Shown here: one piece after another, positions 1-64,000 of the stretch
How positions within the stretch are numbered: position 1 is the stretch's first letter
Layout of the letters: each line of letters starts with the position of its first letter
From: Beta vulgaris subsp. vulgaris
Taxonomy: Eukaryota; Streptophyta; Magnoliopsida; Caryophyllales; Amaranthaceae
Reading direction: 5' to 3'
NCBI RefSeq assembly: GCF_026745355.1
Contig: NC_079208.1
Span: 15,810,455 to 15,874,454, forward strand
Length of the DNA stretch: 64,000 nt
Position numbers and translations under genes: made by a program
The notes under the pieces: generated by a model
Database searches by the model: none
The model's input: only the letters and a program-made list of their open reading frames with translations
What the model was told of the DNA's origin: nothing

Positions 1-41
1 AGCATTGTGATTTGTGCACATAGGTGAAAATTGACGTATAC

Positions 42-1500
42 TAGGGCTGGCAAAAACTGACCCAACCTGATAACCCGACCTGAAATTGACCTGAAAATTC
101 CGGGTTTGGGTTGAGATTTTCGACCCGAAAAAAAAAATGGGTCGACCCAACCCGACCTGAAAATATAATGGGTTAGGTTCGGGTTGAGTTTTTGAACCTG
201 AAAACAACCCGAAATGACCTGAAATAAAAATAACATAAACTTTCTTATAATATTGGGCCAAGCCCAATAAGTCAATAACCCTAATAACTAATAAGGCTAA
301 GCGCCTAAACATTTTTTATTGTGCCGCAATCTGAAAAATCAAACCCTAGAGTAGAGAGAGAGACAGAGACTACTCTAAAAAAAACCCTAGTTCTTCGAAA
401 TTCTTCGCCATCTGAAATACGTTCTGCTTCTGCTAAATCTTCAAAGGCTAACAGTAAGTTCTCTACTTCTCTCTAAAGGATTAAATCTAGTTACTTTCGT
501 TTTTATTTTCGTGTTTTTTCTGTTTCATCTTTCAATTTTCATGGTTTCATTTTTAATTTTTTACTTTCATTTTTATTTTCGTTTTTTTTTTTGCTGTTTC
601 TTCTCTAAGTTTCGAGTGTTTTTATTTTCGTTTTTTTTGCTCTGTGCTCACATGGTTGAATCTTGAATGTTGATGGTTTCGTTTTTACTATAAATGTTGA
701 TAGTTTCGTCGTTTTTACTGTAAATGTTGCTGGGTTTCTATAAATGTTGATGGTTTCGTTTTATTTTCGTTTTTACTTTTTTTTTAAATGTTGCTGGTTG
801 AGTGCTCACTGCTGACATTGTTGAAACTTGAATGTTGATGGTTTCATTTTTTTTTTTGCTGTTTCTTTGTTTAGACAGTAGACAATAAGACATGTAAGTT
901 CTCTAAATTTCAGCAACATTACTTCTCTTCAAAGCTTAGCAAACAATAATATTAATTACTTCTATTTTATGTATCTTAATGTAGCAAAAATTAATCCTCA
1001 AATGGAAGATCTATGTGGGAAAGTCATGGCTCTCAACGTTGATGATACTCCAACTCCAAGTCCACCTGAAAGTGCTGCTCAAAGTCCACATGCTGATGCT
1101 GCCATGGGAAATAGTCAGACCTAATGATTTCTATTTTGAGTGAATTGAACATTTGAACTATTTTATTTTACTTTTTGCAAGAAATAGTTAAATCTTGGAT
1201 TTTATGTTTTGTAATTTGAAGTTGGTGGTCAATTTATGGTTTTGAATGTAAGAAAGTTGAAACTTTATCTTTTACATCTACAAGTGCTTTGTGAATTAAG
1301 TTGGCAGTATTTTAGTTAAATTGTTATTTCAGGTCATTTTGGGTTGATTTCGGGTCAACCCGAAATATATAAGGTCGGGTTTGGGTTGACATTTTCGACC
1401 TGAAATATAAATCAGGTCGGGTTTGGGTTGAGGTTTTCGACCTGAAATATAAATCAGGTCGACCTGAAATTGACCCAACCCGACCTGATTGCCAGCCCTA
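42..1500. mobile_element. Non-autonomous hAT-type DNA transposon, complete
   Basis: The ends are inverted: TAGGGCTGGCAA at 42 and TTGCCAGCCCTA ending at 1500. A perfect 8-bp target-site duplication, ACGTATAC, lies at 34-41 and 1501-1508. TIRs of this type with an 8-bp duplication are diagnostic of the hAT superfamily. Subterminal DNA on both sides is rich in GGGTCGGGTTTGGGTTGA-like repeats, probably transposase-binding sites. There is no transposase domain, so mobility would need a related autonomous element. The interior looks like a shortened gene: a CT/AG-rich leader at about 340-450, a GTAAGT donor near 451, an acceptor near 985, then a 40-codon ORF. The perfect target duplication suggests a fairly young insertion. 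Confidence 0.9.
1002..1124 (+). pseudogene. Short ORF inside the hAT element, probable remnant of the parental first coding exon
   Basis: A 40-codon ORF starts MEDLCGKVMALNVDD, continues as a Pro/Ser/Ala-rich stretch and ends in TAA. It follows a candidate acceptor (TAG at about 983-985) paired with a GTAAGT donor near 451, so it would be the first coding exon after a leader intron. No domain is recognisable. The acidic, Ser/Pro-rich start resembles N-termini of plant hAT transposases, but that is only a resemblance. I infer a leftover from internal deletion of an autonomous element. Confidence 0.3.
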
Positions 1501-1583
1501 ACGTATACTCTTACATTTTTTATTAGTTTACTCGTTTTGACTTTTAAGAGTCTTAGCATATATGACTATTTCTTGTAATTTTT

Positions 1584-2140
1584 TTTTTTTTGGCAAATGA
1601 AGAATTATATTACCAAAAGAATGGTGATTACAGATGCTAATCACACAAGCTAGCATAGCTACATAACACCCTAGACCAGGCAAACCTACATAATCATACT
1701 ATGCCTATCCTCATCAGAGCATCTAACAGCAACCCTAAACAAAATATCTCTAATTACATCATCCACTGAGTGAAGAGTATGAGAGAAAATTTGACTGTTA
1801 CGTTGCCTCCATATTGCATAAAAACATTCAGTGACTGCCATGACAAAAAATTTCCCTTACTTCTGTTTTGCTTTGCTGTGAAGGCTGCTACTAATGGTAG
1901 TAAGTCTCACCTTGTTACACACACCCTGCCACACCTCATTAGCATAATCACAAAGAAAGAAAAGGTGTTGAACAGATTCATCATCCCCCCTACATAAACT
2001 ACAAGTAGTATTGCAGTTTACACCCCACAAACTTAACCTGTCTGTAGTAGCCATTCTGTTATGCAACCCAAGCCATAGAATAAACTTACTCTTTGGAGCT
2101 GCAGCATTATTACAAATTACTTAATTAAAAATTACAACAT
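1584..2140 (-). mobile_element. 5'-truncated L1-type LINE insertion with target-site duplication
   Basis: On the minus strand this is the 3' end of a LINE. It carries a zinc-binding reverse-transcriptase domain (zf-RVT: 1857-2066 has WGVNC..CSLC..ESVQHLFFLC..VW), then a 3' tail ending in poly(A), seen as the T-run at 1584-1591. A duplication TATTTCTTGTAATTTTT flanks it at 1567-1583 and 2141-2157. The 5' end is truncated at about 2140. Only the C-terminal domain survives, so it is inactive. Confidence 0.85.
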
Positions 2141-2167
2141 TATTTCTTGTAATTTTTAATTAAGTAA
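2117..2167. repeat. Perfect 21-bp inverted repeat at the LINE 5' junction
   Basis: The arms at 2117-2137 and 2147-2167 are exact reverse complements separated by a 9-bp spacer. The right arm is target DNA continuing out of the LINE target-site duplication. The left arm lies inside the LINE 5' end, so it looks like target DNA copied in reverse during integration. Confidence 0.8.
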
Positions 2168-2879
2168 AAATATGATCATGTGAGATCTTGTTAAATTCAT
2201 GTCAATATATATTATCCAAATATCAACTTTTTATAAATTGTTGGTTATTGATGATTAGAAATATTAAGGTTTTAATTAGTATCTCAAATGTGCACCAAAA
2301 AGATGTATATATTAATAAAAGCCGAAGGGGGTAAAGGAATATTGTGTACAATAAAATAAATATTAATGTATGTTAATCTAAAATGATGTATTTTAATTCT
2401 AATGATCAAACTTAATTATAGTGTTCTTTTGAGTTATTCAAGATCTTCATTCCAATACAAAGTTAAGTTAAATTTATAAACATTTTAAAACTTAGAAATA
2501 CGCATTTTGAATTTTGAAAATTTGTAAATCTTCATTTACAATAAATCTGGACATGATAATTTTTTTACTTTTCTCTCCTTCCAAATTCGGAGGTATTTTC
2601 ATCAAATAGAAAACATAACTTATCGACTTTTCTCCCCTTTCCTTCTCATTTTCTGACTTAAGTACCAAACATAGTTTTTTTTATATCATTTCATTGTATC
2701 AAACAATGAGACAGATAGTCATCTATCTTCTCTTCCCATCCTTTCTTCTCCCCTTTTTATTTCACTAAAAAATATACCAAACAAGTTGTAAATGCAGTTT
2801 ATAATTGACTTGATTAATAATTGAACTTGTGATTCTTTCTTGAAAATTAAGAATCTAAATGTTTCATTTAAAAATTATG
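2168..2879. other. AT-rich intergenic DNA, no feature recognised
   Basis: No reading frame, RNA gene or clear element ends were found. There are scattered T-rich and A-rich tracts only. Confidence 0.5.
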
Positions 2880-3420
2880 TGTCTGGTCTGCACCCATTAG
2901 TTGAAGGGACAATCCTTTTTACAAGTCCGTAGGAGGTTCCCCCTTAAATCACAAGTGGAGTATCCCCTTAGCCTTATAAGGTGAAATCACCTCTCTTCTT
3001 TTCTCAATGTGAGATATTAACATGTGTTGTTTTGGAATATATTATACATTATAGGTTTCATCCTAGAATCAATTAGTAATAGGAGGAGTAACTCCTCAGA
3101 CTTATTAAGTTGTTTAACCTACACTCACATGTGTGTTGCTCAAAATTCTGACACATCATATTTGGGCCCAACATGGGCTTTGATATCATGCAAGTTTAGT
3201 TGTCAAACGTTAAATGGGCCTAGGCCACACTAGTTAACGGAGGAAAATTTAGACAACTTACAAGCCCAAAGGAGATTCTATCCTAAACCAATTGGCAATA
3301 GAGGAGTAGCCTTTAAGTGAACTCATCTTTCTTCTTTTCTCAATATCCGACACTTATGTGTTGTTTGGAACTGCACTATATATCATAGCTTCAACAATTC
3401 TGTAAAACTTTATTTTGTTT
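2880..3420 (-). mobile_element. TRIM-like small LTR element (decayed), minus strand
   Basis: On the minus strand two related blocks (about 3420-3230 and 3060-2880) share, in order, a CAAACAACACAT-like start, an ATTGAGAAAAGAAGA motif, and a stretch ending in CTTGTAAG or CTTGTAAA. Between them, near 3165-3192, is a TGATATCAAAGCCCA motif resembling the initiator-Met tRNA primer-binding site. This is the layout of a TRIM: two short LTRs around a tiny non-coding interior. The blocks resemble the LTRs at 3870-4064 and 5577-5788 and the fragment near 33.1 kb. Borders are approximate. Confidence 0.5.
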
Positions 3421-3869
3421 AAGTTAATTGAAATATTTGGTTTCGTTTCAAAGTTCAAGTTTAATATCTCCAATTTTCTAACTAAGGGGTTGTAGTGGAA
3501 CTGCATATTTATTTGACCAGGAAATGATGACGTACTTTGGTGGTAGTCAACCCAATAGAGTTTTAATTTTACAGTTTTCTGCATGTGTTTGTAACATTGG
3601 ATATAAGATTGTTGTTATCAACATTACTTGAAGCAGTATCATTTTTTACTTTATATAGAAATGTAACAGCTAAAATACTAAATTAGAATTTTCATCATCA
3701 AACAAATATTTTGTACCCCTAATTTCCTTTTTCCATTATACTAAGAAATTTAGCTTATTTAGTATGTGTGAATATGTTCTTTGAGTTGCCATCATCTATA
3801 GCATCATTTGCTTAGCTATGAATATACAACATTGCGTGAACATGTACTTACATGTAGCTTCACTATTGT

Positions 3870-4064
3870 TGTTGAACCCTTTGTTTATTATGCACATATA
3901 TGTTGTACCACATTGGAGAAAGATGAGAGAATATACCACACAAACTACTCCTACTATTGCCAATTATTTTTAGTATGGAACCTCCTTTGGGATTTTAAGT
4001 GTATCAAACTCTTCTCCCTCTTATTGAGTTGCCATGACCACTTTAAGTTTGATCAAATGTATCA
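3870..4064 (+). repeat. Left LTR of the TRIM-like element
   Basis: This 195-bp LTR runs TG...CA, directly followed by the TGGTATCAGAGC primer-binding site, and pairs with 5577-5788. The two have diverged substantially, so the insertion is old. Confidence 0.65.
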
Positions 4065-4212
4065 TGGTATCAGAGCCCATGTTGTTGGATAGTTCATATT
4101 CAGATTTTGTCAAGCGATGAGAGAAGGGGTAGTCACTATTGGATGTTCACTCCCAATGAGGATTATTATTATGTACCTTATTAGTGCACTCTAATTCTAA
4201 GGACGGTCCCAT

Positions 4213-5562
4213 CACTAGTAGAATAATTGCTTATTGCTGCGATTTTACCTATATGCAGCAATAAACCAAGTTATAAGAAAATAATAAATTGAAAATAAAC
4301 TTATTACTGCGGTTCCCAACCAAAACTGCAGCAATAGATATTAACAGGATAATTTTTCAAATTTAATTGACCAGCTATATTGCTGCGGTTTTTAAAAGAA
4401 ATCGCAGCAATACATTAAAATATTAATATTTTAAATGTATTGCTGCGGTTTCTATAAAAAACCGCAGCAATATAAAAGCCCAATATTATTTAATAGTATT
4501 TAATATGGCACCTCTCTCACTAAACCCTAAAGAAACCGCTCCTCACATCTCTCACTCTGATCTCCTCTCACGCATCTCTCTCTCTCTCCTCTTCTCTCAC
4601 GCATCTCTCTCTCCTCTCCTCTCACGCATCTCTCTTTCTCCTCTCAGCTTTAACCACCCAACCACATCTGTTTCACGCCTCCCGTCATTGTTCCGTTCTG
4701 GCGAAACCACATCCGTCGTTGTTCCAGTTCATTTGTCGTCCCAGTTCTTCGTTGTTCCAGTCCTTCGTCGTTCGTGCGGCGGTCCAGTCCTTTGTCGTTC
4801 GTGCGGCGGTCGGCCATTCATTCGTCGTTCGTGCGGCGGTCGGCCGTCGTTCCAGTTCGTTCTAGAAACCGCCGTTTCACTTCGTTCTACTCGCGGTCGA
4901 GTTGTTGTTTTGGAATTTCTGTTATTTTTTTTTTGAAGAGATGTTATTTTGTAAATGTTATTACTTTTGTAATTGTTGTTATTATAATATTTTTGTAATT
5001 ACATGTGTACGATTACTTTCAAATCTAGTGTTCTATGATATTACTATATTATAGTTGTTGTATATATTTTTTCTTATAATTTTTTTGGAGTTACATTTCT
5101 ATTCTTATGTTGGGTGTTTTTTTATGATAATTGTTAGAATTTCTTTTCAGATCTATTTTTTTTGGTATTATAATTTTAACTTTTTTATAACCTGCCTTAA
5201 ATATATTATAATAATATATTTCAATATGTCTTTTTGTATGTTTTTGAATTTTGTATAATAATTTTTTGTCATTAATTTCAATCAGTAATGTTTTATTTTC
5301 TTTTAGCTTTTTTGTCTTTCAAATTTAATGGCAAAATGCAAAAAAAAAAAAAATTTTTTTACATGTACATACCAGTACCTATTGCTGCGGTTTTGACTAG
5401 GAACCGCAACAATAGGTGTATTATAAATCTGCTATAAAATAATTATATTGCCGCGGTTTTACCTAGAAACCGCAACAATATATTAATTAACTATTGCTGC
5501 CCCCTTAATTGCTGCGCGTCCAAAATCGCCGCAATATGCCACTTTTTGACCGCAGCAATAAG
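4213..5562. mobile_element. Non-autonomous CACTA-type element, right terminus missing
   Basis: The left end reads CACTAGTAGAATAATTGCTT, the canonical CACTA start. Both subterminal regions contain many copies, in both orientations, of ATTGCTGCGGTTT / AAACCGCAGCAAT (4230-4475 and 5380-5560), typical CACTA transposase-binding arrays. The right end keeps the inverted CGCAGCAATAAGC but lacks the terminal CTACTAGTG. The interior has a CT-rich segment and short repeats of TCGTTCGTGCGGCGGTC, but no transposase. A 143-codon ORF at 4505-4936 is low-complexity and follows the CT repeats, so I do not call it a gene. Confidence 0.7.
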
Positions 5563-5576
5563 CATGTGAGGAGGAG

Positions 5577-5788
5577 TATTGAACCCCTTGTTTGTTGTAC
5601 ACATGTGAGTTATTTCACGTTTGAGAAAGACGGAATAAAATACCACATTTTAAGCTACATGAACTAGTCTTACTATTGCCAATGGGTTTTAGTTTGGAAC
5701 CTTCTTTGGACTTGTAAGTGGATCGAATTTTCCTCCTTATTGGGTTGGTTACCTACTCCCATTTTTATTTCAAATTTATTAATTAACC
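5577..5788 (+). repeat. Right LTR of the TRIM-like element
   Basis: It is preceded by the polypurine tract GAGGAGGAG and its start is mutated (TA for TG). It aligns with 3870-4064 and is followed by ATTGT, matching the left flank. Confidence 0.65.
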
Positions 5789-5799
5789 ATTGTATACTC

Positions 5800-6859
5800 T
5801 TTTCCGGATCATTTTGTATCTTTTTTTATAGAACATCGTTTTAAACAATGGGTAAATCATCGTTTTAAACAAAAGGGTGGCTACTAAGCATGAAAAAGTA
5901 AGCGTGACTGTTGACAACAAAGATATTTAGATCCTATACATGTTGACAAATTAGGGACTTCTGATGGCAATTAGATTTCTTTTTTTACACACATCATATA
6001 TTCAAAGTATGGTCCATGAATCTCGTTGTTCGCGAATTCAAAAGTATGAGCACGTGTACAAGATTAAGACATCGATCAATATGTTTATGATGAGTCATTG
6101 ATGATCGTATGCTTCATTTTGTCAAGTTCTATTTTCTATAACATTATTGGTTAGTTTCGTCTCTTAAGACTCCTCACCATATATTTGTCGCTTATCTTCT
6201 TTATTTTTCTTCCCTATTAGTTTGCTTTCCATCGGAGTCACCTCATTACATGATCTTTCCTGTTACATTTTCAACATTAGTTAGTTAGACAACACTGCGA
6301 AAATAGTCATGAATGATAATAGTATTAAGAGCTAATTTAAAAAATATACTATTGAATATGATCTCAACACAAGAGTACCATTTTACAAGTTATAACACAA
6401 CTGTTGATTGTCATCTGATCTAATACTTCTCTCCTTGTCCCCTTTTTTTCTTATCAAATTTTATACTCAAATATAAGTTTCAAATAGGTACACATTAAAC
6501 TATTTTCTCATTGATTTTAGCTAGACAATTGTAAAACGTGATCTAGTGAGTATATTATGGGAGCTTAGCCTATGATGAACTTCTAAACTCAGATAATCTA
6601 GTTCCTCATTGGTCTTAAATAGCAATTTAGGAGAAACGAAGAGGAAGGGTTTAAAATAATATTCTCTTATCTGAAGACATAAAAGATGAAGGAAGGGCAA
6701 TACATTTTTTTTCTTCCAAATACTTCCAATTGCAAAAGGACTTGGTTTAATAAAATATGGAAGATATACAAATGCAAAGTCTCCACCTCCCCTAATTCAA
6801 GACAATTTTTACATTTGTATTTTCCAAAGGGATGATCCCCCAATCATCTCCAATTTCAC
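5800..6859. other. Intergenic AT-rich DNA downstream of the TBC gene
   Basis: No supported coding sequence or element ends. The 3' end and polyadenylation region of the minus-strand TBC gene should fall near the right side of this stretch. Confidence 0.4.
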
Positions 6860-6889
6860 TCACAGAAGCACATTATTCTGCTTAATTAG
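6860..6889 (-). CDS. Candidate last coding exon of the TBC Rab-GAP gene
   Basis: On the minus strand an acceptor (TGCAG, 6890-6894) is followed by nine in-frame codons and TGA. The phase (0) matches the end of the exon at 7409-7493. Evidence is weak, because the tail of this protein family is poorly conserved. A competing terminal exon, ending in a GGAATGA stop, can be read near 7190-7250. Confidence 0.3.
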   Translation of the reverse strand, partial: LIKQNNVLL

Positions 6890-7408
6890 CTGCACATTGG
6901 CAAATGTGTTTAGAAACTAAATAAGTTAAAATTTCTATAACTAGCTAATACTGTTACACTCCTCATTGCACTGTTCATCTGAAGGCACTCTAAGTAACTT
7001 TTAGAATAAAGAACGAAAATTAAATATTGAAAAGTTAACCAATATATACTAGACTTTATCGACATATTAAAAAAACTGAACTAATTATATGTAATGATTG
7101 ATTATGAACTATTTTAGTCATTAGCTAAAATCTTGAGATTATGTTAAAATTATAATCCATACAACTAAAGCATCTTCGATAAAACATAAAAAAATATCAT
7201 TCCAAAATTGAATTTTTCCCTTCCATCTTCTTTAGGAAGTTCTTTGTTTCATATTAGTGATTCATATCTCTAATATATCAATGTCATCATCACTAGATTT
7301 ATGCTTATTAACACATTTCATATTTTAACTTACTTTCTATATAAAGTTTACCTCTAATTAAGTATCTCAAAACATTTTAAAGTGAAGTGATTAAAAAGAA
7401 TTACTAAC

Positions 7409-7493
7409 CTTGTTCTTATCACGCCGACCAAGTCCAAATGATAGTATACCTATCTTTTTTCCTGTGTGTGGTGAATCAGGAGGACGTGTGGAC
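7409..7493 (-). CDS. TBC Rab-GAP coding exon 16
   Basis: These 85 nt sit between TTAG and GTTAGT and encode STRPPDSP...KKIGILSFGLGRRDKNK. This matches the conserved C-terminal motif of the family (KIGLL.FGLG.RD.NKGK). Phase is 2 in, 0 out. Confidence 0.85.
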
Positions 7494-10400
7494 CTAATGA
7501 CATTAAAACTTAAAAATGAGGGGCATAAAAGGAAATAATAAATTTATGTTTTTATCACAATTTACAATTGAAACTTGCGAGTTTGGTCTATCTACACTCG
7601 CTTCATCTTTGTTTTCTTCTAATATACTGGGATTACTTTAATTTCTCCCAATACATCGATTCTCAATAGTTCATACCAATAGAGCTACATTTTCATAACA
7701 CTTCATATAGATAACATCAATGCGAACTCTTCCTAAAATGGCCAAATATACCACCTACAATGTTCATATGTCCAACAAAAGAAGACCAACAAAAGTAACA
7801 CATGTGTTGCTCATTTTCATTCCTTCTATGTGTTTAGCTCACTTCAATGTCATAAGAAGTAAACCACTATCCCCTCAAAAAAAAAAAAAAAAAAAAAAAA
7901 GTAAACCACTATCATAAGAATCCATTGTTGTCTTCTCCGAAATATAATATAAAATACTTTAAGGTTGAACTATGTTATACTTATTACTAAAAACATAAAT
8001 ATTGAACCTACAATTTATATGCCAAATTTGTTTATCATATCAATTTGTGGTATATTATTATGAGAGAATTTAGGGAGACGGTAAACGACAAAAATTAAGA
8101 CATGTCTTTTATCTTATTCGGATAGTAAATGAGGGAAGGTAATGAATAGGACAACACAATAAACTTTTCTTCCCTTTTAAACAAAATATTTCTTCCACTA
8201 TCAGGAAAATTTGAAAGAAAACTATATGCACTTCTTTCCTTACCTCCTCTCACATTTTCACCATAAATGCTAACCAAATACATTAATTATGCACACACCA
8301 TGTGTCTCCATATTAGCACCTAGAGATTTGAATATACAATCCAATTTTGACTGGTCATGTTTAAACTCTTAAAGCCCGAAAAACATGTCTTAAAACCTTT
8401 TCAAAAATAAAAGTATTAAAACCCATTTTAAAGGCCCAATCAATAAATTTTCACGTTATTTTCAAATATTTCTTTTATTAATAATTTAATAAAAATCAAA
8501 CTTAATCTTTTAGAATTCCTTATTTCATTTACAACATGTAATAAAAGACAAAGGATATCAAATATTTATGAATAATGAAGAATCAATTGAAAATAGTTGG
8601 TTGCATGAAATGTGAAGTTGTGCGCCTGACGCACGTTTGTTTTCACATTAACTCATCAAATACAAATCTACAATCACGAGAGCAGGGATACACTTGCGGT
8701 CTTCTGCTGACACACATGTGCAATGTGCAATGTGCAATGTGCAAGTTCGAGTCGGCATCTATCAGGTTAATTTTAAAACCTTGTATTTCATTTTCTCTAT
8801 TGCCTCAATATCTCCGATTTTGGGGGATATTTTTGACATTAAACTTCTTATACATCTCTTTACACTCTTATACTTTCATACTCATATTCTCTCGTAAATT
8901 TCTAATTAGATAACAAACTTGTGCTCAAATATTTTCAAGGCTTAAACATGTGCTTACTTCGAAGTGTATTATTTTTTTGAGACCTAGGATTTATAGGTAT
9001 TATCTCTTAGGATCCTCCTCTTAATTACAATTCAATTCTTTTGTTATTAAAATTTCTACTGTTTATGATGTAGATCTTGATTTATGATTCCATTTTTATA
9101 ATTGTGTGACCTTATGATTATTTGCTTACATTATTTTTCATTTATGATTTATTATTTTTATTAAATTGCATGATCAGCTATTTGTTATTGTCAAACTAGA
9201 CTTGCAATTTTAAATCATGACTATATTAGATAATTTGGATAACTTGTTAGGTTCCTAGCGATTTGGTTGTTTAATAATATATATGATCACCATCATTAAA
9301 TCTTATATGCTAAAAAAATTGATTTCAAAGTTTTTTTATTTTTATGCAATTGATTGTTTTATGTTTATTTTGTTATTTGTAGTGAAATATGTCACTGAAT
9401 TAAGTAAAGACCAATTTTTGGGTAAATATGGTGCATAATCTAATCTGTAACCTTACTGTCGAATCCAAAATTTTTTACGTGATTTAATAATTTTTCTAAA
9501 AAAATTGAATGACGACTCGTTTCGAACAATAAAATTGTGTGGATAACAATTTGAGATTCTTACACTAATAAGAAAGCACTTTCAATCATATAACCATATC
9601 ATCAGACCATAAGCAAACCTCAACCACAATGTTTAAAATTTGGTGCTAGTAGAAATCAACATTATGGTGTAGCTATTGACTCCTAATTAAGCAAATCAAT
9701 GTTAATTATGGCCGGAGTTATCCAAATTACAATGCTAGCTTTATCATATATATTAAATACAAAGAGAGCTCAAGCATCAGTTCAAGTAGAATTGGTTGAG
9801 TACCTTGGTGAACTTTGAGCTTTTGCTTGACCAGATTCATACTGAAGTGTCGCCTCTAACATCGATTCTGCCATTAACACCCTTTTCTCCATTTCAGCTA
9901 CGGATGTCATTGCCTTCTCATATTTTTCCTAAAAAATAGATGTTCCATTTAGAAAATATTATACTCATTACTAGAAAAGAAGAATGCCACACATGAAGAC
10001 AAGTCCCTTGTATATCAAACATGTACTAAATATGTAAGACCTTGAAATTTCGCTCCTAATTTTCATAATCTTTATCCTTTAGTCGTCATTTTCCGTTATA
10101 TTAACATCATCTTATTTTTTAAATTTATTTATTGATGATATTTTCAAACTTGATTTAATTTATATTTATATTTATATATTTTATTTAAATTAAAAATAAT
10201 ACTTTTAGTAGATAAGTTTTTCAATAATTATTCTAGGGGATGGATGTAGTGTTTGGCCATTTTAACAAGTTTTTAGGTAGAATTGAAGCTCCTAAAAATG
10301 CTATCCAAAAATAAGATTTTTGTAGGTTAATGAATGACTCTTGAAGCTCTTGTAAACCCACATTAAACAGCCCCTTATGCATTTATAAACCATTCCCCCA

Positions 10401-13400
10401 TTATAATCATTCTTGCGCTGATTTGCTTGACAATTAATATATCTTTTAGGAAAAATTATTTTGAATAAGTCAACCTTTGGTTGATCTTCTCAAACTAAGT
10501 CAATCTTTTGATTATCTTAAAATAGAAAAAATTGATAATAGAGGTCTGAACTTTGGGTGATAATTTTTAAAAAGTCTGAACTATTGATTAACCCGTGTAG
10601 GTCCCAACTTTAGGGGGTCTTAACTTTTAGCAGGTCTTAGTGACTTAAAACTGGCTTAATAGGTCATCACTTGTAAAACTTGGGTCACATCAAAAGGGTT
10701 AATTGATGGAGGGATGTAGGAACTAGGTGAGATTTAAAAAAAATCTGCAGTTTTAAGTCGTCGAGGCCCGCTAAAAGTTAAGACCCCCTAAAGTTGGGAC
10801 CTACACAGGTTAATCAATAGTTCAGACCTTTTAAAAATTATCACCCAAAGTTCAGACCTCTATTGTCAATTTTTCCCTTAAAATAAGCTAACCTTGTATC
10901 TACTTCTGCTACAAACGAGTTAATGATGTTGAAATGATGATATGTGTGACATTATAATAAGATGACATTGTGATTTAACTCATTTATAGCAAAAGTAGAT
11001 ACAAGGTTAACTTATTCATAGTTACTCGAATGGTCGACTTGTTTTAAGAATAACACGCAAAGGTTAACTTATCTAAAATAATTTTTCCTATCTGTTATGC
11101 ACCCAAAGTTACATTGAAACTAAATTTGAGAGAGAAAATTTCCTTCTTGTGTTCCTCACATATTAAAAAACAGATATTAGTCATCACTTCTTCCACTCAT
11201 TTTCATGTATCATTTACCTTATCAATTTTCTTGCTAATTACAATTCGTTGCTTTGGGAGTCTAAGAGGTGAGTTCAAGGAAGAAGGGTATATTTAAGAGG
11301 AAGAAGGCTAGTCCCATTTAACTATGCACTTCATGAGTTGAACCACGTAACTAGCAAAAATCCTAGAATAATTAGAATAAGTATATGATTTATAATCGTT
11401 TTCAATAGTTATGTTTTTGATTTAGTATCATGTTAGGATGGGGTGGAAGATTCTTGTTTATATGCTTGTTTGATTTTCTCCTCATATCTTGAATTTGTTT
11501 GATCGACCGATAAGTACTCTTTATCTTACGTTTGTGATGTAAGTGGTGTTTATACTTTGCTTTGAAGTAGTGTAATTTGCGCTTCATAAGATTCAAGACC
11601 TTGTAGGATGTTTTAATTATCTAGTCTTACCGTGATTTGATGTTGATTAATTAGGGTTAAGCATGAGTTCTTGAATTCTTGGCATGAATATTTTTAGTAT
11701 GATGTTGGATGATGTATTAGTATGTTTGGATTGGTTTGAAAAAGTAAATTTGAAAGCATTTTAAAGTATATTCAAGCCACGGGCAGGAACTGTATATGCT
11801 ATACCCGCACTGTTCGACGAGCTGCTAATTTTGGTTGGCATAACTGGAAGTGCGCTTGCAACTCCTGTTTTGGTGCACCCCCACCAATGTTGCTGTATGT
11901 GCTTTTGACTTGTTTTGTGATTTCATTGGTTCTTTTCATGATTTGATTGTCTTATTTGGTGCCTTAAAGCATATTTATTATTATGGTACGCATGATGAGC
12001 CAATGACATTGTAATTTGATAGTTTATGAGTGGAATTGTGAATTTTTGTGGTGGTTTATGCTGGTTTGTATGCTTGGATTTTGCCTTGGTCACGTCATCG
12101 ACATCGTTATGGTCAAGGGAGAATATTACTGCCTTTAGCACTACTTTACCAAAGATTATGTACTGGGGGCATTGCGACTTTCGTTGTAATTAACCTTGTA
12201 TCCAAACTCAAATAACGGGAGTGTGGATGGTTGGAAAAATTGATCTTGTATTTGCAGTTTTCCAAGCTATTTAGAAAAATTCTCTATTTTTAGTATATGG
12301 TGAATTTAAACCCTATTTTTGGATTACTAGTATTTTATAAATTATGAGATTTTTGGGACTTGAAATTGTTGGATTGTGGTTTATGATTTTTTTTTATTTT
12401 GCTTGAGAGTACGACATGCCGAGACACAATGTCCCAATGGTTAAAAACATACTAGCTACCTAGATTGCGGTTTAGGTGTTTACCTTGGTTTATTGTTGTC
12501 GTGCAAGAGGTACTAAGCTGGGTATTATCTTACATCAGGAGTCTGACCATTCTAAGATATAGGCAACTGGGAACATAACACATGAGCTGACACCATTGGA
12601 AATGGGTTGCGCTTCACTTGCTTTCAGTTCTTGCTTAAATTTTTTATCATCATTTTTATTATTAATTTATTATTTCTTTATTATTATTTATGTTTTATCC
12701 GTTTATTGGTGGCTTTAGGAGTTCTTTTATCGAGTTTGTTGAAGCATATTGTTAATTAGTAAGTTATGTTATTATATGTTGAGTTTGTTCCCTATAATGA
12801 TTATTGTATGATTAGGGTAACTTAATTTAGTTACTCTCCACTGATTACGGATGTTTGTCGATATTCTCACAAGTGATCACGAGGAGTGATTATTTGATGC
12901 TCTGAGCTGTGAGATAAATTAATTAGGATGTTGAGGTGTTTTCATTTCCTATTTAATTATACTTAGTACATTGGATTTATGAGGTTGTTTTGTCTTGTTA
13001 TGAATATTTTAAAGTTATTTTACTTTGGATTTAATTTCGTTTAGTTTCTTTTGAAACCTTTCTTAGTGTGACAATTTTCATCAAACGATATTTCCGCCAC
13101 CGTCCTTTATTGAATAAAATGCAAATTAGTTTTTTTTTTGTCTCTTTAAATGATAAAGTGTTACGAAATAACTTTACATGACCACGAGGAGATAATTTAA
13201 GCATACTCTAGAGCCGAAGTAATTCACTGTCTAGACTCTTCCTAGAGAGATTGAGCGGTAACTCATTTGATGGCATGGATCATTCATTTATTTTTGCAAA
13301 GTTGACCTATTTTGCTAACTTTGAATTTCGCTTGTTTTTTTTCTTTTCTTTTTCAGGTACCCTGGTAGAGTCTTAAGCTACTTAGAGTGATCGATTCCCT

Positions 13401-16400
13401 AAATTACAAGATCGTGAATCTGAAGAAGAGCTTCTCGTGCCATGTCACTAGGGGTGACGAGCTCGACATAGGTTGGCATCTATTCCTCTACGATTGTTGT
13501 TGTGTCTGCGAGCCGCCTTTTTAACATGGGTCAGAAGTTGTGGATCTTCCTTGGCTTTGGGGAGTCATGAGGGTAACATGAGATTGATAATGAAACTTAT
13601 GTTTAACGTCATGACTAATATCATGATGAGCCTTTGGATGAGCCCCATGGTGATGCAGCAAACGCAATTCATAGGCCCCTAATTTCCTGGTGTGCCAAAC
13701 TTCAAGAGTCCTTGTTCTTCGATGAGCGTGCTCCTAGAGTTCTCCTAGGGGACGTGACTTATCAACATACACTTATAGGTGGGGAGTTTGGAGTGCTCAT
13801 AACACTAGAGATAGCAGCGTAAACTCGATTTCTGATTAAAAGTTTTTGTAAATGATGATAATTCTTTTAAATGTTTTGTACATATCTTAGATTAAATATT
13901 TTGATGTTATTATGCATCTTTTGGCTTTGATAATATGTTGACTCTAACTTTGATTATATGATGGCTCTAAAAATAAGAAAAGTCCTATATTTTTTGTATG
14001 CAATTATACTGACATTCTCCCAGAAAAATGACACAGAATGACATGAGGGTACTTACATTACCCAGAAAAAATATGAAAAAGATATAATATTTGCAAGAAG
14101 TTATGCAAAGTAATGAAAAATAAAAGAATTTAAGTAAATATAAGTGGAGGTCGATATTAGAAGAAACACTAGAAAGAAAAGTGTCCCTAATGTGAAAAAT
14201 TATGAACAAACTAAGCGAAATAGGCATGGTTGCAGTTGGCACGGGGGTATTTGTGCCGAGAATCACAAACCAATCGTGAAACGTGGCTCAAAAGTAGTTG
14301 GCTTGACGTAGATACAAAACAAAGCCTTATTGTACGGATCGCAGCTGCGCAAATTCTTGAAATCCGCAGATCTTCGCGGTGAGTCTTGTCCAACGTTAGT
14401 GAATTAGGTTGAGAAGAGTAATCATCATTTCTTTGCGAATGTCTGACAAGACTCAGCACAAATTCACCGCGAACTAATTTTATAACTTATAAAATTAGGT
14501 TGTCGAGAAGCTGCAAATTGTTGTCATTAAGTGGCAGGACTTTGCACGCGGTGAGAAAAGGTTGTCCGTGGTGTAGAAATTTTACGAGGCCCGAAGGGTC
14601 CTATACGGCGAGCAAAGCCCGCGTGTGGCGTAATTCAAAACTAAGATTTTGCCACAGTTCCAATAATCTATTCTTATTATTGTTCAGTTTTGGCTACGGA
14701 TGAAAAACTTAATATTGAAACTAGAAGTAATTAACATCGACTCGGCCCGACCAGAAACAAGTTTTGGGCAAGATCACTCGATCCCACAGTTCGGGCCCGA
14801 CCCAATTATCGGGCAAAAAATATGGGCAATGGATAACCTAAATCCAGAATTTAGGCTAAATTTTGGCCCAATCCAAAATGTTCGCTTGGTCCTATTTGTA
14901 ATAATGGTTTTTGGAGCGAAAATTCCGGATTGAGGCTTAGCCCGTTGCATGATCACCTTTAATTGAACCAAAGGAGAAGTTTTTAATGAAAGCGATAAGC
15001 TTCACGGTAGGTTTCCTACGTAAAATAAATAAATCAGGCCAAACATTTTGTTTTGATAAATAGCTAAACAATGAATAATTATATGCTTTAAACATAATTT
15101 TTCTTGAGTTGATCAACTTTCTTTAGATTATTTAATTTAATCATGTGCACGTCAATAAGTTGGGTGACCTTCTAGAAATTATGACCTTGGTAATAGAAAT
15201 TTTCTGCAATGATCGAACACATTTTTCCTTAGTGTCTTGAGAACTAAATATCCCTCTTTGGAATTTCATGGTTTGACCTTCTTATTGAAAGATTGAGCGA
15301 TACACTTTTGGTATACTTGCATGTGATGCAATGCTGCTAGTTTTCGTTCGGCCAACAAAACTAGTTCTTCAAATATGGCTTTCGCATAATCAGCTTCTTG
15401 GATTTGACTTCCCGATACAATTCACAAGGAACATATCTTAAGCTCAATAGGTTGAACATCCCTTATCCCAATAAAAAGGGAATAAGGCGTCGCCCTAGTT
15501 GATGTGTGGATAGAGGTATGATATTCCCGCAATTTGAAGTAGTTTATTTATTACACCAATCCTTATAGTTTTGGGTCACTTTCTAGATATTAGTCTTAAT
15601 ACTTTTGTTGGTTGCTTCTATAACACCATTAGCCCGGGGTTAACATGGTGATAATTTGTGGTGTTGAATTTTCATACTTTTCGAGTACTTGCTTGCATTT
15701 GGCTTGAAAATGAGTATCCTGGTCATTAATGAGTTCATAGGGAGTCCATAGCAGCAAATGATAGTCTAAACTATAAAGGAAGCAACTTGTTTAGGTGTTA
15801 CAACATTAAAAACTCGTGTCCTTCAATATTAGGTGGCACGATTTTCTAATGATATCATTTCTAGAGGTTGAGAATGGCCAAGGCCAAATGAAGGTATATA
15901 ACAATGATGGTGGAACATGTTGGAGATTTGGACAAAGTTGACATTTAGAGCATGTCTTATCTTTGTCATACAAAGTGGATCACAATTTAAGAGACGAATT
16001 TTTGGATCATTATTTTGAAATATTACTTTGTTTAGTTTCCTTCCATTAGCTAACGTCAATCATATACAAATCAGTAGCTACAAAATAGGAAGACCTTTGG
16101 TGAAAATATCTGCAATTTGGTATCGAGATGGGATATATAGAACACAAACTTGTCCACGAATAACTATTTCGCAGACAAAATGGATATCCATCTCTATATG
16201 TTTAGTGCGTTGATGGTTAACATGATTACCAGTTAAATATATGACACTAACATTATCACATCAGACCAATGTAGCTTTCTGAATATGTTAATTAAGCTCG
16301 AAAAGAAGCTTCTATACATAACAAACAAGACTCAGATACTATTTTAGCAACTCCGCGATATTCAACTTTTGCACTAAAACGAGACAAGCAGGTTGCTTGT

Positions 16401-19400
16401 CGTTTGGTAGACCAGGGAACCAGGTTGTCACCAACAAACACACAATAGCCCGAGGTGGATAGTCTAGTATCAACACTCCACCCAATCAACATCCGTATAG
16501 GAAATAATGCCAAAAATCGAAGACGGATATAAATATAAGCCATGATCAAGTTACCCTGAATATAGGGCACAAGCGCTTAAGAGCATGCACATGTTCTTCC
16601 AGAGGGTCATGCATGGATAAGCAAACCCGTCGCACAAATACCGGGTCTCGTGAAAGTAAGATACTAAAGAACCTTGCAAGGCTGTGATAATGAATAGGAT
16701 CCTTATAACGTGTGTTAGAGTTAGCACCCATCTTGGGCTTAGTGTACATTGGAGTAGGAGAGGGTTTACAAGCAGACATACCAACATGTTCAATGGATTC
16801 AGTGGCAAACTTATGTTGAGACAAAATTAAACCACCTGTATGTTTAGTAACAGTTATGCCCAAAAAGTAACTCAAAGGTTGAAGGTCTTTTATAGTAAAC
16901 TTTGAGCTAAGACTAGACATGATATACTTACTAATAGCATTATAAAAGGCAATTAATATGAGGTAATCAACATATAATAAAATATAGGCCACAACATAAC
17001 CATGTCGATATATAAAAATAGAAAGGTTCGATTTCTTATGAGTGAACCCAAGAGTAGAGACAAAGTCATCAAATCTCATATACCAAGCCCATAGAGTTTG
17101 TTTAAGTTCATAGAGTGACTTTTTCAAACGACAAAGATGAGTAGGATGTTCAGGATCCCAAAATCCCATAGGCTGATGATGCATATACACGATCTCTTGG
17201 AGGTCCCCATGTAAGAAGGCATTCTTCACATCAAGTTGGTGAATAGACAAAGATTTAGACAAAAGCCGAGCTAAGAACTTTGCGAATAGTACTTGCTTTT
17301 AACCAATGGGCTAAACGTCTCTCCACTGTAAATGCCAACATGTTGAGTTTGTCCATCACCTACAAAACGAGCCCCGTGCCTCTCAAAAGCACCGTCAAAA
17401 TGTTCTTTATAAGTAATAATTCACATTGAACAAATAACGTTAACATTAGGTGGATGGGGCACCAAATCCCACATCTTATTTTTAATAAGAGCATTAAATT
17501 CATCATCCATGGCCATTTTCTGAATCAAGTCATGAAGAGCACTCATGGGGTTACAGGGTAGATGGATTTGAAACTTCGTGGTAGAGGTTAAAGTGACTTT
17601 TGGTTTTGAAAATCCCACGTTGACTCCGCGTAACAGGCCATTGGGGTGCTGGAGGAATAATTAGAGCGATTTATGGAGGAGATTTGGGCCTGGGAGGGAA
17701 TGAGTTTAGATCCATAACAAAAGTAGGAGGAGAACTAGCTGGCCTAATGTATGAGTGGGAGGAGAATGGGCTGGGATTGATGTGAGAGTGGGAGGAGAAC
17801 CGACTAGGATGGAGCTAAGAGTGGGCCTTGGCGGACTCAAAGCATGTAAAGACAAAGGTGAATGATGCGCTGGACGAACACATGGGCCATAGGTGCTAGG
17901 GCTTTGGGGTGCGAAGGAGAATTAACCAATGGACCAGTAGGGGAGGAGTTTGGGCTGAAATTTTGTGGAATTAAGGGGGGGATGATATTTTGTGGATTCA
18001 AAGGAGTTGGTTGTGTTGTTTTGGAAAGAGTTAGCTAACATATGGACCACAACAGGAGAAATAGCATCCTCCAAGAAGTTATAATTAAGTATGACCAGAA
18101 GGATTATGCACCTTTCTATAACAGAATTTAGACTCATAAAAAATTACATGGAGGCAAATGATGATTTTTAAGAGGAGATGTCATAGCATTTGGAACTACG
18201 ATAATTAGAGGGGTAACCGAAAAAGACATATGAAGTAGAGCGGTTTGAAGTTTGTTTATGCTGGTTGATGAGAAAAGAGGATAACATTTACACCTAAATC
18301 CCGAAGATGAGAATATGATGGATCTCGATAATAGAGAACCTTGTGAGGAGATTGGTAGGCTAATTCCTTATTCAAAGAAATGTTATAAAGGTATGCTGCT
18401 TTTTGTTAATGCATGATGCCAAAATGAGGAAAGGAGAGAAGCATGAGAAAGGAGAATCCGGATAATGTTGTTAATGGTTATTATTTTTCTTTTGACTTTC
18501 CTATTTTGTGAAAATGTATAAGGATAGAAAAACGAAAAGTCAACTCATGACAAGTACAAACATCTCTTAAGGGCTCATGTCATATTCCCTCCTATTATAA
18601 CATTGGAGATTCTTAATATCACGTTCAAAATATGTGCGGATATAGGCTTGAAAATAAATATGGAATAAACTTGAGATTTTTTTTAGATAAAGGAACTGTC
18701 CACAAATATTTGAGTAATGATCCAATAACAGAAGATAATAATGGTGGTCCAATCTCAAAGCAGGTGAAGTCCAAAGATCAACATGCATAATATCAAATGG
18801 ATAAAAGTTCTTGAATTGAAAGTAATAAATGGCAACTTAATAAGTTTTCTAAGAGGACATGATTGACAACCATTAGAACTACGAGTTTGATTATATCCAA
18901 TGAATCTATTTTCCCTAAGAAAATCTAAAACAGGATCTCCCGGATGACCCTAGCGCTCATGCCATAAAGAATGATTCAAGGCAGCAAAAGCGGGTGTGGA
19001 CGTGGCTTGAGTAATGGCGATGGCAGTGGTAATAGGATATAGGTATCCTCTAGTCTCACATCTCATGAGACTCTTCCCAGTTTGAATATCTTTCACAGAA
19101 AACCCAAAAGGATCAAATTCCACATAAACAGAGTTATCAGTTGTGAATTTATGAACATAAATTAAATTTTTAAAAGTTTGGGAGTGTGAAGGAAATTTTT
19201 AAGAGCTAAGGAAGGGTATGGGGAAGGTAATTGAGTAGCACCATAACCATGAATAGGAATAGAATGACCATTTTCAAAAATAATACCATGATTTTTGCTC
19301 ATGTTAATATAAGATGAGAGAGTACCTTAATTAGAAGTCATGCAGAAAGTAGCTTCGAGGTCCATGTGCTAGAAGGAGGATCTGTTGATTTTTTGAGGCT

Positions 19401-22400
19401 GCATAAGCTTGCTGCTACTTGGAACATGCTGGCCCAATAACCCAAAAGGCGAAGAGGGGGGTCTAGTCCATAGGAAGGAAGGGTAAGGGCTTGGAGGAAT
19501 GGGATCCCAGAATTCTGACCACCACTCTTGTCGCTACTAGGGGTGTGCACCGGTCCAGGAACGGACCAGACCGGAACCGACGGACCGAAATCCGAGATTT
19601 TCTTGGACCAGATTTTTTTTTCAAAAAACAAAAATCTTTTTTATTTTATTTAAATATATTTATAGATTATATACATTAAAAATTAATAATTTTTATAATA
19701 ATTATCCTAAAAGAATAAATAGTAGGTTTTTAAGTTTCAACTTTCTACCTTTAATTTTATCTTTAACATATAAACTTTTTTTTGCTAAGATAATAGAAAT
19801 TCCGGTCCAACCGGTCCGGACCGAAATTTTCTAGGTTTGGACCGGACTGGTGGACTGAAATTCCAATATTCGACGGATCGTGGACCGGACCAGACCGGAA
19901 TCTGCAGTCCGGTCCAAATTCTGGTCCTGACCGGTTTGTGCACACCCCTAGTCGCCACCATTTGCATCGCCACTACCACCACCGCGATTTTTACCATTAT
20001 TGTTCTATTTCGGGCCATTTTCCCCAAACAAGTATGATGAGAGTGAGAGGAGTTTTCTGGGAAGGTAATGGGTTCATTAGCATAGCACATTACTATGGAG
20101 GCATCGAATCCGGTGGAGGATCTTTTTGCAAGTCCAGCTTTTTCAAGAGTAAGCGTAGAGTAGGCGTGGCAAAGTTGTGGAAGAGGATCACTTTGGCGAA
20201 TGAGAGTGGCAACTTGATTATATGAGTTTATAAGACTGGAGACCATTTGGAGAACAAGGTGATTGTTAAATAGTGGGGCTCCAACACTTATCCGACAAGA
20301 TTTTAGGATATGTTGACAATATGTTGAGGCATTGGGGAAATGCTCCATGGTGATATGAGAAAATTCTTGTTCAAGAGTCACAATGCATGAACTTTTGTTA
20401 TCTTGAAAAATGTCTGGTAGACGATTACAAGCCTCTATAATCGTCGAGTTGGGTTCAATAATAGTGTGCAGAAGATCATCAGAGATAGTGGGCATATAGA
20501 TCCATCAATGGACCGTAGCTTTTTTTCGTCATCCGGCGTAGGGACCTTGACTTCCCCTTTTTCCAGTGGGGTTAATGTGATGGATGACTTTGTGAGAACG
20601 AGCATGGATCTTGAATAATTCCTCCCATATCAGATATTCGAAATTTCCCATAGCAAGGGTAATAGTATTATGGTTCTTAATGTTAGAAACAACAAGAGCA
20701 AGGTGGAAGGAAGATTTTACCATCAGTCATGGTGGCTGATCGGAAAAGCTGGTTGAGTATAACGTCGCCGGATAATGGAGACCCGGGAAAGAATAAAGAA
20801 TGTTATATAAATATTCTACACATTCTAACATTATTATTATTATAGAGATTTAGTAGACCGTATGAGAGAATAAAATATCCATTCGCATCGTATAAGCTAC
20901 AAAATTATCTTTTAATATCCAAGAATCAAGTATAAAACTTTTATTAGAATTTCGCATTTGTTTGTTGTTTGTATTTATTGTACTTCCATTGACATGTATG
21001 TTGTCATGTTTCAAGTACTACTTGAGTTGATTATGCATAGGAGATTTTCATTTTCATTTATAGATGCAAATCAAGTTTAGTGGATTGATTTTGAAATAGT
21101 TATGATCTCTCAAATTATTCAATGGGGGATTTTTTAGGGGCCTTTCATGTAGACGAATTTGTCAGAGTGCTCAATTTTAATACAATTATGTAATAGCTTA
21201 TTGAGTGGTTTATTTTATTATAGCTTTAGCCTAGCATTTTACTTTGATGATATTACCGTTCGACCTAGTTTATGGTTTACAAACATTTTTAAAATATAAA
21301 GGATTAGCATTAATTTATTAAAGGTTGATTAGTATTGAAGCCAAGAGAAAACCTGAAGTACACAAACTACAGATTTTTGAGCAGCAACTTCTAGCCCAGC
21401 AGCAATTCGAGCATCCTCGGTAATTTTTTGCTCTTGCTCAATGCGCATAAGAACCTATAACATGCATATGAATCGCCTATAGTAAAACACAATAGGTGCA
21501 TTTTGATTATCACCCAGCCTGGACAATATACTTCATGCAAAAGTTCAAGCCTTCAAGATATATAGAACAAACCTCAAGCATTACACGTTCTTGTTCCTGC
21601 TTGTCACTAAGTGCTTGCTGAAGTAGTGCGACCTCTTGTTCTAATTGCTCAACCTAAAGTAAATTGGAAAACTTTAGAGAATAATATAGCGTTAAATCCA
21701 TCTAAAATACAAACAAAAATCTTGTTAACAAAAGTTAAAACTTAATAAACTATACTAAAAACTCCATTCATGGCATAAGCCATCCAATTCATTATTGCAT
21801 TTATTTAAAGCTTAACCATCCAACGAAACCCCATATTCCTATAGAAGTTGTGTGTAAGATGTGTTTGGTGATATTGTAAAGACTTTTGCATGTAATTACG
21901 AGAACACAAGGTAAAATATAATACCCACTATGATAATGAGGTAGGCATGGATATTATCCCGGGAAGATCAATTAATGATAACTGCATTATCCCCCATGAG
22001 ATGCTTAGCTATGTTAAAAGAAGAAAAAAAGGGAAATCTGCTCAATGATTCTACACTTGAATTTGAACAAGGCTTACCGTCGTGTAAGCTCGAAATTTAT
22101 TGAAGAAGTGCTTAGAGCTATTGGTATGCCTAACATATGGATCCATCTCATCATGGAATGTGTTACAACGGTTAGCTACTCCATTCTTGTCAATGGAGAA
22201 GCAACTGGACAAATTGACTCGAAAGCCGGGCTTAGACAAGGGGACCCCTTATCTCCCTATCTTTTTTTATCTTGTGTATGGAAGTTCTCTCGAGGAAAAT
22301 GACACAACAGCAAAATCAGAGACTTATAAGGGTCTTAAACTGAACCACAAAGTCCCAGAACTATCACATCTCTTCTTTGCCGACGATGCTCCTTTTTTCA

Positions 22401-25400
22401 TTAAGGGAACAATGGATAATGTTTGGAATTTGAAAAAAAATCCTGGAAAGCTTATGTTGATTCTCGGGGGAAATGATACACCCAGAAATCTTACACTGCC
22501 TTTAGCAAGAATACTCCAACAAAATTCATTACCCTCCTCAACAAAGGCCTAAGAGTGAACAATAAAGAAATACTGGCAAAATACTTGGGATGCCCGATGG
22601 ACGTGACATGCCACTCGCTCAAAGTCTTCCAAGATCTACCTGAGAAAATAGTAAGCACAATCACTTCTTGGAAAATTTCAACCCTAAATCAGGTAGGTAA
22701 GATCCTCCTCATCAATAGTATCCTAATTGCTTATGCTTCTTACATTATGGATACTTTCATATTTCCATAAAAGATCCTTAAGAAAGCTTCCTCTACTATC
22801 GTAAAATTCTGGTGGAGTACAAAGTTCAACAAAAGCCTATTCATTAGAGGAAAAAAGCCTACTTGAAGTACACAAAAATAATGGAGGTTTAGGTTTGAGA
22901 AATCTAGAAAATCTAAACAGAGCAATGGTTTTCAAGCAGGCTTGGAGGATTCAAAATAGCCTGTCCTTTTTTGTGAGTAGAGTTTTTATAGCCAACTATT
23001 CTAAAATTAGTTTGAAAAAAGCCTTTGCGGGAAATTTTCCTCAACTTGTTCTTGGAGAGGGAGAAGTATCAAGAGAAGGGTCAACGACCTAGCTTTAGGA
23101 GTGGGGAAGATTATAAGAGATGGGAAATCTACTCTTGTTTTGGGTGCCCATTGGGTGGGAAGAAGAGAAATTCAATTTAATCAAGGGCTAGACCAGCAGC
23201 TCCTAAGTGCCCAACTTGGGTTTGTAATTTAATCACAGAAGATAGAGAGTGAGATAAGGATAAATTAAATACCTGGTTCGAGCCAGCCACTACAAGGTCA
23301 ATTTTATCGGTCCACTTACCATATCAAACAGGAAAAGATGAGTTTTACTGGGAAGCAAGATCACACGGCAATTATGAGATCAAATCTGTTTACTGGCGCA
23401 TAAAAAACCAATCATAAAGTCCAAAGGATAATTCTAACTTATAGAAGAAATTCTGCAATCAAAAATTCAGGCCAAAATGAAATTTTTTCTATTGGAAGCT
23501 AGTCAATGGTGCTTTAGCCACCGGAGTAAACCTTAGCAAAAGGAAAATCCTAAGCGAGAGCCCTTTCCCCCTTTGTGGGAAAAGAAGGAGTCGGATACTC
23601 AACTCTTTAAGAACTGTGAAATATCTATGAGAATTTGGAAAAGCTCTACCCTTGGTATCATATTGGAGGGATATCCAAAAATTTCGGAAAATATATGGTC
23701 AAGAAATTGGTTATGATACCTCATGTAGGAGAAAGATCAAGATTATAGAGTCGTTGAATTTGTATGAATCCTATGGAGCATCTAGCTCTTAAGAAACAAA
23801 GCATTTTTTCACCCCTTTGAGACTATAAAACCGAGTGCAGCTATTAACATCCTAAATCAGTGGAGATCTCGATGGCTTAACCTACGAGGCAGAAATAAAG
23901 ACAAGTGGAGCCCGAAGAGGAATTGAAGAGATCGGACTAAATTACCAAAAAGGGAATGTCAGTAGAGCTTCAACTGGCCAGATGAGGGGACACAGAGGAG
24001 ATTAGTCATTGGCGGAGCTTGGAAAAGGAACAAAGATGTGGATAATGATCCGAGAAGCACAACTTTTGGGTAGGTACTCTTGGAAGATAATAAAGAAGTT
24101 AGTTTAGGAAGTAGAAAGATTGCGGCTGGATCAACACTATAGTCAGAGACCTATGCACTCCTTTATAACCTAAAGATCATGATAAGTCAAGGAATCATTA
24201 ATCTTGAGGTCTGGACGGATTGTGAACAAGTTATCATAGGTATTCAAGATATCACTAAAGCAGCAGCGCATACAAAAATGATTATGGGACACATTATCAA
24301 CTACACCAGAAGTTTCAATGTGTTCCGAATTATTAAAGTTGACAAGGAAAAAATTGCCAAGGCTCACTTCCTAGCAGCCTCTGAAAGGAAGAGATGTATT
24401 GTTATTTCCTCGTTTTCAATTTATACGTTGTCAGAAAAAAAAGGAACTGCAATGAACAATCTACCAATTTTTTTGTACTAATTACCATATTTGTCATTGC
24501 CAATTCAAACCAGTTTCAGCACCACAATTTATAATCATTCGTGGACACCAACAAACATACACTTATATACCATATTAACCACTAAGTCTGCTATATTTTA
24601 TAAACACATCATATTCAGTATTCAGCTTTATAGCAGAATAACCCAACTGAGCTAAGAAACCAAATTTTTATTTCTATTATTTAATCTAATAGAAATAAAC
24701 AAAAATAACTCTACAAACAGAAATACTTCCTCCGTTTTTTTTAGATGTTACACTTTCCTAAAATTGCATGGTTGTAAATAGATGTTACACTTTTTAAAAT
24801 TTCCTTATTTAGTAACTTTTTCCTTGTGAAATGTCCATATTACCCTTACTAACTACCCATTTAAAAATTAAAACACTCTTAATCTACCCTATTAAATCCC
24901 TAACTAATCTAATCAGATTTTAACCATTCCCACCAAAATTAAACCCCCCAACTACCTTTTCATCTTCCCCATGATCATTTAATACATTCAACCCCCCTCC
25001 CCCAACTGATTCATCCCCCCATTAAAGTTCTTCCCCAATTCCCCAACCCCTCCTATTCCCTAACCCTAAAACTTCGACCTTCTCTCTCTCCCTCAAAACT
25101 TCATCTTTTCTCTCTACTTCCATTTCTCCTCTTCTGATCTTCTCTTCCTCTCTCTACTGGACTTCAGTTTCTCTCTCTAGATTTCTTCACTTCCTCTTCA
25201 AATTTCCCCTTTAAACTTTCGAAATCTCCATTGTTCTCTTGAAATCCTCACTGTTTTCTCTGTATTTCATCTTCAAGTCTTCAAAAACCCTAGATCTTCT
25301 TTCATCTTTTCAGAAAAAAAAACCCTAAAAAATGCCGAAAAATTATGTGCCTGATCTCCAACCCCTTGTTGACGCCTTGTTCCAAACTGACGATGCTGAT

Positions 25401-28400
25401 GAGTCTGATTCCATTTGCGAGTTGATGCTTGCATTTCAGACTGGGTCTCCTTGGCAAGGAGGCTCTATGACAGTGGAGATGCAAAAGCACTTGCTTCGCC
25501 CTTATGCCTTCAAGGCTTTGGGTGTGGTGGTTGATGAGTTTTATCTGGTTACGGGTTACCAAGGGAATTCCGTCCCTTTCTTCTTCCAACCCAAAAAAAA
25601 TGAGTCCCCAATTTAAGCAGATCTTGGACCCCAGACCAATTTCACACAGGTTGAGGCCTAGATCGAGGGTTGAGGAAGAAGGGGATGGGGAAAAAGGTAA
25701 GAAAATTCTCCGTTCTACCCATGAGATTGTTTGCGCTTTAAAGGCTCTGTGTTTTTACACTGTTGGGAAAAATGGTAAAGTTCAAGAGGTGAAGGAGAAT
25801 GAGAAGGATAAGGGGAAGGAGAAGGAGAAGAAGAAGGAAATTGTGGGGTGCAAGAGGAAGGGGAAATGTCAGTGTTTGGGTTGTACTTCTACGGCCTTCA
25901 ACGTCTACGGCGATGAAGGCACTGTTTATGCTATGTATGTTGAGTCTGATGGGGGGTTTAAGGTCTTTGACGTGGTTGAAGAACTGCTGGATGATGAGGA
26001 GGCTGAGGATGGTGAGGGTGAGCTTGAAATTCCAATGAGTCCCTGCACTTCATCAGAACTTGATCCTGATACTCATTGCTTCCTTCTCAGGAGAAAGGAG
26101 AGTACTTTGACTCCCTGAGGTTCTATCATCCTAACTCTTTTAATTGCCTTCTGTTTTTTGTTGCCTTTTAATTAATTTGAGTCCCTGAAATTCCTATTGG
26201 TTTGTTGTTGGCTATTATTGGTTGCCTTGTATATTTTTGGCTGGCTGTTTTTGGTTGCCTATGAAATATGTTGGTTGGGTTTTGTTTTTGGTTGCCTATA
26301 AATATGTTGGTTGGGTTCTGTTTTTTGGTTGCCTATAAATATGTTGGTTGGGTTTTGTTTTTGGTTGCCTATAAATATGTTGGTTGGGTTCTATTTTTTG
26401 GTTGCCTATAAATATGCTGGTTGGGTTCTGTTTTTGGTTGCCTATAAAGATGTTGGTTGGGTTCTGTTTATGGTTGTTGGCTAATATTGGTTGCCTATGA
26501 ATATATTTTGTTGCCTATAAATCTGTTGGTTGGCTTCTGTTTTTGGTTGGCTTCTGTTTTTTGTGGGATTGTGTATTTCGTTGGCTATGAATATTTGTTG
26601 GTTGGCTCTTTTTGGTTGCCTATGAATCTGTTGGTTGGCTTATGTTTGTGGTTGGCTTCTGTTTTTTGTTGGCTTTTGTTTTTGGTTGATTGTGTATTTT
26701 GGTTGGCTTTTGGTTGCCTTGTGTATTTGGTTGCCATGTATTTTTGGGAAGCCTATGGGTGTTGGTTTGGATTGGAGGTTTGAGGATGAACAAATGGCTA
26801 ATAATGTACTTCTGTTTTTGGTTGGCTTGTGTTTTTTGGTTGCCTTCTGTTTTTGGGTGCTGAGTTAAGTGAAGTCCCCCACTGTTTACACAATGAGTCC
26901 CTCTTGCTTCCCCCCTTGAGTCCCAATATTGTTTTAAAAAGCTAAATCCAAATGATGAAGGGACTCATACATTGGGCTTGAAGAGCAATAGATGATTTGC
27001 TCCTTATTGGTGTTAAACCAATAAGTTGAGGTTTTAAATCATTTATTGCTTCCTCAATGAACCATTGAATTAACCCTGATGGATTTTAAAAACACACATC
27101 TTACTTTAAACTTGTTGACATGCAAAAGAATAAAAACAACCATAAATGCTTAACTTTCATTAAATGCTTGTATCACTGCTTATACAAACCAGTCCTTCAA
27201 CTTGTACAAAATAGTCTAATAACTAAACAAGAACCCCCCAAAAACTTCCTGGTTTGCTTAGAAATGTTGCTTCACGTTGTCCATAATCTTTAACAAAAAG
27301 TCTTGTAAATAGTATACCTGTGTATTTGTGCAAGTAGATCCTTCATCTTCTTCTATACTAGATATATACCAAAAAGTTGCTCCCCATTCTTTTCCTTCAT
27401 ACACAGTGTAGTTATGTTCAAAAATTAGTTGCCACATCTTCTGCCCATTCTACTCTTGAGCTGCATCTAAGTAGTCAAATGCTTGCTCCCCATTCTTTTC
27501 CTTCATACACAGTGTAGTTATGTTCAAAAATTAGTTGCCACATCTTCTGCCCATTCTACTCTTGAGCTGCATCTAAGTAGTCAAATGCTTCTCCTACATT
27601 CACAAACCTCTCATTCAAGTATGTAACTGCCTCATCTATCACAGCTTGGTCCACTTCCACATTTTCTGGAAGTAATCCCAGTCTCTCTAACTTTCTTTTT
27701 GCATGGTGTGGATTCTTGAAATTGTTCCCCCCTTTGCACTTTAGTATTTCTACCATAACATATTGTAATTGCAACCAAGTGTACTTCAAAACTTCTGGGT
27801 CAAAGAAATCATAACAGTCCTGCACTCTTAAAATCAGTTCATCTAGGTTCTTAGGAAATGATTGATATTGTAGTGCTTGAATTGCTCTAAAAAACCCCAA
27901 GTCTAGCACATTTAAGTCAGGGGACTGAGCTGGCTGATTGATGAGTTGGATATTGAATCCATTCTGAGTTGCTGCTGCTATAAAGAATGGGTCTGATGCA
28001 TGAATGTGAGGTCTAACATTGTCTTATTGTATGTAGATTTCTTTGGACACACCTTCTGGCCAATTCCTCATTATGGCAGGTATGATAGTGTTAACTATCA
28101 TATCCCTCATAACTGGTAGTGTAACACTTTCAATTGCCTTTGTCAACATAGTACCTGCCCTTCTGTTTTTTGTTGAATACTTAGCTCTTGCATACTCAAC
28201 AAAAGGGTAGATACCAAATTTCCCATCATGTATCATCCTTCCTCACTGTCCTTAATAGGTCTAGATGTGGCACACATGAACATGGCTTTTATCTTAAACC
28301 TCTTGGACTGACAGCAACTATAAGGGTCATCTTCAGCAGGAAGCAAGTAAAACCTTCTCATATCTGGACTTAAATAAAACCACTTCTCATCTATGTGAAC

Positions 28401-31400
28401 AACATTTTGCATGTCAACAAATTTTGGTGGTTGTGTCCTTGTTGCTGGTAATATGTGTTGTAACACCCACTTCATTCTTTGAATCTTATGATCTTCTGTC
28501 AGTTTTGGGTGGGTGCTGCTAGTGTGACTTCTCAGCTTGCCCCGTTTCAGTAGACTGTAAACAGTGGAGGGGGGGATTTTAAGACATCCAGCAAATGCCC
28601 TTATACTTGTCCTCAGATTAAGTGGGACTGACTGAAGCCATTTGTCATCATATACTTTAAGCTTCCTACCACATCTTCCTGCTTTTTTGTTTCTCACATC
28701 TATGGCATGCCCAACTTCTCTCTGTTTTTTTGCATCTTTCCATATCCTATCTAATGTCATCCTACTTATGCCATGCTTTTTTGCTATTTCTGTTTTTAAA
28801 CCCCATGCAAATTTACCATTTATTTCAGAGGTAAGTAGGTCATCAACCAACATTCTTCTTTTTGTTAAAGTTAAATGTGGTTTTTGGGTTGTTGAACTTA
28901 CATTGTTTTCTATTTCTGTGTTTTGTTGTTGTAGGTTACCCTGCTGATTTGGTTGGTCTGCTTGAATGCCATCTGCTACTGCTGTACCTCCATCATCATC
29001 ATCCTCTGTGTCATCATCACTGTTGTAATGTGTCCACATCTCATGCATCAGCAACTCATCCTCCATGCCTTCTATTTCCAGCAGCTCTTGAAGGCCAAAC
29101 TCCCCTCCCTCATCTGCTGACCCCATGTGATTAAGCTGAAGCTGATTTTTTGAAGACCGAAGTGTGAAGTTTTTTGGTTGCCTACTTCAGTTCTTAATTT
29201 AGTAGAAATTTTTTTGTAATTGGTCCTGTGCAATGTGTGTGCAGTGAATTATGGGAACAATCTGATTTTTTGTAAAAAACTAAACCATGGTGCTAAACAA
29301 TATTTTCTCTCTCCTCATTTTGGGAAATAAGCCCCCATTTAATGTTGGGGGTTTATATAGAGGATATAGTATGGTAATGGTATGCTTAAAGTAACTTTAA
29401 AATTGGGTAATTTAAATTTTTTGCAAATTTTCAGCTTTGTGAAAATTTTGGAGGGAAAACAATTTGGTGCCAAAAAAAATTGGCTCCCCCACATTTCTCT
29501 CTCCTCAGCCGAGTGAAATTGGGAGGGAACCAACTAGTGGTCCCTCTTTTCTCTCTCCTCCCTTCCCTTAAACCCCCCATGTGCAATGGTCCCCACACCT
29601 TTAATCCCCCTACCCTTATTTTTCTCCTAATCACTCCTCCAATTTTTGCCTAGAAAACCACAATTTTTGAAAGTGTAACATCTAAAAAAAAACGGAGGAA
29701 GTATATGAAAACACGAGGACCTATAAACTAAACGAATACTATTTTACTATAAGAAATTATGTGACGAATAACTTAAATCCAAATATTGTACCATGAATTG
29801 TTGTATTTGTTATTGATGGTAAATTTATAACTACATAATTTATTGTTGTTTAAGATAATTGTTTTAATTATGACCTTAAGATTTCATGTTAGGAAATTAT
29901 TTGTGGAATGATATTATGGACCTTACAAATAATTTTAACCAACCTCGAGTCATGATTGAGGACTTTAATGAGGTTCTATGTCAAAGTGAGAAAATAGGGG
30001 AAGGCATAAGGCCGACCTTTACGTGTCCACTACCGATAGATATGGCCTCTTGGACCTGGGTCATGGACCAAAATTTACATGGACTAATAAAAGAGAAAAG
30101 TCCTATACTTGAGAGACTAGACAGGAGGTGGGCAAACTCTAATTAGATTGACACCTTCTCCAATATTTAAAGGGTTAAATTGGTTGTACTGGATTGGATT
30201 TCGCCAAATACAAACCTAGTCCATAATTTTTTGGATTCCAGAAATTGAGTCTAAAACCGATCCAAACTTTTTTTTTAAGTCCAGTCCAATCCGAAACTTT
30301 TTTCTTGAGTGCGAGTCTAATACAGTACAATATAAATATTATAATAATATTTTCCCAATATAGATTGACAATGTTAACTAATAATTAAAGGAAAAAATTT
30401 CAAGGATAATACAACCTTTAGGCGGTCTGCGCAAATTAAGTCAAGCTTTAGATTAAATTTGAATAAACAAAGCTTATGAGGGTAGCTGCTTTAAATGGGT
30501 TAAATGATAAAGTAACCTGTTATCATAGGTAACCTGACCACGTGTCTTAATTTTATTGATTTAGATTTTTAATTTTACTTTTATTTAAATTCTTAATATT
30601 AATAAAGTAAAAAAGAAACTAAAAATAAAACCGATACCCTTCCCCACCTCCCTTTCCCCACCGCTGCAAACACCTCCTCTCTTGTGCTCTCTACTTGTGA
30701 CAACCCTCTCCCCAACCCTCATGCGTCTCCCACTTCCCCTGTCCCCCATCCCCGCTATCTGCAACCAACCCACCCACCCCGTCCGCACACCTCTCCTATC
30801 CCCTTTCCCTACCCCATGCCTGCAAACATCACCCACTCTTGAAACCATAGAAGTGAAATACTTTATATTCCTTAAATTTCTTTTCAATGTCACCCAAGGT
30901 TTCAATGGTTCTTTTTCTATCAAAGGCTCTAACTCTTTGATTGATTGATTCTTATGCCCACAAACATATTGTTGAACTTTCCTGTCAATTTTATGAATTG
31001 GGTCAGTTGATTTCTTCGAAACAATATCACGAATTGAGGGAATTGAAGGACATATCAGGAATTTCACGAGATCTTATAAAATTACATGAATAAAATAGTT
31101 TTAGAATCGAATGAAAATCATACTTAAATAAGCCTTCAAAACAAAGTTTCCATACAAAAATGACATTTCAGAGGTGGATTTCAGCTAGGGTGGGGTTAGA
31201 GTGTTAGTTGTGGTGGGGAGGAGGAGAAGGAGAGGTTGGAGAAGATGTGGAGTGAGAGTGGCGATGAAGGAAGGAGAAAAAAGGTTGGAGGAGATGAATT
31301 AGTCAAAGAAAAAGAAAATTAAAAAAACTACTCATTTTCAAATCACCGTTCACCTAAACTTATTGAAAGATTATACCCTTATAAGCTTTGCTTATTCAGT

Positions 31401-34400
31401 GTTAACTAAAAGTACGATTTTTTCATTAGGTATCTCTGAGATTTTACGAAATGCACCATTTACCCTTGTTGTTTCGAAAATGCACCAGATGCCCTTGTTA
31501 TTTGCATAAAATGCACTAAATACCCTTAATGACTAACCATGTTAAGTTTCCGTTAGCTTTTAGGGTTAATTAACCCCTCTAATCCTAATTAGCTCTAATT
31601 AAACCCTAATTAGCCCTAATTAACTAACTAAATCCTAACTTTGAACTCTATCCTAATATAATCCCCTAACTTTACACCCTAACCTAACTTCAATCCCCTA
31701 ACTTCAAACTCTAACCCCACCACCCAACCACCTCCCCTCCCCCTTCCCCACCCCCCACCCCCACATCCCTCCTGCCCCGTTGATTTTCCCACCCTACCAC
31801 CCCAAGCAGCCTCCACTCCCCAATCCCCACAGCCCACCGTTGGCCCTCTTGCAGCTCTCCCCCACCCCTGTCGAATCCCCCTCCCTCAGCCCTATCGAAT
31901 TCTCACCCCCAACTCCGCTCTTTCTCTCAACTCCCATGACATTTCCCTATGTAAACGTTCAATTCTTTTTCTCTCTCTTCCCCAAACCCCTAATCTTGAA
32001 TTACCCAACAATCTTAACTCATGCGTAATCAAAATCGAAGAAAAAAACCTCCAAAATTTTAATTTTTTCTTCCCATTTTGATGGACTCGGATTACCCAAC
32101 AATCTCAACTCATACGTTCTCTTATATAAGAAGAGGGAAGTGAGTTGTTTGGAGGGAAAAACAAAAGAAATAACTGATGTGGGTCCCATGACGGAGTTTG
32201 GTAAAATCCGTTAAGTGGTGGGAGTTTATAAAGGTTTTGTAAAGTTTAGGTGGAAATTCAAAAAAAAAAAACATAAAAGTGGGAGTTTCTAAATAAGTGA
32301 AAAGTTAAGGTGATTTTGTGCAAATTTTCCAAAGCATTACAATAACAAAAGAGAAGATGCATCAATGTTGCTCCTGGAAGGTATATAAACAAACCTAGTC
32401 ATCTAGAAACATGGTAATTTTACTGTTAGATCCCTCGATACATGCTCACCCCCTTCCCCCGCTACATACAAACATAGGGATAACTATAAAGTGATGCAAA
32501 AAACAGAGTATAATAAGCAAAAATGATGTCTACAATTCATAGAAAAACATAAGTTATGCTAAATAAAAATTTTCATTAGAAACTATCACAAGAACAAGCA
32601 AAGAAAAATAAAAAGATATCAAGCAGAACATTAAATTACCCTCGCACTTAATTCTCGACGATTATCTTGTTTTACCATCTCAAGGAACGCGGTCTCTAAC
32701 TCTTCTGTTCTGGAAGGAATTCAGATGGAACTTTTAATAAAATATCTGATAGGAATCATCTTAAGCAAAATATGTTATGATTACTTGCTAAATAAAGAGT
32801 AACATTTAGACCATTATGACTCCACTAATCATCAAATATATCCATGGCTATAGAAAATAACCAATATTGAGGATGACGGTCGTTTGAAAGTAGAATCACG
32901 AGGATTTTCAATTAAAGAGACGCACAAGTAGAAGTAAAGACCCTTTGCTCACTAAATTCGCAGTCTAAAACAATTAGGTAAATAACCTATATATTCCCCT
33001 CGTCAAAAAAACGTGTTTCCACGTTAAACCGGCCTCCGCCTTATCGGGTCGGGCGATATCTGTCCGATTGGGCTGTATTTTGCCAAACCCCAGATAGACG
33101 CGGGCACATGTTAGTTGTCTCATATTGGAGAAAGATGAGAAAAATTTTCACATTATAAGCTAGAGGACGTACTCCAATTATAGTGAATGTGTTTTAGTAT
33201 GAAACCTTCTTTAAACTTGTAAGTGTACTGACTCTTCTTCCTTATTAGGTTGCCCAGTCTCATTTTTAGTTCTTTCAAATTTATCATTTATAATTACAGG
33301 TAGCTTTAGCAAATCAGATATAAGACAATAACGATATAAGACATAGAAGTTAGGGAAATTAGATGATAATCCTAATTTTGGTCTTTTCACTTTGGTGGCC
33401 AAATATAATCTTAATTCTTAATGGTAATCCCATATTTGTGATCATGCGTGAAATTGAAACATAACTAACCATTTATCAATATGAACAAGAGAAATTCTTA
33501 ATGATAACCTTGAGTTTTAGCTTTTCACTTTAGTAAAAAAAATTAAAAATAATTATCGATGGAAATCCAGCGTTTTTGGTTATCCTTAAGAATGTGGGAT
33601 TATTAATAATCAATTTTCACTGTAAACAATTAGTAAAAGGGTTGTTTATAGAATAATTCAAGCTTTTATAAAATGGTAAGTTCCTTACAAAAAATATTTT
33701 CCTTTTGTGTCTCCTTGAAAACCTTTTTCATTCTCGTTTAATTAGTAAGAGAAAAATGAAAATAAATTTTTGTATATCTACACATTATGGACCTTAGTTT
33801 GAAATCAACCCTTTTAACTTATCATACATAACCATAAACACGGGGTTATCATTGTTGATTAAAATTAAATTCTCGCTATCAAAGAAAAAAAATTAGGCTT
33901 ACCCTTGAGAGTTTTCCAATAAACAATTGTTAAAAGGGTTGTTTTCAAACTTATTATCGATGGTAACCCGGTTTTTAAGAAGGTACATTTGATAACTATA
34001 TAGTAAGATATAGATATTGAGAGGAGGATGTGTATAGAGAAAAAGATATATGATAGCAATAACCAATAACATCTCAAAGTAATAATTATCTATCTTGAAT
34101 CATGTACAATACTCCCCTTTTTTTCACTCTTATACATATTTTCTTTCTGATTTATATTTTTTTAATCTATATGTTATTGCCTTTTCTATTATTGTTAACA
34201 TGTCTCATTTAAATTCACCTCTTTTTCCACCAATGTCATCAACTTTTTAATATTTTAACGCATTTTTCAGTTTGTCTTTCTCAGTTTTCAATTTCTCTCT
34301 TATACTTTTGTATCATTCCTCAACTCTCTCCCAAAGTCCAGTAAACTAAAAAAAAACAGAGTACAAGTAGATGTTTTTGAATATAGCAAAGATAGATAAC

Positions 34401-37400
34401 GAACCTGAGAGTTGCTAATCTTTTCTCCTCCATTAACCGGCATAACTCAACTTTTAACCATACTACCTGCATTGCAAGTAATGGAGTTATATAAATTAAA
34501 GAAAGAGAGAACAAGAAACAACATATATAGAACGACATTATAAATGAGACAGCATAAAACCTTTTTTTTTGTGATTAACAGCACAAAAACTTTTAAAATG
34601 AAACCAATTTCAAACGAATTCAAAATACAACATTAACAAGAAGATAAGATTGTTCAGTCACCAGGTAGTAGCGCCAAGGACTATGTAGCGGGTGCTCTTC
34701 CTATGACCACAAGTGGTCTAGTTTAGCTGATCCTAGATTTATTCTCTCTGGCTTTTTGTGCCAATCATTATGATTATATTCTTTTCTTTTTTTTTTTCTT
34801 GTAGTCACATTTGTCTAAAGCTGGCCTACTAGTCATTTAGTTTGCTATTTCCTAGGAAGCTTCCTGATGCAATGTAGTCTATAAAAGACCAAGCTATAAG
34901 CTAAGATCACTACAAAAATTTGATGAATGAGAGAAGTAATTAGGCAAAGTTAAGATGTATTCATTCAATTATTTTCATGGTATCAAATCTAGGCTCCAGA
35001 AAACATCAACATCTCCTGATTGTAACCCTCAGTTTGAAATTCTATCAAGGAATTTCACTTCCACTTCAAAATAGCCAAGAAGAAAAAGAAAACGACAATG
35101 ACAATTACTATAGAGGCAACTAGTCCTCTATACCTCTATCCATCTGATGAAAATAATTTCATGTCTTTAAAGAAACTCAAAGGATCTTCAAATTACAGCT
35201 CTTGGAAAAGATTAATGGAGATTGATCTAACTTCTAAAAGAAAGTTCGGGTTTGAAAAAGTTTGCCACTAGAGATGGGAAGGATGTAGTTATAGGAGAGG
35301 CTTGGGATACCTGTAATAGCATGATTATATCATGGATAGTAGGTTCCATCTTTGAATCCATTAGAAAACCTGTAATGTTTGTAAGCAATGCTCATCAAAT
35401 ATGGAAGCAACTCGAGAAGAAGTTCTCTCTTACCAATGGCTCGAGATAATATAATCTTAACAAGGAATTGTACGAACCAAAACAGCAAGATAGGCAGGTT
35501 AGTGAATACTACACCATGATGAAATATCAGTAGGAGGAGGTGGATGCCTTGAATACTCTCCCTCCTATCACTTTTGTGACTATTGAAATAATAGGTTTCA
35601 TTGATGCTCTTACACAACATCAAGATGAACACAATATTTGTATTCTTAATGGAGTTGATGAAGTCTATGGAACCCAAAAACGTAGTATTCTCATGATGAG
35701 TCCTCTTCCATTAGTGGAACCGCTTTTAGATTTTTTTAGAGCAAGAAGAATCTCAAAGAGAGTAGTAAGGTCAAGTAAAAGAAGAAACAAACACCCTAGC
35801 CATGTTCAGTAAAGGGACATGGGGGGCTACAATTAGTACGCAAACTCCCGCACAATGCACGATATGTGGAAAGAATGGGCATACAAAGGAAAATTGTTGG
35901 TTTGTAGTGGCATTTCAAAAAAACAAAATAAGAAATCAAGCTCTTTTTCTAAACAAAGAGAAAGCCAAAACCTCAAATGGTTAGCAGAGGTGGAGCAAGG
36001 GTAGAAAAATTGGAGCTACAGTTGCTGCAAATGCTCAAAACCAAAGTGATAACATGTTTATCACTAGCAGCAATACAACAATCACTGCTCAACAACTTGT
36101 GCAACTCCTAAGACTTCTTCCACTCCATTGAAAGGTGAAGAAACAGAGTATGAAATGGACATACACTGTAAGTATGGTGTCATATTCTTTTGCGGATTTT
36201 ATAAAAATTGATGCTTGGATTCTAGATTCCGGTGCACCAGATCATATGAATGGCACCTTCTCTATGTTTGAACATGTTGTGGTGTGTAAAGATAATTCTC
36301 TAATTATATGCCAACTGGTGGAACTTCCAAAATATCACACCGAGGAAATATCATGATCAAGAGCAATATGAGGTTGAATAATGTTCTATACATTTCATCC
36401 TTCAAACATAATTTGTTATATATGAATAAATTATGTGAAGACATGAAGTGCAAGGTTATATTTCTTGATAAATATTGTCTTATTATAGATCGTGTGACTG
36501 AAAAATAAGAAGAGTAGGAAAAAGTGAAAACGGTCTCTGTTATGTGCTAAATGAACAAGTGGATAAAACTCTTCACATAATCAAAGAATGGACCACTAAC
36601 GTCATTCAGGAAAATGAAAAGGGACATCTATGAATGTTCAAAATTGCACTAAGGTCCTAGTGCAATAAGAAATGTGCCAAAATTTAGCAAAAAAACTATT
36701 TGGTACCACAGGCTGAGCTACACTCCTATGAAAATCTTGCTATGATTGATTCCATTGGGGTGAAAGATGAATGTCATAATGCGTCTATCACATGCCTTCT
36801 AGGTAAATTCAAGGTACCATTTGCTAAAAGTGAGTCAAGGGAAAATGAGTTGCTAGAAGTCATGCATTTGGATACGTGAGGGCCTTATAAAGTGAGCTAT
36901 AAAGGGAAGTTTAGGTACTTTATCACCTTAGCACATGATAACTCAAGAGTGCCATGAGTACAACTGCTAAAATTGAAATTAGATGCCTTTGTTGCAATTG
37001 AGAATTTTGTGAATATGGCAAAGGCCAATCTGGCAAGACTGTAAAGATTATGAGGTCTGATAATGCATTAGAATTTGATGATAGCAGATGCAGACCTTAT
37101 CTTGAGAATCTGGGCATAATACATCAAACATCTTGTGCTGACAGGCCACATCAGAATAGTATTGTTGAGAGAAAACATAATGTCCTTGAAATAGCAAGAG
37201 CCAAAATATTTCAGAGTCACATTCCTCTCCAGTTTCGGGGAGATTTAGTAATTAAAATAACATACATCATAACAGACTACCTAGTGTTGCTTATAAGGGT
37301 AAAACTCCCTACGAAGTGTGCTATGGGAATTAACCAAACTATAGTATGGTGCAATAATTTGGTTGCGTGGCCATGGATAACCTTGAAAGGAAGGCATAAG

Positions 37401-40400
37401 TTGCATCATCATCGGGTATTCAAATAGACATAAAGGGTAAAAACTCCACAATCTTAGCTTATTGCAGGAGTATCCTTTGTGTCTAGAGGTGTAAAGTTTC
37501 ATGAAAACATCTAGCTTCATATTTTTCACTCTACACCTCATACACTGAGAGTGGAGAGTTCTTTTATACTTCCTCCGTTCCATAATAAGTGAAACATACG
37601 GATCAGGCACAAGATTTAATAAACACCACTTTCAAAAGCCAAAAAGTCATAAAATACCCTTTACATTATCAAAAGGAGGAGAGAGAAAAGTAAACCACAC
37701 AAGTTTGTGATGGTTAGTCTTGTCATTTTGTCACTATTTTTTTCCATTTAAGGTATGTTTCACTTATTGTGAAATATTATAAAATAGTAAGTGCTTCACT
37801 TATTATGGAACAGAGGAAGTACATGGAGACTTTGAAAAAACTATGTATATGAAATTACCACATGGATATGAAAAACAAGGATTTACATTTTATCTTTATG
37901 GATCAAAAGAAGTTATAACCAACAACAGCAGCAGCAGCGACAACAACAACATCATCATCAACAACAATACAACGGTGTCCAAGCTTCTAAATCACCGTAT
38001 AGGCTTAAACAAACTCCAAGATAGTGGTTCACTAAGCTAAGTTGAGTATTAAAAGAGAATGGTTCCACACAATCTAGACCTGACTATTCTCTCATTGTGA
38101 AGCAAGAGGGGACCAGACTACATTAACAGCTATCCTAACTTTTGTAGATGATCTTATACTCCCTAGAAATAGCATAACAAGCATTGATCAAACAAAGTAG
38201 CTCCTTAATATTGAATTCAAAATTTAAGACAAAGGATAATTGAAATACTTCCTAGGAATTGAAGGTGATAAGAGTACTGAAGGTATTTTCTTATCTTAAA
38301 GAAAATACATCACAAAATTGATTGAAGATTATGGATTAACAATGTAGGCCCTTGAAGCTTCTTACAGACAATCATGTGAAGCTACTCACAACATTAGGAG
38401 ACCCTCTTTCAAATCCTGAGATCTATCAGAGACTCATAGGGATACTCATTTACTTAACTATTACTAGGCCAGCCATTGCATATAGTATGCATGTGTTGAG
38501 CTAATTCATGCATAATCCTGCTTTAGTTCACTACCAAGCAACTAAAAGCAGGGTTCTTAGAGACCTAGCCGGTTTAAGAGAGCAAGTACTCTTCTTGCAA
38601 CCGAGACAATAGCTCAACTTCAAGCTTAGTGTGATAGTGATTGGACTGGTTGTCCCGACGATAGGAGATCTATATTTGGTTTATGTATCATGCTAAGAAA
38701 TTATCCTCTCACGTCGAAGTCTAAGAAACAGTTTGTTGTGTCAAGATCAATAGCTGAAGTTGAATGTAGTGCTCTTGCTATGACTACATGTGACGTCATT
38801 TTGGATCATGTAGCTTCTAAAAGACCTTGGGTTAAAAAAATCTGAACACTACTCCTATCTTTTGTGATAATCAGGCAGTTTAGTTATTGCTTGTAATCAT
38901 GTCCATCATTAAAAAACAAAGCATGTGGGGGTTGATTGTCAGTTTATTAGAGATCAAGTCAGCTTAGGGGATCTACTTCCTACATATGTTCCACTTCTCA
39001 ACAATTAGCTGACGTGCTTACAAAGATTCCCACTATAGAGCAACATCTGTCCTTGCTATCCAAGCTGGGAGTTCTGGCCTCTCCTATATTCTCAATTTGA
39101 GGGGGAGTGTTGAGTGACCAGGTAGTAGTGCCAAGGACCAAGTAGTGGGTGTTCTTCTTATGACCACAAGTTATCCTAGTTCTGTTGATCCTAGGTTTAT
39201 TCTCACTAGTTTTTGGTATCAACTAGTTTTTAGGCCCGGACTACACCCCAGGTAATTATATCTTTCATTTATTAATATTTTACTTAGAAATATTAACATC
39301 AAGTATCACTTGGTTTAGTGGTTTAAGACATTAGTATATGTGCTTGTGATCTCGGGATTGAATCTTACATAATGCATTTTCTATCTTTTTAATGTATGTG
39401 GATTACATAGCATAAATTTCTCCAAGTGAAAGCGCCACGTGACATCGTTCCGTGTTTAGGAATGCCTTTTAATATATTAGTATAGATTATTATATTTTTT
39501 GTCTTGTAGTCACAACTGTCTAAAGCTGGCCTACTAGTTGTTTGAGTTGCTATTTCCTAAGAAGCTTTATGATGTAATGTAGTCTATAAAGACCAAGATC
39601 ATCTCAAAGTGTCTTGTTAGAAGACTTCAACCAATCATGAGCTCCCTTATAGGGCAATTTCAAAACGCTTTTGTTCCAGGAAGATCCATCAATGACAACT
39701 GCGTAATAGCTCATGAAATGCTTCATAAGGTAAAAAATTCAAAGAAAAATGCCAACTACAACCTGATTCTCAATCTTGACCTTAATAAGGCATATGACAG
39801 AATCCGATGGGACTTTGTAAGGGAAGTGCTGAATGAAATAGGGCTTTCGGTGAAATGGATAAGAATCATTATGGAATGTATCTCGTCTGTCACTTATTCT
39901 GTTCTAGTGAATGGTGAACCAACAAGAAGCTTCACTCCAAGTGCGGGCTTAAGGCAAGGCGATCCGCTTTCCCCATACCTTTTTATCCTGTGTATGGAGG
40001 TGTTATCTAGGAGAATTGATCAGCAACAAAAGCTGGGGCTGATACGAGGACTCAAAGTGCATAGACGAGCCCCAGAAATATCCCACCTTCTTTTCGCGGA
40101 TGATGCTCTATTCTTCCTAAAGGGCACACTTGAGAATGCGTGGAATCTTCAACATATCTTAAGTTCCTTCTGTACCATGTCGGGAGAAATGGTCAACAAT
40201 AGCAAGTCTTATACTGTGTTTAGTAGGAACACCCCGCAAAAATTCAGGAGGCTTTTAAATAAGAGATTGAAGGTGGAAATCAAAGAGAAACTGGGGACAT
40301 ATTTAGGATGCCCAATGGATGTGACGGGCCATTCACTTCATGCATTCCAAGAACTACCTCAAAAAATTTCGAACACGATCACTTCGTGGTGTTTCTCCTC

Positions 40401-43400
40401 CTTAAACCATGCAGGTAAGCTTATTCTCATAAATAGTATCCTTATGGCTTTTGCTTCTCACATGATGGCTATTTACTTGTTTCCTAAGAAAGTTTTAGCA
40501 AGCTCCACCTCAGCTCTTCTTAAGTTCTGGTGGAAAACAAATAAGGATAAGAAACCCATCTACTGGAAAAAGAGAACCCTACTAGAAAAACACAAGCTTG
40601 AAGGTGGATTAGGGTTGAGAAACCTTCTTGCAATAAATAAAGCCACGTTGTTTAGACAAGCTTGGCGCATGCATCAGAATCCTCTGCTTTTGGCTAGTAA
40701 AATTTTTAGAGCGAAATATTCAGACGATTGGTTCTTGAAAAGTATGAGTGGGAAATTTCCTGCTACGTGCTCGTGGGGAGGGAGAAGTATTATGAAAAGC
40801 GTGCTCTTCATGGGCCCAGGGGTGGGTACCATGATAGGGAATGGCAAGAACTCGAGAATATTGGGGCCCAAATGGGTGAACGGTAATCCCATTGCATTTG
40901 TGGATCATGAGCTCCAAGTACAAGACAACAAGCCAGAATGGGTAAGTGATTTAATAAGCAATAATGCCACTTGGGATGAAGAATCACTTATAAAATGGTT
41001 TGGAGAGCAAAATGCTAGGAGGATAAAAGCAATCCACATTTCTGATCAAGAAGATGAGATTATCTGGCTACATTCAAAATATGGGAAGTATACTAAAAAA
41101 TCGGGATATTGGGCGACAATGAGAAATCATGAAAGCTCATGGGAAACGATAGCATTCTGGAAGAAATTCTGGATGACAAAACTCTGGCCAAAATGGAAGA
41201 TCTTCTATTGGAAGCTAGTTAATGGTGCTTTAGCCACCCGAGTAAACCTTAGGAGGAAGAAAATCCTAAGCGAGACTCTATGTTCGTTCTGCGGGCAGGA
41301 AGAAGACTCGGATACTCACCTATTTAAAAATTGTGAAGTAACGGAAAGAATTTGGAAGGCGTCCAGTTTAGGACTAATAAACATAGACAAATGTGAGGAG
41401 AAAATTGCAGGTTGGTCAAAAAATTGGATGTGGTACTTCATGGTGAATGACACCCCAGATAATGATCGTGTGAAAGAGTTTGTGGGTATTCTCTGGGCCA
41501 TTTGGATTAGCAGGAACAACTGCATTTTCAACCTAATGAAATCATTCGATCCAAGGGAAGTCTTCAATATTCTTAATTCATGGAAAAAAAGAGATGTAGA
41601 GAGCTGTAAGTGGGGCAGTAAAAATGCAGAAAGTAACCTTCCCCCAAAACAACAGCTAGGGAAACCTGCAACCATGTGGACTTATAACTGGGGGAACCAA
41701 GATTTTGAATATAATCTACTCATAGATGGAGCCTGGAAAGCAGCAAGCGAGGATAGCCAAGAGAGAGCAGCTTATGGGTGGGTTCTGAGAAGAAGAGGCG
41801 AGGAAATAGATAAAGGAGGGGCTATCACCAATGCAAGTTCAGCAGATCAAGCGGAAGCCCTAGCCCTACTGTGTAGCATAAAGGAAATGCAAAAGCAAAA
41901 TATCCTGGAGGTTGATATATGGACGGACTCGACAAATCTAGTAGAAGGGCTCAGGGTGGTTGAGAAAGCACCAATAACAATAAGAAACATATTGCGTGAT
42001 GTAAAGTTGTTAGTGGAAAGCTTCATTTCAGTTAAAGTTTGTAAGGTAGCTCGAAGTAGTATAATAAAGGCACACTCTATTGCTACTAAGGCAAGAAGGG
42101 AAGGAACTAGGTTGTAATGTCTTTGATTATCTATGACTTTGCCAAAAAAAAAAAAAAGCTAAGTTGATCACCACAAAAATTAAATGAATGAATAAAGTAA
42201 TCAGGAAATGTTAATGTCTCCATTAAATGGTTTCCAAAAATTAAATGACAATCCTAGGTAGACACATGAGAGATGGAATCACATAAAAGCTTAATACGGG
42301 CTCTTCTAAGATGAATATGCCACAACAAATCTTTTTGAATTTCGAGTGGAAAATTCTAGTATTAGATAAGTTAAAAGACTTAGTAGGAAGTAATATGTTG
42401 TAATAATATTAGGTATTTAGGTTTATCATGTATGTGACTATGTTTCATTATTTATGATAGATCCATTAAGTTTAATAGATAATAAGATCTAGTCTTGAAT
42501 GACCCTCAAACAATTAAAATTTTGAAAGAATGAGACAATAACCTAATTGTATCAAACATGACCTTTTTAATTAGGCAGATCCAAATATATAGATACGACC
42601 AAAATAAGAAACTACCTGTTCTTGAAGATCTGGGAGAGCATCAATTTTTGAATCAATACTTAGGCCACACATAAATTCATCAAAATTATCAGGTGAAGAG
42701 TTAACTTTAGATCCAAGTGAATCAATCTTTTCATTAAAACCTTGATTTGTATTAGGCTCCTTTATGAGTGATTGAGCATCATGCTTAAAACTATACAACT
42801 TTGATGCAAGACTTTTGGAATTCTTTGAAATCGGACTTCCGTTTGTTCTTTCCTCAATAATTTCTAGCACAGAATGTCGGTGCTTTTTTCTTAGCTCATC
42901 TAGTCTGCTTTCAGTGACAGAATGAAAACCCATGCAAGCAGTCAAAACAAGCTGGCTACTATCAAAAGTTGAACCAGTCAGTGATTGCAATAAGGTAACA
43001 GCATCCCCAGCATCTTTAGTTGTAAGTAAGGCAGGACCTACATTTATTATCAACATATCACTTGACCATGATTAACAAAAAATAGGTTCTTGATAAGAAT
43101 TCAAATCTTTTGTCTCACTTTTTGTGTACCACTTTTATGCTATTAAATTATTAGTTTAAATGATTCTAAAAGTTAAATATAAAATATAACAACCAATAAA
43201 AAAAGGTGGCACACAAAACTGAACTGAAGATTTTATTTTTCCCCATACCACTTAAGCATAACAAAGAGCTTGGGTTTTTCAAATACCATAAAGCTCCATC
43301 AAGGCAAGTGCGGTACGAAAAAGCATAACACGGTTCCCTTCAAACAGAAGTACATCCCAAATTCGTAGAACTGGTGGATACAACAAAAAGTGGTAAGTAA

Positions 43401-46400
43401 ATCATAATTACACAAGACAAAGTCTATAGATGGATTACTGAAATTATAGTACTATGAGATGTTTTTTAGTTTTATAACATTAAGGGGGTGGGTGAAGGTC
43501 TAACCGCTTTCCCAAGGAAGCATATTTACGAAAATAGAAAGAAACCAAGGCCCTGATATCCATGCAACCTCCACCCCCAAATAATCAAGGTGGTTGACTG
43601 CACAAAGAATATAACCTAGATTAGGAATTGCAGAATTTTGACTTATGTAATTCCGAAGCTATGAGTAATCCAGAATATAAGTCAAAGACTCAAAGTTGAA
43701 AAATTTGTAGACCTAGCTTAGGAAATCTTTCTCGCATCAACTCTTCAACAACTAGTTGGTCCACCTGTCAAAGCATTACGTACACTTTTAATTCATTCTT
43801 AGACATTGTCAAAAAAAATTCATTCTTAGATGTACTCGATAAAGTAGTAATTATAGTTATCCAAAATATTTGCAGTTGTGAAATCCAATTAGCTCATTGC
43901 ATATAAAAAAAACTAATAGGGAACCGGTGTACACTAACTCTTTGTATGCATCCGATTTATTTCACGTGAGTTTTAGTGATTACAATTTTCAGTTTTTGCT
44001 GCATTTAGTCTTCCACTTTCTTTCTTAATAACTTCTCTCTTCTTTTGATTACTTCTCTCTCCTAATAGCGTATTTATAAAATGATATAGTGTATTTAGAA
44101 ATAATATAGTGTATTTTAAAATGATATAGTGTATTTTGACATGATAGTGTTTTGCTGAGTTTTTTGGCACGAGTGTTGATGCGTGGATGATGAGTAGTAC
44201 GTTGGTGATGAGTCCTAGTTCAGTTAGGACACTTAGATAGTTTCCTAGTTCTGTTAGCAGACTATGTATTTTAATTTCTTTATAATTCTATGTTTTAGGT
44301 GTTTGAGTGATGAAGGAATCCTGTTATATTTAGGAGTCTAATTCCTTTATCATTGAGTCTTATTAGGAGTCTTTTTGGTTTATCCTTTAAGATAGACGTG
44401 TGGTTTAGTATTGTATTTATCTTGTTTGGTTATGCTTTATCTTTAAGCTTGTTAGTGCATTAGGGTTAAGACCCTTGTAGGCTTTATATATTTCGACTAT
44501 TATGATGAATAAGAAGAGTTGGTTTTTTTTTTGTTTAAAGTAAAACGTGAGTTTACTATTGAATTTGGACGAATTTTCCAGATTTCTTATTGTTTTTAGG
44601 GAGTGAACCTAAAATACAAGATCATTGATTTAAACGAGTGAAGTTTAGATTAAACTTAGGTGAGTTGTTTAGTGAGTGAAGCTAAATCAAATCATCTAAA
44701 ATCCTTCCTAATTCAAGTTTAAGGTGAGTGAAGCCCTAAAAGTGAATTAGAACCCTTAGTGGAGATTAACTGAGTGAAGCTAAGCAGATTTCGTTCGCGG
44801 AATCATATTAAGTGTTTTGCATGATATAGTGTATATTGGCATGATATAGTGTATTTTGAAATGATATAGTGTATTTTGACATGATAGTGTTTTGTTGAGT
44901 TTTTTTGGCATGATATTGTTGCATGATATAGTGTGTTTTGACATGATATAGTGTAGTTTATTTGTATAGTATACAAAATTATCATAATAGATCATTATAG
45001 GGTTGACATGATAGTGTATTTTGACATGATATAGTATGTTTTTAGATGATATAGTGTATGCTTGTTCTGAACAACTGTTTTTGTTAAAATTTTAGAGCGA
45101 GAGAATCTTATTGAAGCGAGAGAAAATGACAAATTTTTGAAAGGTGGGAGTGACTAGTTTGTAGCGGGGCACGTGTCTGGACCTGATACACAATATTTTT
45201 AATGTGAACCGGGTCCACATGCAAAACAAATTGCATTACATATACTACTTTTTATATTTTTGTAATGTTTTTCTCTCAAATCTATTCCAAAATAACATAC
45301 ATGCTTGAATATAGCATTGCCGAACGCCAATATTATACACATGCGAAATGGTATATTAACAAACTTGCCAAAAATGTTAGATTCAAATGAACAACCATGT
45401 TTAACCCGGTATGAATGTATGATAGTGGTACAACATGGCTATGATAGTGGGACGACATGCATACATCAAGACAATTTAATAATCTAGCAAAATGTCACAC
45501 AAACATACCTGAGACTCAATCATCTCTTGTGTATAACATCCATTGAAGTAGTCATCAATGATGCCTACTAAAGTCCTAAGACAATGAAACATATGAGACA
45601 TAAATTGTTCAAGATCTAATATTTGGGAAAACAAAAGGTAATACAAATAGTAATATGAGATAAATAAGACTACTCAATGCCTATTTATTATATTATAGTT
45701 TTAGAATGAAGAATATACATAGCAAGGCTTACATGAGGTAACTACCCTTTAGTCTTTTGGATAAGCTTTAAAGATGTATACTTGATTTTTTTGAGGGAAA
45801 AAAAAAATCATAAGTAGAATAAGTAATGCAATATGGCCGTTGTACTACCGCATTAAAGATATACTTACTCCGTTTACAAATAGTTGCACCATTTCTAACT
45901 TTCACGCATGTCGATGTATGATTTCAGCTATTAATATCTTTAATTATCAATAAGTAAAAATTATAAAAATTTATATTAAAAAAACTTACATCGAGACAAA
46001 TCTAACAAGATCCCACATGACTATGTTTTTCCTAAAATATAAATCACCAAAGACAATCTAAGTATAAGATGTGAATAGTGTACAAAATAGAAATGGTGCA
46101 ACTATTTCTAAACGAAGGAAGTATATCATATTTAGTTACAATGTAAATTTTATCTACAAAAATATAGAAAATTTATGGATCCATGGAGAGAACAAAGGCT
46201 AGACTAGTGGTGCTGTGTTACAGTCAAAAATATGGAGTTGTTTATATTCAAACATTTGGAAAAAATTTACTTCCCTAAGAGTATATATAGGAGGTTTAGG
46301 GTTGAAAATGAAAAAAAGAGATATAAGATAAATTGATAAGGAGACTAAATGACAACTAAATACTTCGCGCAATTTTAGGGAGAATCTTTTATATTATTAG

Positions 46401-49400
46401 TTAATATGATTTGCTAAAAGATAATGCTTATTCTTTGCAATATCTGCATAGGATAAAAAATCTCTAAAAAGTATTACTGTCATATTCATCTTGAAATATA
46501 TTATAACTAGATTTTTATGCACGCGATGCGTGCGATGATATTTTTAGGCCTAATACTAAGTAGTAAACAAACTGAAAATGCAAGTTAGTATTTAAGTTCA
46601 CCTCCATTTTGTGAATAAGATTCTTTCATGTTCTTTTTATGTTGTTATTCATTTTTATGATTTTGAATACTTTTTTGTTTCTCAAGTCTTATATGCGCAT
46701 GTTCTTTTATAATCAGTATGATGTTCTTTACTAAATATCTTCATATTCTTTTTTTTTGGTTTTATTCATTTTTGTAATTTATAATAGTTTTTGATATGGA
46801 TTTCAGTAATTTCTTTATGATCCCAAAATTGTAACCGAAAAGTATAAGACAATTTCAGTTTTTTTCCTTGTCTAACTTCTAAATTCTGATTTCACAAATT
46901 GATATTTAAAAATTTTCATTATTTTAAATGTTCACACTTTGAGTTTCAATTTTTTTTGAAATGAAATTTTAAATTTTTCATACACAATTTGATTTTGCAT
47001 GAAATGGTCATTTTAATTTGTCTCCTTTTCTAAATTTTAACACTTTGAGTTTCAATTATATTTGAAATGAAATTTAAGTTTTTCATACACAATGTGATTT
47101 CGCATAAAATGGTCATTTTTTATTTTTCTCCTTTTCTAAATTTTAACACTTTGAGTTTCAATTATAGGTGAAGTGATATTTTAAATTTTTCGTACACAAT
47201 TTGATTTCGCAAATTAATGTATTTTTTTTTTCTGAAAATGGATTTTTGCAAAAGTTGTTCGCCAAAAAGTTTGATATTGTTTGTTTTTCAAAATTTATCT
47301 CTAAACATGGATATTTTGCAAAAGTTTTGGGCAAAAATTTATATTGGAATTTTAAAAAAAGAACTAAATTTGTAACTACTTCATCAGTGTCGTAAATGAA
47401 TCAAATTTCATACACATCTTGCTTTCAGATTTTATATGAAAATGAATCAAATTTAAGTCTAATTATATAAAGCCCTTTTCATCTAATTTTTATTATCTCC
47501 ATTTTTTCAACTACATAACAGTCGACTAATGTGAAATAACTTTGAAGATTAAAAGAATTATGTACTTGTTTGAAAGTTCGCAAATCAGCGATGGACGAAT
47601 ATGTGTGATATCACTGTAAAAATCTTATGTTTTTCTCAGATTTGTGTTTATAGGTAATTTTTGTGAGTATGTAACTGTGAATGGTTATTGAGAACAATGA
47701 TTTATAAGTGAATTTTGTGAATGTTTTTGTATGTATTGACGTCCTATTATATTAGTTTTAGTTTGTAAGTTAATTTTTAGTTTTTGTAAAGTTTCCTGAT
47801 CATTTGAGTGATTTGCGTGATTTTTACAACGTGATTTTCTCAATTTTATGAGTGATTTGTAAAGTTTCCTTATATAAGTGATTTGTGAGTGATTGTTGAA
47901 ATTAATTTTCGGTGGCTTTGTTTGATCCCATTTTGGTATTGAGATTCCTTTTGTAATTTAGAAAGGGAAGGGGGGTAAAATAGTCAGTTCAAAAGAGGAC
48001 ACAATTGCTCCCCCTTCCCTTATGTAATAGAGATAATTTTTTCCCTGATTATCACCACTTTTTAAATCGACATGATCAATACTATAGGGGTCGGATTGTA
48101 CTAAACATTACCCAATTTAAAAATCTTTATTTTCAATATATTCATTTGCCTCAAAAGTAAAAAATGAAACTCCTTGTATGACTTTACCCATTTTGGTTAT
48201 GAAACCTACCAAAAAGCATTCTCCTCAGGCATCAAAAGCAATAATAAGCCAGCAAAAAAATTCATGGCCTGCATAAGTGTCAAAAGAAATGCTTAGCTAA
48301 TAAACAGTAAAAAATCAGTGAAAGTTTCAAATTAAATGGCTAGCTTAGGTCGCCGGTCCTTATATTTACATGTTAAAATTACGAAAGAGAGAAGACTAAA
48401 AATTAATAAAGTAAATGAATAAGCTAATCTGAGATAATTAAATACTTCATATGTTCCTATTTGTTCTCCCATTTTTATCTTTTTTTCTCTCAAAACGATT
48501 TCGAATAGGAGGAACTAAAAGAAAATGAAAGGATATCTATTTCCCACCACATATATATAGTTAAATAAATATAAAGAAAGAGAAAAAAATATAATACAAA
48601 GTGAAAAGAAGAGGCTTATCATTTCCCTATTTTCTGTATATTTCACTTATTTAGAAATGGAGGAAGTAAGAAACAAGCTAAGGTAGACATTACTCCATAT
48701 ATAAACTCAAAGGGTTTAATACCTGGCAATATCCAACACAAGGATTATGAAGAGCATATGCAGTAAGTATACGACGCAAAGAATTTCTTCCCTCCTCATC
48801 TAGTGCAGGGTGACCAGGAAATGTCCTAGGCAAATCCTGCAAAGTGAAGAAAAATTCAGTTTAGGGAACAAATTCAGATTGTAATCTACAGTGAAAGCAA
48901 GAGCACCTACAACTTATAAGATTGAATGACATAAGTCCAAGGCCCATGCATCTAATGACCTTCTCAATCTGCTTCTTCCATATTTCAGGTGCACATGTAG
49001 TAGAATTGTCTGCAACCACACCAGCTACATTTTTTCTATCACCTGAATCTGTTTCGCTCGAAAGCAATTTATGATAATAACTCTCTACCCTTCGTGCTTG
49101 CGCACCTACAAAAGCTTGCCATACCTGCAATAATTGATAAAATTAAGGAAGTGCAAAATTTAAAAGATTGTTGGAAACAGGTACAATGTTACCTCCCCCC
49201 TGAGAGACTTTGGCACACCCCCATGGACAAGGGACTCCAATTCCTCTTTCCGCGGCAAGGAAGGCTCTGCATTCGCCAAACTATCAATATTTATTTCTTC
49301 ATTTTTATTTATATCAGTAAATTCTTTGTCCTCATCTTGACTAGTGATTTCAGAGGACTCTGTCATTCCGTTGAATTTACTGTCAACAAAATCCTTTGAT

Positions 49401-50856
49401 ACTTCATGAGCTTCATCTCTTTCTACTAATGCAAGCTCACTTTGTGGAAACCAGTTCTCAATGTTATTAAGAGAAATATTTACTTCAAGATTCTCTTCAT
49501 CAATAGATGGCAAATACTTTTGCACTGGACGTACATGCTCATATGCCAAATTCATGGCACGAACACTCATCATTTTCTCAATAGGTTCAAGAGCTGGTCT
49601 AACTGGACCCCAACTTCTGATTGGTCGATGCTTTGATTCTTTACTTAAATGTAAAGCCTGCTCATGTCTCCATTTTGTGCCGCTATCAGATGCAGCAAGC
49701 TTACGACCATCTGAAACATATCCATCGGGTTTATGTCGTATAACTTCATCAGTACCACTTAAATCATTTTCTTCTTGTGCTTCAGAGTTCTTCGCAACAG
49801 GTGTACAAGATAAAGACGATTTTGTAAATTGCTCAAGAAAATTCCACCACTTTTTTGATCTTTCTTCCTCTTCTTCCTGAACAAGTATTGCATTCTCATA
49901 ATGAAATATCACCAATTGTTTACATTGTTTATTTGCATTTAAATATGACATATCCATTTTTCAATATAATAACATCCAATGTTTTCATTGTATTTGTCTC
50001 TTTTCTTCTCTTACAATGACCTTATCTCACCAACCGTTAGCTCATGTGCAGTAGAATATAACTAAATCCAGACTTACAAACATGACACTTAAAAATACAA
50101 CACATTGTTTCATATTTACAAGTTTCATAAGACTGGTTTTTCTGTTTTGGAAATTGTATTACACAATTTTCTCACAATAGCTAATACCATCTTTAAGCCA
50201 AATACAAATATTTTATCGTTTGTTCATTTTTATGTAATACGTTGTTACTCAAACTTTTTGAAAATGTCATGCTCTTTAGAAGCATCAACAAAGATGAGTC
50301 AATATTTTATATTCTATCATGGGTCCATTTGATAGATCGCCTCAAGTACCATATTCATTAAACGTGTAGTATATAATGGAATATGCACGATAAGTTCAAA
50401 TCTGTTTCCATGCTTCAAGAAGAATGTAGAAATGTGCATTACCAATCATATTTTTTGCACATTTGTCTTGCTTTAAACTACCATAAGTTTATGAATTACT
50501 TAGTCTAAAGACAAAAGCTTTACTAAGAGAAAACTTCTGGAAATGGCTAATTTTTTCAACTGAGCAAAACGTATAATGTGCAAATATTGACCTTGAGAAG
50601 TAGTTATAGCATGTCTTTCACAAGATGAGCAGAAATCAGAATACATAAAAAGAATGGTAATGCAATTGCAGTTACAATTGCAATTTGTTGGTGTATATAT
50701 TATATTAAGTCAAAAATAAGAATTACATACAAAGTTCACTACATCATTATTTAGTTTTAACTACATAGCAATTATACATAAATTACCTTATAAATGTTAC
50801 CGTATTCTTTGTATCTTTGGAGGTGTTGAGGTCTTACAGCAAATCCATAAGAGTCC
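7409..50856 (-). CDS. TBC-domain Rab GTPase-activating protein, 16 supported coding exons over 43.4 kb
   Basis: This gene encodes a GTPase-activating protein for Rab/Ypt GTPases in membrane traffic. Joining the 16 exons gives about 778 codons with no stop and consistent phases at every GT-AG intron. In order: a plant-specific N-terminal motif (YGFAVRPQHLQRYKEY) with an EEEEERSKKWW block (residues 1-40), a variable acidic linker, the TBC domain (about 238-463), then a C-terminal coiled coil (about 604-750). TBC landmarks are GVPKSLRGEVWQ, the Arg finger in LPRTFP, the Gln finger in GYCQ, and WDVLLFEGNRVMLFRTALA. Both catalytic residues are intact. Family proteins are usually about 750-880 residues, so it is nearly complete. 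Missing are the start codon exon (see the two candidates upstream) and the last codons. Introns of 11.4, 11.0 and 8.1 kb are filled with transposons, but no exon is damaged, so it is probably functional. Confidence 0.93.
7494..9803 (-). other. TBC gene intron 15 (2,310 bp)
   Basis: The intron is AT-rich with GT-AG borders. It contains a poly(A)-only insertion (7858-7913) and, near 8717-8743, a short direct repeat of CAATGTG. I saw nothing else supportable, and short ORFs here (for example 8575-8913) have no domain. Confidence 0.6.
7858..7913 (+). mobile_element. Tail-only retrotransposition scar: poly(A) between target-site duplications
   Basis: AGTAAACCACTATC occurs at 7858-7871 and again at 7900-7913. 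Between them is only CCCTC followed by about 24 A residues. This is the product expected when LINE machinery inserts an RNA copied no further than its poly(A) tail. Both copies match exactly, so it is young. Confidence 0.8.
9804..9928 (-). CDS. TBC Rab-GAP coding exon 15
   Basis: These 125 nt encode EKYEKAMTSVAEMEKRVLMA and ESMLEATLQYESGQAK, the end of the C-terminal coiled coil. This is one of the most conserved tail segments of plant members. The donor is CAAG|GTACTC and the acceptor TTTTTAG. Confidence 0.92.
10449..11088. mobile_element. Mutator-like MITE (outer), split by a second MITE
   Basis: The terminal inverted repeats start GGAAAAATTATTTT and pair 10449-10479 with 11058-11088. They are flanked by 9-bp duplications TATCTTTTA (10440-10448) and TATCTGTTA (11089-11097), one mismatch. 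A 9-bp duplication is typical of Mutator-like elements. The element has no coding capacity. It is about 280 bp without the inner insertion. Confidence 0.75.
10525..10876. mobile_element. Mutator-like MITE (inner), nested in the outer MITE
   Basis: The element is 352 bp with inverted repeats of about 110 bp (GAAAAAATTGATAATAGAGG... at the left, the inverted copy at the right). It is flanked by a perfect 9-bp duplication CTTAAAATA (10516-10524 and 10877-10885). Its termini resemble those of the outer element, so the two may use the same transposase. Confidence 0.85.
11098..15234. other. Intronic DNA, unclassified, probably retroelement-derived
   Basis: No coding domain is recognisable on either strand. 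Composition changes at about 11760-13830, where GC-richer blocks (near 11780-11890, 12410-12600, 13360-13820) look like parts of a decayed LTR element. I could find no paired LTRs. Around 14210-14970 there are further GC-richer blocks, including one with GGGCCCGACCCAA at about 14787. I leave the class open. Confidence 0.35.
15235..16010 (-). pseudogene. Ty3/gypsy (Tat/Athila-like) integrase remnant
   Basis: Read on the minus strand in several frames, this shows a zinc-binding segment (CSKCQLCPNLQHVPP), a WPWPFST block, FTKWVEA-like and DTHF motifs, and a C-terminal run (GYRTSI-like, ATPYSLF, LAALHHMQVYQK). The order is that of a gypsy integrase. Many stops and frameshifts make it dead. No LTR, reverse transcriptase or gag remains. 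It abuts the copia element on the same strand, so one truncated the other. Confidence 0.7.
16546..17262 (-). pseudogene. Copia reverse transcriptase fragment (longest open piece)
   Basis: A 238-codon stretch matches RVT_2. It begins near the LDVKNAFLHGDL motif and includes CRLKKSLYELKQ and a catalytic box mutated to YVDY. A frame break near 16555 separates it from RNase H (GWSVDTRLSTSGYCVFV). Loss of the second catalytic Asp and the frame breaks show it is inactive. Confidence 0.8.
19538..19950. mobile_element. hAT-type MITE inserted in copia gag
   Basis: The termini are TAGGGGTGTGCACCGG and CCGGTTTGTGCACACCCCTA, flanked by an 8-bp duplication GTCGCTAC (19530-19537) / GTCGCCAC (19951-19958), one mismatch. 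It is 413 bp, AT-rich in the middle, with GGTCCGGACCG-like subterminal repeats. It interrupts the copia gag, so it is younger than the copia. Confidence 0.88.
20761..21352. other. Intronic DNA between the copia element and exon 14
   Basis: AT-rich DNA. It may hold the remains of the copia 5' LTR and leader, but no LTR borders could be recognised. Confidence 0.4.
21353..21454 (-). CDS. TBC Rab-GAP coding exon 14
   Basis: These 102 nt encode VLMRIEQEQKITEDARIAAG and VAAQKSVVCVLQ, part of the C-terminal coiled coil. The phase is 0 at both ends, with GT-AG borders. The MRIEQEQK.TEDARIAAE core is highly conserved in plant members. Confidence 0.93.
21573..21653 (-). CDS. TBC Rab-GAP coding exon 13
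   Basis: These 81 nt encode VEQLEQEVALLQQALSDKQE followed by QERVMLE, a regular coiled-coil heptad pattern. Phase is 0 at both ends. Only 118 bp separate it from exon 14. Confidence 0.94.
21950..24440 (+). mobile_element. Degenerate 5'-truncated L1-type LINE
   Basis: It opens within reverse transcriptase (GRSINDNCIIPHEML near 21960), continues through AGLRQGDPLSPYLF (about 22220) and an FADDA box (about 22378), then the zinc-binding domain (about 23500-23620), and ends in an RNase H remnant (WTDCEQVIIG near 24210) and a short A-run near 24432. Several frameshifts and stops are present. It is clearly the same family as the intact copy at 39598-42157: the blocks LGCPMDVT.HSL and WTD occur in both. 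This copy is much older. Confidence 0.85.
25332..26118 (+). CDS. Accessory protein gene inside the mariner element (one-base frame break)
   Basis: This is an unknown protein in two overlapping frames. The first frame (25332-25616, 94 codons) begins MPKNYVPDLQPLVDALF. The second, ending in TGA at 26118, continues from the ATG at 25600. They meet at a run of eight A at 25593-25600. With seven A they would form one ORF of about 260 codons. Visible parts are an acidic/hydrophobic N-terminus with a WQGG motif, a Lys/Glu-rich charged linker, a Cys cluster (CKRKGKCQCLGC), then an acidic run (EELLDDEEAEDGEGE). It has no signal peptide or membrane segment. The leader upstream is CT-rich with AAACCCTA, like plant 5' UTRs. 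It could be a cofactor of transposition or a captured host fragment. I recognise no family. Confidence 0.6.
26195..26870 (+). repeat. Minisatellite between the two mariner genes, unit about 36 bp
   Basis: Head-to-tail copies of TTTTTGGTTGCCTATAAATA followed by TGTTGGTTGGGTTTTG are regular from about 26245 to 26480 and decay towards 26870. It lies downstream of the accessory gene and of the transposase stop, in the convergent intergenic region. It opens hydrophobic reading frames such as 26457-26783, which follow the repeat and are not taken as genes. Confidence 0.85.
27377..27588. repeat. Perfect 106-bp tandem duplication at the transposase 3' end
   Basis: The sequence beginning TTGCTCCCCATTC is repeated exactly at 27377-27482 and 27483-27588. 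The second copy holds the transposase stop codon region (27556-27558), so the duplication covers the last codons plus 3' flank. Identity suggests a recent slippage event. Confidence 0.85.
27556..29126 (-). pseudogene. Mariner-like transposase, DD39D, one frameshift and one nonsense codon
   Basis: This cut-and-paste transposase is read from ATG at 29126. In order it has an acidic N-terminus, a first helix-turn-helix (TEIAKKHGISRMTLDRIW), a second DNA-binding part (LKIPPSTVYSLLKRGKL), and a catalytic domain. The first Asp is in VVHIDEKWFY, the second in DNVRPH, and the third in LNVLDLGFF. Exactly 39 residues separate the last two, giving the plant DD39D signature. Two lesions break it: a frameshift near 28236 (after KDSEEG) and TAA at 28024-28026, where family members have Gln before DNxRPH. 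The rest is open to the stop at 27556-27558. All catalytic residues persist, so inactivation is recent. Confidence 0.93.
29351..29360 (-). promoter_or_regulatory. Probable TATA box of the mariner transposase gene
   Basis: On the minus strand CTATATAAAC lies about 225 bp upstream of the transposase ATG, which fits a leader of about 195 nt. It is the best TATA-like match in the right end of the element. Confidence 0.5.
29886..30160 (+). pseudogene. LINE endonuclease fragment
   Basis: An open stretch has LWNDIMDLTNNFNQPRVMIEDF followed by NEVLCQSEKIGEG, then IKEKSPILERLDRRWANSN. These are landmarks of the apurinic-type endonuclease of plant L1 elements (GDFNEVL, where this copy has EDFNEVL, and LERLDR). 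It has no reverse transcriptase beside it, so it is an isolated fragment from a third LINE. Confidence 0.75.
30161..32639. other. MITE-like, low-complexity intronic DNA
   Basis: A 24-bp inverted match (GAATAAACAAAGCTTATGAG near 30462 against TATAAGCTTTGCTTATTC near 31380) brackets a C-rich block (30640-30800) and a G/A-rich block (31190-31290). A second stretch from about 31430 to 32330 contains repeated ATGCACCA / ATGCACTA near its left end and a very C-rich middle (31710-31940). Both look like old non-autonomous DNA elements, but I could not find matching target duplications. There is no gene. Confidence 0.35.
32640..32709 (-). CDS. TBC Rab-GAP coding exon 12
   Basis: These 70 nt encode TEELETAFLEMVKQDNRREL and SAR. 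The first base completes an Arg codon from exon 11. It is strongly conserved in the family. Donor AGG|GTAATT, acceptor CCAG. Confidence 0.94.
33105..33290 (+). repeat. Single TRIM-like LTR fragment
   Basis: GTCTCATATTGGAGAAAGAT followed by GAGAAA, then TTTTAGTATGAAACCTTCTT and TAAACTTGTAAGTG, aligns with the LTRs at 3870-4064 and 5577-5788. It has no partner LTR here, so it is a solo or truncated copy. Confidence 0.55.
34112..34361. mobile_element. Stowaway-like MITE
   Basis: The ends are CTCCCCTTTTTTTCAC and the inverted AAAAAAAACAGAG, flanked by TA on both sides (34110-34111, 34362-34363). It is 250 bp and non-coding. The termini are decayed from the usual CTCCCTCCGTT. Confidence 0.5.
34405..34466 (-). 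CDS. TBC Rab-GAP coding exon 11
   Basis: These 62 nt encode VVWLKVELCRLMEEKRLATL plus two bases of an Arg codon completed in exon 12. It opens the C-terminal coiled coil. Borders are GT-AG. Confidence 0.94.
34651..34977 (+). repeat. 5' LTR of the intronic copia element
   Basis: This is a 327-bp TG...CA repeat. It contains TCTAAAGCTGGCCTACTAG and GTAGTCTATAAA, both repeated in the 3' LTR. The primer-binding site follows at 34978. Confidence 0.85.
35098..39060 (+). pseudogene. Copia gag-pol, broken in many places
   Basis: Gag starts at ATG 35098 (MTITIEATSPLYLYPSDENN), runs through a UBN2-type region (IWKQLEKKFSLTNGSR), and has a zinc knuckle CTICGKNGHTKENCW near 35860. The protease motif LDSGAPDHM is near 36222. 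Pre-integrase and integrase follow (about 36720-37430, with HQNSIVERKHNVLE). Reverse transcriptase begins near 37843 (MKLPHGYEKQ), includes a CAA/CAG-rich insertion of Gln/Asn-type codons at 37918-37975, and is badly frameshifted. RNase H motifs (KKQFVVSRSIAEVECSAL) lie near 38725. Stops in every domain mean it encodes no functional protein. Confidence 0.85.
37569..37819. mobile_element. Stowaway MITE in copia pol
   Basis: The ends CTTCCTCCGTTCCATAATAA and the inverted TTATTATGGAACAGAGGAAG are flanked by TA (37567-37568, 37820-37821). It is 251 bp. The terminal motif is shared with the mariner element at 24726-29701, a possible source of mobilising transposase. Confidence 0.9.
39223..39486 (-). 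mobile_element. Small non-autonomous Helitron-like element
   Basis: On the minus strand it starts TCTATACTAATATATTAAAA and ends CTAG, inserted exactly between A (39487) and T (39222), the Helitron target rule. The copia 5' LTR gives the empty site. A CCGGG/CCTGG-containing possible hairpin precedes the end, but it is imperfect. It is 264 bp with no coding capacity. Confidence 0.6.
39598..42157 (+). mobile_element. 5'-truncated L1-type LINE, recent, with an open ORF2 remainder
   Basis: The insertion begins inside ORF2 at 39598 and ends in 14 A residues (42144-42157). It lies in the copia 3' LTR, between GACCAAG and GCTAAG. No clear target duplication is visible, and a few bases present in the 5' LTR are missing here, suggesting a small deletion on integration. 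ORF1 and endonuclease are absent, so it cannot move by itself. Confidence 0.9.
39637..42117 (+). CDS. LINE ORF2 remainder: reverse transcriptase, zinc-binding and RNase H domains
   Basis: An uninterrupted 826-codon ORF. The frame is open back to the truncation point at 39598, so the ATG at 39637 is merely the first Met. Reverse transcriptase spans about residues 1-260, with LDLNKAYDRIRWDF, AGLRQGDPLSPYLF and the catalytic LFADDALFF. The zf-RVT domain is near 500-580 (FYWKLVNGALATR, LCSFCGQEEDSDTHLFKNC). RNase H occupies about 690-815 (LLIDGAWKA, EALALLCSIKEM, DIWTDSTNLVEGL), as in plant L1 lineages with a C-terminal RNase H. All key motifs are intact and no stop has accumulated, consistent with recent insertion. 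Without endonuclease and promoter it is probably not expressed as a working machine. Confidence 0.92.
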   Translation: MSSLIGQFQNAFVPGRSINDNCVIAHEMLHKVKNSKKNANYNLILNLDLNKAYDRIRWDFVREVLNEIGLSVKWIRIIMECISSVTYSVLVNGEPTRSFTPSAGLRQGDPLSPYLFILCMEVLSRRIDQQQKLGLIRGLKVHRRAPEISHLLFADDALFFLKGTLENAWNLQHILSSFCTMSGEMVNNSKSYTVFSRNTPQKFRRLLNKRLKVEIKEKLGTYLGCPMDVTGHSLHAFQELPQKISNTITSWCFSSLNHAGKLILINSILMAFASHMMAIYLFPKKVLASSTSALLKFWWKTNKDKKPIYWKKRTLLEKHKLEGGLGLRNLLAINKATLFRQAWRMHQNPLLLASKIFRAKYSDDWFLKSMSGKFPATCSWGGRSIMKSVLFMGPGVGTMIGNGKNSRILGPKWVNGNPIAFVDHELQVQDNKPEWVSDLISNNATWDEESLIKWFGEQNARRIKAIHISDQEDEIIWLHSKYGKYTKKSGYWATMRNHESSWETIAFWKKFWMTKLWPKWKIFYWKLVNGALATRVNLRRKKILSETLCSFCGQEEDSDTHLFKNCEVTERIWKASSLGLINIDKCEEKIAGWSKNWMWYFMVNDTPDNDRVKEFVGILWAIWISRNNCIFNLMKSFDPREVFNILNSWKKRDVESCKWGSKNAESNLPPKQQLGKPATMWTYNWGNQDFEYNLLIDGAWKAASEDSQERAAYGWVLRRRGEEIDKGGAITNASSADQAEALALLCSIKEMQKQNILEVDIWTDSTNLVEGLRVVEKAPITIRNILRDVKLLVESFISVKVCKVARSSIIKAHSIATKARREGTRL
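42616..43037 (-). CDS. TBC Rab-GAP coding exon 10
   Basis: These 422 nt begin PALLTTKDAGDAVTLLQSL, a conserved block just after the TBC domain. It continues through SSQLVLTACMGFHSV and LRKKHRHSVLEIIEER, then LASKLYSFKHDAQSL, then a divergent acidic tail ending LPDLQEQ. The acceptor is ATGTAG and the donor CAG|GTAGTT. Confidence 0.95.
43287..43370 (-). CDS. TBC Rab-GAP coding exon 9
   Basis: These 84 nt encode LRIWDVLLFEGNRVMLFRTA and LALMELY, the most conserved C-terminal part of the TBC domain. Phases agree with exons 8 and 10. Confidence 0.96.
43505..43597 (-). CDS. TBC Rab-GAP coding exon 8
   Basis: These 93 nt encode NHLDYLGVEVAWISGPWFLS and IFVNMLPWES within the TBC domain. Family members usually read VQVAWVTGPWF, so this gene has Glu for Gln and Ile-Ser for Val-Thr. 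Confidence 0.96.
43713..43764 (-). CDS. TBC Rab-GAP coding exon 7
   Basis: These 52 nt encode VDQLVVEELMRERFPKL plus one base of the next codon. TBC domain, GT-AG borders. Confidence 0.95.
44073..45060. repeat. Short tandem array (about 19-21 bp unit) split by a solo LTR
   Basis: Copies of ATGATATAGTGTATTTTG occur head to tail at 44073-44150 and again at 44815-45060, with related flanks (TTTTGCTGAGTTTTTTGGCA and TTTTGTTGAGTTTTTTTGGC). The middle is unrelated DNA, so the array was one block before the insertion. Confidence 0.75.
44174..44805 (+). mobile_element. Probable solo LTR
   Basis: The sequence runs TGTTGATGCG...GCGGAATCA and interrupts the tandem array. It has LTR-like organisation: a TATA-like CTTTATATATTT near 44481, then a T-rich stretch, then repeated GAGTGAAGC(C/T). 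No internal retroelement domain or second LTR is present. The flanking 5 bp do not match, so the exact borders are uncertain. Confidence 0.45.
45509..45575 (-). CDS. TBC Rab-GAP coding exon 6
   Basis: These 67 nt begin with the last base of the Trp codon from exon 5 and encode TLVGIIDDYFNGCYTQEMIE then SQ. TBC domain, GT-AG borders. Confidence 0.96.
45864..46121. mobile_element. Stowaway-like MITE
   Basis: The inverted ends CTTACTCCGTTTACAAATAG and CTATTTCTAAACGAAGGAAG are flanked by TA on both sides. The next part of the arms (TTGCACCATTTCTA / TAGAAATGGTGCAA) pairs as well. It is 258 bp. Confidence 0.85.
46507..48033 (-). mobile_element. Non-autonomous Helitron
   Basis: On the minus strand it begins TCTCTATTACATAAGGG (48033) and ends with a hairpin GCACGC-ATC-GCGTGC, an 8-nt spacer ATAAAAAT and CTAG at 46507. 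It is inserted between A (48034) and T (46506). The TC start, the hairpin 8 nt before CTRR and the AT target without duplication are the Helitron hallmarks. It is 1,527 bp and has no Rep/helicase. Confidence 0.85.
46925..47215. repeat. Three tandem copies of a roughly 105-bp unit inside the Helitron
   Basis: Each copy contains ACACTTTGAGTTTCAATT, then TTTTTCATACACAAT, then ATGGTCATTTT. The third copy is truncated. Confidence 0.8.
48210..48268 (-). CDS. TBC Rab-GAP coding exon 5
   Basis: These 59 nt encode AMNFFAGLLLLLMPEENAF plus TG of Trp. This directly follows the GYCQ of exon 4 (YCQAMNF is the TBC signature). Confidence 0.96.
48445..48666. mobile_element. Stowaway-like MITE in intron 4
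   Basis: CTTCATATGTTCCTATTTGT and the inverted CTTATTTAGAAATGGAGGAAG end are flanked by TA. It is 222 bp and non-coding, between exons 4 and 5. Confidence 0.75.
48723..48836 (-). CDS. TBC Rab-GAP coding exon 4 (carries both catalytic fingers)
   Basis: These 114 nt encode DLPRTFPGHPALDEEGRNSL and RRILTAYALHNPCVGYCQ. The Arg of LPRTFP is the arginine finger and the last Gln of GYCQ is the glutamine finger of the dual-finger TBC mechanism. Both are intact. Confidence 0.97.
48960..49124 (-). CDS. TBC Rab-GAP coding exon 3
   Basis: These 165 nt encode VWQAFVGAQARRVESYYHKL, a divergent Ser/Asn-rich insert, then APEIWKKQIEK. The donor AAG|GTCATT is weaker than its neighbours. All other borders are standard. 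Confidence 0.94.
49193..49876 (-). CDS. TBC Rab-GAP coding exon 2
   Basis: The largest exon, 684 nt or 228 codons, in phase 0 throughout. It starts EEEEERSKKWWNFLEQF and has a long acidic linker. Family landmarks are SWGPVRPALEPIEKMMS and FPQSELALVERDEAHE. It enters the TBC domain at LVHGGVPKSLRGE. The acceptor is TTGTTCAG, so upstream in-frame codons are intron. Confidence 0.95.
49877..50786 (-). other. TBC gene intron 1 (910 bp)
   Basis: GT-AG intron in phase 0 between NIYK and EEEEERS. I saw no element in it. Confidence 0.85.
50787..50856 (-). CDS. TBC Rab-GAP coding exon 1 (first firm exon)
   Basis: These 70 nt encode DSYGFAVRPQHLQRYKEYGN and IYK, the plant-specific N-terminal signature. 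The first base completes an Arg codon, so an upstream exon must end in AG (phase 2). Acceptor AATAG, donor AAG|GTAATT. Confidence 0.94.
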
Positions 50857-51345
50857 CTATTAAATAATAGATAACTAAACTCAAATTTATTGTTCACATG
50901 AACAAGAACATTCTAAAGGATAGTGGAGAGAACAAAGAATATGATAATATGAGAAATGAAGAGATGAAACAAAATGCAACATCATGAGATTGCCATCCTC
51001 GTGGTAATATGAGAAATGTTACTCAAATCCCATGGATTTTAAAAATAATGAAAAATTATGTCTAGTAAAGAAATCATTCTTGTAACTTCATAGAACTTCG
51101 TAAAGCAATATTGAGTGTTATCTATTTCTATTTTAATTCACTTAGCATTCTTCCTACCAAACCACCTCTATGTAAATGCATTAAATATAGGGAATACATT
51201 AAAACACTCTTGATATTAGACAGAAAAAAGAAGATGTACACTTATTAAACCACAAGTAATTAAGACACTATAAAGATTTCAAATTTAATGTTTATTTGAC
51301 TATCAGGGCCACTACATTGCTATTGAGATTCATCAAATTACGTAC

Positions 51346-51392
51346 CTGGAATCAGCCTCCAATGTACGCCTACTTAACAATGATAATAACAT
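51346..51392 (-). CDS. Candidate first exon A1 of the TBC gene
   Basis: An ATG is followed by 15 codons (MLLSLLSRRTLEADS) and the AG of a split Arg codon, then a strong donor CCAG|GTACGT. The phase is exactly what exon 1 needs. An in-frame stop lies just upstream of the ATG, so this would be a complete short first coding exon. It is weak by itself but supported by the second copy. Confidence 0.4.
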
Positions 51393-51996
51393 GCTTCACA
51401 ACCAGCTATGATCCTGGCTTTCATATCTATCCCTCCCCTCAAGGCTCAAGCCCCCAATCTGTGGAAGTAGTATCTTTTTCGCTTTTGCCAATATTCATAA
51501 TATCCTATGTCTCTGTAGATTAAATGAACTTTTAAGAATTTCTCATAAAGTAATGTCATAAGAGCTAAATAAATTTATTACATAAAGAAATCATTTTTAA
51601 AAACTGGGAAAAAAAATTTAAAAAAATTGAAACAGGATTGAAAATTGATCAAAATACAAGAACATAGGATTATAGGTTACATGAATATGAGAAACGTTGT
51701 CCATGTTATTTTAACTCTAGCAAATATGGGAGGAAAGAAAAAAGAAGTGTATGTGTTTGACAAAGACATCTTTCTTGTCACTTTCACTTCCATTCATTTT
51801 CAATTGATTTTGTTATGGTTATGTAATATTTAAGAGCATGAGAAAAGACCTATAAAAACTCATGAGAAAACCATTAATTTAATGTTTTTAACTTTCCTAC
51901 CAAATCAACTCCTTCTAAAAGGGACATTATACAAAATTTGAGTTTAACCCATCACTATCAAGAATGTTACATCGACTGTGCGATTAATCAAATTAC

Positions 51997-52043
51997 CTTG
52001 AATCAGCCTCCAACGAGCACCTGCTCAACAATGACAGCAACAT
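51997..52043 (-). CDS. Candidate alternative first exon A2 of the TBC gene
   Basis: This is the duplicated counterpart of A1: ATG, MLLSLLSRCSLEADS, AG, donor CAAG|GTAATT. Length, frame and splice phase are the same as A1. The reading frame survives despite divergence of the surrounding DNA. Confidence 0.4.
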
Positions 52044-52560
52044 GCTTTAGATGCAGCTACAATTCTTGCTCCCATATCTATCGATCCCTCTAATAATGGA
52101 CTAATTTATACAAATGGTACATTTTTTATTTCTCCATTGTTAAAGCGAATTATTCCTCTTTAAATTCAATGATATTAAAAAAAATCACACAACGATATTG
52201 TATTGGCTACATAAATTTATTCATGAAAACAAATGTTAAAAAAGAAAAGAATAGGATTAAGAGAAGAGATGAAACTAACATGCAAATTCTAGCCAACAAT
52301 ATGCAATAACATAGGATTTAATGCAACGTGGAAATATGAGATAGGTTGATGATATTATTCTAATTTCACCAATTTCGGAAGCAAAGATAAAATGTATGTG
52401 CTTAATAAAGGTGTCTTTCTTGTTAGTTTCATATCCATTCATTTTCCACCAAAAATGGAACATTGAAAAAGGTTATTTAAGAACATGGAAAAGAAAAGTA
52501 AGTAATTTTTTTTATCTTGCCTATAAATAATCTTACATAGAAAACTGATCGAACATCACT

Positions 52561-53039
52561 TTTACATATGAATAGAAAATGACCTCTATATCTTATTCAA
52601 TTGTTAAATTCATACTTTCTATTCGCTTCAAAAAGAATGTAACCTTCGAGTTCTCACGATCTCCAATGCACTACTTTAACTATATAAATTTTTAATTATG
52701 TGTTAAAAAAAATTATGAAAAAATATAATATATATTTTCGGACTATATATTGACACAAATCAAACAAGTTCTTATATGTTTATGTTATTTTATATAGTAG
52801 TGGAAATTCTTAGTCAAAGTTTTTAAAATTTAACCATAAAAAATGCAAATGTTGCAATATCTATATACATGGGAATATCATTGCGGATTAGATATATAAA
52901 CTTTGTAACGGCTGATATTCTAGTTTTCATATACATTGGGATTTGGGAGTCTACTATTTTGTTAACATTCATCAGATAGGGGCATATTATTTTGTTACAA
53001 AATACTTAAGTTAATAACAAGATTAAGAATTTCAAGTAA
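52561..53039. other. Upstream AT-rich DNA, nothing recognised
   Basis: No gene, element ends or repeat structure that I can support. If A1 or A2 is the true first exon, the TBC promoter may fall here. Confidence 0.35.
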
Positions 53040-53225
53040 GACTTATTAGTAGTAAAGATTTGGCCTCAAAGTAATGGGATCAAATCCCACTAGGGGCTAT
53101 ATAGGGGTGAGGTTTCCTTTACACTCACTCATCTCTCCCATGAAATTTGACCTGAAAACCTGAATAGTTATACCTGCGAGATGTGTTAATTTAGTAGGGT
53201 CCATCTTACCTACCGAGAAAAAATA
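53040..53225 (+). mobile_element. SINE-like or tRNA-derived short repeat
   Basis: GGGATCAAATCCCACTAGGG at about 53088 resembles a pol III B-box region (GGTTCRAATCC), followed by the TCACTCATCTCTCCC block common in plant short retroposons. No clear A box, target duplication or poly(A) tail was seen. Confidence 0.35.
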
Positions 53226-53537
53226 ACAAGACTACTAAGAATATCTTCTTCCAAGAACAATAACCTATATATTTTTGGCCATTCAAAAAAAAATTTGACT
53301 ACGAAAAAGAAAGATTAGACACACCAATTACAAGAAAGCCTTAAGGATAAAATAGCATCCGTATCGAATTATCCCCAATACCCCACCTTCTAGGAAAGAT
53401 TGAAGAATAGACCCTTCACGTACAATCCTGAGGGAAACAACACATACAGCCCATGCTCATAACAAAGCCGCAGGCGTCTAAAATAAAACAACCACACAAC
53501 AAACTACAAGAAAAACATCTGACTCAATATAGTATTT

Positions 53538-56500
53538 GAAGGAATTTTGTCCTCGGCTTTAATACAATCATTAAATATAATATGGATCATATTATGGAGA
53601 TAATAAGTTCATTAAATTGGATTGTCTATACGTCTTGCTAGAGAATGCTATAGAAATTCATGTTAGTAAATTATGAACCCAAAGCCCAATTTAATGGAAT
53701 TTTAAGGTCACACATAAGATTTGGATCAACAAAAGAAAAAAAAACTAAAGCTCATAAAGGGCTCTAGGGTGGTCAACAAGAGAGAAGAAAGGAGGGGGAT
53801 TGCCTAACCTAATTATACTTGTATATTAGTTAGGTAATCAAGAGAAAAAGTTATTGTATCTCTCTCAATATTTTTCTCTCTCCTATTCTCTCCAAAAGCC
53901 ACGTTATTTCTCCAAGAAAAGAAGAAGGTTTTCTTCCTTCCAACTAGCTTTGGTGGAGTGTTGATCTGGATTGGTGAACCAAGTAGAGGACTCACGGTTG
54001 CGATTCTATCTCGGATTATAACAAGCTTTGTGGAAGTCACGCTTCAAAGTTAATTCTAAAACTATTAGATGATCCTCGATTGTAATATGCATGAGATCAT
54101 GTTTAACTGCTTATGAATGTGATTCATGAAATTTCGCTTATAGTACTTAAAATCCTACAGTGGTATCAGTTTTAGCCTCTTCCATATAGGTGTTTGGTAA
54201 TAATATTTAGATTTATTTTGATGTGTATGACTAATTTTAATTTGATTAAGGGGAGGAATTGAATTATGGATTGTTTTATTTAATTGGATTAATTAAATGG
54301 AGATTTAATTTGCTTAATTCTTGTTAATAATGGCCGAAATTTTTTAATTAATTCGACCTAGAAAAATTTAATTCAAATTTGGAATGGCCAAATTTTTAAA
54401 AAATATAAAACCCTAATTTCGAAATTCAAATCTAAATTTAGATCTCAAAATTTTTGAAATTTTGGAGAGTTAAATTCATATTATTGATCTAATTATGATG
54501 ATGAAAATTGTTTATGTATGAAACTTAATTCATCTAAAAGAAATTTTATGTGAATAAGAGATTAATTTATGTGAATAATGCTAAAATTAACTAAAATGGA
54601 GATTTTATGTAAATTACAAAAATTAGGGTTCATATAATTACATTGATTTTTTGTATATGACAAATTAATTCATGTAAAAGGAGTTTTATGTGATTTTAAG
54701 GTTAATTGATATGAATTGCCCTAAATTTAATTATAATGATGTTTTAAATTAATTTTCAGAATTAGGCATAAAGGAATTTATGTTTAATTTATTTTGATCA
54801 CTAAATTATTTTAGAAGAAGTTGTAAATTAATTTAATTCTCACAAAAATAAAAGGCGGGAGAAGCAGCAGCCACACTTGGGTGGCTGCTCCAGGTGGTCA
54901 AGGTAGGGCAGCAACAACCATTTTGCGGTAGCAGTGCAAGAAATGTGGCAATAGCAACGTGGCTTGTTAGTCGTGTTTTGCTGCTGCCCAGCAGCGTTGT
55001 TTTCAAAAAAAAAATTGAAAAAATTATTAAAACAGATTTTCAGAATATTAAGCAGATTTTTAGTTAAATAATTCTATAATTTTATTCTTTAATCTAACTA
55101 AAATTAGTAGGCTAGATTTTCTAGGTTAGAATCTTTAGGTGGCCGGTTAGAAATTACTTAAATATTTTATCTTGTTGCTTTAATTAAGAATATTTGATAT
55201 TTTGATTGTTGGCAAGCATAATATATGATATTATTATGTGGCTTTTTATATTTTATATAATTGCTATGAATGACTAGTGTGGCCCAAATTTAAGTTAGAA
55301 AATACAATCTGCATATCGTGATGTATTCTTGTAATTCAAATACGATATGCGTATCCTTAAGTATTTTTGTAATTTATTTAATTAAGATAATTTTAAATTA
55401 TTTTGATACTTATGTAATCCAAAGACGAGTCCATCAAGAGAAGGCACATGGCTAAGATGGATGGAGATCCATGAAGAGTCCAAGGAGGAGCTCATGATGC
55501 TTAATTCTTCGGATTAGGAGCCATACTAGATCATATATATTTTGCATTTTAATTATTATTTAAAATGCTTATAAGTTTATTGTATGTTGGTTATCAATGC
55601 GCTAGAGTTCACTAACTCATAACAACATAATAAACTTAGGTCCCGCAAATATTAAGGTTAGCTTGTCCAAACATAAAGTACTTATAAACCCTTAATTAAT
55701 AGTAATAGGTCATGCCTCCGCATGTGTCATCATTAATTTTGGAAGATAAGGTGAAATTGGGAATTTCACAACTTAGTTTGGTTATCCTTAACAACATCAT
55801 CAAAAGCGTTTTGGATGTTGAAGCAAGAGATAGTTAATCATGCACTGTTTACGAATCTAAACAAGAATTATGAAATGTTATAATAGTGAAAGAGTTTATT
55901 TACCTTGAAAATGTAACTTTAAGATAAAGCCTCCATCTGCTTAATGTTGCATGTTGATAGGATCTTGTATTCACTTATTCAATGGGATATTAAAATTGAA
56001 TAGGTGATCAACCTAGAAACCTTTTGCATGTTTAGGTTGTTTCATAAACATAAAATTGAACTTTGCTTTGGTTTTCTGTTTGTGAATACTATGTCTAATA
56101 AGAACAACAACAACTCTGATTTCAACATTTGTCCTTTTCTCGAAAAGGACATGATGAATGGTGAAAACATCATTAATTCGAAAACGACCCTAAGACTCGT
56201 AGTGAGGTTTGAGGGTTGAGAGGATATCTTAGAAATCCCACTTCATGTGACTACTGATGAATCAATTGAAGCAGACAAATGTCGTGCTAAGAGGGCCAAT
56301 GATATGTCTATACCAATCACTTCCCTGATGATAACAGCCATGGAGCCGGACCTCCAAAAGAGGTTAGAACCCAAGGATGCTTATACCATTATGCAAGAGC
56401 TGCGGGCCATGTTCCAAACTCATGCCCGAGTTGAGCGGTATGAGACTAATAGAGAGATACTGGAATATCACATGAAGCCAGGTCACGCTGTTAGCCCTCA

Positions 56501-58324
56501 TGTTTTCACTATGATGGGTCTTTTCAAAAATATGGAATGACTTGGATTCCTTTATAGGGTTGAGTTGGCTACTGACATCATTCTCCATTCATTGCCTAAT
56601 AATTTCAATAAGTTCATGATGACCTTCAACATGAATATATAAATCTGAAAAGACTTTGCAAGAGCTGTATGGTTTGTTGGTCAATGCTGAGAGGAACATC
56701 CTTAAAGAACCAAAAAAAGAGGTTTTGATGGTCCAGAAGGGAAAGGGTTTAAAGAAGAAATGGGCTGGAAAGAAGAACAAAGGCAAGTAAGTCGTCGTTG
56801 TTGCTAAAACCCCGAGCCAACCGCCAAGATAAAGGTCATCGCGAAAAGCAAGTGCTTCCATTGTCACAAGATAGGACACTGGAAGAGGAACTGCCCTCTA
56901 TGCTTGGAGGACAATAAGTTTCTTGCTTCCACTTTAGGTATATTTGTTATAGAAATCAATCTAACTTCTACTTCTTTATAGGTATTGCATACCCGTTGTG
57001 GTTCTCACATAGTTAATGATGTGGAGGGACTGAAAAGAAGTAGGGAGCTGACAAAGGGCGAGAGAGAGCTGCTTGTTGGAAATGGAGCACGGGTTGCTGC
57101 ACTTGCCATATGAAGCTATAGACTGAATTTGCCATCTGGCTTATTTTTAGAACTCACTAATTGTTTTTTTGTTCCTTCAAACTACGAACATAATTTCTGT
57201 TTCTGTTTTAGATTCTGAAGGGTTTTGTTTTGAAATTAAGAAGAAGTGTTGTTCCATTTCCTATAATAATATGTTCTATGCTAGTACTAAATTTATAAAT
57301 GGCTTATATGTGCTTGATAGGTCAGTACAAGTTTATAACATAGATAACAAGAAACAAAAATCAAATGATTCAAACCTTACTATATTTGGCATTGTCTAAT
57401 GGGTCATATAAACCAAAAGCGTATCCAAAAGTTACAACAGGATGGTATTCTTCCATCATTTGATTTCTAATCATTTGATGCATGTGAATCATGCTTAATG
57501 GGTAAGATGACAAAGTCCCCGTTTACTGGAACGGGTGAAAAGGCCAGCGATCTCTTTGGCCTCATACATAAAGATGTTTGTGGTACTATGAGCACAAAGG
57601 CAAGGAGAGGATTTAACTACTTCATTACCTTCACTGGCGATTTGAGTAGATGTGGATATGTCTACTTAATGAAACATAAGTCGGAATCTTTTGACAGATT
57701 CAAAGAGTTCCAAAATGAAGTACAAAATCAACTTGGTAAGACGATAAAAGCACTGTGATCCGATCGTGGTGGCGAGTATTTGAGCCAAGAATTTGATGAT
57801 CGTTTAAAGGATTATGGAATTCTTTCACAATTGACTCCACCAGGAACACCGTAATTAAATGGTGTATCTGAAAGGAGGAATAGGACCTTACTGGATATGG
57901 TTCGATTTATGATGATTCTTGCTGATATTCTGATTTCTTTTGTGGGATATGCTCTCAAAACAACTGCACATACACTGAATAGGTGCCCGTCAAAGGCTGT
58001 AGAAAAGACTCCATATGAGTTTTGGAATGGAAAAACTCCAAACTTGTCTTTTCTTAAGATCCGGGGATGTCAGATCTCTGTAAAACGGTTACTATCCGAC
58101 AAACTTGCACCCAAGTCAGATAAATGTCTCTTTGTGGGATAACCAAAAGAGACAATGGGTTATTACTTCTATAACCATCAAGATAATAAAGTTTTTGTTG
58201 CTCGTGATGGTGTCTTTCTTGAAGGAATTTGTTTCTAGAAAGACAAATGGGAGTACAATTATACTCGAAGATTTTTGGGATGACCAACAACTAGACGTGG
58301 TTCACACAATATCAGAGACGACCT
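53538..58324 (+). mobile_element. Ty1/copia element truncated after integrase
   Basis: A probable 5' LTR ends CA at 54159, followed by TGGTATCAG (54161), the copia primer-binding site. The LTR left border near 53538 is a guess. After a long leader come gag (from about 56090), a zinc knuckle, a protease remnant, and integrase up to about 58290. Reverse transcriptase, RNase H and the 3' LTR are missing: the sequence switches to the gypsy element near 58324. The likely cause is insertion of the gypsy element, with the copia remainder beyond the window. Confidence 0.8.
56090..58324 (+). pseudogene. Copia gag, protease and integrase, interrupted
   Basis: Gag includes MSNKNNNNSDFNICPFLEKD near 56091 and a UBN2-like part (PKDAYTIMQELRAMFQTHAR near 56365). 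The zinc knuckle KCFHCHKIGHWKRNCP is near 56839. A protease remnant (RCGSHIVNDVEGL) lies near 56994. Integrase begins near 57495 (LMGKMTKSPFTGTGEKASDL), with SDRGGEYLSQEFDD near 57759, GVSERRNRT near 57862 and KTPYEFWNGKTPNLSF near 58006. Several stops are present (for example in ALCSDRGG and at 57853), so it is inactive. Confidence 0.85.
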
Positions 58325-58540
58325 GACAACAAACAAATTCTTCAACGGTGAAAAGCTGCAAAACTATTCATCAACAGTTTAAAACTTCAACAAAACAAAA
58401 TTATGAACAGTATAAAGCAGAAGACAAACTGTTCATACACAGTAAAACAACATGATAGATTCGTTCTCCCCAGCGTGTAAATTGAGGACTCTTCTTTAGT
58501 TGAAGGCGGAGAAAAATACAGGGTTACATTAGCTCCTCAG

Positions 58541-58544
<4 letters not shown>

Positions 58545-58573
<29 letters not shown>
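58545..58573 (+). repeat. (TC)n microsatellite
   Basis: This is about 14 uninterrupted TC units in what is probably the gypsy LTR or 3' region. Confidence 0.9.
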
Positions 58574-58576
<3 letters not shown>

Positions 58577-58734
58577 TCAACAAAAATTTGTAACTCTCTT
58601 TCTTACTAGTATCAGTTTCATTTCAAGATAATTTGTAAGCCTTTTGCATTAAACAATGGCTAGTTAGTCCGCCTTACTTTAAATTGTTTTAAGTTTTTAA
58701 TGTTTTTATTTCTCTGTATTATCTATTAACCTCA

Positions 58735-60907
58735 GATCCTTGGCATTATCCAGAGTACTTTGCCTTTCCTGACGAGTATAGGCTAGTGCTCCCGGCCTCC
58801 GGAAGCCGGGTGACTGAATGCCTTGCCGGCCATGTCACTATATATGCGCACATGTTGGACTTTAGACTCCGGTTTCCCTTGGACCCTTTCTTTGTAAAAG
58901 TCTTACGGGCCTCGAACATTTGCTTGGCCCAACTGACGCCTCTGGGATGGCGGAATTTGATGGCATATGCCTGGGTGGTCCGCTACAAAGGCTTCCTGGA
59001 AACCTTGAACCTTTTCCACAAACTGCACTGGATTAAGGAAGACGGTTCAGCCAAAGGGAAAGGGGCCGGGAAGAAGAAGAGGTCCCGGTCTGACGAGACT
59101 GAAGGTCGGGGAGGTTGGATGTCCGTGTACACCAAGGCGGGCAAAATGACAGTATACCCAAACCTGACTTCTCTTAAACATTGGAGGGAGAGGTTCTTTT
59201 GGGTGCAGGTCCCTGATGACTTCCCCTTGCGCCGTCAGTAGACTAAGCCGCAATCACGGATGGAGCACATCCCTGACAGGGGATTGACCCGCCGAGAGCG
59301 AGAGGCTTTCAACTTTTTCGATGCAACCTCCATACCGGCTACTAGGGGGGCCAAGAGGATTATGGTACCTAAATTCTGGCTACCTCATGCCAGCTATGTA
59401 TTCAGTAATCCGGCCTTCTCTGCCCTTAGTTTTTGCACTGCTGAGCCACATGGTGTGTTTATGTTTGTATAGTTGTTCTTGTTTTCTGAGCGTTATAGCC
59501 TTTTGCTACTTTGTTATCTTTACGTTTGCTAATTGCGATATCTTTCTCTGCTTACAGGTCGGGACTTCTTAGTACGTGCGGCTCTCCATGTTGATCACCG
59601 GTACCGTCCTTTGAGCAACATGCCTCCCAAGCCTGCCCGTCGTTTTACCTCAATTCCGACCAGTATCGGAGGCCGAGGTGGCAAAGGCGGTCGTTGAACC
59701 GGCAGGGGTTCGATTGAAGAGGAGGAAAGAGATTCTATGCCCTTAATCCACCGCAAGTCTACCCTTGCCGGGCAGAAACAAGGAAACCGGAGCCCCCCAA
59801 GGAGTAGAATGAGGCTCGGGAGCCTAAGAAAGCGGATATAGCCAAAGCTGCCCCCTCCACCGTTGTGATCCCGGAGTCCACGAGTCTAATCTCGGGCCGG
59901 GTTGTTGAGGTCGACAATGCCTTCCTACGACCAAAAATCTACAAGCAACTCACCCTGCCCGAAATGGTGCCTGGGTTAGAGTCTTTTGCCCGGCCGCGGA
60001 AAGTCGGCTACCTGGAGCGCTCCCGGTTAGAGATACCAGAGGTGCTGAAGAAGCGCTGGTCTAGGTCGTCGGTAAAGGACGGCGAGAAATTCGAGCCCAA
60101 GCTGACCATCTTGGACAACGAATCTCTACTGCTGGACCGTCCTTTAGAAAGTGGGAACCTGGGCTATCGCCTTCTAAAAGCGACCCATCTGAAATACGAC
60201 ATGCCGGTAGTAAGTCCAATCTCCTTTCTTTTTTCTTTCAAGTGAGTTACCGGATTGTTTTTGCAATAATTTCTTTGTGTGATTCTCAGTCAGCTCAATC
60301 CGGCAAGGAACTGTGTGACCTCTACCATTATTTCTAGACTTCTTGTTTTAAGCAGGTAGAGGACCACAAGAAGTTGAAGGGACAGATGGCCGTAGATGAG
60401 CAGGAACTGCTGGCGGCCCAGGATGAGATGAAGGCCACTCAAGGCGCCGAAAAGAAGGCGGACGAGACCCTGACTCAGGCCGTCAAGGAGCATTCTGTGG
60501 CCTTGGCCCAGAAGGATAAAGAGATCAGCCTCCTTCGGGAGCAAATTTTGGAGGCCAAGACCCACGAGCGTGAAGCCGTGAAGGAGTACCGGAAGTCGAT
60601 GGACTTCGTCTCTCGACTGGCCAACCGGTACAACGGAGGTTGGGTCGCGGCCATGAGGTGCGCCAGGCATGCCATTCCCGACTTGGATTGGTCCCAAGTA
60701 GAAGAGGCTCATGGCCACCGGGACTTTGAGCTCCCGGTCGAAGGCGAGGTTTTGGACTATGGGGTCTCTGAGGCCGACATAGCTAATGCTGACCCTCGTG
60801 CCGAATTTGAGAAGGAGCCGATTCAGGAGGCTGACGTCACAGTAAACGACATGGACAATCAAGTGACTGTGACCGGTGCGCTTGAAACCGAGAAGCCCTC
60901 AGAATAG
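58735..60907 (+). pseudogene. Antisense gene of the Tat element (gypsy-type transposon domain plus coiled coil), with introns
   Basis: The first block matches the domain catalogued as putative gypsy type transposon (Transposase_28): YPEYFAFPDEYRLVLP, FPLDPFFVKVLRASN, PLGWRNLMAYAWVVRYKGF. An in-frame TAG at 59239 stands where the sequence continues TKPQSRMEHIPD. A GT-AG intron (59453-59557) splits a Gly codon: PHG joins RDFLVRAALHV. Further on come a stop (about 59696), a frame change, then VDNAFLRPKIYKQLTLPEM. A GTAAGT donor follows MPV near 60210, and a GCAG acceptor opens the last exon at 60356 (VEDHKKLKGQ...), a Lys/Glu-rich coiled coil with WVAAMRCARHAIPDLDW. Such genes accompany Tat elements. 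Its role is not known to me. Confidence 0.7.
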
Positions 60908-61094
60908 GCCACTAGCTTTCCTCTCCTTTTCCTTTATCATTTTTTGCTTTCGCGGTTTTGCCGCCTGTGACTAACTGCTTAGTTCAACTAGGGTTGTAAT
61001 TACTTTCAATCATTAATGAAAAACCCTTTTTTGCCAAACTCTGGTACCGTTTTTATGTTATGTTTGCAATGCTTTACCTTTTGCTTTCGTATTA

Positions 61095-61600
61095 ATCAAA
61101 TCCGGTAGATCCATTAAGGTCATTGACCGGTTAATTAATAATGCAAATTTATAGTTATCCGGCAGATCCTCGTAGGTCATTGACCGGTTAAACACTTTAA
61201 TTAACTCAGGAGATCCACTAAGGTCATTGACTGTCTAATTAATAATGTCAATTTGTCTCATCCGGCAGATCCACGAAGGTCATTGACCAGTAAAGCACTT
61301 TAACTAATTCAGCATATCCACTAAGGTCATTGACTGATTAATTAATAATGCAAATTTATTTTATCCTGCAGATCCACGAGGGTCAGGTAAAGCACTTTAA
61401 CTAATTCAGCAGATCCACTAAGGTCATTGACTGATTAATTAATAATGCAAATTTATTTTATCCGGCAGATCCACGAAGGTCATTGACCGGTAAAGCACTT
61501 TAACTAATTCAGCAGATCCACGAAGGTCATTGACTGATTAATTAATAATGCAAGTTTTAATTATCCAACAGATCCACGAAGGTCGTTGACCGGTATATGT
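61095..61600. repeat. Tandem repeat in the Tat 3' region, about 103-bp dimeric unit, five copies
   Basis: AATAATGCAAATTT recurs near 61137, 61241, 61344, 61441 and 61544. Each unit is made of two half-units, both containing AGATCCAC(G/T)AAGGTCATTGAC. One copy has a small deletion. Tandem repeats between pol and the 3' LTR are typical of Tat elements. Confidence 0.88.
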
Positions 61601-61745
61601 AGACAGTTAAGGAACTTGATGAAGAAGATGCTCATTTTATTAAATAAAACGGCTCTTCCCGGTTGTGCCAGATTTATGGCCTATAACAATAAATAAGAAT
61701 GCTAATAAAGAGTAAATCCTACTGGCAGCAATGCCTGTTTATTAA

Positions 61746-64000
61746 CTACACATAGTATCTTTTGAGGACATTAGCGTTCCAGCTATTCTTCAGCAACTTG
61801 CCCGACATATCTTCGAGTCGGTAGGACCCAGGTACGATTTCTTCCTTGACCAAGTAGGGACCTTCCCAATTAGCGGTGGGTATTGATGGCCACTGGTGCG
61901 GGTTGGGCGGGCCGGACCGTGGGCCGTAGTGGGCTGGGCTGAGATTTCACGGTCCAGGACCAGACCGTGAAATTCATGGGTTGGGTTGGGTGGGCTGGTT
62001 TGCGGGCTGAAAAATCTTGGCCCACACCGGTCTGTTACCGGTTTTCACGGTTCGTGTGTCGGGTGGGCTGGACGGGGCTAACAGGCCGGCATGAGAATTT
62101 TTTTTCAAAATTATTTAATCATTGAAATTATTAATTATTGTTACATAAAATCTTTAAAATGAATTAAAAATATATACAAATATTAATATTAATGAATAAT
62201 TTCATTATTTTTAAATTTGATTGAATTATAATATATGCAATTTCATTAGAATATATACAATTTGATTAAAATATACACAATTTGGTTCAATATTTACTTG
62301 GATTGGGCTGGTCTGGTTCATGGGTCGGTTTCATGGTCCGGGCTGGGCGATTTTGGTGGTGGGCTTTAGTGGGATGGGCTCAAAAAATTTGGCCCACGGC
62401 CCATCCACCAATTTCACGGTTCGAGCTGGACTGGACCGGGCTTTTTGCTGGCCCGACCCACACGGCCCACGAGGTGGGTTGGGCTGGATGGGCTGGATTG
62501 GCCCGCACTGTTGGCCATCTTTAGCGGTGGGCTTTCCGTCCACATGTGTTTTCCCAATTGCTGTTGTGCGTCTGAGTACGAAGTCTCCTTTGGAAATCGG
62601 CCGGCTTCGTACTCGTTTGTTATAGGCCTTGCTTATCCAGTCCATATATGCTGCCGACTTGAGCTCGGCTGCCAGCCTAACTTCTGGTAGAAGGTTTAGG
62701 TCTTCTCTGTGCAGTTGCCCATTCAACTCTGGATCATAGTTCAGGATCCGCTAATTGGGTAGGCCTACTTCCACTGGCAACACCGCTTCAGCCCCAAAGG
62801 CTAGTCTGAAGGGAGTTTCACCGGTAGCTTCCTTTTCTGTGGTTCTGTTGGACCACAGGACAGCCGGAACCATGTCTTCCCAGGCTCCTTTCAGATCGTC
62901 CAACCTTTTCTTCAATGCGTTGAGGATCTGCTTGTTGGCGGCCTCTGCCTGTCCATTACTCTGAGGATGGCATACCGTTGAGTATGCGAACTTTATGCCC
63001 TACGGTCGCAAGAAGTCTCTTATGGGGCCACAATCAAACTGGACGCCATGGTCCATGACAATTCCCATAGGAATCCCAAACCTGGTGATCGATAACGTTT
63101 TGCCAGATGAACTTCTTTACCTGATTAACCGTTATCTTAGCTGTTGGCTCTGCCTCGATCCATTTTGTGAAGTAATCTATGCCCACAATTAAGAATTTCC
63201 TTGCCCCAGATGTCGGTGCGAAAGGTCCCATGATATCCATCCCCCATTGAGCAAAAGGGATAGGGTTTAGGATTGGCTGCAAATCATTTGTCGGCTGGTT
63301 TATCACTGGTGCGAACCGTTGGCACTTGTCACATTTCTTGACGTAGGCTTAGGCATCCGTCAGCATACTAGGCCAGTAGAAGCCTACTCTTAACGCCTTT
63401 AGTGCTAATGCCTTTCCATCGATATGATTCCCACAGATTCCTTCGTGAATCTCCTTAATTATTTTCGTGGCCTCATAGGCCGTTACGCACCTTAATAGAG
63501 GGAATGAGAATCCTTTTTTGTATAACTGGTCCTGGAAGATGCAGTACCAAGATGAGTCCCTTTTAAGCTTATTGGCCGCCATCTTTTTCCTCTGGGAGGG
63601 TGCCTGTCAGTTATAGGCCAAAATATCGTCATACCACTCCGAACTCTGGCCTACAGCGTTGACGGCGGACGAGGGAGTGTCGATGCTGCGTTCCCCCAAA
63701 GTCTCTATCATGACACTTCGCTTCTTGTCACTAACACTCGAGCTTGCTAACTTTGACAAGGCGTCGGCCGCCATGTTTTCTGTTCTCGGTACCAGCTTGA
63801 CCTCAGAGCTCTGTAACCTGGCCGTCATGTTTTTCACCCTGCTGAGATATTTCTGCATTACCGGCTCCCGGGCTTCATACGTTTCCTCAACCTGACTCGA
63901 TATCAGCTGCGAGTCTGTGGTCATCAGGACCTTCTTAGCGCCAGCCGCAATGCTCAGACTTAGTCCGGCTATGGCTGCTTCGTATTCAACTTCGTTATTT
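61746..64000 (-). pseudogene. Tat-type gypsy pol: RNase H and integrase, broken
   Basis: From the window edge: NNEVEYEAAIAGLSLSIAAG and ADALSKLASS (RNase H), a frame break near 63600, KALALKALRVGFYWPSM (integrase zinc-binding part), and FAQWGMDIMGPFAP with IDYFTKWIEAEPTAKIT (integrase core, first Asp). A frameshift follows near 63100. The second Asp is in GIVMDHG and the Glu in QAEAANK in the shifted frame. Two stops are seen (near 63000 and 62754). Then come EDLNLLPEVRLAAE and FVLRRTTAIGK. A hAT MITE (61881-62523) interrupts it before GPYLVKEEIVPGSYRLEDM, and it ends RYYV and TAG at 61746-61748. Confidence 0.85.
61881..62523. mobile_element. hAT-type MITE inserted in gypsy pol
   Basis: Inverted ends TATTGATGGCCA and TGGCCATCTTTA are flanked by the perfect 8-bp duplication GCGGTGGG (61873-61880 and 62524-62531). 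It is 643 bp. Subterminal zones are GC-rich (GGGCTGGGCTG, GGCCCG), the middle is AT-rich. Removing it rejoins the integrase reading frame (KPTA to NWEGPY). Confidence 0.88.

Follow-up and report, generated by a model that had tools for sequence, protein, structure and literature searches.

A plant mariner (PlantMar) element of beet with a DD39D transposase very probably carries a genuine accessory gene, ORF2, as the second of two genes; on the basis of sequence comparison, we put the probability of this reading at about 0.85. The window, a stretch of 64,000 nucleotides of Beta vulgaris subsp. vulgaris, holds one complete element at positions 24726–29701, in which both genes are broken (Table 1). 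ORF2 co-occurs with the transposase gene, lies convergent to it, is under selection and contains a conserved domain. The PlantMar transposase and ends are known; what is new here is the second convergent gene as a regular part of DD39D plant mariners. The mariner is the textbook transposon requiring transposase alone, and the existence of a whole group of plant mariner families having a second gene under selection alters this picture for plants.

Results

Architecture of the element

The TA duplications, matched ends and minus-strand DD39D transposase described in an earlier note on this DNA were all borne out. The terminal inverted repeats are about 37 bp long, and the inner part of the left one is present again at 24779–24801. 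All 22 elements with both ends located, including the one in the window, have TA at both flanks. Short terminal inverted repeats of the CTYCCTCCGT type mark the left end in the window and at 20 of 20 loci, and the right end in the window and at 18 of 20 when up to seven errors are allowed; this search did not recognise the right end in L032 and L037. Two-gene elements with both ends and TA on either side recur among the relatives, and most of the elements fetched are 3.9–5.1 kb long (3952 bp in L041 and 3935 bp in L043).

Table 1. Features of the two-gene mariner element in the window.
Feature	Position	Strand	Basis or remark
TA target-site duplication, left	24724..24725	.	Sequence
Left terminal inverted repeat	24726..24762	+	Sequence, repeat search
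CT-rich ORF2 leader	24763..25331	+	Sequence; similar ORF2 placement in relatives
ORF2 (type 1), second gene, broken in this copy	25332..26118	+	247–266 codons in 13 open copies compared
ORF2 conserved N-terminal domain, about 65–70 residues, predicted helical	25332..25556	+	Motif GSPWPRRLY[DE]SG in open copies
ORF2 Cys cluster, C-x5-C-x-C-x2-C	25849..25884	+	Sequence
ORF2 acidic stretch	25976..26031	+	Sequence
Tandem repeats built of TTGGTTGCC/TTGGTTGG units; periods include 17, 36 and 73	26218..26860	+	Between both gene ends
106-bp tandem duplication, 97% alike, across transposase 3' end in this copy	27370..27581	.	Repeat search
DD39D transposase gene, frameshift and stop in this copy	27556..29126	-	Open in L022, 523 codons
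TATA-box-like TATATAA, transposase upstream side	29353..29359	-	Pattern match alone; putative function
Right terminal inverted repeat	29664..29701	-	Sequence, repeat search
TA target-site duplication, right	29702..29703	.	Sequence

The window transposase is legible only piecewise, with a frameshift near 28240 and an in-frame stop immediately ahead of the second catalytic D. The D2–D3 spacing of 39 can still be counted in the pieces, beside the stop codon. Three of the five transposases run against the catalytic pattern (L024, L041 and L043) show spacings of 122 for D1–D2 and 39 for D2–D3; the L022 transposase escaped the pattern because one neighbouring residue has changed, and that of L042 because its open piece stops short of the third D. 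Weak candidates for an N-terminal helix-turn-helix, all below the curated cut-offs, are DUF7769 (E 6e-5), HTH_23 (E 5e-4) and HTH_Tnp_Tc3_2 (E 0.002).

The ORF2 start codon lies 606 bp from the element end. A plus-strand gene of about 260 codons had been proposed on allowing for a single base; the gene is there, but compared with the open copy L022 (266 codons) the window copy has four single-base indels and a 12-base gap. Its protein combines an N-terminal domain predicted to be helical, a Lys/Glu-rich stretch whose length varies, the Cys cluster and an acidic tail, the last two as first described. The C-x-C-x2-C part of the cluster is intact in 12 of 13 open family copies. The first 65 or so residues, with GSPWPRRLY[DE]SG, are common to families whose transposases are 54–59% identical, and structure prediction suggests a small helical domain for this region. 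ORF2 shows no recognisable catalytic domain, matches no Pfam family at or above the cut-off and has no match among PDB sequences; comparisons with Pfam, PDB and the sequence database gave no homologue with a known role, and those database relatives that carry a name all come from beet. In composition, ORF2 has low-complexity parts, with a GT-rich tail alongside and a leader that is CT-rich, as had been noticed.

ORF2 accompanies the transposase gene

ORF2 was present in all 20 relatives fetched from the same genome, in a placement resembling that of the window element. The window query alone found 84 ORF2 loci, 61 of which have a listed transposase locus no more than 12 kb away (about 0.5% expected), and all 61 are convergent. 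When the results of this query and a second ORF2 query were united under the same 12-kb limit, ORF2 was located near 85 of 113 listed transposase loci, tail to tail in every case and never otherwise oriented. Type 1 ORF2 was not found within 12 kb of the remaining 28, which counts against the accessory-gene reading; seven of these have a different short ORF, type 2, in the same position. Many ORF2 copies are broken, and 44 of 129 ORF2 loci, none among those fetched, have no listed transposase nearby. The suggestion that ORF2 travels with the element was upheld by these counts and by the selection described below: the proposed genome search for further copies with ends, transposase and ORF2 yielded many, and the case of an ORF2 in one copy only, or as a host gene fragment, is excluded for this genome.

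Purifying selection on ORF2

ORF2 is under purifying selection. We computed dN/dS, as the note had advised, from the open copies only (n = 13, 78 pairs): 68 pairs fall at 0.3–0.5, two below (minimum 0.20) and eight above, with a median of 0.39; one of these eight, at 1.36, rests on very few changes. Six pairs were each compared with 300 neutral simulations: equally low values arose in 0, 1 and 0 simulations for three pairs and in 14, 23 and 26 for the remainder, and young pairs do not stand clearly apart from neutrality. By stretch, dN/dS is 0.32 in the N domain, 0.63 in residues 76–125, 0.34 in the Lys/Glu stretch, 0.28 in the Cys region and 0.54 in the C-terminal tail. Differences among the open copies at codon positions 1, 2 and 3 amount to 0.097, 0.083 and 0.154, with the third in excess. 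The start and the C terminus are maintained within the family, and ORF2 diverges more than the transposase in nine of 10 copy pairs.

Discussion

The beet elements share TA duplication, CTTCCTCCGT-type ends and a DD39D transposase with PlantMar elements (Vulmar1 of beet, Soymar1, Osmar, Ppmar and Dcmar), which are 2–6 kb in size with short ends (PMC7325037, excerpt). Mariner elements typically code for one transposase in the descriptions we cite (PMC4423477 and PMC9632168, excerpts), consistent with the note's statement that plant mariners encode only that protein; the beet elements depart from this by regularly holding a second, convergent, selected gene. The note also likened the arrangement to MuDR, a Mutator element whose convergent genes mudrA and mudrB each begin near one end. 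This likeness holds for the layout only, two convergent genes with starts near opposite ends, since the beet element has another transposase, short ends and TA instead of the 9-bp target duplications of Mutator (PMC4423477, excerpt). Mutator membership, marked by a MULE transposase and duplications of about 9 bp, was rejected on the TA duplication and the DD39D transposase. PIF/Harbinger and CACTA elements also encode a second protein (PMC4423477, excerpt), with different target sites and transposases. Pfam scans of ORF2 found no Myb-like domain, a trait of PIF/Harbinger ORF1, although a distant relative could escape them. PIF/Harbinger membership was rejected by target site, which is TA in the beet elements and the three-base TAA/TTA in Harbinger (PMC4423477, excerpt).

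The transposase is the first gene of the element, and ORF2 is very probably a standing, selected component of the lineage, beginning under its own leader near the end opposite the transposase start. ORF2 would act in trans for the element, as a regulator that might recognise the element's own DNA or chromatin, perhaps via the family-specific tandem repeats between the genes, and might lift silencing by the host, which is what VANC does in VANDAL elements. We favour such an anti-silencing regulator tentatively, at somewhat less than even odds. VANDAL elements belong to another superfamily than mariner. VANC of Arabidopsis is likewise an additional protein encoded by its element, in which conserved parts stand beside variable, repeat-bearing ones, and its targets are family-specific tandem repeats in noncoding DNA of the element (PMC5735166 and PMC10398659, excerpts). 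The likeness to ORF2 is one of description; in the Pfam scans ORF2 had no match above cut-off. Family-specific arrays lie between the genes in the window family, L040 and L042. No long intergenic array was found in the families of L041 and L043, which do have both genes, and the repeat-binding idea is therefore weakened.

Next to the anti-silencing regulator, the best reading is a partner or carrier of the transposase, helping it to bind DNA, enter the nucleus or assemble into a complex, like PIF/Harbinger ORF1; CACTA TnpA is another example of such a protein. The pairing of ORF2 with the transposase is fixed across families, the Lys-rich stretch and the Cys cluster would suit this role, and PIF/Harbinger requires two element proteins (PMC2836001, excerpt). 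We nevertheless consider it doubtful: the long repeats lie between the gene ends and not beneath the termini, no DNA-binding family reaches the Pfam cut-off, and ORF2 is the faster-diverging protein in most pairs. Bamboo Ppmar2 moves in yeast where a transposase cassette is supplied together with a non-autonomous element (PMC9632168, excerpt), so a second protein is not required for movement in every plant mariner, a point that also weighs against the accessory-gene reading in general. A self-limiting regulator that represses the element would have the identical anatomy, and other transposons have regulators of copy number, but we hold this to be improbable.

Readings without a function for the element fare worse. 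ORF2 might be a host gene fragment captured long ago and carried as a functionless passenger, as the lack of homologues elsewhere, the numerous broken copies and the 44 loci without a listed transposase might suggest; dN/dS far under neutral in three of six tested pairs and a median of 0.39 over all 78, the preserved start and C terminus, and the spread over families with 54–59% identical transposases make this very improbable. Least credible is a chance frame in noncoding DNA, maintained through copy number alone: low-complexity parts and the adjoining CT-rich leader and GT-rich tail are compatible with it, whereas purifying selection, the third-position excess and a protein domain common to distant families speak against it.

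Plant mariners are about three times as long as animal mariners, and ORF2 offers a reason for their long 'empty' portion. In a broader reading, which we judge unlikely, the convergent second gene would be original to plant DD39D mariners, the ORFs of type 1 (GSPWPRRLY) and of type 2 (EESxLLRKLDR) would come from one gene and have diverged beyond recognition, and the product would be an element-specific anti-silencing factor; this would explain the extra length, and annotation would have overlooked the gene because it is fast-changing and unlike known families. ORF2 is a new candidate, beside VANC and MURB, for a protein handling the host on the transposon's behalf, and its relevance extends to the many Stowaway MITEs, which can be moved by mariner relatives. 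Vulmar1, at 3909 bp, is near L041 and L043 in size and therefore may contain ORF2.

Results

The mariner element of the window (G000:C10:15810455-15874454 in the assembly) has the TA flanks, the inverted ends, the minus-strand transposase gene and the convergent plus-strand second gene (ORF2) that the earlier note described. Its assumption that ORF2 could be read once one base was allowed for did not hold, because this ORF2 differs by four indels of one base each and by a 12-base gap from the open one of L022, a related locus in the same genome. The window transposase matches the open 523-codon copy of L022 in two pieces with 95% and 97% identity. Both genes are broken in the window copy, and claims on the second gene must therefore rest on its relatives. 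A pattern search for TATATAA in the leader of the window ORF2 found none. Retroelement pieces lie on both sides of the element.

Coordinates of the features in the window and in locus L042
Feature	Position	Strand	Remarks
Mariner element	window 24726-29701		TA on both sides, inverted ends
Transposase gene	window 29126-27556	minus	broken by frameshift and stop
ORF2	window 25332-26118	plus	broken
TATATAA	window 29353-29359	minus	upstream of transposase ATG
Left retroelement piece	window 24143-24481	plus	RNase H-like stretch, PF13456, E 1.1e-5 (Pfam scan)
Right retroelement piece	window 29880-30146	plus	looks like a LINE endonuclease piece; no Pfam match
Type 2 ORF	L042:1807-2220	plus	128 codons; position and orientation as ORF2

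We searched the 569-Mb assembly (20 contigs) with the window transposase and obtained at least 127 matches (125 scored among 738 candidates). Twenty longer loci were taken, comprising ranks 2-20 among the matches listed (L021-L039) and L040, a more distant copy at rank 37 with 63% transposase identity. All 20 have ORF2 and a left end with TA, and 18 have the right end, bearing out the earlier proposal that the second gene travels with the element. The check that the note asked for thus yielded other elements with both ends, the transposase and an ORF2 homologue. Three elements from more distant families were added, of which L041 and L043 (54% and 59% transposase identity) contain a type 1 ORF2, the GSPWPRRLY kind, and L042 (41%) does not. 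TA is present at both flanks in all 22 elements having both ends, the window included. Both genes are open in L022 (ORF2 of 266 codons, transposase of 523) and in L024 (264 and 504, respectively), and at least one is broken in most of the remaining fetched copies. Insertions have lengthened L023 to about 7.4 kb (inside ORF2) and L033 to about 6.0 kb (in the leader).

The convergent layout of transposase and ORF2 is fixed. The window ORF2 gave 148 genome matches, merging into 84 loci. For 61 of these, a transposase locus from the merged list of 113 is found within 12 kb (about 0.5% expected by chance), tail to tail in all 61 cases. With the L043 ORF2 matches added, a convergent ORF2 was found at 85 of the 113 listed loci and another orientation at none; here the median distance between the two matches was 2010 bp. 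By transposase identity to the window, the fractions of listed loci were 43/47 (at least 75%), 19/23 (60-75%), 16/20 (52-60%), 5/8 (46-52%) and 2/15 (under 46%). We do not read the 44 of 129 ORF2 loci without a listed transposase nearby as host genes, because several contain stops and resemble remnants, and because the transposase list is a lower bound.

The type 2 ORF of L042 has 48 matches in the genome (47 besides its own) with 34-100% identity; its commonest core is EESxLLRKLDRxExxSSY in nine aligned copies, from which some copies deviate. It lies within 12 kb at 7 of the 28 listed transposase loci without type 1 and is convergent in all seven, so that 92 of the 113 have a convergent second ORF of either type. 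Sequence methods found no link between the two types. Five transposase matches of equal score and identity (C11:680505, C11:22790834, C2:52090412, C10:54937971 and C10:53903537) suggest that an L042-like family has multiplied recently.

Judged from its sequence, ORF2 is a gene. Comparing copies, as the earlier note had proposed, we obtained a median dN/dS of 0.39 (NG86) over the 78 pairs of the 13 open-frame copies (247-266 codons): 68 pairs lie at 0.3-0.5, two lower (least 0.20) and eight higher, including one at 1.36 with very few changes. When 300 neutral descendants were simulated for each of six pairs, 0, 1, 23, 0, 26 and 14 were as low as observed, a clear departure from neutrality in three pairs and not in the three with the fewest changes. 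Differences at codon positions 1, 2 and 3 were 0.097, 0.083 and 0.154. Along the protein, the N-terminal domain (dN/dS 0.32), the Lys/Glu stretch (0.34) and the Cys region (0.28) have lower values than residues 76-125 (0.63) and the C-terminal tail (0.54). Of the 13 copies, 12 have a complete C-x-C-x2-C. Among five copies, divergence was 1.4-9.6% for ORF2 and 1.6-3.5% for the transposase, and it was greater for ORF2 in nine of ten pairs.

The window element, L021, L022, L024 and L036 look like mosaics, as from recombination or gene conversion: their transposase parts are 1.6-3.5% apart, and divergence of the DNA upstream of the transposase varies between pairs from 1.4% to 15.3%.

Clear ORF2 likeness between families is limited to the first ~65 residues, where the motif GSPWPRRLY[DE]SG is followed by ALG. 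From five ORF2 sequences AlphaFold2 predicted five helices; block means of pLDDT were 72 in the first ten residues, 81-85 in residues 11-70 and below 50 further on. No telling match came from Foldseek or from VIA-align, and ORF2 had no Pfam match at or above the cut-off and none among PDB sequences. Its protein database matches are P0001 and P0002 (Logan, without names) and three proteins named as Beta; over its first 74 residues, the L043 ORF2 is 99% identical to P0004 and 85% to P0003, both named Beta vulgaris, which makes beet very probably the source plant.

Discussion

In the portions consulted of the respective papers, PlantMar elements have a typical structure and a length of 2-6 kb (PMC7325037), one autonomous sequence, Vulmar, is given for beet Tc1-Mariner (PMC11603912), and carrot mariners are characterised through their ends and transposase (PMC6881990). 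Within such partial texts, our literature search found no two-gene plant mariner; the original Vulmar1 and Osmar accounts lay outside its scope, so an earlier description may exist.

ORF2 might act like VANC, the anti-silencing protein of Arabidopsis VANDAL elements, which it recalls in being small and variable, in having no recognised catalytic domain and in accompanying a transposase next to repeat arrays that are specific to the family. The main rival is that ORF2 may be a partner of the transposase. Against a general need for such a partner stands the yeast assay of the bamboo mariner Ppmar2, in which a non-autonomous element was combined with a transposase cassette (PMC9632168). As to the VANC-like reading, excerpts of two papers (PMC5735166, PMC10398659) describe VANC targets as short motifs within tandem repeats subject to expansion and contraction, and peptide repeats in the variable parts of VANC. 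The window family has TTGGTTGCC-type arrays, whose length varies by copy; L042 has 81- and 92-bp arrays, and L040 has 14-bp arrays among others. In L041 and L043 a long array is missing from between the two genes, which counts against a VANC-like role.
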